A stretch of DNA of 64,000 nucleotides, taken from positions 186,001 to 250,000 of the forward strand of contig JAPOVP010000049.1 in the NCBI GenBank assembly GCA_026708085.1, in the 5' to 3' direction. Positions 1 through 64,000 of the stretch are shown here, in pieces; within the stretch, counting starts at the first letter, position 1, and every line of letters starts with the position of its first letter. Under the pieces are notes generated by a model. That model was not told the DNA's origin, ran no database searches, and saw only the letters and a program-made list of their open reading frames with translations. This stretch comes from Caldilineaceae bacterium. GTDB taxonomy: Bacteria; Chloroflexota; Anaerolineae; Caldilineales; Caldilineaceae. The position numbers and the translations under genes are program-made.

Positions 1-1
1 C

Positions 2-787
2 GTCATGGTCGTCTTGGGCTATCGCGACGGCCTCCGGCGCGGAGAGGCGCAGACGCGGCAACAGGTCGCCATTCTCTTGCAACGCGCATCCGACATGTTG
101 GACGCCGGCATGAACGAACAAGCCCGCATAGTTTACGAAAGAATCTTGGAGTTCGACCCCGGTAACGAGGCCGCCCGCGGCGCCCTTTTGGCTGTAGAGC
201 AGGTCGATACAACCGAAGTCGTCCCGGACGAGCAGGCCGAACCCAGCCCGGTTGACATTGAGTGGGCCAGGGCGGTGGCCCTGTTTGACGAGAGCCGCTG
301 GCAGGAGGCGATTCAGCGTCTCACTCTTGTGCAGGCTACCCAGCCCGATTACAGGAGAGAGGAGCTGGAACAGAGACTCTTTGTCTCCTACATTGAATTG
401 GCGAGAACCGTTATTGCCGAAGGGAACCTCGAGGAGGCCGTGCAACTCTTCGACAAGGCCCTGGAACTGCAACCGAATGATACGCTTGTCAGGGAAGAAC
501 GTTTCATGACCGCCCACTACGTCGACGTCAAGACCTACTGGGGCGCCGACTGGTCCCGTGTCATCGGTCTCCTCGTAGATCTCTATCTGGTCGATCCCGA
601 CTATCGGGACGTCCGCTTCCTTCTGCAGAGAGCGCACGTCGAGCAGGGCGAAGTATTCGCTCACGGCGAAGAGTGGTGTGCCGCCGCCGCCTCATATACG
701 AGCGCCATCGCCGTGCTTGACTGGTTGGACCTGCGTGGCAGACGTGACGAGTTGACCGCGCTATGTAGTAGCACAGGTGCCGGATAG
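2..787 (+). CDS. TPR-repeat protein, C-terminal part (cut by window edge)
   Basis: The frame is open to the left edge, so the true start lies outside the window. About 260 residues are visible. They contain tetratricopeptide-like helical pairs, for example around residues 26-60 (LDAGMNEQARIVYERILEFD) and 130-165 (EGNLEEAVQLFDKALELQPN), the second being a near-canonical TPR. TPR proteins are binding scaffolds, so no enzymatic activity is expected from this part. The N-terminal part is missing and may carry a membrane anchor or another domain, so the partner and location cannot be told. A tRNA cluster with its own promoter follows 190 bases downstream. Confidence 0.75.
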   Translation, partial: VMVVLGYRDGLRRGEAQTRQQVAILLQRASDMLDAGMNEQARIVYERILEFDPGNEAARGALLAVEQVDTTEVVPDEQAEPSPVDIEWARAVALFDESRWQEAIQRLTLVQATQPDYRREELEQRLFVSYIELARTVIAEGNLEEAVQLFDKALELQPNDTLVREERFMTAHYVDVKTYWGADWSRVIGLLVDLYLVDPDYRDVRFLLQRAHVEQGEVFAHGEEWCAAAASYTSAIAVLDWLDLRGRRDELTALCSSTGAG

Positions 788-934
788 GTCTTAGCCGGCC
801 AGCCAGAATGCTCTCCTCCGCGTCTTCGAAGAACTGCCCCCTGACCTTCCGAACTGATCTCAAATACAGGCGGGCTTCGAGTGGGCGCTCAACTTTCGGC
901 CCGGGATCTTCTTGCCAACGCTCCTAGGCAATTA

Positions 935-963
935 TTGATTTCTAAGCTGTGCTGGTCTATAAT
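935..963 (+). promoter_or_regulatory. Sigma-70-type promoter of the tRNA cluster
   Basis: TTGATT at 935-940 and TATAAT at 958-963 are separated by 17 bases, close to the vegetative consensus. The expected start is near 970, about nine bases before tRNA-Pro, so a short 5' trailer would be removed by RNase P. Confidence 0.7.
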
Positions 964-978
964 CGTATCCTGCAGAAC

Positions 979-1052
979 CGGGGAGTAGCGCAGTCTGGCA
1001 GCGCACAGCGTTTGGGACGCTGGGGTCGGAGGTTCAAATCCTCTCTCCCCGA
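979..1052 (+). tRNA. tRNA-Pro (anticodon TGG)
   Basis: A full cloverleaf can be drawn. The acceptor stem CGGGGAG pairs with CTCCCCG at 1045-1051, with discriminator A1052. The anticodon arm CAGCG / CGCTG closes a loop TTTGGGA whose middle bases TGG (1013-1015) read proline codons. The T-arm GGTTCAAATCC is standard. The 3' CCA is not encoded and must be added after transcription. First of three clustered tRNA genes. Confidence 0.93.
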
Positions 1053-1055
1053 CTT

Positions 1056-1126
1056 GCGGGTATAGCTCAATGGTAGAGCGCCGGCCTTCCAAGCCGACGA
1101 TGCGGGTTCGATCCCCGCTACCCGCT
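1056..1126 (+). tRNA. tRNA-Gly (anticodon TCC)
   Basis: The acceptor stem GCGGGTA (1056-1062) pairs with TACCCGC (1119-1125), and the discriminator is T. The anticodon loop CTTCCAA (1086-1092) gives anticodon TCC. The outermost anticodon-stem pair is a C-A mismatch (1081/1097), a small departure from the usual perfect stem. The T-arm GCGGG TTCGATC CCCGC is canonical. CCA is not encoded. It begins four bases after tRNA-Pro, so the two are very probably co-transcribed. Confidence 0.93.
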
Positions 1127-1148
1127 CTCAACCCTTCGTCTCAAAGTT

Positions 1149-1220
1149 GGATCGGTAGCTCAATGGCAGAGCAAGGAGCTCATAACTCCTGGGTTACAGG
1201 TTCGAGTCCTGTCCGATCCA
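1149..1220 (+). tRNA. tRNA-Met (anticodon CAT)
   Basis: The acceptor stem GGATCGG (1149-1155) pairs fully with CCGATCC (1213-1219). The anticodon arm AGGAG / CTCCT closes loop CTCATAA with anticodon CAT (1181-1183). The first acceptor pair is a normal G-C and the anticodon stem lacks the GGG/CCC run of initiators, so it is not tRNA-fMet. It could be elongator Met or an Ile tRNA whose C34 is modified to lysidine; sequence alone does not settle this. CCA is not encoded. Confidence 0.9.
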
Positions 1221-1399
1221 CTCTCCTCCCTTCTCTTTTGCCCGCGAATAGCCTGAATTACCTTCTGCAGGAGGTCTGCAAATTCTGGCCCGCCTGAAGA
1301 AAGCGTACTGCGCTGCGCGTCAGGAAACTGACCTCGGCAATTGCTCTTATCCCCATGGAAACTCTTGTTGGAACCAGATTGGGATTTTGTCGTTTATGC

Positions 1400-1405
1400 T
1401 ATAAT
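1400..1405 (+). promoter_or_regulatory. Probable -10 element upstream of era
   Basis: A perfect TATAAT lies 64 bases before the era start codon. The best -35 candidate, TTGGGA at 1379-1384, has a short 15-base spacer, so the promoter is only tentative. Confidence 0.4.
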
Positions 1406-1468
1406 GCGCCGCGTCAGAATTGAACGTTTTCCCAAGGCCAGCTGGGGATCGCATCTGCGAGATAATAC

Positions 1469-2470
1469 ATGAAGCCGGAATTAGTAGCCGAAGTCGGGAA
1501 CGAGGAATTCCCTGAGTCATTTCGCAGCGGATTTATCGCCGTGATTGGACGTCCCAATGTCGGGAAGTCGACTCTGTTGAATCAGTTGCTCGGGCAGAAA
1601 ATCGCAATAACGAGCGACAAACCGCAGACCACCCGCGACCAGATCCTTGGCATTCGCACTGACGAAGACGCACAGTTCATCTTCCTCGATACACCTGGCA
1701 TCCATCAACCACGTAACAAGCTTGGCAAACACATGGTCAACGTCGCCGAACAGGCCATCGCCGGCGATTCCGATGTCACCTTGTGGTTGGTGGACATCAG
1801 CGCGCCTCCAACCGACGAAGACCATTTCATCGTCGAGCGACTCAAAGAGTTGCTGGAAGCCGCTGGCGAGTTGCCCTTCCTGCTGCTCGGGGCAAACAAG
1901 GTAGACAACCTTGGTACTGTCAATGTCGAGGAACGAATAGGCGAGTACGTGGCGCTCCTCAGCTGGCTCAATGGCGCGAAAGGCGGGCAGGAGTCAGTCC
2001 CTGTGCTAACCCTGAGCGCAGCAAACGGAGATGGCTTGGATGATCTTGTCGACTCGCTGGCCGAGTTGCTTCCTGCCGGCCCCCCCTACTATCCGAGCGA
2101 ACAGGTTACCGACCTGTCAATGCGGTTTATTGCTGCCGAAATCGTTCGCGAAAAAGCGCTCCATTTCCTGCGGCAGGAAATCCCGCATAGCCTCGCCGTC
2201 TCAGTGACGGAGTGGAACGAGCGCAGCCCGGAGATGACCCACATCGCCGCCACAGTTTACGTTGAGAGACACAGCCAGAAGGGCATCGTACTCGGCGGCA
2301 AGGGCTCCATGATCAAGAAAATCGGGCAAGCCGCCCGACCGGAAATCGAAGAAATGGTCGGCACCCGCGTCTACCTGGAACTCTGGGTAAAGGTTCTTCA
2401 GAAGTGGCGCCGCAAGGAGAATCTGTTAAGGCGGCTGGGATATCTTTTATTGCGGCTGGAAGAAAACTGA
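1469..2470 (+). CDS. era: GTPase Era
   Basis: Essential GTPase that binds the 3' end of 16S rRNA and helps mature the 30S ribosomal subunit. The 333-residue protein has the family layout. The GTPase domain carries G1 GRPNVGKS at 27-34, the QTTRDQ switch I region, G3 DTPG, and G4 NKVD. The C-terminal KH RNA-binding domain contains the GGKGSMIKKIG loop. About 20 residues precede the usual start region (MKPELVAEVGNEEFPESF), slightly longer than typical, but no better start with a ribosome-binding site is visible inside. It lies on its own between the tRNA cluster and mutS2, each with a separate promoter. Confidence 0.97.
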   Translation: MKPELVAEVGNEEFPESFRSGFIAVIGRPNVGKSTLLNQLLGQKIAITSDKPQTTRDQILGIRTDEDAQFIFLDTPGIHQPRNKLGKHMVNVAEQAIAGDSDVTLWLVDISAPPTDEDHFIVERLKELLEAAGELPFLLLGANKVDNLGTVNVEERIGEYVALLSWLNGAKGGQESVPVLTLSAANGDGLDDLVDSLAELLPAGPPYYPSEQVTDLSMRFIAAEIVREKALHFLRQEIPHSLAVSVTEWNERSPEMTHIAATVYVERHSQKGIVLGGKGSMIKKIGQAARPEIEEMVGTRVYLELWVKVLQKWRRKENLLRRLGYLLLRLEEN

Positions 2471-2551
2471 CAGGTAACCTATTGACCGCTGCGGCACTGC
2501 ATTACACATGGCCTCTACCCCTGCCGCCGCCTTGAGCCGCCGCCAAATGCT

Positions 2552-2581
2552 TTGGATTCCCTGTGCGCGCTGTGATATGAT
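2552..2581 (+). promoter_or_regulatory. Promoter of mutS2
   Basis: TTGGAT at 2552-2557 and TATGAT at 2576-2581 with an 18-base spacer. The predicted start near 2588 gives a leader of roughly 30 bases before the mutS2 ATG at 2620. Confidence 0.6.
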
Positions 2582-2619
2582 CGGCCCAAGTTTGCACGGA
2601 TGCTGAACCACGGTTTTTC

Positions 2620-5106
2620 ATGAATCCACATACGATTCGCGTTCTCGAATACGATAAGATTCTGAACAGGCTGGCCGCGTATTGCGCTTTCGACGGCGGG
2701 GTCGAACTGGCCACTTCACTCCTTCCCAGCGACGACCTGCGCACCATCAGCGACTGGATGGAGCAGACGGGCGAGGCCTGCCGCCTTCTCGACCAGAAGA
2801 CCGACATCTTCTTCGGAGGCGTCTACGACCTGCGCGCGCTCGTCGCAAAGTCCGAGCGTGGGAGTATACTGATTCCGACCGAGCTGGTTGAAATTCGTAC
2901 CACTCTGATGCGAGCACGAACACTTCGCAACACCTTGACCCGCCTGAACCGCCAGTTTCCGCGTCTAGCCGACATTGCTTTTTCCATCGAACCCTGTGAG
3001 CACGTCATCGGCGAAGTCAGCCGCTGCATAAACGACCGTGCCGAGGTCGTCGACGGCGCATCCTCGGAGCTAGGCCGGATCCGGGCCCAGTTACGCGTCG
3101 CCCAGGACAGGCTTCTCAGTACGCTTGACAGGCTCGTTCAGAATACGGAAATCATCCCGTTTCTGCAGGAGTCCATAGTTACGCAACGCCAGGGCCGCTA
3201 TGTCATTCCCGTGCGCTCCGAATACAAGGCGCAGGTACAAGGCATCGTCCACGACCAGTCGGCAAGCGGCGCCACATTCTTCATCGAACCTCTGGCCGTG
3301 GTAGAGCAGAACAATGCAGTGCGGGAACTTGAACTTGACGAGGAAAAGGAAGTTCGCCGCATCCTCGCCGAACTCTCGGATCTCGTTGCCGACGAAGGAC
3401 CCTACATCAACCGCAACGTGCAGGTTCTTTCCCAGCTCGACTTCACTTTTGCCAAAGCCAAGTATGCCCTCGAATTGGAGGCCAACGCCCCGGAGATAGT
3501 CCCTTTCCAGCAGAACAGGACTGAAATCTTCGCTGGAATCGACGAGGAAACCGGGGAAGAACGCACCATCCAACACCCTGGCTCCGTCCTCAACTTTCGC
3601 CAGGCCCGCCACCCCCTTCTGGACCCTGATTCCGTCGTTCCTATCGACGTCTATTTCGATAACGACTGCTACATCCTGGTCGTTACCGGCCCCAACACCG
3701 GCGGAAAGACGGTATCCCTGAAAACAGTAGGGCTCCTCACCCTCATGGCCCAGTCCGGCCTGATGATTCCCGTCGATGAAGGCAGTACGCTTTCGGTCTT
3801 CGAGGGCGTCTATGCAGACATCGGCGACGAACAGTCAATCGAACAAAACTTGAGCACCTTCTCAAGTCACATGACCAACATAATCAGCATTCTGGAAGAG
3901 GCCGACCCCCAGAGCCTCGTCCTTCTCGATGAACTTGGCGCCGGCACCGATCCCGACGAAGGTTCCGCCCTCGCCGCCGCTCTGCTCGAAAACCTGCGCG
4001 ACCGGGGCATAACAACACTGGCCACAACCCACTACAGCGATCTCAAACTTTACGCGCACAACACTGCCGGTGTCCGCAACGCCTCAGTTGAATTTGACGT
4101 CGAAAACCTGAGCCCGACATTCGAGCTAAGCATCGGCCTGCCAGGGCGCTCCAACGCCTTGACCATCGCCCGCCGCCTGGGCCTGAACCCGGTCATCGTC
4201 GATGACGCCGAAAGTATGTCACGTCCGGAATCTCTTGAAGTCGAAGCCATGCTGGAGGATGTAAGGCAAGCGCGGCAGGAAGCCAGACGCGTGCTGAATC
4301 TTGCCAAGGAGAGGGAGAGTCGCGCCCATGTGGCCGAAGAGGACCTGCGCTACCAGCTAGCCAGGATCGAAGAGGCGCGCCGCCAGGTCGTCGCCGAAAC
4401 CCGGGCGACGATGCAAAACGATCTGGCGGAAATCCGAGGCGAAATCGACGGCTTTCGCAGGCGTATGGCAAAGGGCGGCGGCAGCCAGGATGCACACGCC
4501 CAGTTCCTGCACCAGGCCAGTCAGACTGTCGGTCGTCGCCTGTTAGATTCCGAAGGCCGCGTCGAACAGGAGGTCGCGACGCCCGGCTCTCCTGACTCTC
4601 GAATTCGCGGGCCAATCGAAAAGGGAGACCGCGTTTTCGTGCCCAATCTGCAGGCCACCGGCGAGGTGATCGCGGTCGAAAACAAGGCCGGCGTACCGCA
4701 GGAGGCCGATGTTCAGGTAGGTAACTTCCGTCTCAGACTGCCGGTCAGGCGTCTGGAGCTGCGCAGTAAAGCCCAAGCAGAGCCGACTACCCCGCCCCAA
4801 CCCGCGGTAAGAGTGCAGAAGAGGACAAAGCAAGAGGGAGGCGCTTCGGCCTCGCTCACAGAGATCGATCTGAGGGGCGAAAGGGTCGATGCCGGCCTGC
4901 AGCGGCTGGAAGGTTACCTGGACGACGCATATCTTGAGAATCTTCCTTGGGTGCGAATCATACACGGCAAGGGTACCGGTGCAATGCGGGATGCCGTCCG
5001 CGCAGCCCTGAAAGGGCATCCGCTGGTCAGCAAGTACAGGCCGGGCGAGCTAGGCGAGGGCGATGACGGCGTTACGGTCGCCAATTTGATGACCGACGAA
5101 GGCTAG
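2620..5106 (+). CDS. mutS2: Endonuclease MutS2
   Basis: MutS-family ATPase without the mismatch-recognition domain. Members bind branched DNA and suppress homologous recombination, and more recently have been tied to rescue of collided ribosomes. At 828 residues it has the usual length. The core and clamp helices occupy the N-terminal part, the Walker A motif GPNTGGKT is at 357-364, and the Walker B region VLLDELGAGTDPDEG follows near 430. A coiled-coil arm comes next, and the last ~80 residues form a Smr nuclease domain with the signatures EIDLRG and IIHGKGTG. The domain set is complete, so activity is expected. The next gene starts 10 bases downstream on the same strand, so read-through into the polysaccharide genes is possible. 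Confidence 0.97.
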   Translation: MNPHTIRVLEYDKILNRLAAYCAFDGGVELATSLLPSDDLRTISDWMEQTGEACRLLDQKTDIFFGGVYDLRALVAKSERGSILIPTELVEIRTTLMRARTLRNTLTRLNRQFPRLADIAFSIEPCEHVIGEVSRCINDRAEVVDGASSELGRIRAQLRVAQDRLLSTLDRLVQNTEIIPFLQESIVTQRQGRYVIPVRSEYKAQVQGIVHDQSASGATFFIEPLAVVEQNNAVRELELDEEKEVRRILAELSDLVADEGPYINRNVQVLSQLDFTFAKAKYALELEANAPEIVPFQQNRTEIFAGIDEETGEERTIQHPGSVLNFRQARHPLLDPDSVVPIDVYFDNDCYILVVTGPNTGGKTVSLKTVGLLTLMAQSGLMIPVDEGSTLSVFEGVYADIGDEQSIEQNLSTFSSHMTNIISILEEADPQSLVLLDELGAGTDPDEGSALAAALLENLRDRGITTLATTHYSDLKLYAHNTAGVRNASVEFDVENLSPTFELSIGLPGRSNALTIARRLGLNPVIVDDAESMSRPESLEVEAMLEDVRQARQEARRVLNLAKERESRAHVAEEDLRYQLARIEEARRQVVAETRATMQNDLAEIRGEIDGFRRRMAKGGGSQDAHAQFLHQASQTVGRRLLDSEGRVEQEVATPGSPDSRIRGPIEKGDRVFVPNLQATGEVIAVENKAGVPQEADVQVGNFRLRLPVRRLELRSKAQAEPTTPPQPAVRVQKRTKQEGGASASLTEIDLRGERVDAGLQRLEGYLDDAYLENLPWVRIIHGKGTGAMRDAVRAALKGHPLVSKYRPGELGEGDDGVTVANLMTDEG

Positions 5107-5116
5107 GCGGCTGTTC

Positions 5117-5812
5117 ATGGAATTGCGTGAATACTGGGCGATTTTGAGGAGACGCTGGGCCGCCCCCATACTCCTGCCCGTCCTTGTTGCCTTGTTCAGC
5201 GCAGTCCAGTTGCGCCCTTGGGAGTCACCGCCACCCACCTTCAGCGCTACAATGCGCATCCTGGTTGGTGTACTGCCGCTTGAAGGAGTCGATGCAGTCG
5301 AGTACGACCCCCGTTACTACGCGTGGATGACTAGCGAATACCTCGTTGATGACTTTACCGAAGTCCTCGCATCGGAGCTGTTCGCCAATGCCGTGAATAG
5401 CCGCTTGGCCGCAAATGAGGTTGTCATCCCTGCCGGCCTGCTCCGAGCAAGTGCCAACACGGGTCAGCAGCATCGGATCATTCGTCTTACATTCAACTGG
5501 GACAACGCCGAAGAGCTGCGGTCTATCGGAATGGCCGCAGTTGCCGAATTGGAGGAAAACGCCGCCGCCTACTTTGCCCAGCTCGGCACGCAAGGCGCCG
5601 GCGTTCAGGTGATGGATTCCCCGACCGTAGTACAGGTGGGCCCCAGCGCTCGCCAGCGCGTGGAATGGCCGTTGCGAATCCTGCTGGCACTTGTCGCAGG
5701 CGTCGGCGTGGCCTTCCTTAGAGAGTACCTCGACGACACCGTACGCAGTCGTAATGAGTTGGAGGAAATGGGTCTGTCCTGCCTTGTCGCCGTTCCCAAG
5801 CAGCGAAGGTAG
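5117..5812 (+). CDS. Wzz/chain-length-determinant-like membrane protein 1
   Basis: The 231-residue protein starts MELREYWAILRRRW, the typical cytoplasmic entry of polysaccharide co-polymerases. A transmembrane segment follows (residues ~17-32), then an extracytoplasmic middle and a second membrane segment (LRILLALVAGVGVAFLREYL, ~188-207), ending in a short tail with DDTVRSRNELEEMGL. Such proteins set polysaccharide chain length and activate the partner tyrosine kinase. It is shorter than classical Wzz proteins (about 300-350 residues), leaving a small periplasmic-type domain. It is followed by a second protein of the same type, then a CpsD-like ATPase, then rfbA/rfbB, which supports a role in surface polysaccharide export. 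Assignment rests on topology and context. Confidence 0.75.
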   Translation: MELREYWAILRRRWAAPILLPVLVALFSAVQLRPWESPPPTFSATMRILVGVLPLEGVDAVEYDPRYYAWMTSEYLVDDFTEVLASELFANAVNSRLAANEVVIPAGLLRASANTGQQHRIIRLTFNWDNAEELRSIGMAAVAELEENAAAYFAQLGTQGAGVQVMDSPTVVQVGPSARQRVEWPLRILLALVAGVGVAFLREYLDDTVRSRNELEEMGLSCLVAVPKQRR

Positions 5813-5892
5813 ACAGAGGCAGGGGATTTCTTTACTGTGGCACCGCCTGTCGCAGTCGCTTGCGCAGCCGGAGCTGCAATCTGGAGGTTTTT

Positions 5893-6573
5893 GTGATACA
5901 GGAGTACAGCGGAGTTTTGCGTCGTTTCGGCTGGATCCTCATCGTTGCCGTCATACTTGCGGCATCGCTTTCTTACGGAGTCAGTTTCCTTCAGGAGGAA
6001 ATGTACCGGGCAACTATCCATGTCAGCACGGTTCCGGCACGCCCGGACTGGGGACTGGGCAATACCGCCAAGGAATTGATGCGAAACTTCGTTCGCAATC
6101 TACGTACATTTGAAGTAGCCGAAGTGGTAATTGCACGTGCACAACTGGACATGCATCCCAGCGATTTCCTAAGACTGACAAACATTGCTTCCGAACCGTC
6201 TACTTTCACGATAGAGATAGAAGCCCGGTCCAGAGACAAGATCGTATCGGAAATCATGGCGTTGACACTGGCCGACTATTTTGTTGACGAACGCACTGCC
6301 TACTATGCGCAACAAGACAAACGCGACCGAATCGAGGTCAAGATCGTCAGCCGGGTAATCGAGGGCGCTCGCTACCAGCCGCAGCCTCTCATCAATACCA
6401 TGGCAGGCGCGGTTCTCGGCTTCCTCTTGGGTGTCGGCTTGATTCTCTTGATAGTCTGGATCGAAAGCGGGTTCCTCCGTACCCCTGATTCTGTGGAGCG
6501 GACGCTCGATCTGACCGTTCTTGGCGCGATTCCGGTAACATCCTCCGGTTCGGCTTCGAAGGCGGAAGGATGA
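5893..6573 (+). CDS. Wzz/chain-length-determinant-like membrane protein 2
   Basis: I place the start at GTG 5893 because GGAGG sits at 5883-5887, six bases upstream; the frame is open further upstream but without such a site. The 226-residue product has the same plan as its neighbour: a short cytoplasmic start (QEYSGVLRRFGW), a transmembrane helix, an external domain, a second helix (GAVLGFLLGVGLILLIVWIE) and a tail with TPDSVERTLDLTVLGAIP, which resembles the kinase-contacting tail of Wzz/CapA proteins. Two consecutive short co-polymerase proteins are unusual; they may form a hetero-oligomer. Sequence similarity between the two is low by eye, so this is not a recent duplication. Confidence 0.75.
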   Translation: MIQEYSGVLRRFGWILIVAVILAASLSYGVSFLQEEMYRATIHVSTVPARPDWGLGNTAKELMRNFVRNLRTFEVAEVVIARAQLDMHPSDFLRLTNIASEPSTFTIEIEARSRDKIVSEIMALTLADYFVDERTAYYAQQDKRDRIEVKIVSRVIEGARYQPQPLINTMAGAVLGFLLGVGLILLIVWIESGFLRTPDSVERTLDLTVLGAIPVTSSGSASKAEG

Positions 6574-6604
6574 GAAAGCACTCCTACGCTGGCTGCCAGT
6601 ACTT

Positions 6605-6646
6605 AGGGGACAGGGATCACTTCTTATGCCCGGACCCCTGTCCCTT
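6605..6646 (+). repeat. Inverted repeat in the Wzz-cpsD gap
   Basis: GGGACAGGG at 6607-6615 is repeated inverted as CCCTGTCCC at 6636-6644, with flanking G-T and A-T pairs extending it to 11 bp and a 20-base loop. It fills most of the 95-base gap between the second Wzz-like gene and the CpsD-like gene. It may be an attenuator or the remnant of a dispersed palindromic repeat; no U-tract long enough for a strong terminator follows. Confidence 0.5.
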
Positions 6647-6668
6647 TGATTCTCTAAAGGAAGGGTAG

Positions 6669-7319
6669 ATGTCCCTAGACCTGGTCACGTTGAAAGCACC
6701 CCGAAGCGCCGCCGCCGAAGCCTACCATAGCCTTCGCACCAATATCGAGTTTTCAGGTCTAGGCAGAGATCTGAGAACTCTCCTTGTTACCTGTCCTGAT
6801 ACAGAGACCAACAAGAGCGACGCGCTCGCAAACCTCGCCGTTGTCATGGCTGACGCGGGCGACAGGGTCATCGTCGTTGACGGCGACCTGCGCCGCCCGC
6901 TTCAACATGAAATCTTCGACATAAACGGAGATGCCGGTTTGACGAACTGGTTACAGAACGGAGGAGTGCCACCTCTGGCCGGCACCGAGGTCTCCCATCT
7001 CCGCGTACTCGCAGCCGGACCTCTTCCGCCCAACCCAGTAGCCCTCCTCAGCCCCAAGAGGCTGGCGGAACTGCTCCAGACTTTGACCGGTGAAGCAGAA
7101 TATGTCCTCGTCGATGCCCCGCCTGTCCTGGCTGTAACCGACGCCGCTCTCTGGGCCAGCCAGGTAGACGGAACACTCTTGGCCGTCACCGCGGGGCGCA
7201 CGAAGCGGGAGCAGGCGCAACGTGCCAAGGAGGTGCTGGAAAAGGTTCAGACAAATATCGTGGGGGCCGTACTCCTGGATGCTGAAGATTCGATGGTCGT
7301 AACCGGCTATGGACAGTAG
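6669..7319 (+). CDS. CpsD/CapB-like BY-kinase homologue with altered P-loop
   Basis: ParA/MinD-like ATPase fold of bacterial tyrosine kinases that phosphorylate themselves and control polysaccharide export. The 216-residue protein keeps the entry motif EAYHSLRTNIEFS (17-29), the Walker A' motif VIVVDGDLRRP (67-77) and Walker B VLVDAPP. The P-loop, normally SxxPGEGKS, reads CPDTETNKSD (42-51). Lys49 and Ser50 remain but both glycines are gone. The C-terminus has a single Tyr (VTGYGQ) instead of the usual Tyr cluster. It may therefore bind nucleotide poorly and serve as a structural partner of the two Wzz-like proteins upstream. Family assignment is firm; activity is doubtful. Confidence 0.85.
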   Translation: MSLDLVTLKAPRSAAAEAYHSLRTNIEFSGLGRDLRTLLVTCPDTETNKSDALANLAVVMADAGDRVIVVDGDLRRPLQHEIFDINGDAGLTNWLQNGGVPPLAGTEVSHLRVLAAGPLPPNPVALLSPKRLAELLQTLTGEAEYVLVDAPPVLAVTDAALWASQVDGTLLAVTAGRTKREQAQRAKEVLEKVQTNIVGAVLLDAEDSMVVTGYGQ

Positions 7320-7407
7320 GATTTCCGGTCGAGACTAGAGAAATGTGCATGTTCGTTCAATCGCCCCCTGAAATGCGACACTTTCACACCGTGCCAGGAT
7401 TCCCGCA

Positions 7408-8295
7408 ATGAAAGGCATCCTCCTCGCCGGTGGGCACGGAACGCGACTCTATCCCCTAACCACCAGCCTGAGTAAACAGATCCTTCCGGTCTATGACAAG
7501 CCAATGATCTACTATCCCCTATCCATGCTGATGCTGGCAGGGATTCGGGACATTCTCGTAGTAAGCACACCAGCTGCCCTTCCGCTTTACCGAGAACTGC
7601 TCAGTGACGGCAAACAGTGGGGAATTCAGTTCACATACGTGGAGCAAACCCGGCCCCGCGGCATAGCGGACGCCTTTGTAGTCGGCAGGGAATTCGTCGG
7701 CGATTCCAACGTCTGTATGGCGTTGGGCGACAACATCTTTTACGGTCACGGCCTGCCCACCATCCTGAGGAAGGCGGCCAGCCTTCAAGAGGGCGCCTTG
7801 GTCTTTGCCTATCCCGTCGCCGACCCCACTCGTTACGGTGTTGTCGAGTTCGACCGGTCCGGAAGAGCATTGAGCATCGAGGAAAAACCGAAAACACCCC
7901 GCTCCAATTTTGCGGTGCCAGGCGTCTACTTTTACGACAATCGCGTCCTCGAAGTTGCGCAAGGCCTCGAACCATCCGCCCGGGGGGAGCTGGAAATTAC
8001 CGACATAAACAATTTCTATCTGGAACAGGGGGAGCTGAAAGTAGAAATCCTGGGGCGAGGATTTGCCTGGCTCGATGCCGGGACCCACGAATCCCTCCTC
8101 CAGGCCGCGAATTTCGTACAGGCCCTGCAGGAAAGACAGGGAATGATGATCTCGTGCCCCGAGGAAATTGCCCTGCGGGGTGGATATATCGATCGCGATC
8201 AATTCCGCGCATTGGCAGAAGCACTGCAGACGAACCGGTACGGCCAATACCTTCTGCAGCTCTTACGCGATGAGTTCAGAGACTCGCATTCCTGA
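7408..8295 (+). CDS. rfbA: Glucose-1-phosphate thymidylyltransferase
   Basis: First enzyme of dTDP-L-rhamnose and related dTDP-sugar synthesis: glucose-1-phosphate plus dTTP gives dTDP-glucose and pyrophosphate. At 295 residues it has the standard length. The N-terminal nucleotide-binding signature [16 protein letters not shown] is followed by [17 protein letters not shown], both family hallmarks, and by [10 protein letters not shown] with the catalytic Asp region. AGGA about nine bases upstream supports ATG 7408. Its stop codon overlaps the start of the next gene by one base (TGATG), so the two are translationally coupled. Confidence 0.97.
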
Positions 8296-9119
8296 TGACC
8301 AACCCATCGATCTCCCCCGCCAGGCGCAACGGCGCTTTTCCCATAGACGTAACCGACGTCCGCAGCGTGCCTGCCTTGGCGGCAAAAATGCGCCAGATCG
8401 ACACCTGCGCCCTACCCGCCTCCTACACTGATATCTTCAACAAACGCTCCCTTTCGCCGGCCTATCTCGTACAAAACCGAGTCGGAGCCAGAGAAGTGCA
8501 GACTGCCGTTACCACAATCGCCCAGGTGGCAGACAAACTCCGCCGGATGTCCCGCGCCTACGGCGAATGGCAGGAGTTTGACATCCCCGCATTCTTCGAC
8601 CTGTGGCCGGAACATGTCCCTCACCTCGTCCACGTCAAGGAGCGCGTAAGTACGGTTAACGTTACTTTCTTTGCGGACCTGCTGCTGCCTTCCTTCCAGC
8701 GGGCAGAACAGTACTGGGCCCAGGAGTTTTTCCCCGCCTACCAGACGGCAAGACCCCCGCTCAACACCTCCGCCGACAGATCCAGCTTCACAGCACATTT
8801 CCTGGACTTTGAGCAGCCCAAAATGCGAGCCTATTGGGATAAACTGATGGCCGTAGTGGGGGAGACCCGGCGTGCGCTCTGGAACGACATCGACTTTCTG
8901 GCCGCAACCGCCGGGGGAGAAGAGAAGACGCACTGGCAGTGGGCTTGGCGCAAGAAGGCGCCGGCCGGTCTCGACCGCCGTCTCCTGCCGTCGCCCCAGC
9001 AGCTGGCTACATTGACCTTGGGTGTTGAATTCCCGCTGCCTGCGAGCCGCCAGCCTGGCAGAGTCAGGCGATTGCGGCGCACCTGGGAGAGCGAATCCAG
9101 GTGGCGTATTCAACGTTGA
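8295..9119 (+). CDS. Unknown protein in the dTDP-sugar cluster
   Basis: I do not recognise this 274-residue protein. It is soluble-looking, has no signal peptide or membrane segment, and is rich in aromatic residues (for example the tracts around EFDIPAFFDLWPEH and HWQWAWRKK). The C-terminal 30 residues are strongly basic. It starts on the A of the rfbA stop codon and ends 23 bases before rfbB, so it is very probably co-expressed with both. Context suggests a role in nucleotide-sugar use or surface glycan assembly, but no transferase, epimerase or reductase motif is visible. It is not RmlC or RmlD, which one would expect here if the product were rhamnose. Confidence 0.75.
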   Translation: MTNPSISPARRNGAFPIDVTDVRSVPALAAKMRQIDTCALPASYTDIFNKRSLSPAYLVQNRVGAREVQTAVTTIAQVADKLRRMSRAYGEWQEFDIPAFFDLWPEHVPHLVHVKERVSTVNVTFFADLLLPSFQRAEQYWAQEFFPAYQTARPPLNTSADRSSFTAHFLDFEQPKMRAYWDKLMAVVGETRRALWNDIDFLAATAGGEEKTHWQWAWRKKAPAGLDRRLLPSPQQLATLTLGVEFPLPASRQPGRVRRLRRTWESESRWRIQR

Positions 9120-9142
9120 GAAAACAGCACAGGTGTATTTGA

Positions 9143-10177
9143 ATGCAAAATATCTTGGTAACGGGGGGCGCCGGCTTTATCGGCTGTAACTTTGTCCGCT
9201 ACCTTCTGGAACACAGTTCGCGCATAGAGGTATCCGTATACGACAAGCTGACCTACGCCGGTCGTCTTGAAAACCTGAAGGACGTCAGTGAGCGCTTCGG
9301 GGCTCGTTACCACTTCGTTCAAGGTGACATTTGTGACGCTGCGAAGGTGGAGGATACGGTGGCTGCCCGAAATATAGACACCATTGTGAATTTCGCCGCT
9401 GAAACTCATGTGGACAGGTCGATTCTCGCTCCCGCAGCCTTCGTGCAGACCGACGTTTACGGTACCTACGTGCTCCTGGAGGCGGCCCGAAAATACGGAA
9501 ACCTCCGCTTCCACCAGATCAGCACGGACGAAGTGTACGGACACATTGAAGGTCGCCGGAGGTCGGTGGAGAGCGACGCCTTGGCCCCTCGCAGCCCGTA
9601 TTCCGCCAGTAAGGCCAGTGCCGACCTCTTCGTCAGCGCCTACCACATCACCTACGGCCTACCCGTGACGATTAGCCGCGGCGCCAACAACATTGGCCCC
9701 TTCCAGTACCCTGAGAAGGTTGTCCCGCTGTTTGTCACAAACGCTCTTGAATCTATCCCTTTGCCTGTTTACGGCGACGGAAAACAGATGAGGGACTATC
9801 AGTTTGTCGCCGATCACTGTGCCGCCATCTATCTCATCCTTCTTCGCGGCCGCATCGGCGAACTGTATAACATTGGCACAGGCGCCGAAATGACCAACCT
9901 TGATATGGTTGAAATCCTGTTGGAGGAGCTCAACAGACCTCGTTCCCTCATTCAACACGTCGAAGACCGACTGGGACACGACCGGCGTTACAGTCTGGAC
10001 GTAAGTAAGACGCTGGCGTTGGGCTGGGAGCCGGACTACACGCCTGAAGAAGCAATCCGAGCGACCGCGCGTTGGTACCGTGACAATCGCTGGTGGTGGC
10101 AACCGATTCGCGATGGGGAATTCAGGGAATACTACGCAAGCGTTTACGGGGACCGAAAGGTGCTCGATCCGCGCTGA
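9143..10177 (+). CDS. rfbB: dTDP-glucose 4,6-dehydratase
   Basis: Extended short-chain dehydrogenase that converts dTDP-glucose to dTDP-4-keto-6-deoxyglucose using bound NAD. The 344-residue protein has the dinucleotide motif TGGAGFIG at 7-14, the AAETHVDRSI stretch, the catalytic motif STDEVYG and the YSASK Tyr/Lys pair, all diagnostic. With rfbA it supplies the common intermediate for rhamnose, fucosamine-type and other deoxy-sugars. RmlC and RmlD are not in this window, so the end sugar is unknown. The stop codon overlaps the next start by one base. Confidence 0.97.
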   Translation: MQNILVTGGAGFIGCNFVRYLLEHSSRIEVSVYDKLTYAGRLENLKDVSERFGARYHFVQGDICDAAKVEDTVAARNIDTIVNFAAETHVDRSILAPAAFVQTDVYGTYVLLEAARKYGNLRFHQISTDEVYGHIEGRRRSVESDALAPRSPYSASKASADLFVSAYHITYGLPVTISRGANNIGPFQYPEKVVPLFVTNALESIPLPVYGDGKQMRDYQFVADHCAAIYLILLRGRIGELYNIGTGAEMTNLDMVEILLEELNRPRSLIQHVEDRLGHDRRYSLDVSKTLALGWEPDYTPEEAIRATARWYRDNRWWWQPIRDGEFREYYASVYGDRKVLDPR

Positions 10178-11091
10178 TGAATCCCTCATCGATTCGCCCG
10201 GGACGGTTGGAAGATCTGCCTGAATTGCGGCGCCTGCACTCCAGCACCTTGCGTTGCTACTACTACGATGACCTGGGTGACGAAGAGGAACCCGAATTGC
10301 TCAAAGGGGTGAACGCTGTCTTAGTCGACCAGAAAACAATGAGACCGAAGGGCTTTGTCACCTTCACTGGGGTTCAGCGCTCGGCGGCCCTGCCTGAATC
10401 GGCGCCGACCAGAATCTCTCTGCGCGCCGCCGCGATTTCTTCTGCCGGGTCGGCTGCACGACTGCAGTTTCGGGCGCTCTTCGAAAGCGTGCGTGAGCAG
10501 CTACCGCCGCAACCACAGGGCTATCTCTTTTGTGCGCTTACCGATCAAGGCTGGCTCCGGGCCAGTCTGCAAGAGTCCGGCTTCGAGCTTTGTGATGCAG
10601 TCCGGTTGTTCGAACGCAAATCACGAGCAGTTGAACACGTAACGCAACCGGCTACTTTGCGCCCGGCGCTGCCTTCTGACCTCCCGCAACTGGCTAAGGT
10701 GGATGCCGCGGCCTTCGAACCTCTGTGGCACATGGGAGTGACCGAACTGCAAAAACTGTATCGCGCCTGTCGCTTTGAAGTCGCTGAGTTGGCGCAGGAA
10801 ATGGTGGGATACGCAGTTCTTCGCCTGGATTCCGATGGATCCCCCCAAGGATTCGGCTCAGCCCAGGTTGTGCGCCTGGCGGTCGACCCGAGGGCCCAGG
10901 GTCGAGGCATAGGTCGCCAGTTGCTGGTGGCGTGTCTCTGCTACGCTCATCAACTGAAAACAGGACGTGTCTTTCTCAACACGCAGGAAAGCAACACACT
11001 TTCCCAGAATCTTTACGCATCGCTCCAATTTCAAAAGCGCGGCCGTCCCGTTCCGGTACTTGTCAAAATGGCGACACAATGCAGCGTCTGA
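10177..11091 (+). CDS. GNAT-family N-acetyltransferase coupled to rfbB
   Basis: I choose ATG 10177, which shares its A with the rfbB stop; the frame is open earlier but only inside rfbB. The 304-residue protein has a C-terminal GNAT domain with the acetyl-CoA loop RAQGRGIGRQLL near 250 and a NTLSQNLYASLQF segment typical of motif B. An N-terminal segment beginning SIRPGRLEDLPELRRL resembles the start of a second, degenerate GNAT domain. Coupling to rfbB hints at acetylation of a dTDP-amino-sugar, as with WecD-like enzymes, but no sugar aminotransferase is nearby, so this is only a suggestion. A ribosomal or small-molecule substrate is equally possible. Confidence 0.85.
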   Translation: MNPSSIRPGRLEDLPELRRLHSSTLRCYYYDDLGDEEEPELLKGVNAVLVDQKTMRPKGFVTFTGVQRSAALPESAPTRISLRAAAISSAGSAARLQFRALFESVREQLPPQPQGYLFCALTDQGWLRASLQESGFELCDAVRLFERKSRAVEHVTQPATLRPALPSDLPQLAKVDAAAFEPLWHMGVTELQKLYRACRFEVAELAQEMVGYAVLRLDSDGSPQGFGSAQVVRLAVDPRAQGRGIGRQLLVACLCYAHQLKTGRVFLNTQESNTLSQNLYASLQFQKRGRPVPVLVKMATQCSV

Positions 11092-11325
11092 TGCTTTTTC
11101 CTACACGACTCGAGTTGCGGTACCGCCCTTGTGCGCCGATTTTCTCGCGTTCCCTCCCAGACGTCTTTCCCTCGACCCTGCACTGGCCCGGTTCCCCGAT
11201 TTTTCTCCATGAGGTCACCCTTTCCGCGGTGACCGAGGCAGAACGCCCTGCTACATCGGATCGAGCGGTGCTCCCCCATTGTCGGAAAAGGGAATAGAGG
11301 ATTCGGAACGAAGAGGCAACTCAAC

Positions 11326-12354
11326 TTGACAGGCCCTATCCGGAAATTCTACCGTCACATCGTAGTCGTTGCGGGACTTTTCGCCCTCCTTCTCGGGATC
11401 GGCTGCGTCGGGTACGTTCTAATAGAAGGCTGGTCGTGGACGGACAGCATCTACATGACCGTCATTACGATTAGTACGGTGGGGTTTAGCGAGATTCACC
11501 CGCTCACCCATATGGGCCGAGTTTTCACCGGCGTGATGATATTTTTGGGGATCATCGCCACGGCTTATGCCTTCAGCGCACTTGCAGACGTCATCGTGTC
11601 AGGCGACTTCCGTAGCCTATTATGGAGAAGACGCATGCAGAATCGGATCGATAAACTGAACGGACATTTCATCGTCTGCGGATACGGTCGTGTAGGCGAG
11701 CAGGTCGTCAATGAGCTCCTGGCAAACAAGGTTCCACTGGTGGTTATAGAAACCATGGCTACCTTGGGTCCCGAGCTGGAGGACTTGGGCGTAATCCCTG
11801 TGGAAGGAAACGCCACCGACGACACTGCCCTGCTTCGAGCTGGTATCGAGAAGGCTTCCGGCATCTGCTGCTGCCTGCCAAACGACTCAGACAATGTCTA
11901 TGTGGTCCTGACCGCACGCGCCCTGAACCCCGATCTGACCATTATTTCGCGAGCAAACAGCCATGAGAGCGAACGTAAACTGCAGATTGCCGGCGTGAAC
12001 CATGTCATAAATCCCTACGTAACCAGCGGACGCCGCATGGCGCGTCAACTGATTCATCCCAATATCCTCGAGTTTATGGACGTTGTCATGCACCGCGATG
12101 AAGTCGACATCCTGATCGAAGACATCGGTGTAAGCGAACGATCAACTCTTCGCGATCAGACCATCGAGGACACCGAAGTTCGCAGAAGACTGGGTGCCAA
12201 CATTCTGGCCGTTCGGCGCCCTGACGGTGAAACATTCGTCAACCCGGGCGTAGAGTTTGCCCTGCGCGCGGGCGACACTCTGATCGCGTTGGGAACACCG
12301 GAGCAACTCGATCAGCTGGCGACCGAGGCGGAAGACCGGAAGAATGCAGGATAG
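11326..12354 (+). CDS. Potassium channel with RCK (TrkA-N/TrkA-C) domains
   Basis: Two-transmembrane potassium channel subunit. The first helix spans residues ~11-33; the pore loop carries the filter TVGFSE at 51-56 and is followed by a second helix (VFTGVMIFLGIIATAYAFSAL). The cytoplasmic RCK domain begins with GHFIVCGYGRVGE near 112, an NAD-type Rossmann motif, and ends with a TrkA-C domain (GANILAVRRPDGETFVNPG). The filter has GFS instead of GYG/GFG, a variant seen in prokaryotic MthK-like channels. The start is TTG 11326 with AGAGG about nine bases upstream. It is flanked by 230-260-base gaps, so it is probably transcribed alone. Confidence 0.92.
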   Translation: MTGPIRKFYRHIVVVAGLFALLLGIGCVGYVLIEGWSWTDSIYMTVITISTVGFSEIHPLTHMGRVFTGVMIFLGIIATAYAFSALADVIVSGDFRSLLWRRRMQNRIDKLNGHFIVCGYGRVGEQVVNELLANKVPLVVIETMATLGPELEDLGVIPVEGNATDDTALLRAGIEKASGICCCLPNDSDNVYVVLTARALNPDLTIISRANSHESERKLQIAGVNHVINPYVTSGRRMARQLIHPNILEFMDVVMHRDEVDILIEDIGVSERSTLRDQTIEDTEVRRRLGANILAVRRPDGETFVNPGVEFALRAGDTLIALGTPEQLDQLATEAEDRKNAG

Positions 12355-12618
12355 CGGAGACGCACGCCGCATCGCGGCAAACCGCTAAACCTGGTGGCGC
12401 CGTCTGGGCCTTGCGGGGGGACTGATGAACGCACACCATGGAATCAAGTGTGTCCTCAATACACCCCAACCGGTTCGTCTTCCGCACCTATAACCGCTCT
12501 CAGACAGCCATATACTCCCTGCATGACTCAGTGAAGTGCGGCACAGCCTGCCGGGACGCTGCGCCCAAATCGCGCCGAGCGCCAATGGGGAACGGATCCT
12601 GCAAAGCGAGGAACGCCT

Positions 12619-13494
12619 GTGGCGGAGCGAATCCATTCATACCGTACAAGGGCCGTGATCCTGCGGCGAAGAAACTACAGTGACGCGGACCGCATTCTCA
12701 CTGTCTTCACCCCGGGCTTCGGCAAGCGCATGCTCATCGCCAAGGGGTCTCGCAAAACGACGAGCCGCAAGGCCGGACATCTGGAGCTCTTCAATCACGT
12801 CAGCCTGCTCGTAGCGCAGGCCCGATCCTGGGACATCATCACCGAGAGCGTAACCGTCGAAAGTTTTCTCAAGTTGCGAGGTGACCTGAACTCCATAAGC
12901 CGGGCCGCATATGTTTGTGAACTGGTTGACGCCTTTACAGCAGAAGACGATGAATACGAAGCAGTCTGGGAGCTACTTCTCCTTGGCTTGAGGAATCTGG
13001 ACGGCGGCCCGGGCGGTGTGGCGGAGGCAGACCTGTTTTTGCGCTGGTTCGAACTTCAGTTGCTACGACTGATGGGCTTCCAGCCCGAACTGTTCGTCTG
13101 TCTGGGCTGCGGCGAGGGCCTGCAGCCCGTGGAAAACTTCCTGCACTTGAACGCGGGTGGAGTTTTCTGCCCTCAGTGTGGCCGAACCATGCAAGGAGCA
13201 GAGCCGGTCAACGTTTCAACGCTTAAGATTCTGCGCCATATCGCCCGTAACCAGTGGGATGCGCTGAACGGCCTCCAATTGACACACGCTAGCGCGATGG
13301 CAGTGGAAAGCGTCTTGCAGCGTTACCTTGTAACAATTCTGGAGCACCGCCTGAAATCGACCGATTTCATTCACCGCCTTCGGCAGTCCCCCGCGGGAAG
13401 CAAAAAGATCGGGGATGCTGGAGCTCATGTTGCCTTCAGAGGCAGCAGCCACAGTCCTCCAGATCCCGAAGATTCTTTCAAAGAGGTGGATTGA
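12619..13494 (+). CDS. recO: DNA repair protein RecO
   Basis: RecO loads RecA on SSB-coated single-stranded DNA in the RecFOR gap-repair pathway. The 291-residue protein starts at GTG 12619. It has the N-terminal OB fold (YRTRAVILRRRNYSDADRIL, then IAKGSRK) and the C-terminal helical domain with a zinc site made of CLGC near 155 and CPQC near 180. A 40-residue tail of low complexity extends past the usual end. It shares one base with the next gene (TGATG), indicating translational coupling. Confidence 0.95.
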   Translation: MAERIHSYRTRAVILRRRNYSDADRILTVFTPGFGKRMLIAKGSRKTTSRKAGHLELFNHVSLLVAQARSWDIITESVTVESFLKLRGDLNSISRAAYVCELVDAFTAEDDEYEAVWELLLLGLRNLDGGPGGVAEADLFLRWFELQLLRLMGFQPELFVCLGCGEGLQPVENFLHLNAGGVFCPQCGRTMQGAEPVNVSTLKILRHIARNQWDALNGLQLTHASAMAVESVLQRYLVTILEHRLKSTDFIHRLRQSPAGSKKIGDAGAHVAFRGSSHSPPDPEDSFKEVD

Positions 13495-14147
13495 TGAGGC
13501 TGATTCGTGCTGCTCGAATTGCCGGAGCCGCTGCTCTGGCAGCGGGAATCTACTCACTGCTCGTCCTCAGACCGGTCTATCTACAGTCCCGGCAAACGCC
13601 ACACCTGCAGGGCGCCGCCGAATCGTCCTATTGGCAATGGGAACTGGGGGGCTGGCTGTGGATGCTGACAATCTTTTCCTGGATGATCTTGCTGGCGGCC
13701 ATAAAGCACTACTATTCCCCCGTCCACCGGATAAGCACGAACGCTCAGTCAGGCTTGACCGTCATTTCGGCGACGCTCTTAATTGTGGGTGTCCTGGTGG
13801 GAATGAACCGCTTCGGGCTGAAGGGAATTCTGGTCGGCAACAGTCCTGTCGAGACCGTCGCCGCCGCTGGAGAGTTAGTCGATTACATTGCCCTTACGAT
13901 TCTGGCGGCGGGGCTGCTCATGGGCGGGTGCGTAACGACCTGGATTTGTGTCGACTTGGTCATTTTGAACAAGCTGCCCGTTACCTGGATGGTACCCGGT
14001 GCGGTCGCAGGTGTACTCTCTCTTCTCTCTCCCTTTCTGCTGCCTGAGACCAGACATCTTCTTGTCGCTCTCCTCGTCTACTGTATGTGGTGCCTTTTTC
14101 TGGGTTTGAGGTATTCGTTGCCTGCGGCTTACCCCGACCTCGATTAA
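13494..14147 (+). CDS. Membrane protein of unknown function
   Basis: The 217-residue protein begins at ATG 13494, on the last base of the recO stop. It has about five hydrophobic segments: residues ~9-25, 50-70, 88-105, 127-152 and 160-205 (probably two). No enzymatic or transporter motif is visible. Coupling to recO is likely to reflect compact packing rather than a repair role. The first segment with a basic start (MRLIRAARIAG) could act as a signal anchor. Confidence 0.75.
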   Translation: MRLIRAARIAGAAALAAGIYSLLVLRPVYLQSRQTPHLQGAAESSYWQWELGGWLWMLTIFSWMILLAAIKHYYSPVHRISTNAQSGLTVISATLLIVGVLVGMNRFGLKGILVGNSPVETVAAAGELVDYIALTILAAGLLMGGCVTTWICVDLVILNKLPVTWMVPGAVAGVLSLLSPFLLPETRHLLVALLVYCMWCLFLGLRYSLPAAYPDLD

Positions 14148-14179
14148 TGTGATTCGATACTGACGGGAGGTCAAACGCG

Positions 14180-16303
14180 CTACTGGTCTGACTTCATCGT
14201 CAGCATTCGAAGCCCGTTAACGACAACGATGAGAGTGCTGCCTTCATGGCCCAGGACTCCGACCGGGAGTGGTAGCCTGAAGCCGGGGATCAGCAGAGGA
14301 ACTACGATGGTAAACGTGACAAGCGTTAGAATAACCGCTACTGAGAAATAGAGATTCTGCTGCACGATTTCACTGGCTCGCCTGCTCAGGCGAAGCATGA
14401 AAGGAAGCATGCTGAGATCATCGGACATGAGCACGACGTCAGCCGTCTCCAATGCAACGTCAGTTCCCGCCCCTCCCATCGCAATCCCGAGATTGGACGT
14501 CGCCATCGCCGGTGCGTCGTTTACGCCGTCCCCGACCATTCCGACAGAGCCGGTCTTTACCAGTCTGTCCACGATCTCTACCTTCTCCTCCGGCAGAAGT
14601 TCGGAATAGACATTTTCCATACCAATCTCATCGGCGACGGCAGATGCCACGTCCCGGTTGTCTCCGGTTACCATCACCATACGCTCGATCCCAAGCCGCT
14701 TGAGGGCTTCTATGGTCTCAGCCGCCCCGGGCCTAACCGTGTCGGCCACTGCAAAGAAGCCAACAGCCTCCCAGTCACGTTCGGTGTGTCTCAATGTCTG
14801 CTCGTCGTTCTGGGTCACCCCGCTCCACCTCGACGTGTCCAAGTAAACACCGTCTGTCCCGATTGGCCCTCGCACCACTAGAATGGCCGTCTTGCCCTTC
14901 CTTTGTAACTGCTGACCGACCATACGGATGGCAGGAGACAGGTCGATCGATTCGCTCATAAACAGCTTATCGTTTCCGATGTAGACGATTTCCCGTGTTC
15001 CGCCGCGCTCATAGATCGCCTGGACGCCATGCCCGGCAACGCCGCGAAAGTCTTGCGGCGATTCAAAGGAGAGTTCCAGTGCCTGAGCACGGTCGACGAT
15101 TGCCTGCGCAATCGGGTGCTCACTCAGGCTTTCAGCCCCCGCGGCAATAGACAGTAGTTCTTTCTCGGTGTAACCGTTCAAAGGGACCACGTCGGTCAGC
15201 TGCGGCTTGCCGCTGGTCAAAGTTCCAGTCTTGTCAAATGCAAGCATATCAAGACTCGCGGCCGCTTCCAGGTAAGCCCCGCCCTTAAACAGAATCCCCT
15301 CGCGTGCAGCCGCGGCGATAGCGCTCAAGATAGATGCCGGCGTGCTGATGATGAGTGCGCAAGGACTTGCCACGACCAGCAATGTTATCGCCCTGTAAAT
15401 CGTGGTGCTGACCGGTTCGTTTCCAATCAAGATAGGAACGATCGCGGCCAGAAAGGTGGCGGCAATTACGACCAAGGTATAAGGTTGGCTGAATCTGTCG
15501 ATGACCCTTTGCGTCGGAGCCGCGTTGTTCTGGGCCTCCTGGACCAAACCGATGATCTTGCTGATAGTGCTCTCTGACGCAATTTTGGTCACCTGCAGCT
15601 CAAGGGCTCCGCTTCCATTGATCGTTCCGGAAAAGACGGAGTCTCCAATGCTCTTATAGACTGGGATGCTCTCACCTGTAATTGGACTCTGGTCAACTGT
15701 GGTGGACCCCCGCACTACTGAGCCGTCAACCGGCAGCCGCTCTCCCGGCCTTACGATAACCAGGTCGCCAATGGCCAGTTCTTCAATGTCGATTTCCACT
15801 AGCTCTCCCTCTCGCTGGACCCTCGCCGTTTCAGGTCGAAGCTCTGCGAGACCGGAAATTGCCTGCCGCGTGCGGTCGGAAGCAAACGACTCAAGGGCGC
15901 CGCTAAGCGTGAACAAAAAGAGAAGCAGTGCCCCTTCTTCCCATTCCCCGATTAGAGCCGCACCAAGGGCAGCAGCGACCATAAGCAGATCGATGTTAAA
16001 TACTCCGCAGCAAGCGTTTTCCAAAGCCACCTTTGCTCCGGAAAAGCCTCCGGCACCATAAGCGACTAAGGCAAAGATCACGACCGCCCAGGCTGGCAGC
16101 ACGCCACTGATCGAACCTCCTAGCCAGCCTATCAGTAAAGCGAAAAGAGTTACTGACGCAAGAAACAGTTCTGGATTGTTTCGCCAGAACGCAAACGAAA
16201 ACGGCGAAAGGGACCGAATGCTGACTGAAGGGGCGCTTCTCCCTTCCTTCCCTATCACCCGGTCAAGCGAACGGGCAGCCATTCCTTCCACCTCTCTGCT
16301 CAT
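14180..16303 (-). CDS. P1B-type heavy-metal ATPase (Zn/Cd/Co class)
   Basis: Integral membrane pump that exports or imports divalent metal with ATP. The start is ATG 16303, which overlaps the fur stop as ATGA and has GGAGA just upstream; the frame is open further upstream only within fur. The 707-residue product has the phosphorylation motif DKTGT with Asp357, the ion-path motif SPC at 313-315, the TGES actuator loop and the GDGVNDAPA hinge. SPC rather than CPC points to Zn, Cd or Co. No N-terminal HMA domain with CxxC is present. Co-transcription with a Fur-family regulator suggests expression responds to metal or peroxide. Confidence 0.93.
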   Translation of the reverse strand: MSREVEGMAARSLDRVIGKEGRSAPSVSIRSLSPFSFAFWRNNPELFLASVTLFALLIGWLGGSISGVLPAWAVVIFALVAYGAGGFSGAKVALENACCGVFNIDLLMVAAALGAALIGEWEEGALLLFLFTLSGALESFASDRTRQAISGLAELRPETARVQREGELVEIDIEELAIGDLVIVRPGERLPVDGSVVRGSTTVDQSPITGESIPVYKSIGDSVFSGTINGSGALELQVTKIASESTISKIIGLVQEAQNNAAPTQRVIDRFSQPYTLVVIAATFLAAIVPILIGNEPVSTTIYRAITLLVVASPCALIISTPASILSAIAAAAREGILFKGGAYLEAAASLDMLAFDKTGTLTSGKPQLTDVVPLNGYTEKELLSIAAGAESLSEHPIAQAIVDRAQALELSFESPQDFRGVAGHGVQAIYERGGTREIVYIGNDKLFMSESIDLSPAIRMVGQQLQRKGKTAILVVRGPIGTDGVYLDTSRWSGVTQNDEQTLRHTERDWEAVGFFAVADTVRPGAAETIEALKRLGIERMVMVTGDNRDVASAVADEIGMENVYSELLPEEKVEIVDRLVKTGSVGMVGDGVNDAPAMATSNLGIAMGGAGTDVALETADVVLMSDDLSMLPFMLRLSRRASEIVQQNLYFSVAVILTLVTFTIVVPLLIPGFRLPLPVGVLGHEGSTLIVVVNGLRMLTMKSDQ

Positions 16304-16821
16304 AGTTCTCCTCGGGATACGCCCCACTCCTCCTGAATTCCCTTTGCATTGCCATCTCTCTTTGCCGCCCTTGCAAGCAGTTTTCTCCCTATCTCCTCTC
16401 GCTTCGCCTGCTGACACTCGGGACAGAAGCCTGAAACCTGCACCTGAAGAGAGGTTGCGCGGAATCCAGTGTTCTGAAAAATGTTGTCCATTAGCACATC
16501 CGGCGAAACGTTGTCCTGCAGGTCCGAAACCTGGTGGCATCGCAGGCAGAACAGGTTAATGTGGGGCGAAGGGTCGGGCTCGTACCTGGTGTGCTCGGTA
16601 CCTGCGCTGATCTCGACTATGGCCCCCAGGTCCCGCAGCGTGTTGAGCGTATTATAGACCGTGGCCTGGCTGATTTCCGGATGCCTTTTCCTCACGGCAT
16701 CGAAGACTTGAGAGGTAGTTGGGTGAACCCTTGTCCGCGCGAGATACTCGCAAACAGCTACTCGTTGACTCGTTACTCTTAGTCCAGCCCTGCGGAGAGT
16801 TTCTACAAACCGAGCCGCCAT
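16300..16821 (-). CDS. Fur-family transcriptional regulator (Fur/PerR/Zur type)
   Basis: The 173-residue protein has the winged-helix domain with the recognition segment ISQATVYNTLNTL (50-62) and the dimerisation domain with two CxxC pairs (CLRC near 94 and CPEC near 133) that form the structural zinc site. HINLFCLRCHQV is the typical regulatory metal region. The ATG at 16821 is preceded by AAGGA. PerR- and Zur-like members share these features, and the sequence alone does not distinguish them. A metal ATPase is translationally coupled downstream, so autoregulation of an efflux or uptake operon is the likeliest role. Residues 140-173 form a charged extension beyond the usual end. Confidence 0.93.
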   Translation of the reverse strand: MAARFVETLRRAGLRVTSQRVAVCEYLARTRVHPTTSQVFDAVRKRHPEISQATVYNTLNTLRDLGAIVEISAGTEHTRYEPDPSPHINLFCLRCHQVSDLQDNVSPDVLMDNIFQNTGFRATSLQVQVSGFCPECQQAKREEIGRKLLARAAKRDGNAKGIQEEWGVSRGEL

Positions 16822-16839
16822 ATATTCCTTCTCCCTTTC

Positions 16840-16860
16840 AATTTAGAACCAATCTAAATT
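16840..16860 (-). promoter_or_regulatory. Probable Fur-family operator 1
   Basis: AATTTAGA (16840-16847) and TCTAAATT (16853-16860) are perfect inverted repeats separated by five bases. The inner part fits the 7-1-7 layout of Fur/PerR boxes. It lies just downstream of the predicted fur transcription start and 19 bases before the fur start codon. Confidence 0.7.
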
Positions 16861-16871
16861 ACAATGAGCGG

Positions 16872-16900
16872 ATTGTACTCGGGGCCGCCCATCCTGTCAA
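16872..16900 (-). promoter_or_regulatory. Consensus promoter of the fur-metal ATPase operon
   Basis: On the minus strand TTGACA (16900-16895) is followed after 17 bases by TACAAT (16877-16872). The predicted start is near 16865. Palindromic boxes lie immediately on both sides, so repressor binding would block polymerase. Confidence 0.75.
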
Positions 16901-16907
16901 ATTTTAT

Positions 16908-16922
16908 TTGGAATAATTCTAA
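16908..16922 (-). promoter_or_regulatory. Probable Fur-family operator 2
   Basis: TTGGAAT-A-ATTCTAA is a 7-1-7 palindrome with one mismatched pair. It lies seven bases upstream of the fur -35 element and shares the half-site TCTAA with operator 1. The remaining 270 bases up to clpC hold no gene and no clear second promoter. Confidence 0.6.
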
Positions 16923-17191
16923 GAAACATGGATCGGTCCCTCCTCTCCTTAGCTTGTGTCTGCACCGATAATAGTTTTCTAATGTTTCTCAATGGCCATT
17001 CTGATGCAGAGATGGTTTACTATTAGAGAGTGTGGAAACTCATTTGCAGCTACCGTCGAGAGAAGGCCTCTCCATTTCGGCACGTCTCTTTTGGAGCTGC
17101 CCGCCACATTTGGCCGGAAGCAGAATCTGGCTCACGTTGACCCTATTCTCTCCGTGCCGACGACCAATACCCAGTACCGGGAAGAACTACA

Positions 17192-19726
<2,535 letters not shown>

Positions 19727-19748
19727 CAGCCACTCACATCCGTCGCCG

Positions 19749-20408
19749 ATGACTTCCGAAAACCGTACCCACCTGGAACGCCAATCCCAGTGCCCCGCCT
19801 ATCGCATCGAAACTGAGCGAGCAGTGCTCCGCTGTTGGCAGCCAGCGGATGCTGAAATCCTGCTGAATGCAGTTAGTCAGAGCCTCGAACACCTGCGAGA
19901 ATGGATGCCCTGGGCGCGAAATGAACCAACCTCTCTGGAGGACAAAATCGCCCTCCTTCGGAATTGGCGGGCGGAGTTTGATCTCGATAGCGATTACACG
20001 TATGGAATCTTTTCGCCCGATGAAATAGAGGTTTGGGGAGGGTCGGGGCTGCACAAGCGGCTGGCGGGGAGCGCCCTGGAGATCGGGTATTGGATTCGAG
20101 CCGACCTGATCAACCGTGGGCTGGCCACCGAGATCTCTGCAGCTCTGACCAAAGTGGCTTTCGCCGTAAACAAAGTCGATCGTGTGGAGATTCACTGCGA
20201 CCCTGACAACGTGCGCAGCGCCGCGATTCCCCGCAAACTGGGCTTCACGCAGGAAGCCCTACTTCGTCGCCGTACAACCAAGCCGGACGGTTCGCCAACG
20301 GATATGGCGATCTGGACACTCTTCCTCGATCAGCTGGCGAGTTCACCTGTGGCAGGCGCCCCAGTCCGCGCATATGACGTCCTGGGCACCTCAATCCCTC
20401 TCGTCTGA
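19749..20408 (+). CDS. RimJ/RimL-type GNAT acetyltransferase
   Basis: The 219-residue protein matches the RimJ/RimL branch of GNAT enzymes: YRIETERAVLRCWQPADAE at the start, a central EIGYWIRADLINRGLATEIS acetyl-CoA segment, and DNVRSAAIPRKLGF near the end. RimJ/RimL enzymes acetylate N-termini of ribosomal proteins, and related members modify small molecules or drugs, so the substrate is open. I use ATG 19749; an in-frame GTG at 19701 inside the end of clpC is an alternative. The 30 C-terminal residues after the domain show no pattern. Confidence 0.88.
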   Translation: MTSENRTHLERQSQCPAYRIETERAVLRCWQPADAEILLNAVSQSLEHLREWMPWARNEPTSLEDKIALLRNWRAEFDLDSDYTYGIFSPDEIEVWGGSGLHKRLAGSALEIGYWIRADLINRGLATEISAALTKVAFAVNKVDRVEIHCDPDNVRSAAIPRKLGFTQEALLRRRTTKPDGSPTDMAIWTLFLDQLASSPVAGAPVRAYDVLGTSIPLV

Positions 20409-20452
20409 GGTGCCTCCGACCAACTTACGACCTCAGTTTGATAGATTCAAGG

Positions 20453-20470
20453 GGCAGGTACCTCCCTGCC
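20453..20470 (+). terminator. Weak stem-loop after the GNAT gene
   Basis: GGCAGG (20453-20458) and CCTGCC (20465-20470) form a 6-bp stem with a 6-base loop, 45 bases after the acetyltransferase stop. No U-tract follows, so it would be a poor intrinsic terminator. The rest of the 240-base gap contains only a (CTGACC)x3 repeat at 20535-20552. Confidence 0.3.
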
Positions 20471-20648
20471 TCCGCTTTCTCTGCCTCTGTTCAGCAACCG
20501 AAATCTCGTAGAGAGCCATCCAGTCGAAAAGTGCCTGACCCTGACCCTGACCCTACCTGCGGGCGCCAACCACGAGTCCGGAAACGCCCGCTGGAAGAAA
20601 GGGATCTGCCACCATGCAAACCGGGACTGCATTGATGTAGAAGTACAG

Positions 20649-21308
20649 CTAGGCCCCGTTATCAGCTACGGACAGAACGATTTGCCTCCCACTGGAAAGC
20701 GTAGGATTCTTGGTCCATGGCCGAATTGTGCGCCACGCGGCCTTCCGGGCAAGCTCAATCTGATACCGCCCATGGTTGTCGATCACGAAGAGATAAAGAT
20801 TCCGGTAATTCTGGTACCATGCGATAGAGCCTCCGTAACCCCAGGTGTACGCCTCCCGCGCGTCCAGACGAAAATCGGCTTTTGGCCGGAATGCCCCAAG
20901 GTTCAACTGGCCAAGCGTCGCCCTTACTCTGACACCCTGACGCGTTACATGCATTCGGTAAGAGTCTCCAATTTAACACTCGTCGAAAACCTGTTCACCG
21001 CCAACAGGCAAGTTAAACTGGTTGTCCGAAAGGTTGTCCTTGGCGATCAGCCGTCCCTGTTCCATTTCGGCAGGAACTGGCACGAAAACAGGTCCGAATC
21101 GAGAGAGGGCCTGGCGCCTAAGCATTGCGGAAACAGCGGTGACCGCGAGGAGGATGAGAAGCGGCAGAAAGGCGGGGATTCCTCGCTAGGCTTCAGGGGG
21201 ACTGTAAACGACCGTCCTGGCCGTGGGCCGTTTCGTTGGAAGCCCAATGGCTTCCCTCTTGCGCGCCTTCTCCTCTAGCTCTCTCGTAAAATTGTCTGGC
21301 TCGCCCAA
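20649..21308 (-). pseudogene. Broken gene for a membrane-anchored protein (two in-frame stops)
   Basis: One minus-strand frame reads as sensible protein from TTG 21308 to the stop at 20649, except for TAG at 21188-21186 and TAA at 20975-20973. The pieces are a charged start (DNFTRELEEKARKREAIGLP, then TVVYSPPEA), a transmembrane helix (FLPLLILLAVTAVSAML), a middle ending in VGGEQVFDEC, and a C-terminal domain from IGDSYRMHVTRQGVRVRA to VLSVADNGA. No frameshift is needed to join them. Loss of function by nonsense mutation is the simplest reading; two sequencing errors are the main alternative. The last part (from ATG 20954, 101 residues) could still be translated alone. I do not recognise the family. 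Confidence 0.6.
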
Positions 21309-21420
21309 GTCTCAACCATTCGGACTAGCCTGCTGGCTTGCGGAGTACAGCCACGACCCTACCCCGGGCATCGCAAGACGCGCCGCGCGGCGAAAGGCGA
21401 ATCAACGTTTTCCAATTATG

Positions 21421-22722
21421 TTATATGAGCTTGAGCAGTTTCAGGGGCGCTGCCATACAACCAATCGGGGGACTCGGGCTCGGGGAGGGAGGCGACGGGA
21501 CCGGCAAAGAGGGTTTGTGGGGTGGCGGCTGCTGACCGGATTCCGCGTACTTTACTGCCGTCAATGCGTCTATGCGACCATCACCTTGAATATACTTGTC
21601 CGCCTCGGTTTGTCCGTACTCGCTACTGTTAATGTCTACGCTCGTCGCCATAAGCATCTTCTTGATGTTGGCCGGCCCTAACCCCGTATCGGCTCTGAGC
21701 ATCAAGGCAACCAGCCCAGCCACGTGGGGCGTAGCCATACTCGTGCCGCTCGCGGTCGTGTAGTGCTCATCCACAACCTGACCGACCGAGGTCCCCGCAG
21801 CACGCGCGGCAACTATTCTGCTTCCTGGCGCGACGACATCCGGCTTCACACGCCCGTCTGCAGTCGGTCCGCGGCTGCTGAATCGGGCAACGCTATCCTG
21901 GTCATTGGACGCTCCGACCGTAATCACTCTCTCAGCCGCGCCTGGACTGCCTATCGTGCTTTGCCGTGGTCCACTGTTCCCTGCGGCAACAACCATGATC
22001 TTGCCCATTTCTACGATGGTGTTGCACATCGTACTGAGGGCATCTGAGCCGTCGCTGCTCCCTCTGCTACCCAATGACAGATTCAGGATATCGGCACCGT
22101 TCTGGGCCGCCCACTCTAGGCCCGCCATCACATTACTCATGCGTCCGCTGCCATTGTCCGCAAGCGCTTTCGCCGCCATTATGGTCGCGCCCGGTGCAAC
22201 GCCAATATACTTTCCCCCGCTCGCGGCGCCCGTCCCTGCGGCGGTTGAGGCAACGTGTGTGCCGTGTCCGTTGCCATCTACAGCCGATCCTTTCCCGCTA
22301 AAGTCAGCCGTCAGGCCGACCCGGCCGGCGAAGTCCGGATGCGTCGCGTCAATACCGGTGTCAACGATGCAGATCGTGACCCCTTCTCCATCATTACCCA
22401 TCTGTTCCCAGACTTGCGGCGCCCTGATGTGTGGAGTAGATACGTCCAACAGAATATGTACCGCCTCGTCCAGCCAGATTTCCGCCACGTCGTCGGAGTC
22501 CGTTAGCTCATCCAACGCCGGTGCGGTAAGTGAGAGTGCCGTCGCAGGTATCAGCCTGTATTCCTGATTCACTTTGATAGTGCCTGCGCCTGCTGCCAAT
22601 CTGCCTATACTGCGCTGGCTGCCTGAAGAATGAAATCTGACGATCACCTGAACTTCTTCACTGGCCATTCGGGCCTGTTCAACTGCTTCCCGAACATTGG
22701 CGGAGAACTTCTCCGAATACAT
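21421..22722 (-). CDS. Subtilisin-like serine protease (S8 family) with I9 propeptide
   Basis: The start is ATG 22722 with a strong GGAGGAG upstream; the frame continues 34 codons further but without a site. The 433-residue protein has an I9-type propeptide (residues ~22-90) and a full catalytic domain: Asp121 in IVDTGID, His153 in GNGHGTH, oxyanion Asn249 in AAGNSG, and Ser328 in SGTSMATPHVAG. A proline-rich segment (PSPPSPSPSPP) lies near the C-terminus. No signal peptide is visible from either start, which is odd for a protease with a propeptide. It may be cytoplasmic, or exported by another route. A small propeptide-like gene lies upstream on the same strand. Confidence 0.93.
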   Translation of the reverse strand: MYSEKFSANVREAVEQARMASEEVQVIVRFHSSGSQRSIGRLAAGAGTIKVNQEYRLIPATALSLTAPALDELTDSDDVAEIWLDEAVHILLDVSTPHIRAPQVWEQMGNDGEGVTICIVDTGIDATHPDFAGRVGLTADFSGKGSAVDGNGHGTHVASTAAGTGAASGGKYIGVAPGATIMAAKALADNGSGRMSNVMAGLEWAAQNGADILNLSLGSRGSSDGSDALSTMCNTIVEMGKIMVVAAGNSGPRQSTIGSPGAAERVITVGASNDQDSVARFSSRGPTADGRVKPDVVAPGSRIVAARAAGTSVGQVVDEHYTTASGTSMATPHVAGLVALMLRADTGLGPANIKKMLMATSVDINSSEYGQTEADKYIQGDGRIDALTAVKYAESGQQPPPHKPSLPVPSPPSPSPSPPIGCMAAPLKLLKLI

Positions 22723-23046
22723 TGACCAAACTCCTCCTGAAAAATCCTTCCCCACGTCCGGCAAGACAATCGGGGCAATGCCTCGAACCTTGATGCGCGT
22801 GCAATTTCTGTCGGCGTGCAACACGCCGCCTTCCCAGAGACCCGATTGTCCTGGGGTAGTCTTACTCTAGCCTCTTCGATGGTTAACGCCTGTGCGATAG
22901 GAGACGTTAAGCTGGAGACTGCATTTGCCCGAGTTCAATATCTCGCGTAAGTCAGGACTAACCAGGCAGCGACGCTTCAACGCAAAGTCGAACCGTCCGC
23001 CCACGTGCTCCGTCGTGACTTGACTCTGCGGTGCAGACGCCTCTTC

Positions 23047-23334
23047 CTACATTGTTTCAACGGCGCCGTCCTCCTCAACCCTGACGAGCCAAGCCTCGTT
23101 CACCAGTGCTCTAAGCCCATGACCGGGGCCACTTACAGCGAAACAGGGCACAATCGAGGTCTGATGTCTTACTGCATAACCAGCCTTCTCGATCGCCGCG
23201 AACTGCTCCGGACCGGTCTCATCGACGTGTAACAACAGAAACATCGTATCATCCGGCGCTGCGGCAATCTGCCTTTGCAAAGCGAGGGGGATCTTGTGCT
23301 GACCAATGTCTGACATTTTCAGGTTGCGTTCCAC
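23047..23334 (-). CDS. Small protein resembling a free-standing I9 propeptide/inhibitor
   Basis: The 95-residue ORF (GTG 23334, or ATG 23316 giving 89 residues) has the residue pattern of the subtilisin propeptide fold: a first strand TMFLLLHVD, a helix PEQFAAIEKAG, a strand YAVRHQTSIVPCFAVSG and a final helix-strand LRALVNEAWLVRVEEDGAV. The neighbouring protease propeptide has the same order and spacing (VQVIVRFHS ... LTDSDDVAEIWLDEAV). Free-standing proteins of this kind can be protease inhibitors or chaperones. It lies 324 bases upstream of the protease on the same strand. No signal peptide and no good ribosome-binding site is visible. The fold call is by eye. Confidence 0.6.
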   Translation of the reverse strand: MERNLKMSDIGQHKIPLALQRQIAAAPDDTMFLLLHVDETGPEQFAAIEKAGYAVRHQTSIVPCFAVSGPGHGLRALVNEAWLVRVEEDGAVETM

Positions 23335-23424
23335 GTGTAGACAGTTATTCTCCCTTTTACAGTATTGCCATAACGAACCGAACTTGGCAAACCTCGAATT
23401 ACGCGCCTTTGAGGGCAGCTCCAG

Positions 23425-25026
23425 TTACGTCAGGTAATCGTAGGCAATTAGTGTAAGGAATTCAACGAAATCGTCTGTCAGAATGAGCTTGTCCAGAATC
23501 TCTCCCGCCTCCTCAAGACGACCTGGACCGAATTCGCCAAGTCTCTTCAATTCCTGGTCACGGATCTGTTCGTAAAACTCACGCGTGACCGGTCGGCCAT
23601 CATCCAATTTCGCACTGTGCCGGATCCACTGCCAGATCTGTGAACGTGAAATCTCGGCGGTGGCAGCGTCCTCCATCAGATTATAAATCGCGGCCGCGCC
23701 GTTGCCTAGAAGCCACGCGTTCAGGTATTGCAGTGAAACGTCCACGTTTGTGCGCAACCCGCTCTCCGTGATCGTGCCCCCCGGAACACCGACGTCCACG
23801 ATTTCCTCTGCAGAAACTGTCACATCCTCGCGCATTCGGTGCTTCTGGTGCGGTGCGCCGCCCGTGGCCTCTTCGAAAATCCCCCGGGCCAGGGGCACCA
23901 GATCGGGATGCGCCACCCATGTACCGTCGCAGCCGTCTCCTGATTCCCGCTCCTTGTCCGCCCGTACCTTGGCCAGTGCCTCCTCATTGACAGCTGGATC
24001 GCGTCTGCTGGGGATAAATGCGGCCATCCCACCAATTGCATGCGCTCCACGTTTGTGGCATGTGCGCACCAGGAGTTCAGTGTAGGCGCGCATGAATGGC
24101 GTTGTCATCGTAACCTGCGCCCTCTCTGGCAGAAGGGTGTTGGGATTGTCCCTGAATTTTTTGATCGCACTGAAAATGTAGTCCCATCTGCCGGCATTCA
24201 GGCCCGCCGAATAGTCTCGCAACTCATAGAGAATCTCTTCCATCTCCAGAGCTGCCAGAATGGTCTCGATCAAGACTGTCGCCCGGAACGACCCGTGGGG
24301 AATACCAAGAGCCTCCTCGGAATGGGCGAACACCTCCGCCCACAACCGGGCCTCCAGATGACTCTCCAACTTGGGCAAGTAGAAATAGCACGAGCTGCCC
24401 TGCCGCTGCCTTTCGGATGCGTTGTGAAATACATACAACCCCACGTCGAACAAACTGGCCGAAATCGGTTCTCCGTTTACCAGCACATTCTTCTCCACCA
24501 GGTGCCAGCCCCGCGGCCTGACCAGCAGCGTCGCAATCTCATCGTTGAGCTCATACACGCGCCCCCTGGCCTCATCCTCGAGCCGAATTGTGCGACGCAC
24601 GGCATCGTACAGGTTGAGCTGCCCCTCCACACAGTTTGCCCAAGTGGGCGAGTTAGCGTCCTCGAAATCGGCCATGAATACGTCTGCGCCCGAATTCAAC
24701 GCATTGATTACCATCTTTCGATCGACCGGACCAGTAATCTCAGCCCAACGTTTCTGCAAGTCATCGGGAGTAGAGGCCACTTGCCATGCGCCATTTCGGA
24801 CTTCCTCAGTTTCCGCCAGAAATCCCGGTACCTCGCCTGCGTCAATCCGAGCCTGCCTCGACGTCCGCGCTGCCAGTAGCTCCCGGCGTCTGGAATCGAA
24901 TCTCCCATGCAGCTCCGCTACAAACGCCAGCGCCTCCGACGTCAAGACCTGCTCGGACACTGTAAGAGTCTCACCAACTACCTGAACTTCCACCTGGTTA
25001 CCCACGCGTTCATTCTCCCGTGACAT
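23425..25026 (-). CDS. aceB: Malate synthase A
   Basis: Second enzyme of the glyoxylate shunt: glyoxylate plus acetyl-CoA gives malate. The 533-residue length matches the A isoform. Recognisable blocks are [15 protein letters not shown] (substrate/Mg region), [30 protein letters not shown] and the [24 protein letters not shown] segment with a Mg-binding Glu. ATG 25026 is preceded by AAGGAG. A promoter is visible 45-75 bases upstream. Isocitrate lyase is not in the window, so either it is elsewhere or glyoxylate comes from another source such as purine or glycolate breakdown. Confidence 0.96.
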
Positions 25027-25071
25027 GGAGTGCTCCTTATGTGAAAGGGAAAAGGTAAGAGGTACTCCCTA

Positions 25072-25100
25072 AGCATACTAATTTCAAAATAACTCGTCAA
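25072..25100 (-). promoter_or_regulatory. Promoter of malate synthase
   Basis: On the minus strand TTGACG (25100-25095) and TATGCT (25077-25072) are spaced by 17 bases. The start would be near 25065, giving a leader of about 40 bases. Confidence 0.6.
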
Positions 25101-25389
25101 CACTCACTCCTGCAGTTGCAGGCACAGTTACCACATTCTTTAGTACCATTGCACGGCTGATCCCCTCACGCGCGACGCGACATTTCCTTTCGTTGCCTTT
25201 TCTTCTTCAGAAGGAAGGAAGAGCACTTTCCTACCTAGCCCGGCTTCCCGTGTTTCGATCATTGTCCACATCCTACCCCTTGGCCATTCCAACGCCTCTC
25301 ACTTACACTGGTTGTACCAGCACCGAAACCTATTTTTCTCTTGCCGGTCAGTCAGGCCGGGTCGTTCAGCAAAAGGACGCGGTTACCCT

Positions 25390-28107
25390 GTGCCCGCTTC
25401 TCCTCCAAGAGTCCCAGACAGTATTTCAAACACATGCCTGCCTTTGACAACGCCGGGGCTGGCGTTGATGCGAGTCGGAGGCAAAGGGCTGAATCTGACA
25501 AGATTGGCCATAGCAGGCTTCCCCGTTCCTCCCGGATTCATCATTGCCACCGAAGCCTATGCAGCCTTCGTGGAACGCCCCGGTCTCGCCGGTTGGATTG
25601 CCGCCAGAGTTGGCGCAAGTGACACTGGCGACCCGGCCGTGTTGGCCGCCCTCGCCGATAGCATTCGCCGGCGCTTTCAGGCCGCGATGACTCCGGGCGA
25701 AATCTCCGAACAGATTGTAGCTGCGTATGAACTGATGGGCCGGCCTCCGGTGGCCGTTCGTTCGTCCGCCACGGCCGAAGATCTCCCCGGTATGTCCTTT
25801 GCAGGCCAGCAGGACACCTTCCTCAACGTGATCGGCGACGAAGCATTGATCGACTCCGTCGTCAGCTGTTGGAGCAGCCTCTGGACTGCACGAGCCATCG
25901 CCTACCGGGCCCGCTACGGCATCGACCAGTCAAACCTCTCTCTTGCGGTAGTCGTGCAAGAGATGGTACAGAGCGATACATCGGGTGTCCTCTTCACAGC
26001 TAACCCCCTAAGCGGCCGACGTACCGAGACAGTGATAGACGCCTCTTTCGGCCTTGGTGAAGCCCTTGTTAGCGGGCATGTGGAACCCGACCACTTCGTC
26101 GTAGAGGGCAGCAGCGGCAAGATCCTCCAAAAGGCTCTCGGTGCCAAGTCAACCACCGTTACAGGGCAGGCCTCAGGCGGTGTCACCACCGAGACGACAG
26201 TTCCTCGAAGCGAACAGTCCATCAGCGACGGCCAGGTCATTCAATTGACCGAACTGGGCAGAAAAGTCGCCGACTACTACGGAGATCCACAGGACATCGA
26301 ATGGGCCTTTGTGGACGGGAAACTCTTTCTTCTGCAGTCCCGTCCTATCACCTCCCTCTTTCCCGTGCCTTGCTCACCGCAGGACACCGACCGCCAGGTT
26401 TACATTTCGCTCGGTGCCATTCAAGGCGTATTGGGGCCATTTACGCCACTCGGACTGGACATGCTTCGCGGAATGTTTGCCGGAATGGCCCAAATCTTTG
26501 CAACCGACGTTACCCTTTACAACCAGAAGCTCCTGTATTCCGCTGCCGACCGTCCCTGGATAAAAGTGACTGGGGCACTGCGGAGCCCTATTGGTCGCCT
26601 CATCTTCCGCAGAGCCTTACCCATGGTGGAACCAGGCGCCGCTCAGGTTATCCAAAAGCTTGTAGAAGAACCGCAATTCCAGAACTCGGCGTTCAGCCCT
26701 CGACTACTGTCCGCCGCGGCTCCGTACCTTTACCGAATCCTGAAGTCAGCCAGACGGGCCTTTCTTGACCCGGAGGCACACGTACGCATGGTTCAGGCGG
26801 ACATAGAGAATCACATAGCTTTCGTATCTAAGAAAACTGACAAAACGCGGACGCTCGCCGACCGCGTGGACCTAGTCGAGTGGCTCAGTTACAATGCCCA
26901 GTTTCCCTTCCTCCTGCCGAGGCTTATTCCTCCTATTTTGGTGGGATATGCATCACTCGGCTTTCTCACCCAGATCACTTCACTCCTGTCCCGTTCGGAT
27001 CCGGATATCAAACCTTCAATGGCGCTCGAACTAACCCGAAGCCTTCCAAACAACGTAACTACCGAAATGGATCTGCAACTCTGGCAGCTGGCAGAAAGGA
27101 TACGCGACGATGCCGCCGCAGCAGCTTCATTTCTTGGCGAAGATGCAGAGACGGTCGTCAGCAGATTCCAGGCAAAGACTCTCCCTCCTTCTGCCCAAAG
27201 TGCTCTAAATGGATTCCTTGAACGGTACGGCATGCGCGGGGTCGCCGAACTTGATGTCGGGAGGGTGCGCTGGTGTGATCAGCCCCTCCCGATTGTAAGA
27301 TCGCTGCAGAGCTACCTGTCAATCAGCGACCACAGCCGGGCCCCCGACCGCGTTTTCCAGGATGGGAAGGCCAGCGCAGTAAAGACGACAGATCTTTTGG
27401 CGGATACCGCCAGCAGGGTTTGGGGTACCCCTTTTGGAGGCTGGCTGGTGCGTATACTGGCCAAACGCGTGCGCCTTCTGGCTGGATTGCGTGAAAGTCC
27501 TAAATTCACAATGGTCCGAATCTCAGGCCATGTACGCAGGGCCCTATTGGAAAGCGGACAGGACTTGTCTGATGATGGAATCCTGGAGCAGCCAGACGAC
27601 CTGTTCTATCTGACTTTGAAAGAACTGAAGACCCTGGCGATGGGTGCCTCGGGTGACTGGAAGAAACTGGTCCTAGCCAGAAGATTGGCCGAAGCGAACG
27701 AAGAACGGCGTCAGCCTATTCCGCGCCTGCTTCTCAGTGACGGAACCGCCTTCTACGCCGGCATCACTGCTCCAGAAGGAGCAGAGGCAAACATCCTCTC
27801 CGGGTCTGGCGTCTCTCCCGGTACAGTCGAGGGTACCGTACACGTCGTTTTCAATCCTCTCGAAGCACGGCTCGAACCCGGCGACATCCTCGTCTGTCCG
27901 GGCACCGACCCTGCGTGGACACCACTGTTTCTCGCGGCCGGCGGTCTGGTGATGGAAGTCGGCGGCATGATGACGCACGGATCTGTCGTCGCCCGCGAAT
28001 ACGGAATACCGGCCGTTGCCGGCGTCGATCGCGCAACCGAAAACCTGCAGACCGGTCAGAGAGTTCGTGTCGATGGAAGCAGCGGAACAGTGGAAATTCT
28101 GGGCTGA
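25390..28107 (+). CDS. PEP-synthase-like dikinase with C-terminal His domain (rifampin phosphotransferase type)
   Basis: The 905-residue protein has an N-terminal ATP-grasp domain (VGGKGLNLTRL near 35, AVRSSATAEDLPGMSFAGQQ, QDIEWAFVDGKLFLLQSRP), a large middle domain without the PEP-binding barrel, and a C-terminal swivelling domain with the phospho-His motif GGMMTHGSVVARE (His863). This order matches rifampin phosphotransferase and related dikinases; true PEP synthase has the His domain in the middle followed by a barrel. It may phosphorylate a drug or another small molecule. The start is uncertain: GTG 25390 has AAGGA 12 bases upstream; an ATG at 25312 is in frame. Antibiotic inactivation is inference from the architecture. 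Confidence 0.85.
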   Translation: MPASPPRVPDSISNTCLPLTTPGLALMRVGGKGLNLTRLAIAGFPVPPGFIIATEAYAAFVERPGLAGWIAARVGASDTGDPAVLAALADSIRRRFQAAMTPGEISEQIVAAYELMGRPPVAVRSSATAEDLPGMSFAGQQDTFLNVIGDEALIDSVVSCWSSLWTARAIAYRARYGIDQSNLSLAVVVQEMVQSDTSGVLFTANPLSGRRTETVIDASFGLGEALVSGHVEPDHFVVEGSSGKILQKALGAKSTTVTGQASGGVTTETTVPRSEQSISDGQVIQLTELGRKVADYYGDPQDIEWAFVDGKLFLLQSRPITSLFPVPCSPQDTDRQVYISLGAIQGVLGPFTPLGLDMLRGMFAGMAQIFATDVTLYNQKLLYSAADRPWIKVTGALRSPIGRLIFRRALPMVEPGAAQVIQKLVEEPQFQNSAFSPRLLSAAAPYLYRILKSARRAFLDPEAHVRMVQADIENHIAFVSKKTDKTRTLADRVDLVEWLSYNAQFPFLLPRLIPPILVGYASLGFLTQITSLLSRSDPDIKPSMALELTRSLPNNVTTEMDLQLWQLAERIRDDAAAAASFLGEDAETVVSRFQAKTLPPSAQSALNGFLERYGMRGVAELDVGRVRWCDQPLPIVRSLQSYLSISDHSRAPDRVFQDGKASAVKTTDLLADTASRVWGTPFGGWLVRILAKRVRLLAGLRESPKFTMVRISGHVRRALLESGQDLSDDGILEQPDDLFYLTLKELKTLAMGASGDWKKLVLARRLAEANEERRQPIPRLLLSDGTAFYAGITAPEGAEANILSGSGVSPGTVEGTVHVVFNPLEARLEPGDILVCPGTDPAWTPLFLAAGGLVMEVGGMMTHGSVVAREYGIPAVAGVDRATENLQTGQRVRVDGSSGTVEILG

Positions 28108-28135
28108 ATCCGTAAGGAGAACCACGAGGTGGAAA

Positions 28136-29083
28136 CTAGCTGCCGTTGACGGAGTAAACTCGACCGAAAATCTTGGTCAGTCGTTCGATTACCTCTGACG
28201 GCAACGGGGGTTTCAAAAGCGACGCCACATTCTCCTCCAAGTGCCGGATGTTGCCCGTCCCGGTGAGCACAACATCAATCCCAGGCTCGTGACGGCAGAA
28301 TCGGTAGGCCGCCTCCGGCAAAGTCTTGGCGTCACTCTCCTCCAATATCCAAGTGAGAGGGTCAAAGAGATCCAACGCATCCTGGTCGATCTCTCCGCTT
28401 CGACGCAAATCGACCAGGATTTCCCGCAGCCGTGCCGGCTTGCTGAATGCACGACGCACGGCAAACATACATTCCGTCGCGATCCCTTTTTTCCTGGTCG
28501 CAGGCAGTACTTTGCGTCTGGCCGTCTGATTGAGCATATTGTAGCCCACCATCACCACATCAAAGAGATCGTCTTTGATCGCCTGTTGCAAGAGGTCGTG
28601 CTCAAAGTCGGAAGCGAAGTGTTCACTGACCGCCATATGACGAATCTTGCCTGCCTGCTGCATTTTTTGCAAAACAGGCACCAGTTCACCGCAGATATGC
28701 TGGTATTGTTCCAGCCTTGCGCCATGAAAGTGGAAGACATCGATAGTTTCCACGCCGAGCCGCTTCAAACTGGCCTCGATGCCTGCTGCAAACTCGTGTG
28801 AAGGAACCGGCCTGCCTTCACGGAATGCGTTTTTCTTGGTCGCAACGACCAGACTGTCTCTGTCGAAGTCCCGGATCGCCTTGCCTACAATCTCTTCCGT
28901 GCCGTAGGCCTCTGCCGTGTCGATGAAATTGACACCCAGTTCAAGGGCGCGTCGTACCAAACGGACTGATTCTTCTTCGTCCCTGCCTGTAGACATGCCT
29001 AACCGACTCGGGCCGCCAGCACCCAGGCCCACAACGCTTACGCGTAGACCCGTCCGACCAAAAGCCCTATATTCCATCTGCAT
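28136..29083 (-). CDS. Aldo/keto reductase
   Basis: NADPH-dependent oxidoreductase of the AKR barrel family, 315 residues. The entry MEYRAFGRTGLRVSVVGLGAGG and catalytic residues are visible: Asp and Tyr in NFIDTAEAYG, Lys in VVATKK, His in FHFHGAR. The C-terminal region TWILEESDAKTLPEAAYRFC and VVLTGTGNIRHLEEN follows the family pattern for cofactor binding. Substrates of such proteins are broad (sugars, ketones, aldehydes). It converges with the dikinase gene and stands alone on its strand. Confidence 0.93.
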   Translation of the reverse strand: MQMEYRAFGRTGLRVSVVGLGAGGPSRLGMSTGRDEEESVRLVRRALELGVNFIDTAEAYGTEEIVGKAIRDFDRDSLVVATKKNAFREGRPVPSHEFAAGIEASLKRLGVETIDVFHFHGARLEQYQHICGELVPVLQKMQQAGKIRHMAVSEHFASDFEHDLLQQAIKDDLFDVVMVGYNMLNQTARRKVLPATRKKGIATECMFAVRRAFSKPARLREILVDLRRSGEIDQDALDLFDPLTWILEESDAKTLPEAAYRFCRHEPGIDVVLTGTGNIRHLEENVASLLKPPLPSEVIERLTKIFGRVYSVNGS

Positions 29084-29179
29084 TGCCCGGTATCCTTCTG
29101 AGAGTGCGACTTATCCGCCGTCACATTGTAGCGCGCCTTTCCAGGGGTCAGAAATCGTGCAAGACGCCTGCGCCCATGC

Positions 29180-29185
29180 TATAAT
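29180..29185 (+). promoter_or_regulatory. Possible -10 element of the small membrane protein gene
   Basis: A perfect TATAAT lies 165 bases upstream of the start codon. The -35 region (TCGTGC, 19-base spacer) is weak. If used, the leader would be about 160 bases. Confidence 0.35.
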
Positions 29186-29350
29186 CGGCGAAACCGGTTT
29201 GGGCTACGATTACCGAGCCGGACGCAAGCCAGCTCACGACCGCCGTTTGCAGTCGAGTGCGAAGTCGCTCTCTCTTACTTGCAGTAGGACGCGTGGGGTA
29301 GAATGCGGTAGTTGGCGCATTTCGACAAGAACGCAGCAGGAGAAAAGATC

Positions 29351-29560
29351 ATGGCAGAAGATGCCGTTCAGCAGCAGTCAGCTGTAGCCGAGAAAAATGC
29401 ACAGGATTCTGAGCAAGATTCATCTGAAACTCAGCAAGAGAGGCGCCCCAATGCCTTCGCGTTTAGTGGTATTTTGCTTGGTGGTTGGGCGGCTCTGATG
29501 ATTGCGTTTACTCTGATCGCCGTAATCGCCATGTCAGTTGTAGGAATGGTGGCTGGCTAA
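29351..29560 (+). CDS. Small single-pass membrane protein
   Basis: ATG 29351 is preceded by AGGAGAAAAGATC, a good ribosome-binding site; the open frame 13 codons upstream lacks one. The 69-residue product has a charged, Gln/Glu-rich N-terminal half (AEDAVQQQSAVAEKNAQDSE) and one hydrophobic helix at the C-terminus (GILLGGWAALMIAFTLIAVIAMSVVGMVAG, written here as two overlapping halves of a single segment around residues 39-69). It resembles no family I know. A C-terminal membrane tail with an acidic cytoplasmic head suggests a regulatory or assembly role, but nothing nearby identifies a partner. Confidence 0.7.
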   Translation: MAEDAVQQQSAVAEKNAQDSEQDSSETQQERRPNAFAFSGILLGGWAALMIAFTLIAVIAMSVVGMVAG

Positions 29561-29838
29561 CTCCCTGCCGCCCAGAACCGTGCCTGCACTGAACTGAAGC
29601 CAATCTACGCGGTTGCGGATTACGCAAGTGCTCCTTCACACACACCCAATTAGGGCCTGGACAGTCCAACCTTCTTTTTCCTCCACCCTAAAGCCCAAGT
29701 TGATATGAGCCAAACCTTGGCTCCTTGCACCCAACCGGCATGGGCAAGCGATCTCGCGTCCAAGAGTTCCCCTCCAAAAGGTCTCGTTTACCTTTACCTC
29801 AGGCATGGTCCCATCGATCCCCAAGCAGCAAACAAACT

Positions 29839-29867
29839 TTGCACTCAGGTAAAACTGCTGCTATAAT
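29839..29867 (+). promoter_or_regulatory. Strong promoter of a structured leader/ncRNA
   Basis: TTGCAC (29839-29844), 17 bases, then a perfect TATAAT (29862-29867). The start would be near 29874. No ORF with a ribosome-binding site follows until the gene at 30328, so the transcript begins with about 450 untranslated bases. Confidence 0.75.
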
Positions 29868-29873
29868 CCCGGC

Positions 29874-30012
29874 GCACGCATGATGGTGCGTGCCACTCTC
29901 CACTTAAGACATGTCGAATTTGGCTGAATGGGAGAACCTGACGGAAGGGGTGTGACCTGAACATACCCTGGCGTTGTGTGGCGATGTAAGACAGATAGGG
30001 TGGGAGTGCTCC
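29874..30012 (+). ncRNA. Candidate structured RNA, rod-like with 5' hairpin
   Basis: Immediately after the promoter there is a perfect hairpin, GCACGCA (29874-29880) with TGCGTGC (29887-29893). A closing helix follows: CACTCTCCAC (29894-29903) pairs with GTGGGAGTG (30000-30008) with one bulge and one G-U. Inside it, CTTA (29903-29906) faces TAAG (29987-29990), and a terminal hairpin forms from GGGTGTG (29948-29954) and CATACCC (29962-29968) with one G-U. The result is a bulged rod of about 115 bases. I could not match it to 6S, SRP, RNase P or tmRNA motifs. It may be a separate ncRNA or the first part of the leader of the gene at 30328. Confidence 0.45.
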
Positions 30013-30142
30013 AAAGATACTGACAAGGCTATCTAGCCAATTCAAACGGAGGATAAGAACCCAATAGCACAACCTTGCGGGCGGAATTCTGGAACGTACT
30101 CCGAGTTTAGTTCGCAGAATGTTACAGATCTCGCAGGTTTTA

Positions 30143-30162
30143 CGGCAGGTTCACCTCTGCCG
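30143..30162 (+). promoter_or_regulatory. Hairpin in the structured leader
   Basis: CGGCAG (30143-30148) pairs perfectly with CTGCCG (30157-30162), leaving an 8-base loop. It ends three bases before the interlocked hairpins and may stack on them. Confidence 0.45.
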
Positions 30163-30164
30163 CA

Positions 30165-30198
30165 GCATGTGTCTTCGGGCCACATGCCTCGCCCGAAG
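30165..30198 (+). promoter_or_regulatory. Interlocked perfect hairpins: candidate pseudoknot or switch
   Basis: GCATGTG (30165-30171) pairs with CACATGC (30181-30187). CTTCGGGC (30173-30180) in its loop pairs with GCCCGAAG (30191-30198) downstream. Both stems are perfect, 7 and 8 bp. They can coexist as an H-type pseudoknot with no base between the stacked stems and linkers of 1 and 3 bases, or they exclude each other as two alternative hairpins. The element lies 130 bases before the start codon at 30328. Tight linkers make the switch reading at least as likely as a full pseudoknot. Confidence 0.55.
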
Positions 30199-30327
30199 TC
30201 ATGCGTATACTCAAGCACTGCTTAAAAGAGTCTTCGCAATCCACATTCGCCGTTTGATCCACAACTAAGCGAAGCGAAGGCGCCCACAATAGCGTTCACG
30301 CAGCAATTAGGGAGCAGTCTACCTGCA

Positions 30328-32319
30328 ATGGCGAAAAAAATCTACGCATACGGAATGGACGGATTCGTCACTCCCATGATGAAGTACTTCGCATCGGAGG
30401 GCTGCCTTCCTAATTTCAGCCGCTTGCTCAGGGAGGGTACAGTCAACGAGACCTATCCCTCCTTCCCCGTCTGGACACCGACCAACTGGGCAACTCTTTC
30501 CACCGGCGCCCACACCGGCACACACAGCGTCCCAACGTGGCAGACCGTAATTGAGCGAAAGTCAGGCGCTGGCGAGAAGGACGTTTCAGTTAGCAGTTTT
30601 GACGGCCGTGCCAACAACGCCGAACGCATCTGGAACTCTTTGGAGCGGGCCGGCCTCAAGAGCGTCGCCGTACACTACCCGGGGGCCCATCCTTCAGGTG
30701 TGGAAATCGGCTATGTTGTCGACGGTTTCGGCGCGCCAGGACACAATAGCACGGAATTTGAAGTAGCTGCGGCCCAGGCCTACACAACTGATCCCTCCAA
30801 GGCCAGCGATGTTGCCATGGCTCACGACGGTTCAGCCATCCAAGGACCTCGCAGCGTTGAGCCCATCGAGTCGCTCGCTGCTGCCGAGGGCTGGACCAAT
30901 CTGCCGGACAGTGCCTCGACTCCGCTGGCGACAACCTTTTCGGTCAACGCGCGTCTGGGTGGAGACGCCAACCACTTTCACCTGCTTGCCGTCGACAGAA
31001 CGGGTAGTGGCTACGACCGCGTTCTGATTTGTCGCAGTCTCGACGCCGGTGAGATTGTGGCCGAGGCTAACCTCGGCGGTTGGAGTGACTGGGCTATCCA
31101 GGACTTTCTGATCGACGGTCAAGCTCAGGAAGCCGCGGTCCGTTTCAAGTTGCTAGAATTGGCCCCTGATGGCAGTTCGTTGAAACTCTACCGAACACAA
31201 GTTACCTATACCAACGGCTTTACGTACGGCGATTCTGAATTGGAAGCCGAACTCATTCGCCGATTTGGTCCCTATCAGGAACATGCCTCGATGACACCCT
31301 ATACCTCAGGCATGACCGAATTCGATACAGCTCTTGAAGAGTGCGAATACCAGGGCCTCTGGTTTGCCAAGGTGGCAAATTACATGCTCCACGAGAGAGA
31401 TTGCTCCTACTTCACCTGCCACTGGCACCTGTATGACTATCTCAATCACATTCACCTGGCTGACGCGGACCCTGCCTGTCCCGGTTTCAATCCGGACACC
31501 AAAGAGAAGTATCTGGACTACTTCCGCCGCACCTACCAGGTCGGCGACCGCGTCCTGGGCCTGATGTACGAGGCGGCCGACAGGGCCAACCAAGACGGTG
31601 ATGAAGTTTACGTTGGCATCATCTCCGATCATGGTGCCTACCCTGACGTCCGTATCGCTAACCTTCGCCAGTTCCTTTGCGACGAGGGCTTCCTCGTTCT
31701 GCAGCAAGGTGGGGAAGATGCGATCGCCAAGGACCTGGACCCTCATTCAGACGAGATTGATTGGGACAGGACCAAAGCCTATCTCGCAAGGCGCGGGTTC
31801 GACATTACTATCAACGCCGATCCCGGACCGAAATTCGACCAGATCGAACGCGAGTTGCTCACCGCCCTCCGCACCTGGGTTGACGAAGAAACTGGCAACA
31901 CCGTTGTCGCTGTCGCCCTGCCCAAACGCGACGCCTATCTGCTGGGGCAGTGGGGAGATGAGTGCGGTGACGTCATCTTCGCCTGGGACCACGACTATGT
32001 AAGCGGATACTACACGCAATGGCTCGGAATCGAAGGCGGGGGAAATGTCGGCGCACCTCTTGTATACGGCGCCCATCATGGCGGCTTCATTCCAACCACA
32101 AACGGCTTTTCATCCACTTTCGGCTCGTTTTTCCTCGACGGACCGGGCCTAAAGAAGGGATATGAACGCCCTGTTGACCGGCTGGGCTACATTCATGCCG
32201 TCGACGTCGTCCCGACGTTTTGCCACATCCTTGGCGTCGATCCTCCCGCGCAAGCCCAGGGTACAGTAGTGCGCGATCTCTATGAGGGACATGAAATGGT
32301 CAGGGAGAGGCAGAAATGA
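30328..32319 (+). CDS. Alkaline-phosphatase-superfamily phosphodiesterase (type I phosphodiesterase/nucleotide pyrophosphatase-like)
   Basis: The 663-residue protein has the superfamily metal site and nucleophile: YGMDGF near the start with a metal-binding Asp, PTNWATLSTGAHTGTH with the nucleophilic Thr, and the later metal ligands in GIISDHGAYPD and YGAHHGGF. No signal peptide is present, so it acts in the cytoplasm unless exported otherwise. Such enzymes cleave phosphodiester, pyrophosphate or phosphonate bonds. It overlaps the first permease gene by four bases (ATGA) and heads a sugar-uptake operon, which suggests it processes an imported phosphorylated or phosphodiester-linked sugar. GGGAG 13 bases upstream is the probable ribosome-binding site. 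Confidence 0.85.
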   Translation: MAKKIYAYGMDGFVTPMMKYFASEGCLPNFSRLLREGTVNETYPSFPVWTPTNWATLSTGAHTGTHSVPTWQTVIERKSGAGEKDVSVSSFDGRANNAERIWNSLERAGLKSVAVHYPGAHPSGVEIGYVVDGFGAPGHNSTEFEVAAAQAYTTDPSKASDVAMAHDGSAIQGPRSVEPIESLAAAEGWTNLPDSASTPLATTFSVNARLGGDANHFHLLAVDRTGSGYDRVLICRSLDAGEIVAEANLGGWSDWAIQDFLIDGQAQEAAVRFKLLELAPDGSSLKLYRTQVTYTNGFTYGDSELEAELIRRFGPYQEHASMTPYTSGMTEFDTALEECEYQGLWFAKVANYMLHERDCSYFTCHWHLYDYLNHIHLADADPACPGFNPDTKEKYLDYFRRTYQVGDRVLGLMYEAADRANQDGDEVYVGIISDHGAYPDVRIANLRQFLCDEGFLVLQQGGEDAIAKDLDPHSDEIDWDRTKAYLARRGFDITINADPGPKFDQIERELLTALRTWVDEETGNTVVAVALPKRDAYLLGQWGDECGDVIFAWDHDYVSGYYTQWLGIEGGGNVGAPLVYGAHHGGFIPTTNGFSSTFGSFFLDGPGLKKGYERPVDRLGYIHAVDVVPTFCHILGVDPPAQAQGTVVRDLYEGHEMVRERQK

Positions 32320-33266
32320 CGACGAAAGCGTTAGCGGGCGCACGGATACCACTTCCCAGCTGGACGAGGAACCTCCGCGCCAAAGAGGCAATCGCCGGTT
32401 ACATTTTTCTGTCGCCATGGCTGCTGGGCATAATTCTCTTTATCATCGGTCCAATGATGACCTCCGGCTTCCTCAGCTTCACCCGCTACGACATCGTCAA
32501 CCCACCCGAATTTGTCGGCCTGAAGAACTTCATCGAGATTTTCACAAAAGACCGGCTCTTCTGGCCCTCGATGATGCTTACCTTCCGCTACGCGTTGATA
32601 GTCGTACCACTTTCTCTTATTGGGGCCCTCGCGGCTGCAATGCTCCTTAATCAGGCACTTCTGGGAACGACATGGTTTCGTACCTTCTTTTTCCTGCCCC
32701 ACCTCACTCCCATCGTCGCAGCCGCCGTCCTCTGGGGCTGGATATTCAACGCTGACGTAGGGCCGATCAACCATTGGATTCGTACCATCACCGGCAGCGA
32801 CAACGCCCCGGGATGGTTCCGAGACCCGGACTGGGCGATGACCGGCCTGATAATTATGGCAATGTGGGGTGCAATCGGCGGCAACACCATGCTGATCTTC
32901 CTGGCGGGCCTGCAAGGGGTTCCCCAGGAGCTGTACGATGCCGCGGTCGTCGACGGCGCAGGCTTATGGGCCAAGTTTCGAAACGTGACCCTTCCGATGC
33001 TGACGCCGACGATCTTCTTCAATATGGTTCTTGGAATCATCGGGGCACTAAGAGTATTTGCGGCCGCGTACGTGGCCACCCAGGGCGGGCCGGCATACTC
33101 TACCTGGTTTTACGCATTGCACATCTACACGCGCGCATTCCAGTACTTTGAAATGGGCTATGCTTCGGCTCTGGCTTGGATCTTCTTCTTCGTATTGTTC
33201 GTCTTTACCTACGTTCAGTTCAGACAGTCGCGACGATGGGTCTATTACGCAGGGGAGGTGGACTGA
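32316..33266 (+). CDS. Sugar ABC transporter permease 1A (MalF/UgpA type)
   Basis: Inner-membrane subunit of a carbohydrate importer, 316 residues with about six helices, starting with the first at AGYIFLSPWLLGIILFIIG. The EAA loop that docks the ATPase reads LYDAAVVDGAGLWAKFRNVT near 215. It overlaps the phosphodiesterase gene by four bases and the next permease by one base, so three genes are tightly coupled. The cognate ATPase gene is not in the window; in many bacteria one MsmK-like ATPase serves several such transporters. Confidence 0.93.
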   Translation: MTTKALAGARIPLPSWTRNLRAKEAIAGYIFLSPWLLGIILFIIGPMMTSGFLSFTRYDIVNPPEFVGLKNFIEIFTKDRLFWPSMMLTFRYALIVVPLSLIGALAAAMLLNQALLGTTWFRTFFFLPHLTPIVAAAVLWGWIFNADVGPINHWIRTITGSDNAPGWFRDPDWAMTGLIIMAMWGAIGGNTMLIFLAGLQGVPQELYDAAVVDGAGLWAKFRNVTLPMLTPTIFFNMVLGIIGALRVFAAAYVATQGGPAYSTWFYALHIYTRAFQYFEMGYASALAWIFFFVLFVFTYVQFRQSRRWVYYAGEVD

Positions 33267-34192
33267 TGGCGGGCGAAGCAATCGCAACGGGCAGAAAGCA
33301 GACCGGGAGTGGATTGAACCAAGCCGGGATCTTCCAGTCAGCCTCATTCCAGCGCGCAATCGGCCGAGGAATTCTCTATCTGATCGCCGTTTCCAGTTCG
33401 GCCGTATTCATGTTCCCCTTTGTTTGGACAGTACTCTCCTCTCTGAAGAGAGGCGGTGAGTTGTTCAGGTTTCCCCCTACCTGGCTTCCGGAGGTTCCAC
33501 AGTTTCAAAACTATCCGAAAGTCTTCGAAATCGTTTCCTGGGCCACATGGACTTGGAACTCGACCTTCGTGGCGATTGTTTCAACTTTCGGGGCCGTTCT
33601 GACCGCCGCGCTCGTCGGCTACTCATTTGCCCGTTTTCGATACCCCGCCCGCGACGTACTGTTCATCATCACTCTCAGCACAATGATGCTGCCTGTAGAA
33701 GTCACCCTGATACCCCTCTACCTCATGTTTGCAAAGATTGGATGGCTGGACTCCTACAGACCGCTGATCATCCCTTCATTTTTCGGAGGCAGCGCATTCC
33801 TCATCTTTCTCATGCGCCAGTTCTTTATGAGCATTCCCATCGATCTTGACGAAGCAGCACGAATAGACGGCGCTAACTATCTGCGAATCTTCTGGCAGAT
33901 TCTGATGCCTCTTTCCATTCCTGTTACGGCAACTGCGGCCGTACTGACCTTCATGGCACAGTGGAATGAGTTTCTTCAGCCATTTATCTTTCTCAACACG
34001 AAGTCCAAATACACGTTGGCGATCGGCATTCGCTATTTCCAGGCCGTCGCCGGATTTGCCGATGACACTGAGCCAAAATACCACCTTCTCATGGCTGCCA
34101 GTGTCATGATGACTGCACCCATTATTGTCATCTTTTTCCTTGCGCAGCGTTATCTGGTCCAGGGGATTGTGATGTCCGGTATCAAAGGATAG
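33266..34192 (+). CDS. Sugar ABC transporter permease 1B (MalG/UgpE type)
   Basis: I start at ATG 33266, which uses the last base of the preceding stop codon and has GGGAGG nine bases upstream. The 308-residue protein has six hydrophobic segments and the EAA loop DEAARIDGANYLRIFWQIL near 212. It is the expected partner of permease 1A. The binding-protein genes follow after a 61-base gap. Confidence 0.93.
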   Translation: MAGEAIATGRKQTGSGLNQAGIFQSASFQRAIGRGILYLIAVSSSAVFMFPFVWTVLSSLKRGGELFRFPPTWLPEVPQFQNYPKVFEIVSWATWTWNSTFVAIVSTFGAVLTAALVGYSFARFRYPARDVLFIITLSTMMLPVEVTLIPLYLMFAKIGWLDSYRPLIIPSFFGGSAFLIFLMRQFFMSIPIDLDEAARIDGANYLRIFWQILMPLSIPVTATAAVLTFMAQWNEFLQPFIFLNTKSKYTLAIGIRYFQAVAGFADDTEPKYHLLMAASVMMTAPIIVIFFLAQRYLVQGIVMSGIKG

Positions 34193-34253
34193 CGCAGTTC
34201 TCAGAAATCTGGTTGTCGTAGAACGTTCAGTTATTCCCAAGGAGGAGTCAACC

Positions 34254-35585
34254 ATGCTTAAGAAGAATGTGAGTCGCCGCCAGTTCCTGGCAGGGTCAAT
34301 GGCAGCAACGGGAGCTCTGGCTCTGTCTGCCTGCGTGCCCGCTGCTCCCACAGCAGGTGAGGGTGGGGAGTCGATGGAGGCTTCGACAGAACCCGTCACC
34401 GTCCTATTCCACACGCGGCTTGGAACCCATGCCGACTGGCACAAGAGCCGCAAGGACCTGTTCGAAGAGCAGAATCCCGGCATTCTACTCGAAATCGACG
34501 AGTTGCCGGGCAATGAAATGTATCCCAAGATTTACGCTCTTTCAGCCTCCGGCACGGTGGGCGATGTAGTCTGGACCTATCTCAACAATCCGCCGGAACA
34601 CAAGGCCAAGGGCGTCCTGGTCCCCTTGGACGATATCGTCGCCGCCAAAAACTTCGATCTCTCCCAATTCTGGGATTCCTTGCTCGAAGCCGTCACGCTC
34701 GACGGTGAACTGCACGCCATTCCCAACCACGGCCATTACGGCACGACCGCCTACTATCACAACAAGACCCTCATCGAAGCATCAGGCGCAGAGAACCCCA
34801 ACCCCGACTGGACTGTCGATGACTACATCACTATAGGGCAAGCGGTCACGGATCCGCCCGAGGTCTGGGGCGTCCGTAGCTTCGGTACAGGCCAGGAGCA
34901 CATCCCCTCCTACTTGCGCATCTTCGGCGGCGATGCAATCAACGAGGAGGGGACACAATCCTTGCTGGGCGAGGAGGAGTCCATCGCGGGCCTGCGCTGG
35001 CTCTACGACCTTCAGCACACACATCAGATTGATCCCTGCCAGTGCGGCGACGAAGTTGCCAATAACTACGTCGCAGGTACTGTAGGCATCTTTAACACGA
35101 CGACGGGTTGGATCGGCCGCTTGAATAACATGAAGAACGACGGCGATCTGGAGTTCGATTGGGATGCTGTAGTCGGCCCGATTGGACCGACTGGCTTGCG
35201 CGGTTCACAAGTGTCGGCTGCTGCTTTTGGCATCACCGGCAACTCCGAACATCCCTCGGAAGCCTTCCAGGTTCTGGACTTCTATTCGACCAAAGAGGAC
35301 GGCATCGAGCATGTATTCTTCGGCGCTGGCAGTCCTGGTGGCCGCAAGGACGTTTGGGAGAGCGATGAGCTCAACTCCATCCACCCGATTTTCCGTCAGC
35401 ACCAGGAAATCTATCCAGAAGGCCCGCGCAAGTGGCATCGCCCTGCCAACGCCCGTACGTCTGAGTTTGTCAATACGATGAACAACAATCTGCAGGCAAT
35501 CTGGACGCAGGCAGTGGAGTTCGAAGAGGGTGTAGAGCAGACCCATCTCCTCGTCCAGGAGATTTTGGACAAGGATCCGGTCTGA
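34254..35585 (+). CDS. Sugar-binding lipoprotein 1 (ABC transporter)
   Basis: Extracytoplasmic solute-binding protein, 443 residues, preceded by AAGGAGG. The N-terminus has a twin-arginine motif SRRQFL (7-12), a hydrophobic stretch and a lipobox LSAC with Cys27, so it is exported folded and lipid-anchored. The mature part follows the extracellular solute-binding family 1 pattern. It is very similar along its length to the next gene, with identical blocks such as PGNEMYPKIYALSASGTVGD and SAAAFGITGNS; the pair is a tandem duplication. The ligand is unknown. Confidence 0.93.
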   Translation: MLKKNVSRRQFLAGSMAATGALALSACVPAAPTAGEGGESMEASTEPVTVLFHTRLGTHADWHKSRKDLFEEQNPGILLEIDELPGNEMYPKIYALSASGTVGDVVWTYLNNPPEHKAKGVLVPLDDIVAAKNFDLSQFWDSLLEAVTLDGELHAIPNHGHYGTTAYYHNKTLIEASGAENPNPDWTVDDYITIGQAVTDPPEVWGVRSFGTGQEHIPSYLRIFGGDAINEEGTQSLLGEEESIAGLRWLYDLQHTHQIDPCQCGDEVANNYVAGTVGIFNTTTGWIGRLNNMKNDGDLEFDWDAVVGPIGPTGLRGSQVSAAAFGITGNSEHPSEAFQVLDFYSTKEDGIEHVFFGAGSPGGRKDVWESDELNSIHPIFRQHQEIYPEGPRKWHRPANARTSEFVNTMNNNLQAIWTQAVEFEEGVEQTHLLVQEILDKDPV

Positions 35586-35608
35586 CCCTGATTTGAACTC
35601 GCATGGAC

Positions 35609-35641
35609 CGCGGCTCAGGTAGGGCCGGAACCTGAGCCGCG
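35609..35641 (+). terminator. Long stem-loop after binding protein 1
   Basis: CGCGGCTCAGGT (35609-35620) pairs perfectly over 12 bp with ACCTGAGCCGCG (35630-35641), with a 9-base loop; three more pairs form beyond a bulge. A T7 run at 35661-35667 lies 20 bases on. It may be a partial terminator or an mRNA-stabilising structure. Confidence 0.65.
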
Positions 35642-35691
35642 TCCTATCAAGGCCCTTCACTTTTTTTCGTCACATCCATCAGGAGAGAACC

Positions 35692-37020
35692 ATGAACAAT
35701 CAAGTTTCGCGACGTTCATTCTTGCAGGGAGCCCTGGCCGCATCTGCAGTTGCGCTGTCGGCGTGCGTGCCCGCTGCCGCCCCCGCAGGCGATGGGGATG
35801 GGGATATGGCCCCATCCGATGAACCGATCACGCTCCTCTTCCACACTCGATTGGGAACACACGCCGACTGGCACGTCAGCCGTAAAGACCTCTTTGAGGA
35901 GCAGAACCCCGGCCTGATTCTTGAGTTTGACGAGCTCCCCGGCAATGAGATGTACCCCAAGATCTACGCCCTGTCCGCCTCAGGGACCGTCGGCGACGTT
36001 GTTTGGACTTACCTTAACAACCCGCCGGAACACAAAGCAAAGGGAGTGCTGGTCCCGCTGGATGACATTGTGGCAGCCAAAGACTTTGACCTTTCGCCAT
36101 TCTGGGACTCCTTGATTGCTGCTCTCACCCTGAATGGGGAACTGCATGCGATCCCCAACCACGGTCACTTCGGTACGACTGCTTATTACATTAACAGGAA
36201 CCTGATCGAGGAGTCTGGCGCCGAAGTCCCCTCTCCTGATTGGACAACCGATGATGTGGTTACAATCGGACAGGCCATCACCGCTCCCCCTGAAGTTTGG
36301 GGCGTCCGGGCGATGGGAGTCGGGCAGGAGCACATCCCCTCCTACCTGCGCATCTTTGGTGGCGACGCGATCAACGAGGAAGGGACGAAATCACTACTGG
36401 ACCAGGAAGAGTCTATCGCGGGCCTCCAATGGCTCTATGACCTTCGCTTCACCCACGGTGTCGATCCCTGCCTCTGCAGCAACGAGACCTTTAACAACTA
36501 TGTCGCAGGCACGGTCGGGGTCTACAACTGGACGACTGGCTTTGTCGGGCGCTGGAACAACCAGAAGGAGTCTGGCGACATCGCCTTTGACTGGGACGTT
36601 CTCGTTGGACCCGTAGGTCCGACCGGTCTCAGAGGATCGCAGGTGTCCGCTGCCGCCTTTGGCATTACAGGCAACTCCAAGCATCCGTCTGAAGCATTCC
36701 AGATTCTCGACTTCTATTCCACGAAGGAGGACGGAATCGAGCATGTTCTGTTTGGCGCCGGCAGCCCAGGCGGCCGCGCCGACGTTTGGGACAGCGATGA
36801 GCTCTTCGCCGTCCACCCTATCTTCCGCCAGCACATCGCTACATACCCCGATGGACCGCGCAACTGGCATCGACCGGCAAACGCACGCACGCTGGAGTTC
36901 GTTGACACGCTCAACAACAATCTACAGGCTGTGTGGACAGAGGTAACCACATTTGATGAGGGTGTCGAGCAGACACACCTCCTCGTACAGGAAGTCCTGG
37001 ACAAGGAGCCTCTGGCATAA
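35692..37020 (+). CDS. Sugar-binding lipoprotein 2, duplicate of protein 1
   Basis: 442 residues, with AGGAGAG before the ATG. Tat motif SRRSFL (6-11), lipobox LSAC with Cys25. By eye roughly three quarters of positions match protein 1, with colinear sequence and few gaps, so duplication is evident. The differences cluster in the signal region, in the NKTLIEASGAENPNPDW-like segment and around the CQCGDE/CLCSNE pair, suggesting some divergence of ligand preference. Both copies retain two Cys three residues apart in DPCxC. The intergenic stem-loops of both copies also resemble each other. Confidence 0.93.
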   Translation: MNNQVSRRSFLQGALAASAVALSACVPAAAPAGDGDGDMAPSDEPITLLFHTRLGTHADWHVSRKDLFEEQNPGLILEFDELPGNEMYPKIYALSASGTVGDVVWTYLNNPPEHKAKGVLVPLDDIVAAKDFDLSPFWDSLIAALTLNGELHAIPNHGHFGTTAYYINRNLIEESGAEVPSPDWTTDDVVTIGQAITAPPEVWGVRAMGVGQEHIPSYLRIFGGDAINEEGTKSLLDQEESIAGLQWLYDLRFTHGVDPCLCSNETFNNYVAGTVGVYNWTTGFVGRWNNQKESGDIAFDWDVLVGPVGPTGLRGSQVSAAAFGITGNSKHPSEAFQILDFYSTKEDGIEHVLFGAGSPGGRADVWDSDELFAVHPIFRQHIATYPDGPRNWHRPANARTLEFVDTLNNNLQAVWTEVTTFDEGVEQTHLLVQEVLDKEPLA

Positions 37021-37042
37021 CTCTGAATTCTGGCAGTATCGG

Positions 37043-37077
37043 CCGCGGCTCAGGATCTGACGGAACCTGGGCCGCGG
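37043..37077 (+). terminator. Long stem-loop after binding protein 2
   Basis: CCGCGGCTCAGG (37043-37054) pairs with CCTGGGCCGCGG (37066-37077), 12 bp with one G-U. It is related in sequence to the stem-loop after binding protein 1 and was probably duplicated with it. Confidence 0.6.
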
Positions 37078-37125
37078 TCCTCCAGTAATTCCACTTCTTT
37101 CCGTCAAAACCTTTCGGAGGAAACA

Positions 37126-38469
37126 ATGAGAGATCTCGTATCACGACGTTCATTCTTGCAAGGCGCACTCGCCGTCTCCGCCGGCGCTCTTGCTGCATGT
37201 GTCGCCCCGGCCGCCCCAGAGGGCGATATGGCGGACGAAGGTGCCGCGATGGAGCCCGTCCACCTGCGCTGGGACACGTTCCGCGGCATTGGCAGCGGCT
37301 GGAACGAAGAACGCATGGAAACCTTTACAGAAATGCATCCCGATGTAACGATCGAGCTGCGACCGCTCGCCGGCTCCGGCCAGCAAGACAACTACGCCAA
37401 GATGTACGCGGCCCAAGCCGCCGGCGACCTCGGTGAAGTCATCGCCTTTGATCCTTCCCACTACCACTTCTGGCGGGCGATCAACAAGAACATTATCATG
37501 CCGATTGATGAGCTTGTCGCCGCCGACGGTACTGACCTCGGTCAGTGGTTCGAACACTTCATGGGCCTGCAGTACTACCAGGGGCAACTCTATGGCTTCC
37601 CCAGTTGGGGTTGGGCCGGATTCGACACGCTGGTTACCAATGCAGTCCATTTCGAGGAGGCTGGACTGGACGTCCCCGATCCGGTCGGTCGCGACGTATC
37701 AATTGACACGATTAGAGAGTGGGCTCATTCCTTCTACGTGGAAGGGGAACGCTTTGGACTCAATATCAGCCACAATGAGGCGACGGTCGTAGTCTTATGT
37801 CGCCTATTTGGCAGCTCGCTTATCAACGAGGAAGGCACCCAGTGCTTGCTACTCGACGACCCGAACGCGACTGAGGCGATGAGGTGGGCATATGATCTTG
37901 GCGTAGTCGACCAGGTGCTTCCCGCGCCAGGAGATATCGACAACGCCGGCGGGGCTCTCGTCGCCGGCCTACTGACCTTGAACTGGTGCGGATCGCTTTG
38001 CGTGCGCAATTTTAACAACCAGATCGAGGATGAGAGCGTAGCCAAGGCCTCACAGATCCTGTTCCCGGCTCGCGAAGACGGCCGTTTCCCCTCGCAGCTT
38101 CGCGGCGGCACCTGGAACCTGCGCACCGACCAGGACCACGCCGACGTCGGCTATCAGTTCCTTCTGCACATTGCCGGACACGACGGTAGCCTCAGCTTCA
38201 ACCTGGTAGCGCGCAACTTCGCGATGGTGCGGCCCGACGTAGTCGACTCTCTCATCGAAGATGACCCGATCCACGAATGGTTCATCTCCAGCCTCGAGAA
38301 CGGCATTCCCGCACACGCGCCGGCCAATTCTCGCGGGCGCGAGTATACGTCCGCAGTACAGCAGTGGACAGACCTTCTCCTCGACCCCAACCAGCCCGTT
38401 GAGTTCGAACAGGGTTTGCAGGACCTGAACGACAACATTCAGGCTGTCCTGGACATGGAACCAGCCTGA
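37126..38469 (+). CDS. Sugar-binding lipoprotein 3 (ABC transporter)
   Basis: 447 residues, preceded by CGGAGGAAAC. Tat motif SRRSFL (7-12), lipobox LAAC with Cys25. The signal region is nearly the same as that of protein 2, but the mature domain is clearly different (VHLRWDTFRGIGSGWNEER, then AKMYAAQAAGDLGEV). It is followed by its own permease pair, so it likely belongs to the second transporter, while proteins 1 and 2 serve the first. It ends with the same type of Gln-rich C-terminal segment (EFEQGLQDLNDNIQAVLD). Confidence 0.92.
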   Translation: MRDLVSRRSFLQGALAVSAGALAACVAPAAPEGDMADEGAAMEPVHLRWDTFRGIGSGWNEERMETFTEMHPDVTIELRPLAGSGQQDNYAKMYAAQAAGDLGEVIAFDPSHYHFWRAINKNIIMPIDELVAADGTDLGQWFEHFMGLQYYQGQLYGFPSWGWAGFDTLVTNAVHFEEAGLDVPDPVGRDVSIDTIREWAHSFYVEGERFGLNISHNEATVVVLCRLFGSSLINEEGTQCLLLDDPNATEAMRWAYDLGVVDQVLPAPGDIDNAGGALVAGLLTLNWCGSLCVRNFNNQIEDESVAKASQILFPAREDGRFPSQLRGGTWNLRTDQDHADVGYQFLLHIAGHDGSLSFNLVARNFAMVRPDVVDSLIEDDPIHEWFISSLENGIPAHAPANSRGREYTSAVQQWTDLLLDPNQPVEFEQGLQDLNDNIQAVLDMEPA

Positions 38470-38487
38470 TCCTGTCAGGAAACTAAT

Positions 38488-38524
38488 GAGCAGTGGGCAG
38501 GGGGTAACAGTCTGCTCACTGCTC
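38488..38524 (+). terminator. Long stem-loop after binding protein 3
   Basis: GAGCAGTGGGCAG (38488-38500) pairs with CTGCTCACTGCTC (38512-38524), 13 bp with one G-U and an 11-base loop. Its sequence differs from the two upstream stem-loops but its position is equivalent. The permease gene starts 13 bases on, so full termination here would silence the transporter. Confidence 0.6.
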
Positions 38525-38537
38525 TCATATCCTGGAG

Positions 38538-39488
38538 TTGAATATGGCGACCCTGGCCAGCCGCTTGAATCTGTCCAACGTAGCAGAAGCGCTGACGACA
38601 TCGCGACAGCGGCGGGAAAATGTCTATGGTTATCTCTTTCTAACGCCTTGGCTTCTCGGCTTCTTCGGGCTGTTTATCGGCCCCGGCCTATTCTCGCTCT
38701 ACCTTAGCTTCACAAAATACGACGTGCTCAGTGCCCCAGAGTGGATCGGCCTTGACAACTACATCAAGATGTTTTTCGAAGATCCCCTTTTCTACACTTC
38801 TCTCGGGCGCACCTTTTACTACGCCGGGGTTGGCGTCCCTCTTGGTGTCGTAGGCTCGATGTTTCTTGCCATCCTGCTTAACGCCAAGCTGCGGGGCCTG
38901 GCCACCTATCGCACGCTCTTTTTCATGCCGTCACTGGTACCGATCGTGGCCTCGGTTGTCCTTTGGAAGTGGCTGCTCCATGCTGATTTCGGAATTATCA
39001 ATCAGTGGCTGGTCGACCTAGGTTGGTCCGACCCACCTGGCTGGTTCGGTGACCGACGCTGGGCGATTCCTTCGCTTATAGTGATGGGCTTGTGGCAAGG
39101 ACTGGGAGGCACGCGCATGATCATCTTTCTGGCCGGCCTCCAAGGAATTCCTGAATCGCTATACGAGGCCGCCTCGATCGATGGAGCATCACCGATTCAC
39201 AAGCTGCGCCACGTAACGATACCTCTGTTGACACCTACAATCTTCTTCAACATGGTACTTGGAATCATTGGCGGTTTGCAGGTTTTCACCGCGGCGTTTG
39301 TGGCTACCGAGGGCGGCCCTGGTTTCGCCACGACATTCTACAGCCTTCACCTCTATCGTCACGCCTTCGACTATTGGAACATGGGTTATGCCGCTTCGCT
39401 GGCCTGGTTCTTCGCCTTCGTTATCGTGTCGCTTACGATTTGGCAGTTACGACTCTCACGCCGCTGGGTATTCTATTACGGGAGCTAG
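38538..39488 (+). CDS. Sugar ABC transporter permease 2A
   Basis: 316 residues, six predicted helices, first at GYLFLTPWLLGFFGLFIGPG. The EAA loop reads LYEAASIDGASPIHKLRHVT. It parallels permease 1A throughout (for example the shared TPTIFFNMVLGIIGGLQVF), so the two transporters derive from one ancestor. GGAG lies close upstream of the ATG, inside the distal part of the stem-loop region. Confidence 0.92.
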   Translation: MNMATLASRLNLSNVAEALTTSRQRRENVYGYLFLTPWLLGFFGLFIGPGLFSLYLSFTKYDVLSAPEWIGLDNYIKMFFEDPLFYTSLGRTFYYAGVGVPLGVVGSMFLAILLNAKLRGLATYRTLFFMPSLVPIVASVVLWKWLLHADFGIINQWLVDLGWSDPPGWFGDRRWAIPSLIVMGLWQGLGGTRMIIFLAGLQGIPESLYEAASIDGASPIHKLRHVTIPLLTPTIFFNMVLGIIGGLQVFTAAFVATEGGPGFATTFYSLHLYRHAFDYWNMGYAASLAWFFAFVIVSLTIWQLRLSRRWVFYYGS

Positions 39489-39494
39489 AACAAG

Positions 39495-40394
39495 ATGGCC
39501 GCAACGATCGAAAGACTGCCCAGCACAGAACTCCGCAGTGACGTCTACCGACGCGGACGGAATCGGATTCAGAGGGCCGTGACCTATATCCTACTTACTG
39601 CTGCTGCCTTGATGTTTGCCTTCCCGCTCTTCTGGACGGTGTCAAGTTCTCTGCAGACCTGGAAGGAACTTCGTTCCTTTGAACCGCACCTTCTCCCCGC
39701 CATACCTCAGTGGGGAAACTATGCAATGGTCTTCAGTTCGGTGCCTTTCGCTCGCTGGATGGGGAACAGCTTTCTGATTACGGCAATCACTATCCCCGGG
39801 GTCATTATCACAGGTTCTCTGACTGCCTACTCCTTTGCCCGATTCAACTACATCGGTAAGGAGATCTGGTTTGTACTCATGTTGGGAACGATGATGATTC
39901 CGTCGCAGGTGACGTTGATCCCCCAGTACGTACTCTTCTTCAATCTGAAACTGATCAACACCTACGTTCCCCTCACCATTGGCTCCTGGCTAGGCGGCGG
40001 GGCTTTCATGATCTTTTTGCTGCGCCAGTTCATAATGTCTATTCCTCGAGATCTAGACGAGGCCGCCCTAATGGACGGCGCATCGCCCATACGCATTCTG
40101 TGGGGCGTCCTTTTGCCGCTAATGAAACCCGCGCTGACTACGGTCGCCATCCTTCAGTTCCTCGGAGACTGGAACGAGTTTTTCGGCCCCTTTATCTATC
40201 TCAATAAGGTCGATCTCTTTACGGCGGCCGTAGGCCTCCGTTTCTTCCAGAACATTCCCCTGGAGTCCAGGGACCCGCGCGATCATCTGCTGATGGCCGC
40301 CGCCGCCATAATGACCATCCCGGTCATCACCCTCTTCGCCGCCGCTCAACGGTATTTCATCCAAGGCGTTGTCCTCAGCGGCCTCAAGATTTGA
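39495..40394 (+). CDS. Sugar ABC transporter permease 2B
   Basis: 299 residues, MalG-type, six helices, EAA loop DEAALMDGASPIRILWGVL near 199. It begins six bases after permease 2A with GGAGC overlapping the 2A stop region. It closes the plus-strand operon; the following 519 bases hold no gene on either strand. No ATP-binding subunit accompanies either permease pair. Confidence 0.92.
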   Translation: MAATIERLPSTELRSDVYRRGRNRIQRAVTYILLTAAALMFAFPLFWTVSSSLQTWKELRSFEPHLLPAIPQWGNYAMVFSSVPFARWMGNSFLITAITIPGVIITGSLTAYSFARFNYIGKEIWFVLMLGTMMIPSQVTLIPQYVLFFNLKLINTYVPLTIGSWLGGGAFMIFLLRQFIMSIPRDLDEAALMDGASPIRILWGVLLPLMKPALTTVAILQFLGDWNEFFGPFIYLNKVDLFTAAVGLRFFQNIPLESRDPRDHLLMAAAAIMTIPVITLFAAAQRYFIQGVVLSGLKI

Positions 40395-40913
40395 GCAGAT
40401 CCTCGTTTACATAGTCTCTCAGACGTACTGCCCGCGTACCGATTTGCACAGGCAGGGGCATACGCGCGATCGACTCTGCATCAGAGTGCAATTGGTTTGC
40501 CTCTTGGGATGAGCTCTCGTTCAGCTGAACTGTCTCAGACGCTTGCCCAAATCCATCTTCAAAATACAATAAAAGGATTGAGCGTATCGCGTTCGGGGCA
40601 CACTGGATGGGACTCCTCTAACAGAGTCACGATGACAATGGGAGATTCCTGGGCGGTATTAGGGACCGGAAGTACTCCAGCGGCCGGATTCCCCGCTACA
40701 TTCGCATGGCACTTTAGACCAACCTTCAATTCACTGGTCCAACCAAATTGGTATTTGTTGGGAAGCTCCGTGCTACTTTAAAGCAGCTGTAGCGGCCGAC
40801 CATGGACAGTTAGAGCGTCTCTTGCCGTCCAGCCGTGGAAAAGCTGGAACTTAATTCCAAATCACCTTGTTGCGGGAAGATGAGAACGAACGCACTAATA
40901 AGCTTGGGCCCTC
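40395..40913. other. Gene-free stretch after the transporter operon
   Basis: 519 bases between convergent genes. A plus-strand ORF at 40497-40781 has no ribosome-binding site and no protein-like pattern. An 11-base palindrome ACCAA-A-TTGGT (40742-40752) and a short GCTAC/GTAGC stem near 40773 are the only structures I see; no clear terminator. Confidence 0.5.
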
Positions 40914-41786
40914 TCACCGGCCAGGCAGCGATCCTACCAACAGCTGCAACATTTCCGCCAGCGTAGGCTCTTCGGGGTCCTCCGGGGTCCGATCGGCCAG
41001 CTCTGAAGCACCAACAAAGCGGTAGATGTCAGCAGCGCCTTCATGAAACTTCGGTGACATTCCGACACTTGCCATCGTCGCCGCGATCTCTTCCATTTCG
41101 CCCACCCACCGCCTAGACTTAGGCGGCATACTTGGAAGGCCCTGCACGCGTTTTAGCATTGCCTCCTGGCTTATTCCCCACTCATCAAACAAGGCATCAC
41201 GTATTCCCAACGCCTCTGCAGCGACCAGCAGGTTCGTGCAAAGCGCGGTCAGTCCCTTCGTCATTCCCGCATAGCACATCTTGATAGCAGAAGCATCACC
41301 TACACTGTCGCTGATTACAGGCACGTCGAGCCCGTAGTCTTCGAGCCTAGCCAGTTCACCCGCGTAAACGCCCGACGAGTAGAATCGCGTCGCCCCCTGG
41401 CGGCGCGGCGGCGGCCCAATGATCGAGGCATCTACAAACCGGCCTCCAGCTTCGGTGATCGTTTCACCAATCTCTATGGACGTCTGCGGTGCGACCGCGT
41501 TGCAGTCGGCATAGAGCAGGTCAGCGCCTGTCCGGCGAAGAGCCTCCGCCACCGTCTGGGCTGCGGCCCCTGCCTCCGCGGGCACAAGAATGCACAGGAC
41601 GACGTCCGCCTCTACGACCAGTGCGTCGTAGGAATCTACCTCTTCTATCCCTGCCTTCTCAGCCAGACCTCGCGTACGGGCGCTGCGGTCCGCCAGATAC
41701 GCAAAAACCCGCAGACCATACGCCTTCAGCCGTTCCCCTACCGTATGTCCCATATCCCCGGGGCTCAGAATCCCCACAGTTTTCAT
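40914..41786 (-). CDS. NAD(P)-dependent 6-phosphogluconate-dehydrogenase-like oxidoreductase (DUF1932 type)
   Basis: The 290-residue protein starts with the dinucleotide-binding segment TVGILSPGDMGHTVGERL, followed by DVVLCILVPA. The C-terminal half (SAIKMCYAGMTKGLTALCTNLLVAAEALG) matches the helical domain of the DUF1932 branch of beta-hydroxyacid dehydrogenases. The GxGxxG motif is modified to SPGDMG. Substrate unknown; it lies eight bases downstream of a mannonate-dehydratase-like gene on the same strand, so a sugar-acid or hydroxyacid substrate is likely. Confidence 0.88.
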   Translation of the reverse strand: MKTVGILSPGDMGHTVGERLKAYGLRVFAYLADRSARTRGLAEKAGIEEVDSYDALVVEADVVLCILVPAEAGAAAQTVAEALRRTGADLLYADCNAVAPQTSIEIGETITEAGGRFVDASIIGPPPRRQGATRFYSSGVYAGELARLEDYGLDVPVISDSVGDASAIKMCYAGMTKGLTALCTNLLVAAEALGIRDALFDEWGISQEAMLKRVQGLPSMPPKSRRWVGEMEEIAATMASVGMSPKFHEGAADIYRFVGASELADRTPEDPEEPTLAEMLQLLVGSLPGR

Positions 41787-41794
41787 TGCAGTAC

Positions 41795-42802
41795 CTACCC
41801 TTTCACTTCTTGCTGCGCCCGAGCCAGCAAGGCTTTCATGTAGCCTATAGTGTAGGCAGTACCGATTCGCTGATCGTCCGCCATCGTCGGAATGTGGTCC
41901 GGAATCAGGACGCCGTCAAAACCGGTCTTCTCCAGCACTCGCATTGCCTTGTACATATCAAAGTATCCGTCGTCTACGAACGTCTCGACAAAGTGGGGCA
42001 ACGGCTGATCAACGTTACGAAAGTGAATCTTGAAGAGCTTGTTCGCTTGACCGAACTCCTGCAACGACTCCTCGACGCCTCTGCCCATCAGATCGCCGCC
42101 TTCCAACCAGCAGCCAATGCAGAAGCAGATGCCAACGTTAGGACTGCTGGCGATCTCCATTGCCCTGTAGTAACCATCGAAACTGCTGAAAATGCACCTG
42201 GGGATTCCACCTAGCTCGGGCTGCGGAGGGTCGTCAGGGTGAATGCCTATGCGGACCCCTTCCTCTTCGGCCACCGGAGCCGCCTGGGAAACGAAGTACC
42301 TGAAGTTTTCCCAAATCTCGTCTTCGGTATAGGTCCGGCCGTGTGTGAGCGGCAGATGATAGTAGCGTCCCGCCCAGTGTCCGGCTTCGGCCTTTGCCAA
42401 GTCGAAACCCCGCGCTGAGGCGCCGCCTCGGGTCAGCTCCCGATCCGTGCTCCAGATTCCATTCCCCATGTGCGCGTACGTAGTATAGGGAATCCCGGCC
42501 TTGCCCAGTGCCCTCAGATGACTGACGTACTCCTCGATCTTGGCGTCCCGATTCTCCAACCCCAGCACGATCGCGTCCTGATTGTGTACCTCCCGGTTTC
42601 CAAACCCGTAGATCTGGACCCCTGCCTTCTCAAACCGTTCCTTGGTCCTGGCATAGTAGTCATAACCGGCGTGTTCGCCGTCGGTCCAGCAGACGGCCCA
42701 ATCCAGTCCCATCTGCTTCACAAACTGCAACTCCTCTTCGCTGGCTTCCGGTGACACCTGTGCTGCGATTTTCATCCCCGGCGGTATCGACATAAGGGAC
42801 AT
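41795..42802 (-). CDS. Mannonate-dehydratase-like TIM-barrel protein
   Basis: I choose ATG 42802 with AGGAGAA upstream; the open frame extends 72 codons further but overlaps the next gene region. The 335-residue protein resembles UxuA-type enzymes, which dehydrate D-mannonate to 2-keto-3-deoxygluconate: GIPYTTYAHMGNG, VRIGIHPDDPPQPELGGIPRC (a hallmark of the family), NVGICFCIGCW and IHFRNVDQ carry the likely metal ligands. It is somewhat shorter than E. coli UxuA (about 390) but similar to the short bacterial form. Together with the downstream dehydrogenase it suggests catabolism of a uronate-like compound. Confidence 0.85.
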   Translation of the reverse strand: MSLMSIPPGMKIAAQVSPEASEEELQFVKQMGLDWAVCWTDGEHAGYDYYARTKERFEKAGVQIYGFGNREVHNQDAIVLGLENRDAKIEEYVSHLRALGKAGIPYTTYAHMGNGIWSTDRELTRGGASARGFDLAKAEAGHWAGRYYHLPLTHGRTYTEDEIWENFRYFVSQAAPVAEEEGVRIGIHPDDPPQPELGGIPRCIFSSFDGYYRAMEIASSPNVGICFCIGCWLEGGDLMGRGVEESLQEFGQANKLFKIHFRNVDQPLPHFVETFVDDGYFDMYKAMRVLEKTGFDGVLIPDHIPTMADDQRIGTAYTIGYMKALLARAQQEVKG

Positions 42803-42899
42803 CGGTATTCTCCTGTCTTTTGAATGCAAGTTGGTCGAAACTTGCCACGGCTCTTGTGGTCTGGACCCATTGGTCCAGAGTCTGACTGGCGCTGTCTCA

Positions 42900-43916
42900 T
42901 CAAAGGGCTTTTTCGGACCATTTCTCAGCAAGTACACTGCCGCCCCGAAATGAAGCCCATACCCTACCGTCATCCGGATGTTTCGGCCGAGCCTTCTCCC
43001 TCCATTTGACCGCGTCACTCAGCCTGTACACTTTGCCCTCCGATTCCATACTGAAGGGAATGTTCCACTCAGCTGTAGCCCGCATGAAATTAAATGCTCT
43101 TCTCGGATGCCAACCTGCTTCAAGGGTGAAGTCGTCTGGTGAAGGCGCGGGATAATAGCTCCCCCCCGATGGCTGGGGCTGCCTCAATTCAACGCCTCTT
43201 GAGAGCCTTCCAAGTACCTCTGCCAGCAGATCGCCCCCGAACTTTGCGCACAGAGCTTCGGCCTCGGCGCCGCGAACACCGTCTTCAAACTGAATCTTTC
43301 GCTGCCCCGCAATGTCGCCCGTATCGAGGCCATCGTCCATCCAATGCACCGACACACCGGTCGCCGTTTCGCCCATGCGGAATTGCCAGAAAAGCGGAAA
43401 AGGCCCCCTGTAGGCGGGCAGTAGCGAAGGATGCACATTCAGAAAACCGTATCGGGGAATGTCCAATACATCAGGAGGAATGATGCTGTTCCAGCAAGCC
43501 ACACCAACTACTTCAAGCGCCAGCTCCTTCAGCAAGGAGGTCGTTTTGAAATGGCCGACCTTTCCGCACTCAAAGACAGGAATCCCTTCCCTGAGGGCGT
43601 GTGCCAGTGGGCTTGCCGGAATCTGGACCGCGTAAGGAGGAGATGCGCGCGACCCGCTGCCCTTGTTTACGCTTGTATTCTCCCTGGTCGCTGGTGCCAG
43701 AGAAACAGTCGGGTTCAGTAGCGGCAGTTCAAGCTCTCGCCTCTGATGCGCCGAGGTATTGCCACCAACAGGTGTGACGCCCCGGAGCGGGACACTTCGC
43801 GGCCCGGCGAGCAATATTGCGACCACATTGATATTGTGAGCTAGAAGCCTCTCCAGCACAATGTGGCTGAACTGTCCGGACATCCCCATGAAAAGGGTAC
43901 GCATATCCTTTGACAC
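42900..43916 (-). CDS. Formyltransferase-family protein (Fmt/ArnA-like)
   Basis: 338 residues. The formyl-transfer core is clear: FLNVHPSLLPAYRGPFPLFW with the catalytic His and SLLP loop, and VHWMDDGLDTGDI with the catalytic Asp; CWNSIIP may supply the Asn. Between the first strand (NVVAILLAG, ~35) and ECGKVGHFKT (~125) there is a roughly 60-residue low-complexity insertion absent from typical Fmt proteins. The C-terminal part (FMRATAEWNIPFSMESEGKVYRL) keeps a shortened Fmt-C-like domain. It may act on methionyl-tRNA or on a sugar amine. A GTG start at 43916 is used; ATG 43904 is an alternative. Confidence 0.85.
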   Translation of the reverse strand: MSKDMRTLFMGMSGQFSHIVLERLLAHNINVVAILLAGPRSVPLRGVTPVGGNTSAHQRRELELPLLNPTVSLAPATRENTSVNKGSGSRASPPYAVQIPASPLAHALREGIPVFECGKVGHFKTTSLLKELALEVVGVACWNSIIPPDVLDIPRYGFLNVHPSLLPAYRGPFPLFWQFRMGETATGVSVHWMDDGLDTGDIAGQRKIQFEDGVRGAEAEALCAKFGGDLLAEVLGRLSRGVELRQPQPSGGSYYPAPSPDDFTLEAGWHPRRAFNFMRATAEWNIPFSMESEGKVYRLSDAVKWREKARPKHPDDGRVWASFRGGSVLAEKWSEKAL

Positions 43917-43939
43917 AGAGTTAGCTCAGGCCGTATAAT
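43910..43939 (+). promoter_or_regulatory. Consensus promoter of yggX
   Basis: Perfect TTGACA (43910-43915) and perfect TATAAT (43934-43939) with an 18-base spacer. The -35 element overlaps the first codons of the divergent formyltransferase gene. Confidence 0.85.
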
Positions 43940-43980
43940 GGTGGCCACAGTTGACCTTACTATAGGTTTGGAGCAATTCA

Positions 43981-44301
43981 ATGGCCCACCTGGTGCAGTG
44001 TGCAAAGATCGGACAGGAACTGCCTGGTATGGAGTCGCCCCCCTATCCGGGCGAGTTGGGCAAGCGGATCTTCGAGAACATCTCTCAATCCGCGTGGGAT
44101 ATGTGGATGCAGTACTCGGTCGTCCTCATAAACCATTACGGCCTCAGTCTCGGCGACCAGCAGTCGCGCGATTTTCTGGCGGAGCAGATGGAAGAGTTCT
44201 TCTTCGGTGTGGGCGCTCAGATGCCGGAAGGGTGGACCCCTGAAGGAACGCCAGGTATGGGCAAAGGCGTGCCAGCAGGCAAGGGGGCCCCCCGGAAGTA
44301 G
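43981..44301 (+). CDS. yggX: Iron-trafficking/oxidative-damage protection protein YggX
   Basis: The 106-residue protein matches YggX: an early Cys (VQCAK), the hallmark YPGELGKRIFENIS near 26, AWDMWMQYSVVLINHYGL and the final PEGWTPEG. YggX protects iron-sulfur clusters and takes part in Fe(II) handling. It has the normal 90 residues plus a Gly/Pro/Lys-rich tail of about 15 (GTPGMGKGVPAGKGAPRK). It is a lone plus-strand gene with a near-perfect promoter, so high constitutive expression is expected. YggX is best known from proteobacteria, so a wider distribution or transfer is possible. Confidence 0.92.
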   Translation: MAHLVQCAKIGQELPGMESPPYPGELGKRIFENISQSAWDMWMQYSVVLINHYGLSLGDQQSRDFLAEQMEEFFFGVGAQMPEGWTPEGTPGMGKGVPAGKGAPRK

Positions 44302-44310
44302 CAGAGGCCT

Positions 44311-45597
44311 TTACTGTACCAACGCTATTTCCGGGTCGATCTCGAACTGTAGCAATGAGTGTGCCTGTCGCAGAGCACGCTCCACCTCTGCCGGCGACAG
44401 CCCCTTGGCAAAAATGAAGCCAAGATAAGCATCGCCTTCGGGCAGAGGAACAAGAGACTGGTTCAACCGTGCTGTGATCTGGATATCCTCGATTCCCGCC
44501 ACCCTTTTCGCCTCTTTAACGCCGTTCATTCGGCGCAAAATACCTCCCTCCGGAATTGGAATCATCATCACTCCTCCGGCGTGCGACTCCCGCTCCAAGC
44601 TCTCCAGAGGCAGACCGCACGCCTGCCGAAGAATCAGCTCCTCCAGGGAACTGGTGTTGCCAACCTCCATCCCAAACCGCAGAATTCGCGAGCAAAGTCC
44701 ACCTATCGATCGCCCGGCGACCTCCACAATCCATGGTCCCTCGGCATTGATCCGCAACTCTGCGTGAATGGGTCCCGTCTGCAGGCCCAATCCCCGCGCC
44801 GCCGCCTCTGTGGTCTCGGCGATTTGATTCTGCATTTCAGGAGGCAGTCTTGAGGGGGTAACGTATATCGTCTCCTCAAAGTATGGCCCTTCCAGTGGGT
44901 CTGGCTTGTCGAACAGAGCCAGGCAGTGCAGGCGGTCACTATCCAAAAGGCCTTCAAAGGCGACCTCCACTCCGGGAATATAGCCTTCAATCAGGAATGG
45001 TTGCTCGTCCCCAATCAAGGAAGTCAGCCTTCTCACTCCGGAAGCCAGTTCGCAGCGCAGATTTGCCCTGATTACGCCGCGGCTCCCGTTCAGTTCTTCG
45101 GGTTTGACCACGCACGGGTACCCGATCTTTTCTTCCGCGCGGGCGATTATCTCTTTCAGATTGTCGCTTGTTCGAAATTCCCCGAATTCCGGTATGGGCG
45201 AGCCGCAGGCGGCGAGCATCGTCCGCATCCTGAACTTATTTCGAGCAGCCTCCGCAGCTATGGGATCGTTGTGAGGTAGGCCCAGCGCATCTGCAACTAA
45301 GGCGGCCACCCTGGAACCGGAGTCATCCAAGGCCAGAACTGCATCATAGCGGACTTCAGCATTGTCCGACCCGCCCGAAGTCTCAAGCGCCTCGACAATA
45401 TGGTTGGCAGCCTGTTCAGGATGGCTGAAATCGGCGCCCAGGGGGAAGTTCCATTCCTCAGCCAGCATTCTGGGTAGGTCGACCGCAACCACGGCTTCGA
45501 TACCCAGTTTCGCAGCGGCGTCGATGTAGTCCTGTGTGCGATAGCTATTTGGGGTGGTGAGCAGAAGCGCTCGTTTTGGGGGCACGCCAAGCTCCAA
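44311..45597 (-). CDS. ATP-grasp domain ligase of unknown substrate
   Basis: 428 residues in the carbamoyl-phosphate-synthase-like ATP-grasp family. Visible are an N-terminal preATP-grasp domain (KRALLLTTPNSYRTQDYIDAA), the ATP-grasp lysine segment YPCVVKPEELNGSRGV, the glutamates of FLIEGYIPGVEVAFEGLL and the metal-binding IHAELRINAEGPWIVEVAGR. Such enzymes join a carboxylate to an amine; BacD-like amino-acid ligases share this layout. It starts 25 bases after the prenyl-synthase-like gene on the same strand and ends the long minus-strand block that begins at rpmH. Confidence 0.87.
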   Translation of the reverse strand: MELGVPPKRALLLTTPNSYRTQDYIDAAAKLGIEAVVAVDLPRMLAEEWNFPLGADFSHPEQAANHIVEALETSGGSDNAEVRYDAVLALDDSGSRVAALVADALGLPHNDPIAAEAARNKFRMRTMLAACGSPIPEFGEFRTSDNLKEIIARAEEKIGYPCVVKPEELNGSRGVIRANLRCELASGVRRLTSLIGDEQPFLIEGYIPGVEVAFEGLLDSDRLHCLALFDKPDPLEGPYFEETIYVTPSRLPPEMQNQIAETTEAAARGLGLQTGPIHAELRINAEGPWIVEVAGRSIGGLCSRILRFGMEVGNTSSLEELILRQACGLPLESLERESHAGGVMMIPIPEGGILRRMNGVKEAKRVAGIEDIQITARLNQSLVPLPEGDAYLGFIFAKGLSPAEVERALRQAHSLLQFEIDPEIALVQ

Positions 45598-45621
45598 TTT
45601 GTGCCTGTCCGGGCGAGAGAT

Positions 45622-46317
45622 TCAGAGGTTCACAACAAGCTCTTTCCAGCGCTCTCTCTGTCGCCACGGCATACTGTCGAGAGTCTTCTCTGCCTTCGCA
45701 CGGCGTGTCGGGGTCTCGTCCCGCTGCCGAAGTCGGCCCAGACATTCTGCATGTGCGACCACTGCCTTCTCTTCCGGTTCGGAAAGGCCCGCCAATAGTG
45801 CGCCAGCAGAAGCGCCGCTGCGAAACAGGGCCTCTCGCTCGTCGAATGAATGGGGATCATGGTCGGAGCCATCCTTGGATATGACTCGCCTCAAATTGGC
45901 CTGGCTTACCTCCTGCAAGAGCTTTGCGAAAACGGTCACCACCATGGGATGGCTTGTTTGCGCCGCCATCACAGCCGCCCGGCTGAAGCAGTAGTCACCG
46001 GCCAGAATCGTACCGCCAAGCAGAAAACTGTCGATCGAGCCGGTCTGGCCAGGTTTCAGAAGCAGCCGGTGGATATTCAGTGCAATCTGCAGAAGCTCCA
46101 ATGCCGCGGCCAGTGCCACCCTGCGGGACTCATCCTCCGCCGATTCCCTCGCTGGTGCAGCGGAGGCCAGTACCACGCCGGCCAGCACTCGGTCCTCCCC
46201 CATTTCGCTGCGGACGAAGTGCGCGAGCCCTTGCGGAAGATCGGCAATTGTTTCTTCAAGCTTCGCTGCAACCAGTTTCAATTCTGCCTGAAGTGTATCG
46301 CCAATCTTTTCAGCCAT
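45622..46317 (-). CDS. Polyprenyl-synthetase-like helical protein lacking the DDxxD motif
   Basis: 231 residues, all-helical. The segments VALAAALELLQIALNIHRLLL and LLGGTILAGDYCFSRAAVM match the order and spacing of trans-prenyltransferases, in which the first normally ends in HDDIID (the DDxxD site) and the second is LAGDYL. Here NIHRLLL replaces the aspartate-rich motif, and the second DDxxD region at the C-terminus is missing as well. The protein would therefore be catalytically inactive, perhaps a regulatory or partner subunit. It lies 115 bases after parB and just before an ATP-grasp gene. Fold assignment is by pattern and needs a profile search. Confidence 0.6.
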   Translation of the reverse strand: MAEKIGDTLQAELKLVAAKLEETIADLPQGLAHFVRSEMGEDRVLAGVVLASAAPARESAEDESRRVALAAALELLQIALNIHRLLLKPGQTGSIDSFLLGGTILAGDYCFSRAAVMAAQTSHPMVVTVFAKLLQEVSQANLRRVISKDGSDHDPHSFDEREALFRSGASAGALLAGLSEPEEKAVVAHAECLGRLRQRDETPTRRAKAEKTLDSMPWRQRERWKELVVNL

Positions 46318-46432
46318 TCGGCATTCCCGGACACGAGACTATAAAAGGATCAAATGGAACGCGGCACCCTAAATGAGGCCCGAAGCGCCGGTTCTCCAGC
46401 CTGGGCGACGCGGCGAACACAGATCTGGATTC

Positions 46433-47377
46433 TCAGTCCGCCTCATCTCCGACGATTTCCCGGTAAATCGCTTCCAGGTCCTCATCGCTATAGAAGTGGA
46501 TAACGAGCCGGCCACTGCCGTCCGCTTTGCGGTCGAGGTTAACCTTTGTGCTGAGACGGTCGCGAAAACGGTTTTCCCAGTAACGCATCTGCGCTTGCAG
46601 ATGCGAGGGCTGCTCCTCACTCTCCTTCTCCACGGGCGCTTCCTGCCATCTTCGAACGAGATCTTCGGCCTGACGCACGTTCAGCTCCCTCGCAACAATC
46701 AGGTCGAGTGCTCTACATATGTCTTTTTCGCCATCCAGGCTCAGAAGGGCACGTGCATGGCCCGCACTGATCATCCGATCATTTAGCGCTGCCTTAACCT
46801 CGACTGGCAGCCCCAGGAGACGCACTGCGTTGGCGACCGCCGAACGGCTCTTACCTACCCGGTAGGCGACTTGTGCCTGAGTCAGGCTGAACTGGTCTAT
46901 CAGCGTGGTGAAGGCGGCTGCCTCCTCCAGGGGGCTCAGATCGTCGCGTTGTAAATTCTCTACCAGGGCCAGCTCCAGCAGCTGTTGTGAGCTCGCCTCA
47001 CGCACAACGGCCGGTACCACCGACAACCCGGCCTGGCGCGCCGCCCGCCAGCGCCTCTCACCTGCAATTAGCCAGAATCGCTGCGGCTGGTCAGGTCGCT
47101 CCGCCACGATTACCGGCTGAATGACGCCGTGTTCACGGATCGAAGTCGCCAACTCAACCAGACTCGCCGGCTCAAAGCGCGTCCGCGGTTGGTGGGGATT
47201 CGGCTCGATTTCGTCGATGGAAACTTCGTGGATTCCGTCATCACTTGCCGGATCGGCCTGCTCTTCGGACTCGTCTTCGTCTTGACTGGGTGACCTGCCT
47301 AGCAGGGCCCCCAGACCGCGGCCGAGACCGTGCTTTCGGCGGGGATTCAGATGGTCTGATCCAGTTTCTCTGCTCAT
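46433..47377 (-). CDS. parB: Chromosome partitioning protein ParB
   Basis: CTP-dependent DNA-sliding clamp that marks the origin region by binding parS. The 314-residue protein has a charged N-terminal tail, the ParB/Srx-type domain (VSIDEIEPNPHQPRTRFE and FWLIAGERRWRAARQAGL, the latter the CTP-binding GERRxRA motif), and the helix-turn-helix domain (LTQAQVAYRVGKSRSAVAN). The C-terminal dimerisation region is present (RFRDRLSTKVNLDRKADGSG). It overlaps parA by four bases. I found no perfect parS site (TGTTTCACGTGAAACA) in the window. Confidence 0.96.
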   Translation of the reverse strand: MSRETGSDHLNPRRKHGLGRGLGALLGRSPSQDEDESEEQADPASDDGIHEVSIDEIEPNPHQPRTRFEPASLVELATSIREHGVIQPVIVAERPDQPQRFWLIAGERRWRAARQAGLSVVPAVVREASSQQLLELALVENLQRDDLSPLEEAAAFTTLIDQFSLTQAQVAYRVGKSRSAVANAVRLLGLPVEVKAALNDRMISAGHARALLSLDGEKDICRALDLIVARELNVRQAEDLVRRWQEAPVEKESEEQPSHLQAQMRYWENRFRDRLSTKVNLDRKADGSGRLVIHFYSDEDLEAIYREIVGDEAD

Positions 47378-48225
47378 TTTAGGGGCACCACAGAACCTGG
47401 CGACGTCGAACCAGCACCAAGCCCTTCAGGCAAACGTTCGGGGGCCTTCTCTCCTCTAACCGGAAAACGTCCCATGAACTCTGCGGCCAGTGCTTCATAG
47501 GCCAGCGCGCCGGCGCTCTCAGGCGCATAACTCAGAATTGTGAGACCGTGACTAGGGGCCTCACTCAGGCGTACAGAGCGGGGAATCAACGTTTCAAAGG
47601 TCTCCAGAGGGAAATGCTCCCTAACTTCCGCCACCACCTGCGTGCTAAGATTCGTACGTGCGTCCGACATCGTCAAGAGGACGCCTGCCACTTTCAGACG
47701 GGCATTCAGGACCCTGCGCACCTGGTGAATCGTATTCAGCAGCTGACTCAAGCCCTCAAGGGCCAGATACTCGCACTGTACCGGTATAATGATCCCGTCC
47801 GCCGCGGTCAGACCGTTAATCGTAATCAGACCCAAGCTTGGCGGATCGTCGATTATCACGTAGTCAAAGTCGTAATGCAGAGGTTGCAAGGCCTTCGAGA
47901 GGAGCTGCTCTCGTGCCATCCTCGCGGCCATTTCCACTTCGGCGCCGGCCAAATCGAGGTTGGCTGGCACCAGGCTCAGACCCGCGAACGATGTTGCAGT
48001 GACTGCTTCCTGCACGGGTCTGTTGTCGATCAATACCTCGTAAAGGCTTGTCCCTGGTTTCCTGGGGTCGATTCCCAGGCTGGTGGTAGCATTTGCCTGC
48101 GGGTCGCTGTCAACGAGTAGTACACGGCAACCTGCGTCTGCCAAGTAGGCGCAGAGGTTTACCGCGGTCGTAGTTTTGCCGACTCCACCCTTCTGGTTGG
48201 CGATTGCGAAAATCTGAGCCGTCAT
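47374..48225 (-). CDS. parA: Chromosome partitioning ATPase ParA (Soj)
   Basis: ATPase that binds DNA non-specifically and moves ParB-parS complexes during chromosome segregation. The 283-residue protein has the deviant Walker A KGGVGKTTTAVNL at 12-24 and VLLVDSDPQANAT, both family hallmarks, and Walker B YVIIDDPPSLG. A 30-residue Gly/Pro/Glu tail follows the domain. It is coupled to parB and follows a PfkB kinase gene by 68 bases. Confidence 0.97.
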   Translation of the reverse strand: MTAQIFAIANQKGGVGKTTTAVNLCAYLADAGCRVLLVDSDPQANATTSLGIDPRKPGTSLYEVLIDNRPVQEAVTATSFAGLSLVPANLDLAGAEVEMAARMAREQLLSKALQPLHYDFDYVIIDDPPSLGLITINGLTAADGIIIPVQCEYLALEGLSQLLNTIHQVRRVLNARLKVAGVLLTMSDARTNLSTQVVAEVREHFPLETFETLIPRSVRLSEAPSHGLTILSYAPESAGALAYEALAAEFMGRFPVRGEKAPERLPEGLGAGSTSPGSVVPLK

Positions 48226-48293
48226 AGCCCTCCCAAGTCCAGATGGTCGCCTGCTGGCAGGCGAACCAAAGCGCTAGTCAGTTCCTTCACGGG

Positions 48294-49175
48294 CTAGGCA
48301 GCACCGCGCCGCCAGGGATGCAGAGCCATGTAGTCGAGGACCCGTTGGTGGCTGGGAATACCTGTGACGCCCTGACCTTCCACGCCGAAGGATGCCGTTA
48401 CATTTGCATAGCGGGCGGCATCGAAGGGATCGCCGGTTTCATCGAGCCGCAGCAGGAAAGCAGTCGCAAAAATGTCCCCAGCGCCGGTAGGATCCAATTC
48501 GTTTGCCGGGCGGGGAGGTATGGGGACTATCTCTATGTCTGAGTCCGACTTGCGCTTGTAAATTGTGCTCCCGTCCCGGTACTCGGTAAGTACGACGAGC
48601 CTAACGTACTTGAGAAACTCCTCCACCTGACACAAGTCGCCGTCAATGTCTTCTATCGACAGAATAAGTGCATCGAGATGGGGAAGGATTTCCGCCATAT
48701 CCCTCCACTTCGCCGGATATACCCTGCCTTCATCGTCCCACGTGCGCATCCAGCCCTGAGGCACCGCCGCCACGATAGTGTCGGAGTCAAAAATAGCAGC
48801 CACGTCTGACCGAACCTCGTTGACAAGAGGTCCCAGGAGTGCGATATGGGGCGCCCTGAGTTGGGGGGGGATGTCCGCCGGGGCGATTGGCGGCGAAGGC
48901 GTGTAGCAATACTGAATGCGGCCGTCTGGCGAATAGAGATTCGCGAAAGTTGTCGTGTTTTCGCAGGGCAGTAGGTGAAGTTCGGCCAGGCCGCTCAAAA
49001 GGGACAGATCTATGTCGTCACCTGCTCGAGTCAGGACTGCCGGCCGGCGCCCTAGTCTCGCGGCCGTGACCGCCGCAAAGCTGACTGTCCCCCCCAGCAC
49101 ATAGTCGGTCGCGGACGGATCTGCAGTTGCAATGTCCCGGGTTACCGTTCCTATCGCAAGAAAGTCGATCGACAT
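48294..49175 (-). CDS. PfkB-family carbohydrate/nucleoside kinase
   Basis: 293 residues of the ribokinase-like fold. The N-terminal FLAIGTVTRDIATAD and GGTVSFAAVTAARLG follow the substrate-lid pattern, and the anion-hole motif DPTGAGDIFATAF with the catalytic Asp is intact near 235. Substrate not predictable from motifs: adenosine, ribose, fructose and others occur. It sits between jag and parA in a block of information-processing genes, which is not a usual position for it. Confidence 0.87.
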   Translation of the reverse strand: MSIDFLAIGTVTRDIATADPSATDYVLGGTVSFAAVTAARLGRRPAVLTRAGDDIDLSLLSGLAELHLLPCENTTTFANLYSPDGRIQYCYTPSPPIAPADIPPQLRAPHIALLGPLVNEVRSDVAAIFDSDTIVAAVPQGWMRTWDDEGRVYPAKWRDMAEILPHLDALILSIEDIDGDLCQVEEFLKYVRLVVLTEYRDGSTIYKRKSDSDIEIVPIPPRPANELDPTGAGDIFATAFLLRLDETGDPFDAARYANVTASFGVEGQGVTGIPSHQRVLDYMALHPWRRGAA

Positions 49176-49321
49176 GGACAGTTCATGAGCTGCTTACGAC
49201 TGATTCCCCTTGATTTTTCACTCCTCTGTCGAACCCCGTCCACCCTCGCGGGCGAGAAAGGGCGGCGAGGAACGGTCCTGCGAGAGACCCGTTCAGTTGG
49301 CGTGACCAGATATGGCCCCAG

Positions 49322-50176
49322 TCACTTCAGCAGGATCTGCACCTTGCGCCGTGTGTCCTCTCCAGTGCTCGACGTATAAACGAAATCGTGATTGCGCAGC
49401 GCTATGTGGACGAGGCGCCGTTCGCTTGCCGGCATCGGCTCCAAGGATGCCGGCCGCCCTGAGGCTACGACCTGCTCAGCCAGGCGGTGGGCCAACTGGC
49501 TAAGTTGCTCAGCCCTTCGCTGCTTGTACCCGTCAATATCGACAACTATGTTTTTCCAGCGGTGAAGCTCCTGATTGACCATGAGGCGGATCAGGTACTG
49601 CATGCTAGCGAGAGTTTCGCCGTTGCGGCCGATAAGAACTCCCAAGTCCTCGCCGACAACGTTCAAACAGAGAGCGCGGTCACTGTCCTCCGGACTGTCC
49701 TGCCAGGAGATTTCAACTTCGGCTTCGATGCCCAGATGGACCAACATTTGGCTCAGCAAATCGAACGCAAGGTCTTCCAGTTCGGCGTCGTCCTCATCCT
49801 CTACCGCTTCAGAATCCGGGTGCTTTGCCTCCGGCGAAGTCACTGCAGCATCGTCAGCGACCGATTCAGAGACCTCAGGCGGCGCCGCGTAAGAGCTGCT
49901 GTCGGCAGTTTCTTTCAACACGGTCCCAGCGACGACCTCAGTCCCTTCTGAAACGTCTTCTGCTTCCTCTGGCTGAATTTCCAGCGGCAAGGGCTCAACT
50001 CTGCGCGTCAGGCGAACGTGAGCGTCGGAGGCGCCTATCCCCAGGATTCCGCGGCTCCCTTGGTCGATCACTTCGATCTCGATCTCGTCCCGGGAAACCC
50101 CAAGAAGGCGCAATCCCTCTTCGACAGCCTCATCCACGGTCTTTGCCCAATAGTCGTAGCTCTGACCTTCATTCAT
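49322..50176 (-). CDS. jag: RNA-binding protein Jag/KhpB
   Basis: 284 residues with the complete order Jag-N (GQSYDYWAKTVDEAVEEGLR, with GSRGILGIG), an acidic spacer (~80-130), a KH domain (NVVGEDLGVLIGRNGETLASMQYLIRLMVN) shown here only in key parts around the GRNG loop, and a C-terminal R3H domain (RRLVHIALRNHDFV). KhpB forms RNA-binding complexes with KhpA and influences cell division and envelope genes. Start 50176 lies two bases after the yidC stop, so the genes are co-transcribed. Confidence 0.94.
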   Translation of the reverse strand: MNEGQSYDYWAKTVDEAVEEGLRLLGVSRDEIEIEVIDQGSRGILGIGASDAHVRLTRRVEPLPLEIQPEEAEDVSEGTEVVAGTVLKETADSSSYAAPPEVSESVADDAAVTSPEAKHPDSEAVEDEDDAELEDLAFDLLSQMLVHLGIEAEVEISWQDSPEDSDRALCLNVVGEDLGVLIGRNGETLASMQYLIRLMVNQELHRWKNIVVDIDGYKQRRAEQLSQLAHRLAEQVVASGRPASLEPMPASERRLVHIALRNHDFVYTSSTGEDTRRKVQILLK

Positions 50177-50177
50177 C

Positions 50178-51179
50178 TTATCTTCTCTTTCGATTACGCC
50201 GGTTCCGGCGACGTTGAGGCGTCCTCTTAGGTTGGGGCTCCGTCGCTTCCGCAGCTGTGGTTACCGACGAGCTGCCGTCAGACGACCCCGCGCCAGCCGC
50301 GGCAGTCAGGGCCTGCGGCGCTGCCGGCGGGATCGCGTTATTCACACCGCTCAGATAGTTGGCGATATACGTCTGTCCCAACTGCAACAGATTGCTAGTC
50401 ACCCAGTACAACGACAGACCTGCGGGCACCTGCAAGGTAAAGAAGCCGAACATAAGCGTCATGATGGTCGTCATTTGCTTCATCATTCCGGCCTGGCCTT
50501 CGCTACCGGTCGGCGTGGTCGCCGTCGTCATCCTTTGCATATAGACCTGACTGATCATGAGCAAGGCCGGCAATACGAGATATGCCAGCAAAAGGAGATA
50601 CTCACCCTCGTTGAACTTTTCTGGAATCCAGGCAAGCCCGCGCGTGAATTCAGGAAAACCAAGGTCGGGAATCCAGAAGAAGCGAGCGTCCGTCAAGGCC
50701 GGACCCAACGCAACCAGAGCCGAATACAGCCCAAACAGTACCGGCATCTGTACGACCATGGGCAGGCAGCCGCTGAGTGGGTTCACGCCCGCCTCGCGAT
50801 AGAGCTTCATCTGCTCCTGCGCCATCTTGTCTTTGTTTTTTCCGTACTTCTTTTGGAGCTCCTGAAGTTGAGGCTGAAGATTCTTCTGCGCCTGCATACT
50901 CCTTATCTGAATCATCGTTAACGGGAACGTGATCAGTTTAATGATGATGGTGAACAGAATGATGGCAAAGCCCCAGCTATAGGGGATGTCCCAATCTACA
51001 AGGCTTGTATTCAACCAGATCAGTGACTTTGCCAGAGGAAAGACGATGACGACCTGCCACCAGCCATCTGCCTCGGCCGTATTCCAATCCACAACACCTT
51101 CCCGTGGAACACCGCAGCCGCCAAGCAGAAGCGCCGCCGATACCAGGAAGAACAGCCACAGAATCCTTCTGCGATTCAC
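50178..51179 (-). CDS. yidC: Membrane protein insertase YidC
   Basis: Inserts proteins into the inner membrane with or without SecYEG. I start at GTG 51179, preceded by AGGAGA; the longer frame to 51305 adds 42 basic residues without a ribosome-binding site. The 333-residue product has a lipoprotein signal (RILWLFFLVSAALLLGGC), the short Gram-positive-type layout without the large periplasmic domain, and the conserved core YSWGFAIILFTIIIKLITFP, then GCLPMVVQMPVLFGLYSAL. The hydrophilic C-terminal tail ends in an Arg/Lys run (RTPQRRRNRRNRKRR), typical of a ribosome-binding tail. Confidence 0.96.
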   Translation of the reverse strand: MNRRRILWLFFLVSAALLLGGCGVPREGVVDWNTAEADGWWQVVIVFPLAKSLIWLNTSLVDWDIPYSWGFAIILFTIIIKLITFPLTMIQIRSMQAQKNLQPQLQELQKKYGKNKDKMAQEQMKLYREAGVNPLSGCLPMVVQMPVLFGLYSALVALGPALTDARFFWIPDLGFPEFTRGLAWIPEKFNEGEYLLLLAYLVLPALLMISQVYMQRMTTATTPTGSEGQAGMMKQMTTIMTLMFGFFTLQVPAGLSLYWVTSNLLQLGQTYIANYLSGVNNAIPPAAPQALTAAAGAGSSDGSSSVTTAAEATEPQPKRTPQRRRNRRNRKRR

Positions 51180-51435
51180 AGTTTCTCTCCTAATCGCCGC
51201 ACCAAGCAATGGTGCTGGCAGGGCCGGTTTACGTCGTGACTGACGCAGTCTCTTGTTGCTGCTGAACTGCGTAATGTCAGGCCGTTTCACCCGCGTGTCG
51301 TCCACAACATCTTGTAACCTGCCCCAGATCCTATCTCAGGCAGATGAATCGCAGTCCGGCGATCTGCCCTACACCGTTCGCCGGAGAATTCAATCGAATG
51401 AATGCGTTGAGAATAAGCGAGAATCCAATATTTCC

Positions 51436-51645
51436 TCAAGGTACGGGGTCAAATCCACCTGGATTCCATGGATGGCATCTGCAGATGCGCCGCAGGCCCA
51501 TCCACACTCCGTGAGCCGCCCCGTACCGCTCTACCGCCTCATATGTATACTGAGAACAGGTTGGATGGAAGCGGCAATTGCTCCCCAGGAGCGGCGAAAC
51601 CCCTCGCTGATAGAGCCTTATAAAGAGCAGGAGGACAGATCGCAA
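51436..51645 (-). CDS. yidD: Membrane protein insertion efficiency factor YidD
   Basis: 69 residues with the full family signature: [32 protein letters not shown] and [17 protein letters not shown]. It starts three bases after the rnpA stop and precedes yidC by 256 bases, the standard order. The three conserved Cys are present. Confidence 0.95.
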
Positions 51646-51648
51646 AGT

Positions 51649-52032
51649 TCACCTCTCCCAGACGCGGTCCTCGTTTGGGCCCGGGTCGGAGGCGAAAAGT
51701 GCTGCTCGACGAAAAAGACGGGAAAAGGTGTTGTCAATCTGAATGTACGTCGCCTTTCGAATCGGCGAGCGGGCAATCACGACGCAGTCCCATCCAGGCT
51801 TGATCTGGTCCATGCGCAGTCGTACCGATTCACGCATCCGCCTCTTAACACGGTTCCGAAGGACCGCCTTACCAATGCGGCGGCTCACAGAAAAGCCAAA
51901 GCGGCTGTAGGGAAGACGATTCTCCAGAATGCACAGTACGGCAATGCGAGTGCTATACGTTCTGCCCTTGCGACGGACCTCCTGGAACCGGCTGTTTTCC
52001 CGTACTCGAAAGCGTCGTCTCACGCCGCTCAA
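51649..52032 (-). CDS. rnpA: Ribonuclease P protein component
   Basis: Protein subunit that helps the RNase P RNA trim tRNA 5' ends. The 127-residue product has the RNR motif region RFGFSVSRRIGKAVLRNRVKRR and a basic N-terminus (RRRFRVRENSRFQEVRRKGR). It has about 15 residues beyond the usual end. The gap to rpmH is 163 bases. The RNase P RNA gene is not in the window. Confidence 0.95.
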   Translation of the reverse strand: MSGVRRRFRVRENSRFQEVRRKGRTYSTRIAVLCILENRLPYSRFGFSVSRRIGKAVLRNRVKRRMRESVRLRMDQIKPGWDCVVIARSPIRKATYIQIDNTFSRLFRRAALFASDPGPNEDRVWER

Positions 52033-52195
52033 TGTCCGAAAGACTCAGTGAACACTTATTTGCAAACCGTAAGTAAATCCCGAGGAGCAATCGAGTTATC
52101 CTCGCCTCTGAGCATCTCTCGCATATCTTCGCATCACTCGCAGAATCGCACGAAACCTACGTCACCGCCACTCTGAAAGGGCGGCGGCACGCCCC

Positions 52196-52360
52196 TCAGT
52201 AGGTTCTTTTTCGAGTTGAAAGTTTGACTGTCAGTTCTGTTCGCTGCTTAAGGCGACGGCGCTTCAGCACATTCCGTCCACCCGGCTTGCTCATACGCTT
52301 GCGGAAACCATGTGTCCGCAGCCGCTTGCGAACCTTCGGCTGCCAGGTTCGTTTGGGCAT
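52196..52360 (-). CDS. rpmH: 50S ribosomal protein L34
   Basis: ATG 52360 is preceded by AAGGAGTGAAG; the longer frame has no site. The 54-residue protein begins [20 protein letters not shown] with [18 protein letters not shown], the diagnostic L34 sequence, with a short C-terminal extension ([12 protein letters not shown]). It is the first gene of the rpmH-rnpA-yidD-yidC-jag block, which in most bacteria sits next to dnaA and oriC. Confidence 0.97.
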
Positions 52361-52407
52361 CTCTTCACTCCTTAAAGGGAACAATCCAGAATAACTACCA
52401 ATAGTCA

Positions 52408-52437
52408 ATTATACGCGGCATCGGCACAGACTGTCAA
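52408..52437 (-). promoter_or_regulatory. Consensus promoter of rpmH and the downstream block
   Basis: On the minus strand a perfect TTGACA (52437-52432) and perfect TATAAT (52413-52408) with an 18-base spacer. The start near 52401 leaves a 40-base leader before rpmH. Confidence 0.85.
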
Positions 52438-53108
52438 ATCTACCGCCAATTTCGAAGTTCCGCGACATCCGAGGCCCGGCTCACCATTTGACATCCTCCA
52501 CCCGGATACGCACAGTTCAGGCCGCGCGATGTGTGCAGTTCCTTTGGGCGCGCCCGGTATCTCTCCTGCCTAAGTGACAACAGTTCTTTGCTCCCATTTG
52601 TAAATCCTCGGCCACTGACATATCGCTGCCCTTAGCGTTGCAAGCGACGGTCCCCAAACGCCTTGTCCTGGTATCGTCCAGCGTGTGGCTACAATTGCCT
52701 GGTTTTCTGGTCGGTTGAGCAATCTGCCTTTCCTTGTGCGGGGGGCCTTCCCCGGCAACGCCCACTATTGCCGGCCCACCTTCGCGGCTATGTGGAACGT
52801 CTGTGGTCGCCCGCCCGTCACGAACTGCCCGCGCCCTGTCGTATCCCTGAACCCGGCGGGCCAAAGGCCCTGTACGTACACGGCAGTTCAAGTGGAGCCA
52901 GAATCTGACCGTTGAGACCTGCCAGACGTGGCCACCGCAATCTACGTGGGCGGCGCGCAGGGCGATTTGAATCAGTCCTGCAGAACCCGAAACGGTAAAC
53001 CAGTGCACTGGAGACGGCCCAATGGGTGCAGGCATTGCTCGTGAATGGCACACTGAACGCGAAAGTGGGCTTTTTCGCTCAATTATCCCGTATGATATAG
53101 TAATAGAT
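52438..53108. other. Gene-free stretch beside rpmH (possible origin flank)
   Basis: 670 bases without a credible gene. Minus-strand frames of 178 and 77 codons exist but show no protein-like pattern. This is where dnaA/oriC often lies, yet I find no cluster of TTATCCACA-type boxes; the nearest are partial matches such as TGTGGAACG near 52792. AT-rich DNA-unwinding sequence is also absent. It could hold an unrecognised RNA. Confidence 0.45.
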
Positions 53109-53134
53109 AGCCGCCTGCTCTCCTGTGGGCGGCT
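53109..53134 (+). promoter_or_regulatory. Stem-loop in the leader of the 53.2-kb gene
   Basis: AGCCGCC (53109-53115) pairs perfectly with GGCGGCT (53128-53134), loop 12 bases. TATGAT about 20 bases upstream could be a -10 element. No U-tract follows. Confidence 0.35.
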
Positions 53135-53198
53135 TAGCTTCTGTCAATCCGGTGCCGCCTCCGGGCATTTGGCGTTGCAAAATGAACTGTAGCTTATT

Positions 53199-54614
53199 TT
53201 GAATTCCGAATCTGACAACGCCTCCCCTACTTCGGCCGGCAGCGCAAAAGAGACCGAAGAAAAGCAGGCGGGCACAGGTCCGAAAGAGTTGGCGCGGGAA
53301 GAGCTTTCTTCCCTTCAAATGCTTGAAGAATCAGCGGCACAGTTGGCCGCGTTGCGCCAGCGCGCCGAGTCTCTCCTTGAGCAGTTGGCGTCTGGTGCCG
53401 ACTCCGCCTCATCCCGCCAAGAACCGGAGGCCGATCAGGCATTACGCGCAGAAACGGCTAATGCCCAGCAAGAAGCTGGCTTGCGTCTGGACCAGTCGGA
53501 ACAGTCCGGCCCGGATCCTGTGACGCTGCAGGAATCTGAATCTGGCGTTGCCGTTGCGCCAGATCCGACGGTCCCGCGTTCGGACATTACCAGCCCTGCC
53601 GGACGGGCCGCCGAATCCCATCTTCAGTCCCAGCATTCACCTCAAGAGAACACGCCGCCAACACCTGAATCGCCGCCTCTGTCCGACAGAAACCACCAGT
53701 CTCCACCAGAGGACGAAGATTACGCCAGAGAGGACAGGGCGTATGGCAAGATGGGCCTCGATTCGGTTGGCCAGCCAGAGGCTCAAGATCAACAGTTTCC
53801 AATCCAAAGCGTTCGGAGCCCATCCGATTCAGTTCTGGATAGTCCCGTAACTGTAGCGCCGCCGCCAGACTGGCTCAAGTTCGAAGTTGCTCCCGAATCT
53901 CTTTCGTCTGATGCTCAACTCATCGAGGAAGAAATCGCCGGCCTTTACGAAGCGATCGACCGGTTCCGGGAAACCCGGCGCGAAAACACAGGCCATGCAC
54001 TGTCTCTGTTGAGGGAGGCCAGAGATATCATCTCAGGCCAGCCGCACCGCATAGAGCGGGCCCAGTACAATATCCAACAAGCCAGGCAGATCATCGAACG
54101 TGCAAGAACCAGCCGCCGACGCGCACGGGGGATTGCACTTCAGACATTTGGCCTTCTCATCCTCTGGCTGGCCGCGCTGGGGGGACTAGGCGCCGCCCTC
54201 TATCTCTATCCCCTCGAATTGAACGAGGTCATCGGACTGGTCTCAGCAAGCACCGGCTGGAACACATCCCACTATTATCCACTGCTGTGGACCATAGCGA
54301 CCGGCGGGATCGGCGGCTGCCTGGGCACGATTTCCTTTCTCTTCGAGCGAATGCGAGTGCATGAGGATTTCGACCGCCAGTACATTCTGCGCTCTGTGAT
54401 TCAGCCGCTGATGGGCATTTTCCTCGGGCTGATCTCATACGGGCTTCTGGTCGTCCTCTTCAAAAGCTTGGACGCATCCGTCGTCGGTCACCCAGTTACC
54501 ACCTACCTGCCCGCCGCCCTGGCCCTTCCGATCGGCCTCTGGCAGGTGTACGTCTACGCCGCAATCTTCCGCGTCACCCGTCTGCTTACCTTCCAGCGCC
54601 GCCGTCGTTGGTAA
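53199..54614 (+). CDS. Unknown membrane protein with long disordered N-terminal half
   Basis: 471 residues from a TTG start (uncertain; no ribosome-binding site). Residues 1-220 are rich in Ser, Pro, Glu and Gln and probably disordered, with a short coiled coil around EESAAQLAALRQRAESLLEQ. A helical linker follows (EEEIAGLYEAIDRFRETRRE, ~240-310), then about four membrane segments, beginning FGLLILWLAALGGLGAALYL. I do not recognise the family. The layout suggests a membrane anchor with a flexible cytoplasmic arm. It precedes priA on the same strand with a separate priA promoter between. Confidence 0.8.
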   Translation: MNSESDNASPTSAGSAKETEEKQAGTGPKELAREELSSLQMLEESAAQLAALRQRAESLLEQLASGADSASSRQEPEADQALRAETANAQQEAGLRLDQSEQSGPDPVTLQESESGVAVAPDPTVPRSDITSPAGRAAESHLQSQHSPQENTPPTPESPPLSDRNHQSPPEDEDYAREDRAYGKMGLDSVGQPEAQDQQFPIQSVRSPSDSVLDSPVTVAPPPDWLKFEVAPESLSSDAQLIEEEIAGLYEAIDRFRETRRENTGHALSLLREARDIISGQPHRIERAQYNIQQARQIIERARTSRRRARGIALQTFGLLILWLAALGGLGAALYLYPLELNEVIGLVSASTGWNTSHYYPLLWTIATGGIGGCLGTISFLFERMRVHEDFDRQYILRSVIQPLMGIFLGLISYGLLVVLFKSLDASVVGHPVTTYLPAALALPIGLWQVYVYAAIFRVTRLLTFQRRRRW

Positions 54615-54716
54615 TGTCTTGAGGCGGGGCCATCAAGACTTCAGCTCTCCTGTCACCCCACGTCGGTAAGCCGAAGACCTCTTTACAGCTCACTGTACGG
54701 GAGAACGACCCTGCCT

Positions 54717-54746
54717 TTGCCGTTCGCGTTGCGATTGGGCTACAAT
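54717..54746 (+). promoter_or_regulatory. Promoter of priA
   Basis: TTGCCG (54717-54722) and TACAAT (54741-54746) with an 18-base spacer. The start near 54753 rules out translation from codons upstream of it and supports GTG 54798. Confidence 0.6.
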
Positions 54747-54797
54747 CTTTCTGCGACGAACCGAACATATGAGCCGCAAAAGCCCGAGGATCACGCC

Positions 54798-57512
54798 GTG
54801 TCGGACAGGAGTCCCCTCGTCGAAGTAATCATCTTTCTCCCGATTCGCCGTTCATTCAGGAAGCAGGAACCTCCTCCTGCCAACGGCGAGTTCGCCGGCG
54901 TGGACGGAGAAGGTGTATCAAGTCTCTCGCCCGATCATCTTCGGCTCGAGTCAGTTCACCAGCGGACCGGCGGCGCGGCCCGCTCTCAAACCTTCCACTA
55001 TCACCTGCCACCCGGTCTCAGAGGGGAAGTCAAGCCGGGCCACCTTATATGGGCCCCCTTTGGGGCGCAAGAGGTACAAGGAATCGTGGTCGGGCCTGCG
55101 GCCTCATCACCGGTTGAGACAAAAGCCATATTTCGACTTGCGCGGCCCCAGCCCGTTCTGACCCCGGCGCAGCTGGCCATGGCCTTCTGGATCGCGGAAT
55201 TCTACGTCGCCCCCATTTCCCAAGCCGTAAAACTCTTCTTGACTCCCGGCCTACTGAGCAAGAGAGGCGAGCCTCCCAGAGTCCGTGCCAAGTGGGAAGA
55301 ACAGGTAGAGCTGCTCGTCGACCCATCCTCGATCCGCGAGAGCCTTCTCGGTTTAGATCACCCCAGCAAGCAGGCCAAGGTCCTTGCGAGTCTCCTGGCC
55401 TCTCCGACCCACTCCTGGCCGCTCAAGGAGTTTGATACTTCCGGCAGCCCTTCAACCAGAAGGCCAATTTCAGCTCTCGAGGAAAAAGAATTGGTCCGCG
55501 TCGTAGACGACAGAGTCATACTGGCACATCCGCCAAGTGTCGTCGAAGATGCCATCATTTCCCTGAAGCAGGCTTCCAAATATGAGCCTGTTTTACAGGC
55601 CCTTGCCCACTCCCCGGCGCCCATGTGGAAGACCGATCTCTACGCCAGTGTCGACACCTCCCTGAATTCGCTCCGAAGGCTCCGAGACGCCGGACTGATC
55701 CGGCTCGAAAACAAGGTCCGCTATCGCGACCCGCTGGGAGGTCGCATTTACCCCAAGACTTCCCCTCCGGTCCTGACCGATCAACAGCAGCGTGTATGGG
55801 ATGAGATCAGTGCAACCTGTTTCCCGGTTGAAGCCACTGGAACAACCATCCCGGATAGGGGGAAAGTGGTGGCCGCGACTTCAGCCATACGAAGTAAGGG
55901 CTTTCTCCTCCACGGGGCTACGGGCAGCGGCAAGACGGAGATCTACCTGCGAGCAATCGCCGAGACCCTGGCCCGCAAACGCCAAGCCATTGTCCTCGTA
56001 CCCGAAATCGCGCTCACGCCGCAAACTGTCTCCCGTTTCGCCGGCCGGTTCCCTGACCGCGTCTCGGTAATTCACTCCGGGTTGAACGCCAGCCAGCGGT
56101 ACGACGTCTGGCGAAGGGCCCGCGACGGCCACATCGACGTGATCGTCGGCGCGCGCAGCGCCCTTTTCACCCCGCTTCCCCGCCTGGGTCTCATCATCGT
56201 CGATGAAGAACACGAGTCCACATATAAGCAGGATACCGACGAGTGGGGCAGCTTTACGGTCTTCTACGACGCCCGCACCATCGCAGTCCGCATGGCGGCA
56301 GAAACCGACAGCGCTCTCATCTTCGGAACGGCCACCCCATCTTTGCACGCTTACCACGCCGCGCAACAGGGCAGGCTGAAGCTGCTTGAAATGCCTGACA
56401 GGGTGATGGGTCACGGAGGACAGGACGACGACTCTACGGAGGAAGGCGCCAGATCGCTCTCGCCGCCCACATACGCTGTTCTGCCGCCAGTGGAAGTCGT
56501 AGACATGCGTCAAGAGCTGCGAGCAGGCAACCGCAGCATCTTCAGCCGCAGCCTTCAGTCCGAGCTGCACGCGGTTCTAGACGCAGGCCAGCAGGCCATT
56601 CTCTTCCTTAACCGTCGCGGAACGCACTCATTCGTGATGTGCCGCGACTGCGGATTTGTCGCGGAGTGTGAACGTTGTGAAGCGCCCCTCACGTACCACG
56701 AACGCGCTGCCCAGCTCATATGCCACCGCTGCAACGCCCGGGAGGCGATTCCTGAGAACTGCCCGGCCTGCCACAGCCATCGCATTCGCTTTTTCGGCAC
56801 CGGAACGCAGCGAATCGAGGAGCTCGTGAGCCAGATCGCGCCACGCGCACGCCTCCTGCGCTGGGACCGCGACACGACCGGTCGCAGAGGCAGCCACGAA
56901 CAGATTCTCGATCGCTTCGCCAGCCACGAGGCAGACGTCCTAATCGGCACCCAAATGATTGCCAAAGGGCTGGACCTGCCACTCGTCACCCTAGTCGGCG
57001 TCGTCGCGGCGGATGTGGGTCTCTATCTGCCTGACTTCCGCGGGCCTGAACGAACCTTTCAGCTTTTGACGCAGGTGGCCGGCCGCGCCGGACGCAGCCA
57101 CAGAGGCGGACGCGTCATCTTCCAAAGCTATACGCCCCAACATTACGCGCTCCAGGCCGCGGCTCAGCACGACTACCACGCCTTCTACCAGCGTGAAATG
57201 GCCTTCCGACGCGAGCAGCAATACCCTCCAGTCAGCAGACTTGCCCGCTTGATTTTCTGGCACAAAAAGCTGGAAACGGTCGTGGAGCAGACGGAGCGCA
57301 TGATGAGGAACCTTCAGCACCGCGCGGAGGAGATCGGAATCTGGGGCGATGGAACCGACCTGCTGGGCCCCGCTCCGGCACCTTATGCCCGCATTCGCGG
57401 CTACTTTCGCTGGCAGATAATTGTACGCGCGGCCGACCCGTCTGCCTTCTTGCAAGGAATCGACATCCCATTCGGCTGGCGAATCGATATTGATCCGGTC
57501 TCGATGATGTGA
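54798..57512 (+). CDS. priA: Primosomal protein N' (replication restart helicase PriA)
   Basis: Superfamily 2 helicase that reloads the replisome at stalled forks. I use GTG 54798, after the promoter. The 904-residue protein is longer than usual (about 730) because of ~60 extra N-terminal residues and insertions. It has the 3'-binding domain (TFHYHLPPGLRGEVKPGHLI), Walker A GATGSGKT at 373-380, Walker B IIVDEEHESTY and the zinc-binding insert with paired CxxC motifs (CRDCGF, CERCEA, CHRCNA, CPACHS). Helicase motifs at the C-terminus include LIGTQMIAKGLDLP and QVAGRAGRS. All expected catalytic residues are present. Confidence 0.95.
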   Translation: MSDRSPLVEVIIFLPIRRSFRKQEPPPANGEFAGVDGEGVSSLSPDHLRLESVHQRTGGAARSQTFHYHLPPGLRGEVKPGHLIWAPFGAQEVQGIVVGPAASSPVETKAIFRLARPQPVLTPAQLAMAFWIAEFYVAPISQAVKLFLTPGLLSKRGEPPRVRAKWEEQVELLVDPSSIRESLLGLDHPSKQAKVLASLLASPTHSWPLKEFDTSGSPSTRRPISALEEKELVRVVDDRVILAHPPSVVEDAIISLKQASKYEPVLQALAHSPAPMWKTDLYASVDTSLNSLRRLRDAGLIRLENKVRYRDPLGGRIYPKTSPPVLTDQQQRVWDEISATCFPVEATGTTIPDRGKVVAATSAIRSKGFLLHGATGSGKTEIYLRAIAETLARKRQAIVLVPEIALTPQTVSRFAGRFPDRVSVIHSGLNASQRYDVWRRARDGHIDVIVGARSALFTPLPRLGLIIVDEEHESTYKQDTDEWGSFTVFYDARTIAVRMAAETDSALIFGTATPSLHAYHAAQQGRLKLLEMPDRVMGHGGQDDDSTEEGARSLSPPTYAVLPPVEVVDMRQELRAGNRSIFSRSLQSELHAVLDAGQQAILFLNRRGTHSFVMCRDCGFVAECERCEAPLTYHERAAQLICHRCNAREAIPENCPACHSHRIRFFGTGTQRIEELVSQIAPRARLLRWDRDTTGRRGSHEQILDRFASHEADVLIGTQMIAKGLDLPLVTLVGVVAADVGLYLPDFRGPERTFQLLTQVAGRAGRSHRGGRVIFQSYTPQHYALQAAAQHDYHAFYQREMAFRREQQYPPVSRLARLIFWHKKLETVVEQTERMMRNLQHRAEEIGIWGDGTDLLGPAPAPYARIRGYFRWQIIVRAADPSAFLQGIDIPFGWRIDIDPVSMM

Positions 57513-57543
57513 TGGGAGTGGTGCTCAGCGAGGATTAGAGATT

Positions 57544-58743
57544 CTACAGAATCGTCTTCAAACGGCGGTAATTGCGGCCCGGTGTAATTTTGCCCAAGAC
57601 TCGTACGCCATTCGCTCCGGTACTCTCAGGTACGTTGCCTCCCTCACCCCGCACAGCCAGCCACGCGAGAAGAGCAAAGCCAAGGGCCTCTTTCGAATCC
57701 TCGTCACCTGGAACGCCTGCCACGTCCCCGTACCGCACCAACGCGACCTCACGCCCGCACCTGAGATCCGCCAGCGCCTTGATTCGATGCAAGAGCACCG
57801 GGTTGCGGGCGCCTCCTCCACAGACGACCATTTCCACAACGGGCATCGGCGCGAACAGTCGATAGCTCTCTGCAATAGACGCCGCCGTCAACTCCGTTAC
57901 CGTGGCGGCAAAGTCGGTCATTGAAAGCCCCGCCTCCGCGGCCTCCAGACAATACTTCTCAGCCAGACTGCTGCTGAACAGCTCCCTTCCGGTTGACTTG
58001 GGTGGAGAATGATGATAATACGGGTGGGTCAGCCAACGTTCGACCAGCTTGTCGGCGCAGCGCCCGCTGGCCGCCAATTCGCCGTCCCTGTCAAATTGCA
58101 GCGCGCCATCTGTAGCACGAGCCGCTGCCCAGTCGATCAGCACGTTGCCCGGCCCAGTGTCAAAGGCCACAGTCGGGGCTGAGGATCTCTCCGGGGGCAG
58201 AAAGGAGACATTGCCTATTCCGCCGATATTCTGAACCGCCCGGCACCCCCCCATAGCTGCCGGGGGGCGCAGAAAAAGCCGGTCAAAGATCGGAATCAGC
58301 GGAGCACCTTGCCCACCTGCCGCCACGTCCGTTACGCGAAAATCGGCAACGGTCGTGACCCCGGTACGCTCTGCGATGACGGCCGCCTCGCCAATCTGCA
58401 AGGTGGACTGGACCGCACCGCTCTCCTCAACCTCGTGCCAAACCGTTTGCCCGTGCGATCCGATCAGATCGATCTCATCAATGGCCAGACCGCTAGAATC
58501 GGCTACGCGCAGGGCAGCCGAGGCGAACTGCTCCCCAAGCTGAAATCCGGCACGGCTCACATCGCGCGTTGCGCCCCTACCAGCAATCAGACGTTCGATC
58601 AACTCCCGATCTCGCTGCGGCCACGGAACACTCTCAAACCCAAGCTGCCGCATCTGGGGAACGCCGGAAGAAACCACAATCTCCGTCAGGACCGCGTCAA
58701 TCCCGTCGGCAGAGGTCCCGCTCATCAGGCCGATAACTCTCAT
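57544..58743 (-). CDS. anmK: Anhydro-N-acetylmuramic acid kinase
   Basis: Phosphorylates and opens 1,6-anhydro-MurNAc, recycling peptidoglycan to MurNAc-6-phosphate. The 399-residue protein has the family entry MRVIGLMSGTSADGIDAVLT, the IGSHGQTVWHE segment with the catalytic Asp region nearby, VAFDTGPGNVLIDW and MVVCGGGARNPVLL. Length is normal. It is first in a minus-strand context but its upstream neighbour, a double GNAT gene, lies 36 bases before it, so the three genes 60863-57544 may form an operon. Confidence 0.95.
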   Translation of the reverse strand: MRVIGLMSGTSADGIDAVLTEIVVSSGVPQMRQLGFESVPWPQRDRELIERLIAGRGATRDVSRAGFQLGEQFASAALRVADSSGLAIDEIDLIGSHGQTVWHEVEESGAVQSTLQIGEAAVIAERTGVTTVADFRVTDVAAGGQGAPLIPIFDRLFLRPPAAMGGCRAVQNIGGIGNVSFLPPERSSAPTVAFDTGPGNVLIDWAAARATDGALQFDRDGELAASGRCADKLVERWLTHPYYHHSPPKSTGRELFSSSLAEKYCLEAAEAGLSMTDFAATVTELTAASIAESYRLFAPMPVVEMVVCGGGARNPVLLHRIKALADLRCGREVALVRYGDVAGVPGDEDSKEALGFALLAWLAVRGEGGNVPESTGANGVRVLGKITPGRNYRRLKTIL

Positions 58744-58779
58744 CGTATGCGCGTCCCAGGTTTTGCAAGGGCAAGGAAC

Positions 58780-59880
58780 TCAGCTGTCGAGAAGTTCATT
58801 CTCTGTCATGCTTTCCAGGGTCCGCCCAAGCTGTGCCCACTTTCGATAGGGACGGAATCCACACTTGGCATAAAAGTCCAGTAGCGTAGTCCAGTCGATC
58901 ACACATCCGTTAATCCCGCTATTGTGCAGCCGCTTCAGTCCGGCGTCCAGCAAATAGAGCCCTAACCCCTGGCCGCGAAGATGCGCGCTGACCCCGATGG
59001 ACCCTAGCTGGGCCCATGGACGCGGCAGTCCGTAAGGGAAGAAGCGGTCGATAGGACTGGCCGAGTCCTCGAACGTCAGGCGGCATGACCCATGCACACC
59101 ATCATCGGTCCACAGCAACATATAGTCTGAAATCCGCCCGCCTTCATCCAGAAACCTATTCGCCTGCCAGTGCCACCGACCTGGGAACTCCCTTGCAAGG
59201 AATCCGAGTAGTTCCTCCTCCTGACCTGGCTGTCCGGGTCGTGCTGCGGCAGGCACATCACTAAGTGGAGGCGGTTGATAGTCGCCGAGAGACCGCGCGA
59301 CGTCCCACGATACCGGCTCCTCGTCACGCTCATATCCAGACGCCAGGAAGAACGCCTCGGCGCCCGAATCCGCCGCCGGACCCGGCACAAAAGGGCGAAG
59401 CCCGCCGCCGACTCGAATCCGAATCGTTGACCTCGGCGATGCCGACTGTTCAAGTGCTGCCTCGCGCCCACCGAGTTGACCAGAGGACTCAGCGCCAGGG
59501 TCGCTCCGAAAAGCCAACCACTTTTCAGCCCACCCCAGCAAGGCCGTGCCGATTCCCTGCCTCTGATACGTTGGCGCAACCGCCATCGCCTCAACCCAGC
59601 CAGCGACATCCGTAGGCATTGCAGAGGGAGCACCAGAGTATGCGCTACATAAGACAAATCCCACGGGACTGCCCTCCACGAGCGCAAAGCGTCCCGCACG
59701 CACGACGCCCGCATCCAGTGTACAGTTGTATCTCAGGAATCTGTCTGTAATTGGGAGTTCGTGGGCGGTGGACTCGTTCCAGAGCTCCACCGCCCAACGC
59801 ACTTGCCGGGCGTCGGCCATGTCAAACACGACCTGATCGAACTCTGCCGCCGTTGACGATTCAGCCATCTGCCCTGTCAA
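58780..59880 (-). CDS. Two-domain GNAT acetyltransferase
   Basis: 366 residues with two GNAT domains. The first carries AMAVAPTYQRQGIGTALLGWA near 95, the second IGVSAHLRGQGLGLYLLDAG near 295. Between them lies a 60-residue insertion (SSGQLGGREAALEQ and following). Tandem GNAT proteins include mycothiol synthase-like enzymes and aminoglycoside-type acetyltransferases. The substrate is unknown; location between an ornithine-cyclodeaminase homologue (overlap ATGA at 59877-59880) and anmK hints at amino-sugar or amino-acid chemistry. Confidence 0.87.
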   Translation of the reverse strand: MTGQMAESSTAAEFDQVVFDMADARQVRWAVELWNESTAHELPITDRFLRYNCTLDAGVVRAGRFALVEGSPVGFVLCSAYSGAPSAMPTDVAGWVEAMAVAPTYQRQGIGTALLGWAEKWLAFRSDPGAESSGQLGGREAALEQSASPRSTIRIRVGGGLRPFVPGPAADSGAEAFFLASGYERDEEPVSWDVARSLGDYQPPPLSDVPAAARPGQPGQEEELLGFLAREFPGRWHWQANRFLDEGGRISDYMLLWTDDGVHGSCRLTFEDSASPIDRFFPYGLPRPWAQLGSIGVSAHLRGQGLGLYLLDAGLKRLHNSGINGCVIDWTTLLDFYAKCGFRPYRKWAQLGRTLESMTENELLDS

Positions 59881-60863
59881 CCGTCCAACTCTGTACCTGC
59901 GCCTTGCTCCACGGCTTTGCTGTAAACCGCTCGGGCAACGGCGACGTCTTGCGCGGCCAGACCGACCGACTTGAAAAAAGTAATCTCATCGTCACTTTCG
60001 CGTCCCGGCCGCTCTCCGGCGATGATGGCACCGATCTCGGCGTAAATCTGGCTGGCATCGTACACACCGTCCTTTATGGGACGGATGAGATCGCCCGCCT
60101 CAGCAAGACACGCGCTCATCTGATCGACCACGACTTTCGCACGTCGTACTGTACCGGCATCCACCTCACTTGCATAGGGCAAATGCGATCCTATTCCGGA
60201 AATGTGTACGCCGGGTGTTAGCAGCCTGCCGTCAAAGAGCGGTTCGTGGGCACTTGTCGCCGTGACCAGAATGTCGGCGGCTTCGACAGCCATGTTGACA
60301 TCGTCCGTCGCCTGGGCCGAGACGCCGAACTGTTCTGTCAACTTGGCCGCCAGTGCTTGCGCATTCGCCGGGGTCCTCGACACGACAAAGACCCGCTCGA
60401 TGGCCCGCTCGCACAGCGCCGCCTCGACCTGGTACGAAGCCTGCACGCCGCTGCCGAAGATGGTCAGCGTCCGCGCATCCTTTCTTGCCAGAAATCGGGC
60501 TGCAACGCCGCCGGACGCCCCTGTTCGCATCGCAGTGAGATACCCGGCATCCATCAGCGCCAGCAGAGCACCGTCTCCGCCATCGAAGAGTACTACACTC
60601 CCCTGAATCGCCGGCAGCCCGCGCCGGGTAGGGTTCAACCCGTAGAAGGAGATCAACTTTGCACCCAGCGCATCCATATCGCCGCCGAGGTACGCCGGCA
60701 TGGACATCAGGCTCCCGTCATGCGGCGCAACCGGGATATTGGCGCGCACCGGCAGTTCGGCATCTCCCTGATAGATAAGGCGATATGCCTCGGCCACCGC
60801 TTCGATGGCGGCCGGCATGTCAAGCAGATTTTCAACATCGCTTCGTGTCAACCAGAGTGGCAT
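59877..60863 (-). CDS. Ornithine cyclodeaminase/mu-crystallin family protein
   Basis: I start at ATG 60863 ([16 protein letters not shown]), the usual beginning for the family. The 328-residue protein has the dinucleotide-binding motif [15 protein letters not shown] and the typical [22 protein letters not shown]. Members include ornithine cyclodeaminase, alanine dehydrogenase of archaeal type and ketimine reductase. The substrate cannot be chosen from sequence. It overlaps the two-domain GNAT gene by four bases, so an imino or amino acid made here may be acetylated next. Confidence 0.92.
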
Positions 60864-61028
60864 ATCATTTGAAATGGGTGGAGGATTGGATTTTAGGAGG
60901 CGGGCATAGAATAGCACAGGGGTTGACGCAATAACAATTGTCGGCAGAGGAGGAAGGTTGTAAAATCACCAACTTAAGATACGAAACAGTCCAGTCCTAA
61001 CTGTATCACGGCCTTGTGGAGGAATCCC

Positions 61029-62054
61029 ATGCCAACAGAACTCATCGCTCCTGCACGCGAAGAAGTGGCCTTCCGCGACTACGAGAGCCCACCGCTAGCG
61101 CCCGACCAGGTCCGCGTACGCAGCCGCTTCGGGGCTGCCAAGCATGGCTCGGAAATGGCCATGTTTCAAGGCTACGCCGGTCATCGCGGCAACTACGACG
61201 GCGAGCTGCATATTTTCACGCAGGAAAGCCAGATGGTGAAGTATCCGAACGGGCTGGGCAACATGTGCGTTGGCGAAGTGACCGAAATTGGTAAAGAGGT
61301 CCAGGACATCAGCCTCGGAGATACGGTCTTTGCCCACGGCTCATTCCGGCAAGAGCACGTGTGGCGCGCCGACCATGCGCGCAAGCTCCCGGAAGGCGTC
61401 CCCTGGCAAGCGGCAGTCTGCCTCGACCCGGCTGACTTTGCGCTTGGCGCCATACGCGACGGCCACATCCGTCTCGGTGACGCCGTCGCCGTCTTCGGCA
61501 TGGGCGCCATCGGTCTCTTCGTCGTCCAGCTGGCCAAACTGGCAGGAGCATACCCAGTCATCGCCGTCGATCCTATTCCCTTGCGCCGCGACGTCGCCCT
61601 CGAATGCGGGGCAGACACCGTCATGGATCCCACGGCCTGTGACGCCGGCTTGGAGATCAAGCTCGCCACCGACAGGCGCGGGGCCGACGTGTGTGTAGAC
61701 TACAGCGGTCACTACAGCGCACTACAGGCTGCGCTGCGCGGCGTGGCTTACCTCGGCACTGTCGTCGCCGGCGCCTGGCCCGGCAGCTATCCGGCCGGCC
61801 TCGACCTTGGCGCCGAAGCCCATTTCAACAGGCCTACAATTGTTTTCTCCCGCGCCTGCAGCGAACCCAACCCGGAATACCCCAACTGGGATGAGACCCG
61901 CATCTTCTCGGTCGTCTGGCGTCTCCTTTGCGACGGCAGCCTGAAGGCGGAGCCCGTTATCCAGCCCGTCGTCCCCTTCAACGACCTGCTCGAGGAATAC
62001 CCCAAGATCGCAAATGCACCCGAGGAAAATGTAAAGTTGGGCGTAGCCTTCTGA
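61029..62054 (+). CDS. Medium-chain dehydrogenase/reductase lacking zinc ligands
   Basis: ATG 61029 is preceded by GGAGGAATCCC; the in-frame TTG at 61014 is less likely. The 341-residue protein has the GroES-like domain and a Rossmann motif VAVFGMGAIGLFVVQLAKLAG near 160. At the usual catalytic Cys position the sequence reads AAKHGSEMAMFQG, and the four-Cys structural zinc lobe is absent, so it may use NAD(P)H without zinc, as in quinone-oxidoreductase-type members. It faces an enolase-superfamily gene that converges from the other strand. Substrate probably a sugar or hydroxyacid. Confidence 0.88.
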   Translation: MPTELIAPAREEVAFRDYESPPLAPDQVRVRSRFGAAKHGSEMAMFQGYAGHRGNYDGELHIFTQESQMVKYPNGLGNMCVGEVTEIGKEVQDISLGDTVFAHGSFRQEHVWRADHARKLPEGVPWQAAVCLDPADFALGAIRDGHIRLGDAVAVFGMGAIGLFVVQLAKLAGAYPVIAVDPIPLRRDVALECGADTVMDPTACDAGLEIKLATDRRGADVCVDYSGHYSALQAALRGVAYLGTVVAGAWPGSYPAGLDLGAEAHFNRPTIVFSRACSEPNPEYPNWDETRIFSVVWRLLCDGSLKAEPVIQPVVPFNDLLEEYPKIANAPEENVKLGVAF

Positions 62055-62154
62055 TTCGGCTGCAGGATCGAAGAGCGGCGGGGACTACGTTTCCCGCCGC
62101 TCGTTTGCCACTCCATTATCGCCCGCCGCTTTCCTGACTGGCGGCTGTCGACGG

Positions 62155-63306
62155 TCACTCCAGATTGTCTTCGATATAGTCCCAGTTTATCCGGTAGCCC
62201 ATTCCAGGCTCCTGGGGTAGATGGACAAAGCCCTCGCTGTCCATCCTGTCGCCGATGTCCTCCAGATAAGGCGGCGCCGTGTTGCAGTCGATCCCCGGCG
62301 CCAGCAGCCCGCGCTCATAGTACTCGCAAGTGTCCTCACTGGTCGATCCCAGGATCTGCAGATTGGCGAACCCGCTCATGTGAATCTCACACTTCACACC
62401 AAACGCCTCTGCCACGGCCACCATCTTGCGCACGCCCGTGATTCCACCTCGCATCACGTCGATCCTGGTCATATCGGACGCACCCCGCAGAATCCAGTCG
62501 GCACGGGAATATAGACTCCCAGCGGCTATCTCCGGCGACAGAATCGGAATGTCCAGTTCGCGACACAGCTTAATGTAAGGCTGCACGCGGTACTCGTTCA
62601 TCGGGTGCTCGTACCAGTAGAAATTCAACTCTTCAAGCACGCGTCCCACTTTGTATGCCTCTTCATAGGTGCGGTACGTGCCCCACGGATCGTAGCTCAG
62701 AACAAAGTCGTCGCCGACCGCCGCCCGCACCGCCCTGCACACCTCAATGTCTTTCTCAATGTGTGAAGGACGTCCAGGCACTGCCTCCTTCGTCACCGGA
62801 TTCCAGAAATAGTAGGGATGAATCTTGTAATGTGTATACCCTTCCTCCTTACAAGCCGCCGCATGCTCGGCATACTCCTCCACGCTTCCCATGTTGGGAA
62901 AGGTGCTGGCATACGCCCTCACTTTATCGCGACAGCCGCCCAACAGCTTATACAGCGGCACACCCATCGTCCGTGCCTGGAGATCCCACAGGGCGCAGTC
63001 GAGCGCGGACAGCAGATGCTCCGGCACGTTCGCCACCCACATCCAGTGCCAGAACCGCTCACGGTCATAGGGGTCCTCTCCCACTACCATGTTCTTGAGC
63101 CGTCCTTCCATCTGTGCCCGGTCATCCGGCGGCAGCCCGTCGGCGTCACCATGTCCGTGGCCGCCAAAATAGTAGCCCTCTGCACCTTCGTCAGTGACTA
63201 CTTTCGTCAGCGTCTGTGTCGCTTCACGCGGCCAATGAAACCTGCCCTCATGAAACTGCTCACGCACCACCCGAAACGGGATAACTTGAATGTCTACTAT
63301 TTTCAT
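62155..63306 (-). CDS. Mandelate racemase/muconate lactonizing-type enolase-superfamily enzyme
   Basis: 383 residues. The capping domain includes MKIVDIQVIPFRVVRE and LSALDCALWDLQARTMGVPL. The barrel has the Lys acid/base motif HYKIHPYY (KxH variant), metal ligands in LSYDPWG, YWYEHPM and ILSPEIAAG, and IHMSGFANLQ with the His-type base region. These point to an acid-sugar dehydratase or racemase. Next to a DapA-family gene on the same strand, it fits a catabolic pair in which a dehydratase yields a 2-keto-3-deoxy acid and the DapA-type enzyme cleaves it. Confidence 0.92.
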   Translation of the reverse strand: MKIVDIQVIPFRVVREQFHEGRFHWPREATQTLTKVVTDEGAEGYYFGGHGHGDADGLPPDDRAQMEGRLKNMVVGEDPYDRERFWHWMWVANVPEHLLSALDCALWDLQARTMGVPLYKLLGGCRDKVRAYASTFPNMGSVEEYAEHAAACKEEGYTHYKIHPYYFWNPVTKEAVPGRPSHIEKDIEVCRAVRAAVGDDFVLSYDPWGTYRTYEEAYKVGRVLEELNFYWYEHPMNEYRVQPYIKLCRELDIPILSPEIAAGSLYSRADWILRGASDMTRIDVMRGGITGVRKMVAVAEAFGVKCEIHMSGFANLQILGSTSEDTCEYYERGLLAPGIDCNTAPPYLEDIGDRMDSEGFVHLPQEPGMGYRINWDYIEDNLE

Positions 63307-63387
63307 CGTGCCTCCGCTTTCCTCCCTTGTATGTTCAGATAATCTATTATACCAGCAGCGCGGCCCTCTTCACTCCCTTCTCTTCGA

Positions 63388-64000
63388 TCAATTCACGCCA
63401 TTTGGATATAACTCCTGCAACAGCACGCCCAACTCTTCTCTAGTCAACGGGTCCATCGACGCCGCGGGCGCTCGCACCAACGCAGACCGAATCACGCCCC
63501 GGTGGACGAGAATCTCCTTGTGAACGCCGTGGAACAGGCCCGCGGCCTGCGCCGAAAGCCGGGCAATTGGCACAAGGTACCTGTTGAACGTTTCCCACGC
63601 ACTCGCCTCATCGCCGGCCCTTACCCGATTCCAGATTTCCACAAACGCCTCAGGCTGCGTGCAGAACGGCATCGTTCCGACCGAGCCACGGCGCATTTCT
63701 TCGATAAAGTAGCCGCCTCCCGCGCCACCGAAAACCGTCAGAACGTCACCTGCCTCCTTGGACATGGCCGCCACCTTTTCCACGACGGGAAAGCTCTCTA
63801 CCTTGATATACTGGACCCACTCGCACTCTTCGGCCAGCCGCCGGGCCAGGCCCGCGGGAATCGGCGACGCGGCCACATCCTGGATGAAAATCGGCAGCGG
63901 CACCTCATCCGAAATCGCACGGTAATATGCCAGTATCTCCTCCGGGCCCGCGGGAAAGAACGAGGGCGGCAGGACCATCAGCGCGTCCGCCCCGTTTTCG
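63388..64000 (-). CDS. DapA-family aldolase/dehydratase, C-terminal two thirds (cut by window edge)
   Basis: The frame runs off the right edge; at least 203 residues are present. The sequence shows the family barrel: GADALMVLPPSFFPAGPEEI, IFIQDVAASPI, and YIKVESFPVV, in which the Lys forms the Schiff base. The region AAGLFHGVHKEILVHRGVI and the Leu-rich end (LTREELGVLLQELY) follow the usual pattern. The N-terminal part is missing, so the conserved Tyr cannot be checked. Together with the enolase-superfamily gene it suggests 2-keto-3-deoxy sugar acid breakdown. Confidence 0.87.
   Translation of the reverse strand, partial: ENGADALMVLPPSFFPAGPEEILAYYRAISDEVPLPIFIQDVAASPIPAGLARRLAEECEWVQYIKVESFPVVEKVAAMSKEAGDVLTVFGGAGGGYFIEEMRRGSVGTMPFCTQPEAFVEIWNRVRAGDEASAWETFNRYLVPIARLSAQAAGLFHGVHKEILVHRGVIRSALVRAPAASMDPLTREELGVLLQELYPNGVN

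Follow-up and report, generated by a model that had tools for sequence, protein, structure and literature searches.

A putative structured, cis-acting leader RNA before a phosphodiesterase–sugar transporter operon in one genus of Caldilineaceae

The operon, its promoter and the length of the leader

The window, i.e. the whole 64,000-nt stretch of DNA analysed here, corresponds to positions 186001-250000 of contig C61 in the source genome G000. It carries an operon for a phosphodiesterase and a sugar ABC transporter, which is preceded by a leader of ~450 nt (29874-30327) lying between the promoter and the phosphodiesterase gene:

29312-29560: small membrane-protein gene, 5' of the promoter and leader
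29838-29867, plus strand: promoter, with -35 box TTTGCA (29838-29843), N18 spacer and extended -10 box TGCTATAAT containing TATAAT (29862-29867)
30328-32319, plus strand: operon gene 1, a type I phosphodiesterase/nucleotide pyrophosphatase family protein of 663 aa (PF01663, E = 1.1e-18)
32316-40394, plus strand: rest of the operon, with two UgpA/UgpE-like permease pairs and three sugar-type solute-binding proteins

The N-terminus of the phosphodiesterase, as read from its translation, shows no evident signal peptide, and the match of this protein to ENPP5 is weak. The closest solved relative of the operon's binding proteins is the arabino-oligosaccharide-binding protein 6rjy, while the predicted structures of the phosphodiesterase (pLDDT 60) and of the first binding protein (pLDDT 38) were too poor for use.

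TTTGCA-N18-TATAAT is the single promoter-like site within 29300-30700, and the full promoter motif has no second copy in the 6.2-Mb genome. The original prediction had described a perfect -10 box behind a 17-base spacer; the TATAAT stands, and its position recurs in relatives, but the spacer is 18 nt long with TTTGCA, the 17 nt resulting from a reading of TTGCAC at 29839. In 12 of the 14 species that carry the leader, the promoter ends 439-470 nt 5' of the start codon; L023 has a weaker version of the promoter (TACACT), and in L030, a deletion species with a shortened leader, the promoter is found at -255. From the -10 box to the ATG, 13 species show a spacing of 445-476 nt, and the leader itself is 435-466 nt long in 13 of the 14, even though the sequence of its middle is no longer recognisably similar between them. 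This near-constant length contrasts with the distance from the upstream gene to the promoter, which varies between ~205 and 580 nt (computed from gene and promoter positions), a contrast that we count in favour of a leader. It had been allowed that a separate promoter might lie right before the gene, and no second conserved site was seen there in the upstream regions of relatives. Nor did we find an intrinsic terminator in the leader region, or a conserved T-run in the leaders of relatives. In L030 (genome G007), ~210 nt of the leader have been naturally deleted, with the promoter and helices C and D (see below) still in line with the gene. Within the 261 nt upstream of that gene the promoter and 5' part are joined straight to helices C and D, making this species a ready-made natural mutant.

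As predicted from the sequence, the ~450 nt at 29874-30327 contain no credible conserved ORF, and the leaders of relatives share no conserved start codon with a ribosome site. Since none of 15 upstream regions holds a conserved uORF with start codon and ribosome site, the leader does not qualify as a leader-peptide attenuator. A GGAGG at -280 was considered as a ribosome site serving an ORF within the leader and ruled out, because a start codon does not follow it.

Helices of the leader and their comparative support

The following parts can be distinguished within the leader, which begins with a hairpin, passes through a fast-evolving middle and would end in a 3' core of four helices (A-D) ~30 nt before the ribosome-binding site:

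29874-29893, plus strand: 5' terminal hairpin GCACGCAU-GAUG-GUGCGUGC at the predicted transcript start (shuffle z -3.6 in the 5' window of the ten-sequence alignment)
29894-30047, plus strand: hypervariable middle, with length held, sequence identity at or below neutral, and weakly supported helices
30048-30052, plus strand: conserved GGAGG with no start codon after it, at -278 to -280 in 10 of 10 species of lineages a-d
30071-30139, plus strand: helix A, pairing 30071-30081 with 30130-30139, and its enclosed hairpin (compensatory changes, partner test, scan)
30143-30162, plus strand: helix B, a hairpin pairing 30143-30148 with 30157-30162, UCAC in the loop (partner test)
30165-30204, plus strand: helix C, with an outer part (30165-30169/30200-30204), an inner part (30173-30180/30191-30198) and CCUC in the loop (30187-30190)
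30230-30281, plus strand: helix D, pairing 30230-30237 with 30274-30281 (partner test, scan)
30310-30314, plus strand: invariant Shine-Dalgarno-like GGGAG, whose first base always lies 18 nt upstream of the start codon (13-nt spacer)

Folded as a single sequence, the leader reaches -149.3 kcal/mol (z -1.61, with 7 of 100 shuffles equally stable), and the fold stability of the lone sequence is thus ordinary, near chance and not special. The 'at least five stable helices' originally read from this one sequence are accordingly close to chance, but comparison reveals real helices, which are not necessarily the same ones. None of the 4227 families in Rfam 15 scored above its gathering score, and a search extended to E = 10 returned only two lncRNA matches at chance level, in keeping with the earlier failure to match any known riboswitch core.

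In an alignment of ten sequences, RNAalifold scores compared with column shuffles gave z values of -8.9, -8.6, -7.9 and -5.6 across the 3' half of the leader, and no signal by the same test in its middle. In alignment A1, 81% of cells were paired, vs 34-42% after the partners had been shifted by 1-3 columns. Covariation scored 0.204 vs 0.142 in shuffled alignments (0 of 500 shuffles reach it), to be read with the caveat that the structure was partly derived from the same alignment used for the covariation test. The compensatory changes in helix A include G-C/C-G and A-U/G-C/U-A replacements. In the ten main sequences G-U cells are twice as frequent as A-C cells (24 vs 12), which speaks for the sense strand being the RNA; across the full set of 13 the counts are practically equal (27 and 26).

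The RNAalifold consensus of 13 sequences is poor because the lineage of L025, L026 and L028 misaligns, and for this reason the helices were also tested without reliance on an alignment. This partner test compares how well the 5' strand of each species pairs with its own 3' strand and with that of another species. At the species level it gave 462/20000 for helix A, 5/20000 for B, 40/20000 for C and 7/20000 for D; for five lineages the corresponding values were 5/120, 1/120, 5/120 and 1/120. The four helices summed rank first of 120 with five lineages; the three segment pairs taken as controls reached no notable rank. An unguided scan of 196 window pairs, which amounts to many tests and was used only for agreement with the pre-defined helices, placed A (-258 x -204) first, C (-164 x -141) second and D (-102 x -55) fourth. 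It also yielded two candidate pairings in the middle of the leader (-395 x -327 and -335 x -212). L025, L026 and L028, the most divergent lineage, form A, C and D from quite different bases (A from ACUCGCC/GCGAGCC, D from CUGCCA/UGGCAG), and show no good B. The 5' terminal hairpin likewise keeps its form and not its sequence in lineages a and b.

The helices are thus kept by compensatory change in relatives, and in 14 of 14 copies the element lies between a promoter and the start codon of the same gene. Judged by these comparisons, the leader is a real RNA structure maintained in evolution, and the earlier prediction came through the possibility, raised with it, that its relatives might not conserve any helices. 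A few bases are conserved outside the stems: the CCUC of the C loop in 12 of 13 sequences, and, invariantly, the C of the B loop and the GGGAG, which starts at exactly -18 in 14 of 14 species.

In single folds the GGGAG is mostly paired, with partners that differ between lineages. Its sequestration by the CCUC of the C loop or by the GCACUGCUU linker looked attractive in single folds and RNAalifold, and fails the partner test: the two candidate helices rank 97/120 and 89/120, their own partner being no better than that of another lineage. We therefore make no claim of a Shine-Dalgarno switch to translation, and no expression platform was found in the form of a terminator/antiterminator or a co-evolving SD/anti-SD helix.

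Distribution, constraint and history

To follow the leader across genomes we used a covariance model, R1, which comprises helices B, C and D and the ribosome site. It finds one strong copy per genome in 14 of 17 genomes of the genus, always ending at the phosphodiesterase start; any other matches in these genomes are weak, short and gapped, with E values of about 0.005 or worse. No match at E <= 0.001 was obtained in 29 other genomes of the family, and the model does not match at distant phosphodiesterase homologues in other phyla and other Caldilineaceae. By this survey the leader RNA appears confined to one genus. The phosphodiesterase orthologue itself is present in 16 of the 17 species genomes, G011 being the one in which no close orthologue was found. 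In G013 the gene is present but lacks the leader, and no permeases can be recognised immediately after it. G004 has kept the permeases and a promoter (TTGCAA-N18-TATACT at -438) with an unrelated leader, and in both G004 and G013 only the last ~40 nt around the SD and ATG score with the leader model. The R1-free leader of G004 (L032/L056; 440 nt upstream of the gene) resembles a decayed fragment of a repeat-protein ORF and reads like cadherin-type repeats.

The closest carriers of the phosphodiesterase among relatives are metagenome-assembled Caldilineaceae (Chloroflexota). Homologues with 59-69% identity (L057-L091) occur in Latescibacterota, Poribacteria, Gemmatimonadota and other phyla, where the transporter of the leader operon is not beside the gene in the fetched DNA; for almost all of these homologues no operon transporter genes were found within the 3 kb fetched. 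The gene has likely spread across phyla.

In most pairs of species, identity is higher in helices B and C than at the gene's 4-fold degenerate sites (0.80 vs 0.69 for L018/L021; 0.87 vs 0.51 for L020/L027), and helix D is usually above them too. The middle mostly falls below the same sites (0.49 for L018/L021 and 0.45 for L020/L027), L027/L029 being an exception. Core sequence identity is 64% between L018 and L020, a special pair in that leader and gene have different histories. The leader is thus an RNA under constraint for length, in which a conserved 3' core follows a middle that is nearly unconstrained or structurally free.

A sharp mosaic boundary lies in the window at 30250-30400, at the junction of leader and gene. 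From ~30400 on, the operon of G000 is mostly 89-94% identical to those of G001 and G005, vs at most ~68% for the leader. Compared with G006 and G003, identity amounts to ~80-88% in the upstream aldo/keto reductase gene, 64-68% in the leader and ~90% in the phosphodiesterase; the permeases of G000 and G006 are ~80% identical. Grouped by identity, the leader of G000 goes with G006 and G003, while its genes go with G001 and G005 as well. The simplest reading is a recombination junction near the leader/gene boundary, which would make the leader native and the genes exchanged beneath it.

Possible modes of action and relation to known leader RNAs

We put at roughly 60% the probability that 29874-30327 is the structured, cis-acting 5' untranslated leader of the phosphodiesterase–sugar ABC transporter mRNA. 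The leader would be transcribed in one piece with the operon and may act in cis after transcription has started, on the access of ribosomes to the first gene, the lifetime of the mRNA or both, the trigger probably being a bound protein, a ligand or a physiological state. As no intrinsic terminator is present, attenuation of transcription is the less probable mode of action, and the leader most likely affects the translation or stability of the operon mRNA. Counting against this reading are the ordinary fold energy, the unsupported SD pairings, the restriction to one genus, and the two genomes, G013 and G004, that do without the leader. Of the riboswitch or other cis-acting RNA originally predicted, a structured cis-acting leader before the whole operon is borne out in 13-14 species by the conserved promoter, the constant length and position, and the compensated helices; the riboswitch is not, given the lack of a terminator or co-evolving SD helix and the single operon and genus. 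The more specific readings below are sub-readings whose confidences overlap with that of the main statement.

The best placed of them, possible but tentative, is that translation is blocked or promoted by a regulator bound to the A-D core, for which the phosphodiesterase or a general RNA-binding protein would be examples. The structure is held while the sequence drifts, the lineage range is narrow and there is one target, traits typical of lineage-specific protein-bound leaders such as those of ribosomal proteins. However, the leader showed no known protein-binding motif, Pfam gives no RNA-binding domain for the phosphodiesterase, and the differing histories of leader and gene in G000 argue against tight co-evolution with the product of the first gene. 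It is rather unlikely that the leader is a passive stabiliser or spacer, whose 5' hairpin and core would protect the mRNA end and keep the ribosome site open without regulation: the kept 5' hairpin, the constant length and the unconserved partners of the ribosome site would all suit such a role, but four compensated helices over ~200 nt exceed the need of simple end protection, and some congeners do without the leader.

We regard as distinctly doubtful a metabolite riboswitch, in which the loops of B and C (UCAC and CCUC) would contribute to a pocket that binds a sugar, a sugar phosphate or a phosphodiester, and a change in shape would free the ribosome site. The position in the 5' leader of a transport/catabolic operon fits, and the loops are base-conserved above conserved helices; however, the target is a single operon in a single genus, neither a coupled expression platform nor an Rfam match was found, and core sequence conservation is modest (the 64% of L018 vs L020), whereas the aptamer is usually the part of a leader that varies least. 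Harder to credit is the specific proposal that the 200-nt A-D core is a new riboswitch class of one Caldilineaceae genus, sensing the imported phospho-glycan or sugar and gating translation of the 10-kb operon. It is very improbable that the promoter at 29838 drives a trans-acting small RNA which is processed or ends short of the gene, to which it would be adjacent only incidentally: promoter and structure would equally suit a free RNA, but a terminator is absent, the element always adjoins the phosphodiesterase gene, the constrained block extends through the ribosome site to the ATG, and in L030, despite the deletion, the promoter and the 3' core still lead into the gene.

A cis-acting leader of this kind has parallels in several known systems. 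At ~450 nt it is longer than most orphan cis-regulatory motifs, from which it also differs in its hypervariable middle and in having no match in Rfam 15. The gene msiK, which encodes a transporter ATPase, is likewise preceded by a leader RNA tied to sugar ABC transport, although phylum and gene are others and neither sequence nor structure matches the present leader. This msiK motif (RF01747) of Actinobacteria is listed as certainly cis-regulatory, with its status as a riboswitch undecided (PMC2864571). Motifs commonly found upstream of coding regions have been assumed to lie in 5' UTRs and to be cis-regulatory (Weinberg et al., 2010; PMC2864571), and the orphan motifs of that type, discovered through comparative genomics, share with the leader the covarying helices upstream of one gene family, the narrow taxon and an effector that is not known. 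Metabolite riboswitches are alike in forming a 5' leader before a transport operon, but here no family matches and no expression platform was found. The leaders of ribosomal-protein operons, which are protein-bound and autoregulatory, share the conservation of structure over sequence, the restriction to a lineage and the single target operon; in the present case a phosphodiesterase and a transporter lie downstream, and the binding protein is putative.

A narrow search of the open literature by title and abstract returned nothing on such a leader in this group. While orphan leader RNAs as such are already known, this one, unusually long and fast-evolving, is apparently undescribed. It adds a leader RNA and a usable covariance model for a poorly studied genus in an uncultured Chloroflexota group, and illustrates clearly how an RNA can retain its length and helices although most of its sequence changes at the neutral rate or faster. 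Should its trigger be identified, the leader would reveal how uptake of what is apparently an oligosaccharide or phospho-sugar is regulated.

On the transport side, the three solute-binding-protein genes stand in tandem in the window (34254-38469). The first and second proteins are 78% identical and the third is 29% identical to the first; the first two genes are likely the product of a duplication.

Follow-up and report, generated by a model that had tools for sequence, protein, structure and literature searches.

A genus-restricted candidate structured leader upstream of a phosphodiesterase/ABC-importer operon in Caldilineaceae

The explanation that best fits the data, to which we assign a probability of roughly 60%, is that a stretch of about 460 nt in a Caldilineaceae genome (Chloroflexota) is the structured 5′ leader of an operon, restricted to one genus, and that it most likely controls translation initiation upon a signal. 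This leader came to attention through a sequence-only reading of a 64,000-base stretch of the genome (hereafter, the window), in which two interlocked hairpins were taken to be a pseudoknot or molecular switch. Comparison with relatives bears out a homologous structured leader in which one of the two hairpins (stem 2) persists through compensatory changes, but the interlocking is not retained.

Genomic setting and layout of the leader

Both stems lie within a 767-nt intergenic gap, 130 nt upstream of a phosphodiesterase/ABC-importer operon (Table 1). The gap is bordered by an 82-amino-acid ORF (29312–29560) and by the gene for the phosphodiesterase, a protein of 663 amino acids. The ORF, which has no match in Pfam or NCBIfam, encodes one hydrophobic segment as judged by eye and recurs upstream of the leader across the genus loci with 48–78% identity. 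Wherever contigs of the genus reach far enough, the order is aldo/keto reductase, small ORF, leader, phosphodiesterase, permease, permease, and binding protein. The best NCBIfam models for the two permeases are UgpA and UgpE, with scores far under the cut-off, and the operon suggests a substrate that may be phosphodiester or sugar-like.

Table 1. Features of the leader and its operon in window coordinates.
Feature	Positions	Strand	Evidence
Promoter-like motif, TTTGCA-N18-TATAAT	29838–29867	+	10/12 consensus matches; recurs in genus leaders
Predicted hairpin directly 3′ of the promoter-like motif (29874–29881 with 29886–29893)	29874–29893	+	Single-sequence fold; RNAalifold on three close leaders
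Hairpin H1, CGGCAG/CUGCCG	30143–30162	+	Leader alignments; RNAalifold
Hairpin H2: outer stem 30165–30169/30200–30204, inner stem 30173–30180/30191–30198 (stem 2), loop 30181–30190	30165–30204	+	Hand alignment of 14 leaders; folds
Stem 1, 30165–30171/30181–30187	30165–30187	+	Present in the window; not conserved
Hairpin P3, 30230–30237 with 30274–30281	30230–30281	+	Leader alignments
GGGAG, likely ribosome-binding site, 13 nt 5′ of the ATG	30310–30314	+	Sequence; spacing equal in other leaders
Phosphodiesterase/nucleotide pyrophosphatase family gene (type I)	30328–32319	+	PF01663, E = 1.1e-18
Two ABC permease genes and a solute-binding protein gene, same operon	32316–35585	+	Domain searches; order kept in genus loci

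Thirteen of the 16 leaders from the genus (counting the window, and with TATACT in locus L016) carry a promoter-like motif 438–470 nt 5′ of the ATG, and shuffles of the searched stretch contain on average 0.8 sites as good. The same pattern did not find the motif in L010 and L050 among these 16. In L040 (positions 3745–4000) it lies only 255 nt from the ATG, most of the middle being gone while promoter and core are retained, and thus the middle of the leader appears to be dispensable.

The core is a 151-nt region of three hairpins (H1, H2, and P3) that ends about 40 nt upstream of the ATG. Taken over its entire 458 nt, the leader folds barely better than shuffled sequences (z = −1.24). The H1–H2 portion folds far below its shuffles in six of eight leaders (0 or 1 of 200 as low); the other values are 13/200 for L010 and 9/200 for L027. 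P3 is seen in the aligned leaders around GCCUUCGC/GCGGAGGC.

Searches for known RNAs in this region gave little. No Rfam family, Chloroflexi-1 included, matches the leader at the gathering threshold, and the one match at a relaxed threshold falls outside the stems and was judged to be due to chance. The gap contains no tRNA or tmRNA by search, three tRNAs being located far off. A small conserved ORF behind a mid-leader GGAGG was considered and dropped, as no common start codon could be recognized by eye.

Hairpin H2 and the interleaved stems

The 34-base unit at positions 30165–30198, GCATGTGTCTTCGGGCCACATGCCTCGCCCGAAG, holds two perfect interleaved stems letter for letter as they had been read, namely GCATGTG/CACATGC (stem 1, 7 bp) and CTTCGGGC/GCCCGAAG (stem 2, 8 bp), and hence the window sequence can be drawn as an H-type pseudoknot. 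However, the statement that chance formation of such a unit is unlikely proved too strong. Forty simulated 64-kb windows (third-order Markov) contained five interleaved perfect 7 + 7-bp sites of no more than 40 nt, which is 0.125 per window, and another interleaved pair of perfect 7-bp stems exists in the window itself at 52318–52351. Such a match is uncommon among 64,000 bases, but not remarkable. The unit is also not a dispersed palindromic repeat or a transposon end, the alternative that the sequence-only reading had named, because a 101-nt query spanning it has a single match in the 6.24-Mb source genome, where a covariance model likewise finds a single locus.

We compared the window leader with 13 orthologous leaders. 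RNAalifold recovered H1 and P3 but not H2 on the initial alignment (A1), because MAFFT had gapped one arm of H2, and the H2 arms were then aligned by hand. As a control, whole 3′ arms were exchanged among the 14 sequences in 10,000 trials, which is a generous test given that the sequences are related. Stem 2 has 95 of 112 cells paired, a value that none of the 10,000 arm swaps equals. Individual leaders form four to eight of its eight pairs, with seven or eight in 12 of the 14. At position 5 of the stem, for example, the leaders carry G-C (four), A-U (five), G-U (three), U-A (one), and an A-C mismatch (one). From these compensatory changes in the aligned sequences, stem 2 is judged to be a real helix, and the possibility that relatives keep neither stem is thereby set aside.

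The outcome is different for stem 1, for which the same check of homologous leaders had been proposed. Only 40 of 98 cells are paired compared to a swap mean of 40.6, which is no excess. All seven pairs are present in the window only, five are present in its two nearest relatives, and one to three are present in the remaining 11. Instead, the 5′ beginning of stem 1, GCAU(G), can pair in most relatives with the (C)AUGC located just downstream of stem 2. This pairing encloses stem 2 as a nested hairpin and therefore excludes stem 1. The outer stem has 50 of 56 cells paired and is changed on both sides once, where L008 carries A-U instead of U-A, and taken alone it is not significant, as 3,579 of 10,000 arm swaps score as high.

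Folding energies agree with the nested arrangement, with −18.8 kcal/mol for the nested fold of the window versus −8.4 kcal/mol for stem 1 alone. Minimum-energy folding of the window yields the nested hairpin, and that of the relatives yields stem 2 or a shifted version of it, except that the loop is partly paired in L010, L013, and L028 and the outer stem is gone in L040. The loop ends in GCCUC, which is conserved even though it is unpaired in the model. Stem 1, and the interlocked pairing with it, is most likely a coincidence that arises because the loop sequence CACAUGC in the window resembles the downstream UCAUGC.

Distribution, covariation, and history of the core

A DNA search with the leader among 61 genomes yielded matches in five, including that of the window, and all belong to one genus. 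The downstream protein is more widespread, with 45 loci from Caldilineaceae metagenome-assembled genomes (MAGs) and from distant ones (Latescibacterota, Gemmatimonadota, Poribacteria, and others). One of these loci (L041) is from the MPML assembly, which corresponds to Caldilineaceae bin5 of the sponge Aplysina aerophoba (PMC5649159). The phosphodiesterase gene is carried by 20 of 46 genomes in the family sample, and 16 of those 20 belong to the genus, which is represented by 17 genomes. Proteins about 59–69% identical occur in MAGs of Latescibacterota, Gemmatimonadota, Poribacteria, and a Deltaproteobacterium, a likeness that may reflect exchange between phyla.

A covariance model built from 10 leaders (R1) recognizes 13 of the 14 leaders at E values up to 0.001, including the held-out L010, L012, and L027, while L013 scores 0.24. 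Elsewhere in the window it gives one reverse-strand match (E = 0.57). Among the 61 genomes, R1 matches 13 of the 17 from the genus, and the 44 others give no match. Two additional weak matches in genome G009 lie inside long frames and were rejected. A second model from 13 leaders (R2) matches 14 of the 17 at E values up to 0.1, the weakest being 0.019 (G008), with one locus per genome except for an extra chance-level match in G014 (E = 0.083). R2 did not find the core in G004, G011, and G013, of which the first and last carry the gene and G011 lacks it. When R2 was applied to 31 gene loci (28 from outside the genus plus L013, L016, and L050), L013 alone matched. The core was not found in L016, where the 440 nt before position 4001 retain the promoter-like motif and resemble a fragment of coding sequence by eye. 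Among 400 genomes sampled from the phylum, five pass E = 0.01, one of them being the genome of the window. The other four (20–23 bits, within long stop-free frames) were judged to be chance matches. Wherever it is found, the core adjoins the phosphodiesterase gene. Comparison of sequences thus places homologous leaders at one conserved locus, with the promoter-like motif and the stems of H1 and H2 in common.

On the structure-fitted alignment (A5), 89.2% of cells are paired and eight pairs are changed on both sides, and none of 500 shuffles scores as high. Support is weaker on the unfitted alignment (A3), where three pairs show a two-sided change (83/500 shuffles as high) and the covariation score is reached by 6/500. 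H1 joins stem 2 in showing compensatory changes, as seen on A5, whereas neither P3 nor the outer H2 stem qualifies alone; P3 has no two-sided change on A5, and its variation is mainly one-sided, by way of G-U pairs. The helices on A5 include 26 G-U and 10 A-C cells, which fits this strand being the RNA. A search for shared helices returned H1, P3, and a few short near-invariant complementarities.

Leader and gene do not seem to share a simple history. In many pairs the core is more alike than the four-fold sites of the gene, as for L008 versus L014 (0.77 versus 0.48). The opposite is true for the window and L008, whose core similarity is 0.62 compared to 0.75 at four-fold sites and 94% protein identity. 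The gene tree joins the window to L008 and L009, whereas the leader tree places the window with L045 and L028 and sets L008 and L009 apart, near L014, L015, and L040. Similarity to L008 and L009 climbs along the operon (30328–35585) from 0.62 in the core through 94% for the phosphodiesterase to 99.7–100% identity for the first permease. It looks like the body of the operon has recombined, the boundary lying close to the start codon, and an event of this kind would explain the conflict between the two trees.

Proposed action, alternatives, and known systems

We propose that H2 would adopt the nested form, with GCAU(G)/(C)AUGC as the outer stem, stem 2 as the inner stem, and GCCUC at the end of the loop. 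H1, H2, and P3 would then be positioned shortly upstream of the likely ribosome-binding site. The leader is probably transcribed with the operon and probably regulatory. Because no terminator-like site was found across 29300–30500 and the core stops so close to the ATG, we infer that control of translation initiation or of mRNA stability is likeliest. The leader would thus act on translation initiation of the operon mRNA, probably upon a ligand or protein signal.

A switch of a different kind within the leader may be compatible with the data. One version, which we regard as a long shot, is a new kind of translational switch in which the H2 loop would pair with P3 and so release the 5′ strand of P3, which could then cover the ribosome-binding site. 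This site would become accessible upon a signal that holds H2 and P3 apart. At least 85% of the compared leaders could form each of the two pairings, namely GCCU of the H2 loop with AGGC in the 3′ arm of P3, and CUUC in the 5′ arm of P3 with GGAG in the ribosome-binding site. These letters, however, are nearly invariant, such that covariation is uninformative there, and they are also constrained by P3.

It is unlikely, in our estimation, that the hairpins serve only as a stability element that protects or processes the operon mRNA without sensing. The unremarkable stability of the leader overall and the short L040 leader, which keeps just promoter and core, agree with such a role, but the unpaired GCCUC of the H2 loop is conserved beyond what stability alone would require. 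We consider it distinctly improbable that there is no functional RNA and that the leader was kept by descent with hairpins formed by chance. All relatives are of one genus and the covariation on A3 is modest, as this view would predict, but the compensatory changes in stem 2 and the low folding energies of H1 and H2 argue otherwise. Poorer still are the prospects for a separate small RNA between two genes, which would account for the promoter-like motif and the structured core, but which is at odds with the missing terminator-like site and with a core that ends beside the same gene each time. Least probable is that precisely stems 1 and 2 make up an H-type pseudoknot or a switch of two hairpins, perhaps in this species only, since these perfect stems and the five pairs retained by the two nearest relatives are outweighed by the absence of excess pairing, by the energies, and by the tightness of a 3-nt loop that spans a 7-bp stem. 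By sequence comparison, this arrangement is conserved in no relative and the reading is not supported.

The leader of the Caldilineaceae operon is therefore best regarded as a candidate regulatory RNA that precedes an uptake operon in uncultured members of the Chloroflexota, a sponge being the source of at least one of these, and for which no description was found in the literature searched. Comparative genomics has produced other candidate structured leader RNAs, such as Chloroflexi-1 (RF01698) (PMC2864571). The likeness is that a conserved structured RNA candidate is defined by comparing relatives; the present leader differs from Chloroflexi-1 in that it has no Rfam match and occupies one locus in one genus.

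The resemblance to H-type pseudoknot riboswitches consists of interleaved stems that can be drawn in the window. In the present leader, however, the interleaving is not conserved, and one stem is nested in the relatives. A striking pseudoknot drawn from a single sequence can thus fail to survive an alignment of relatives even though one of its stems proves to be real.
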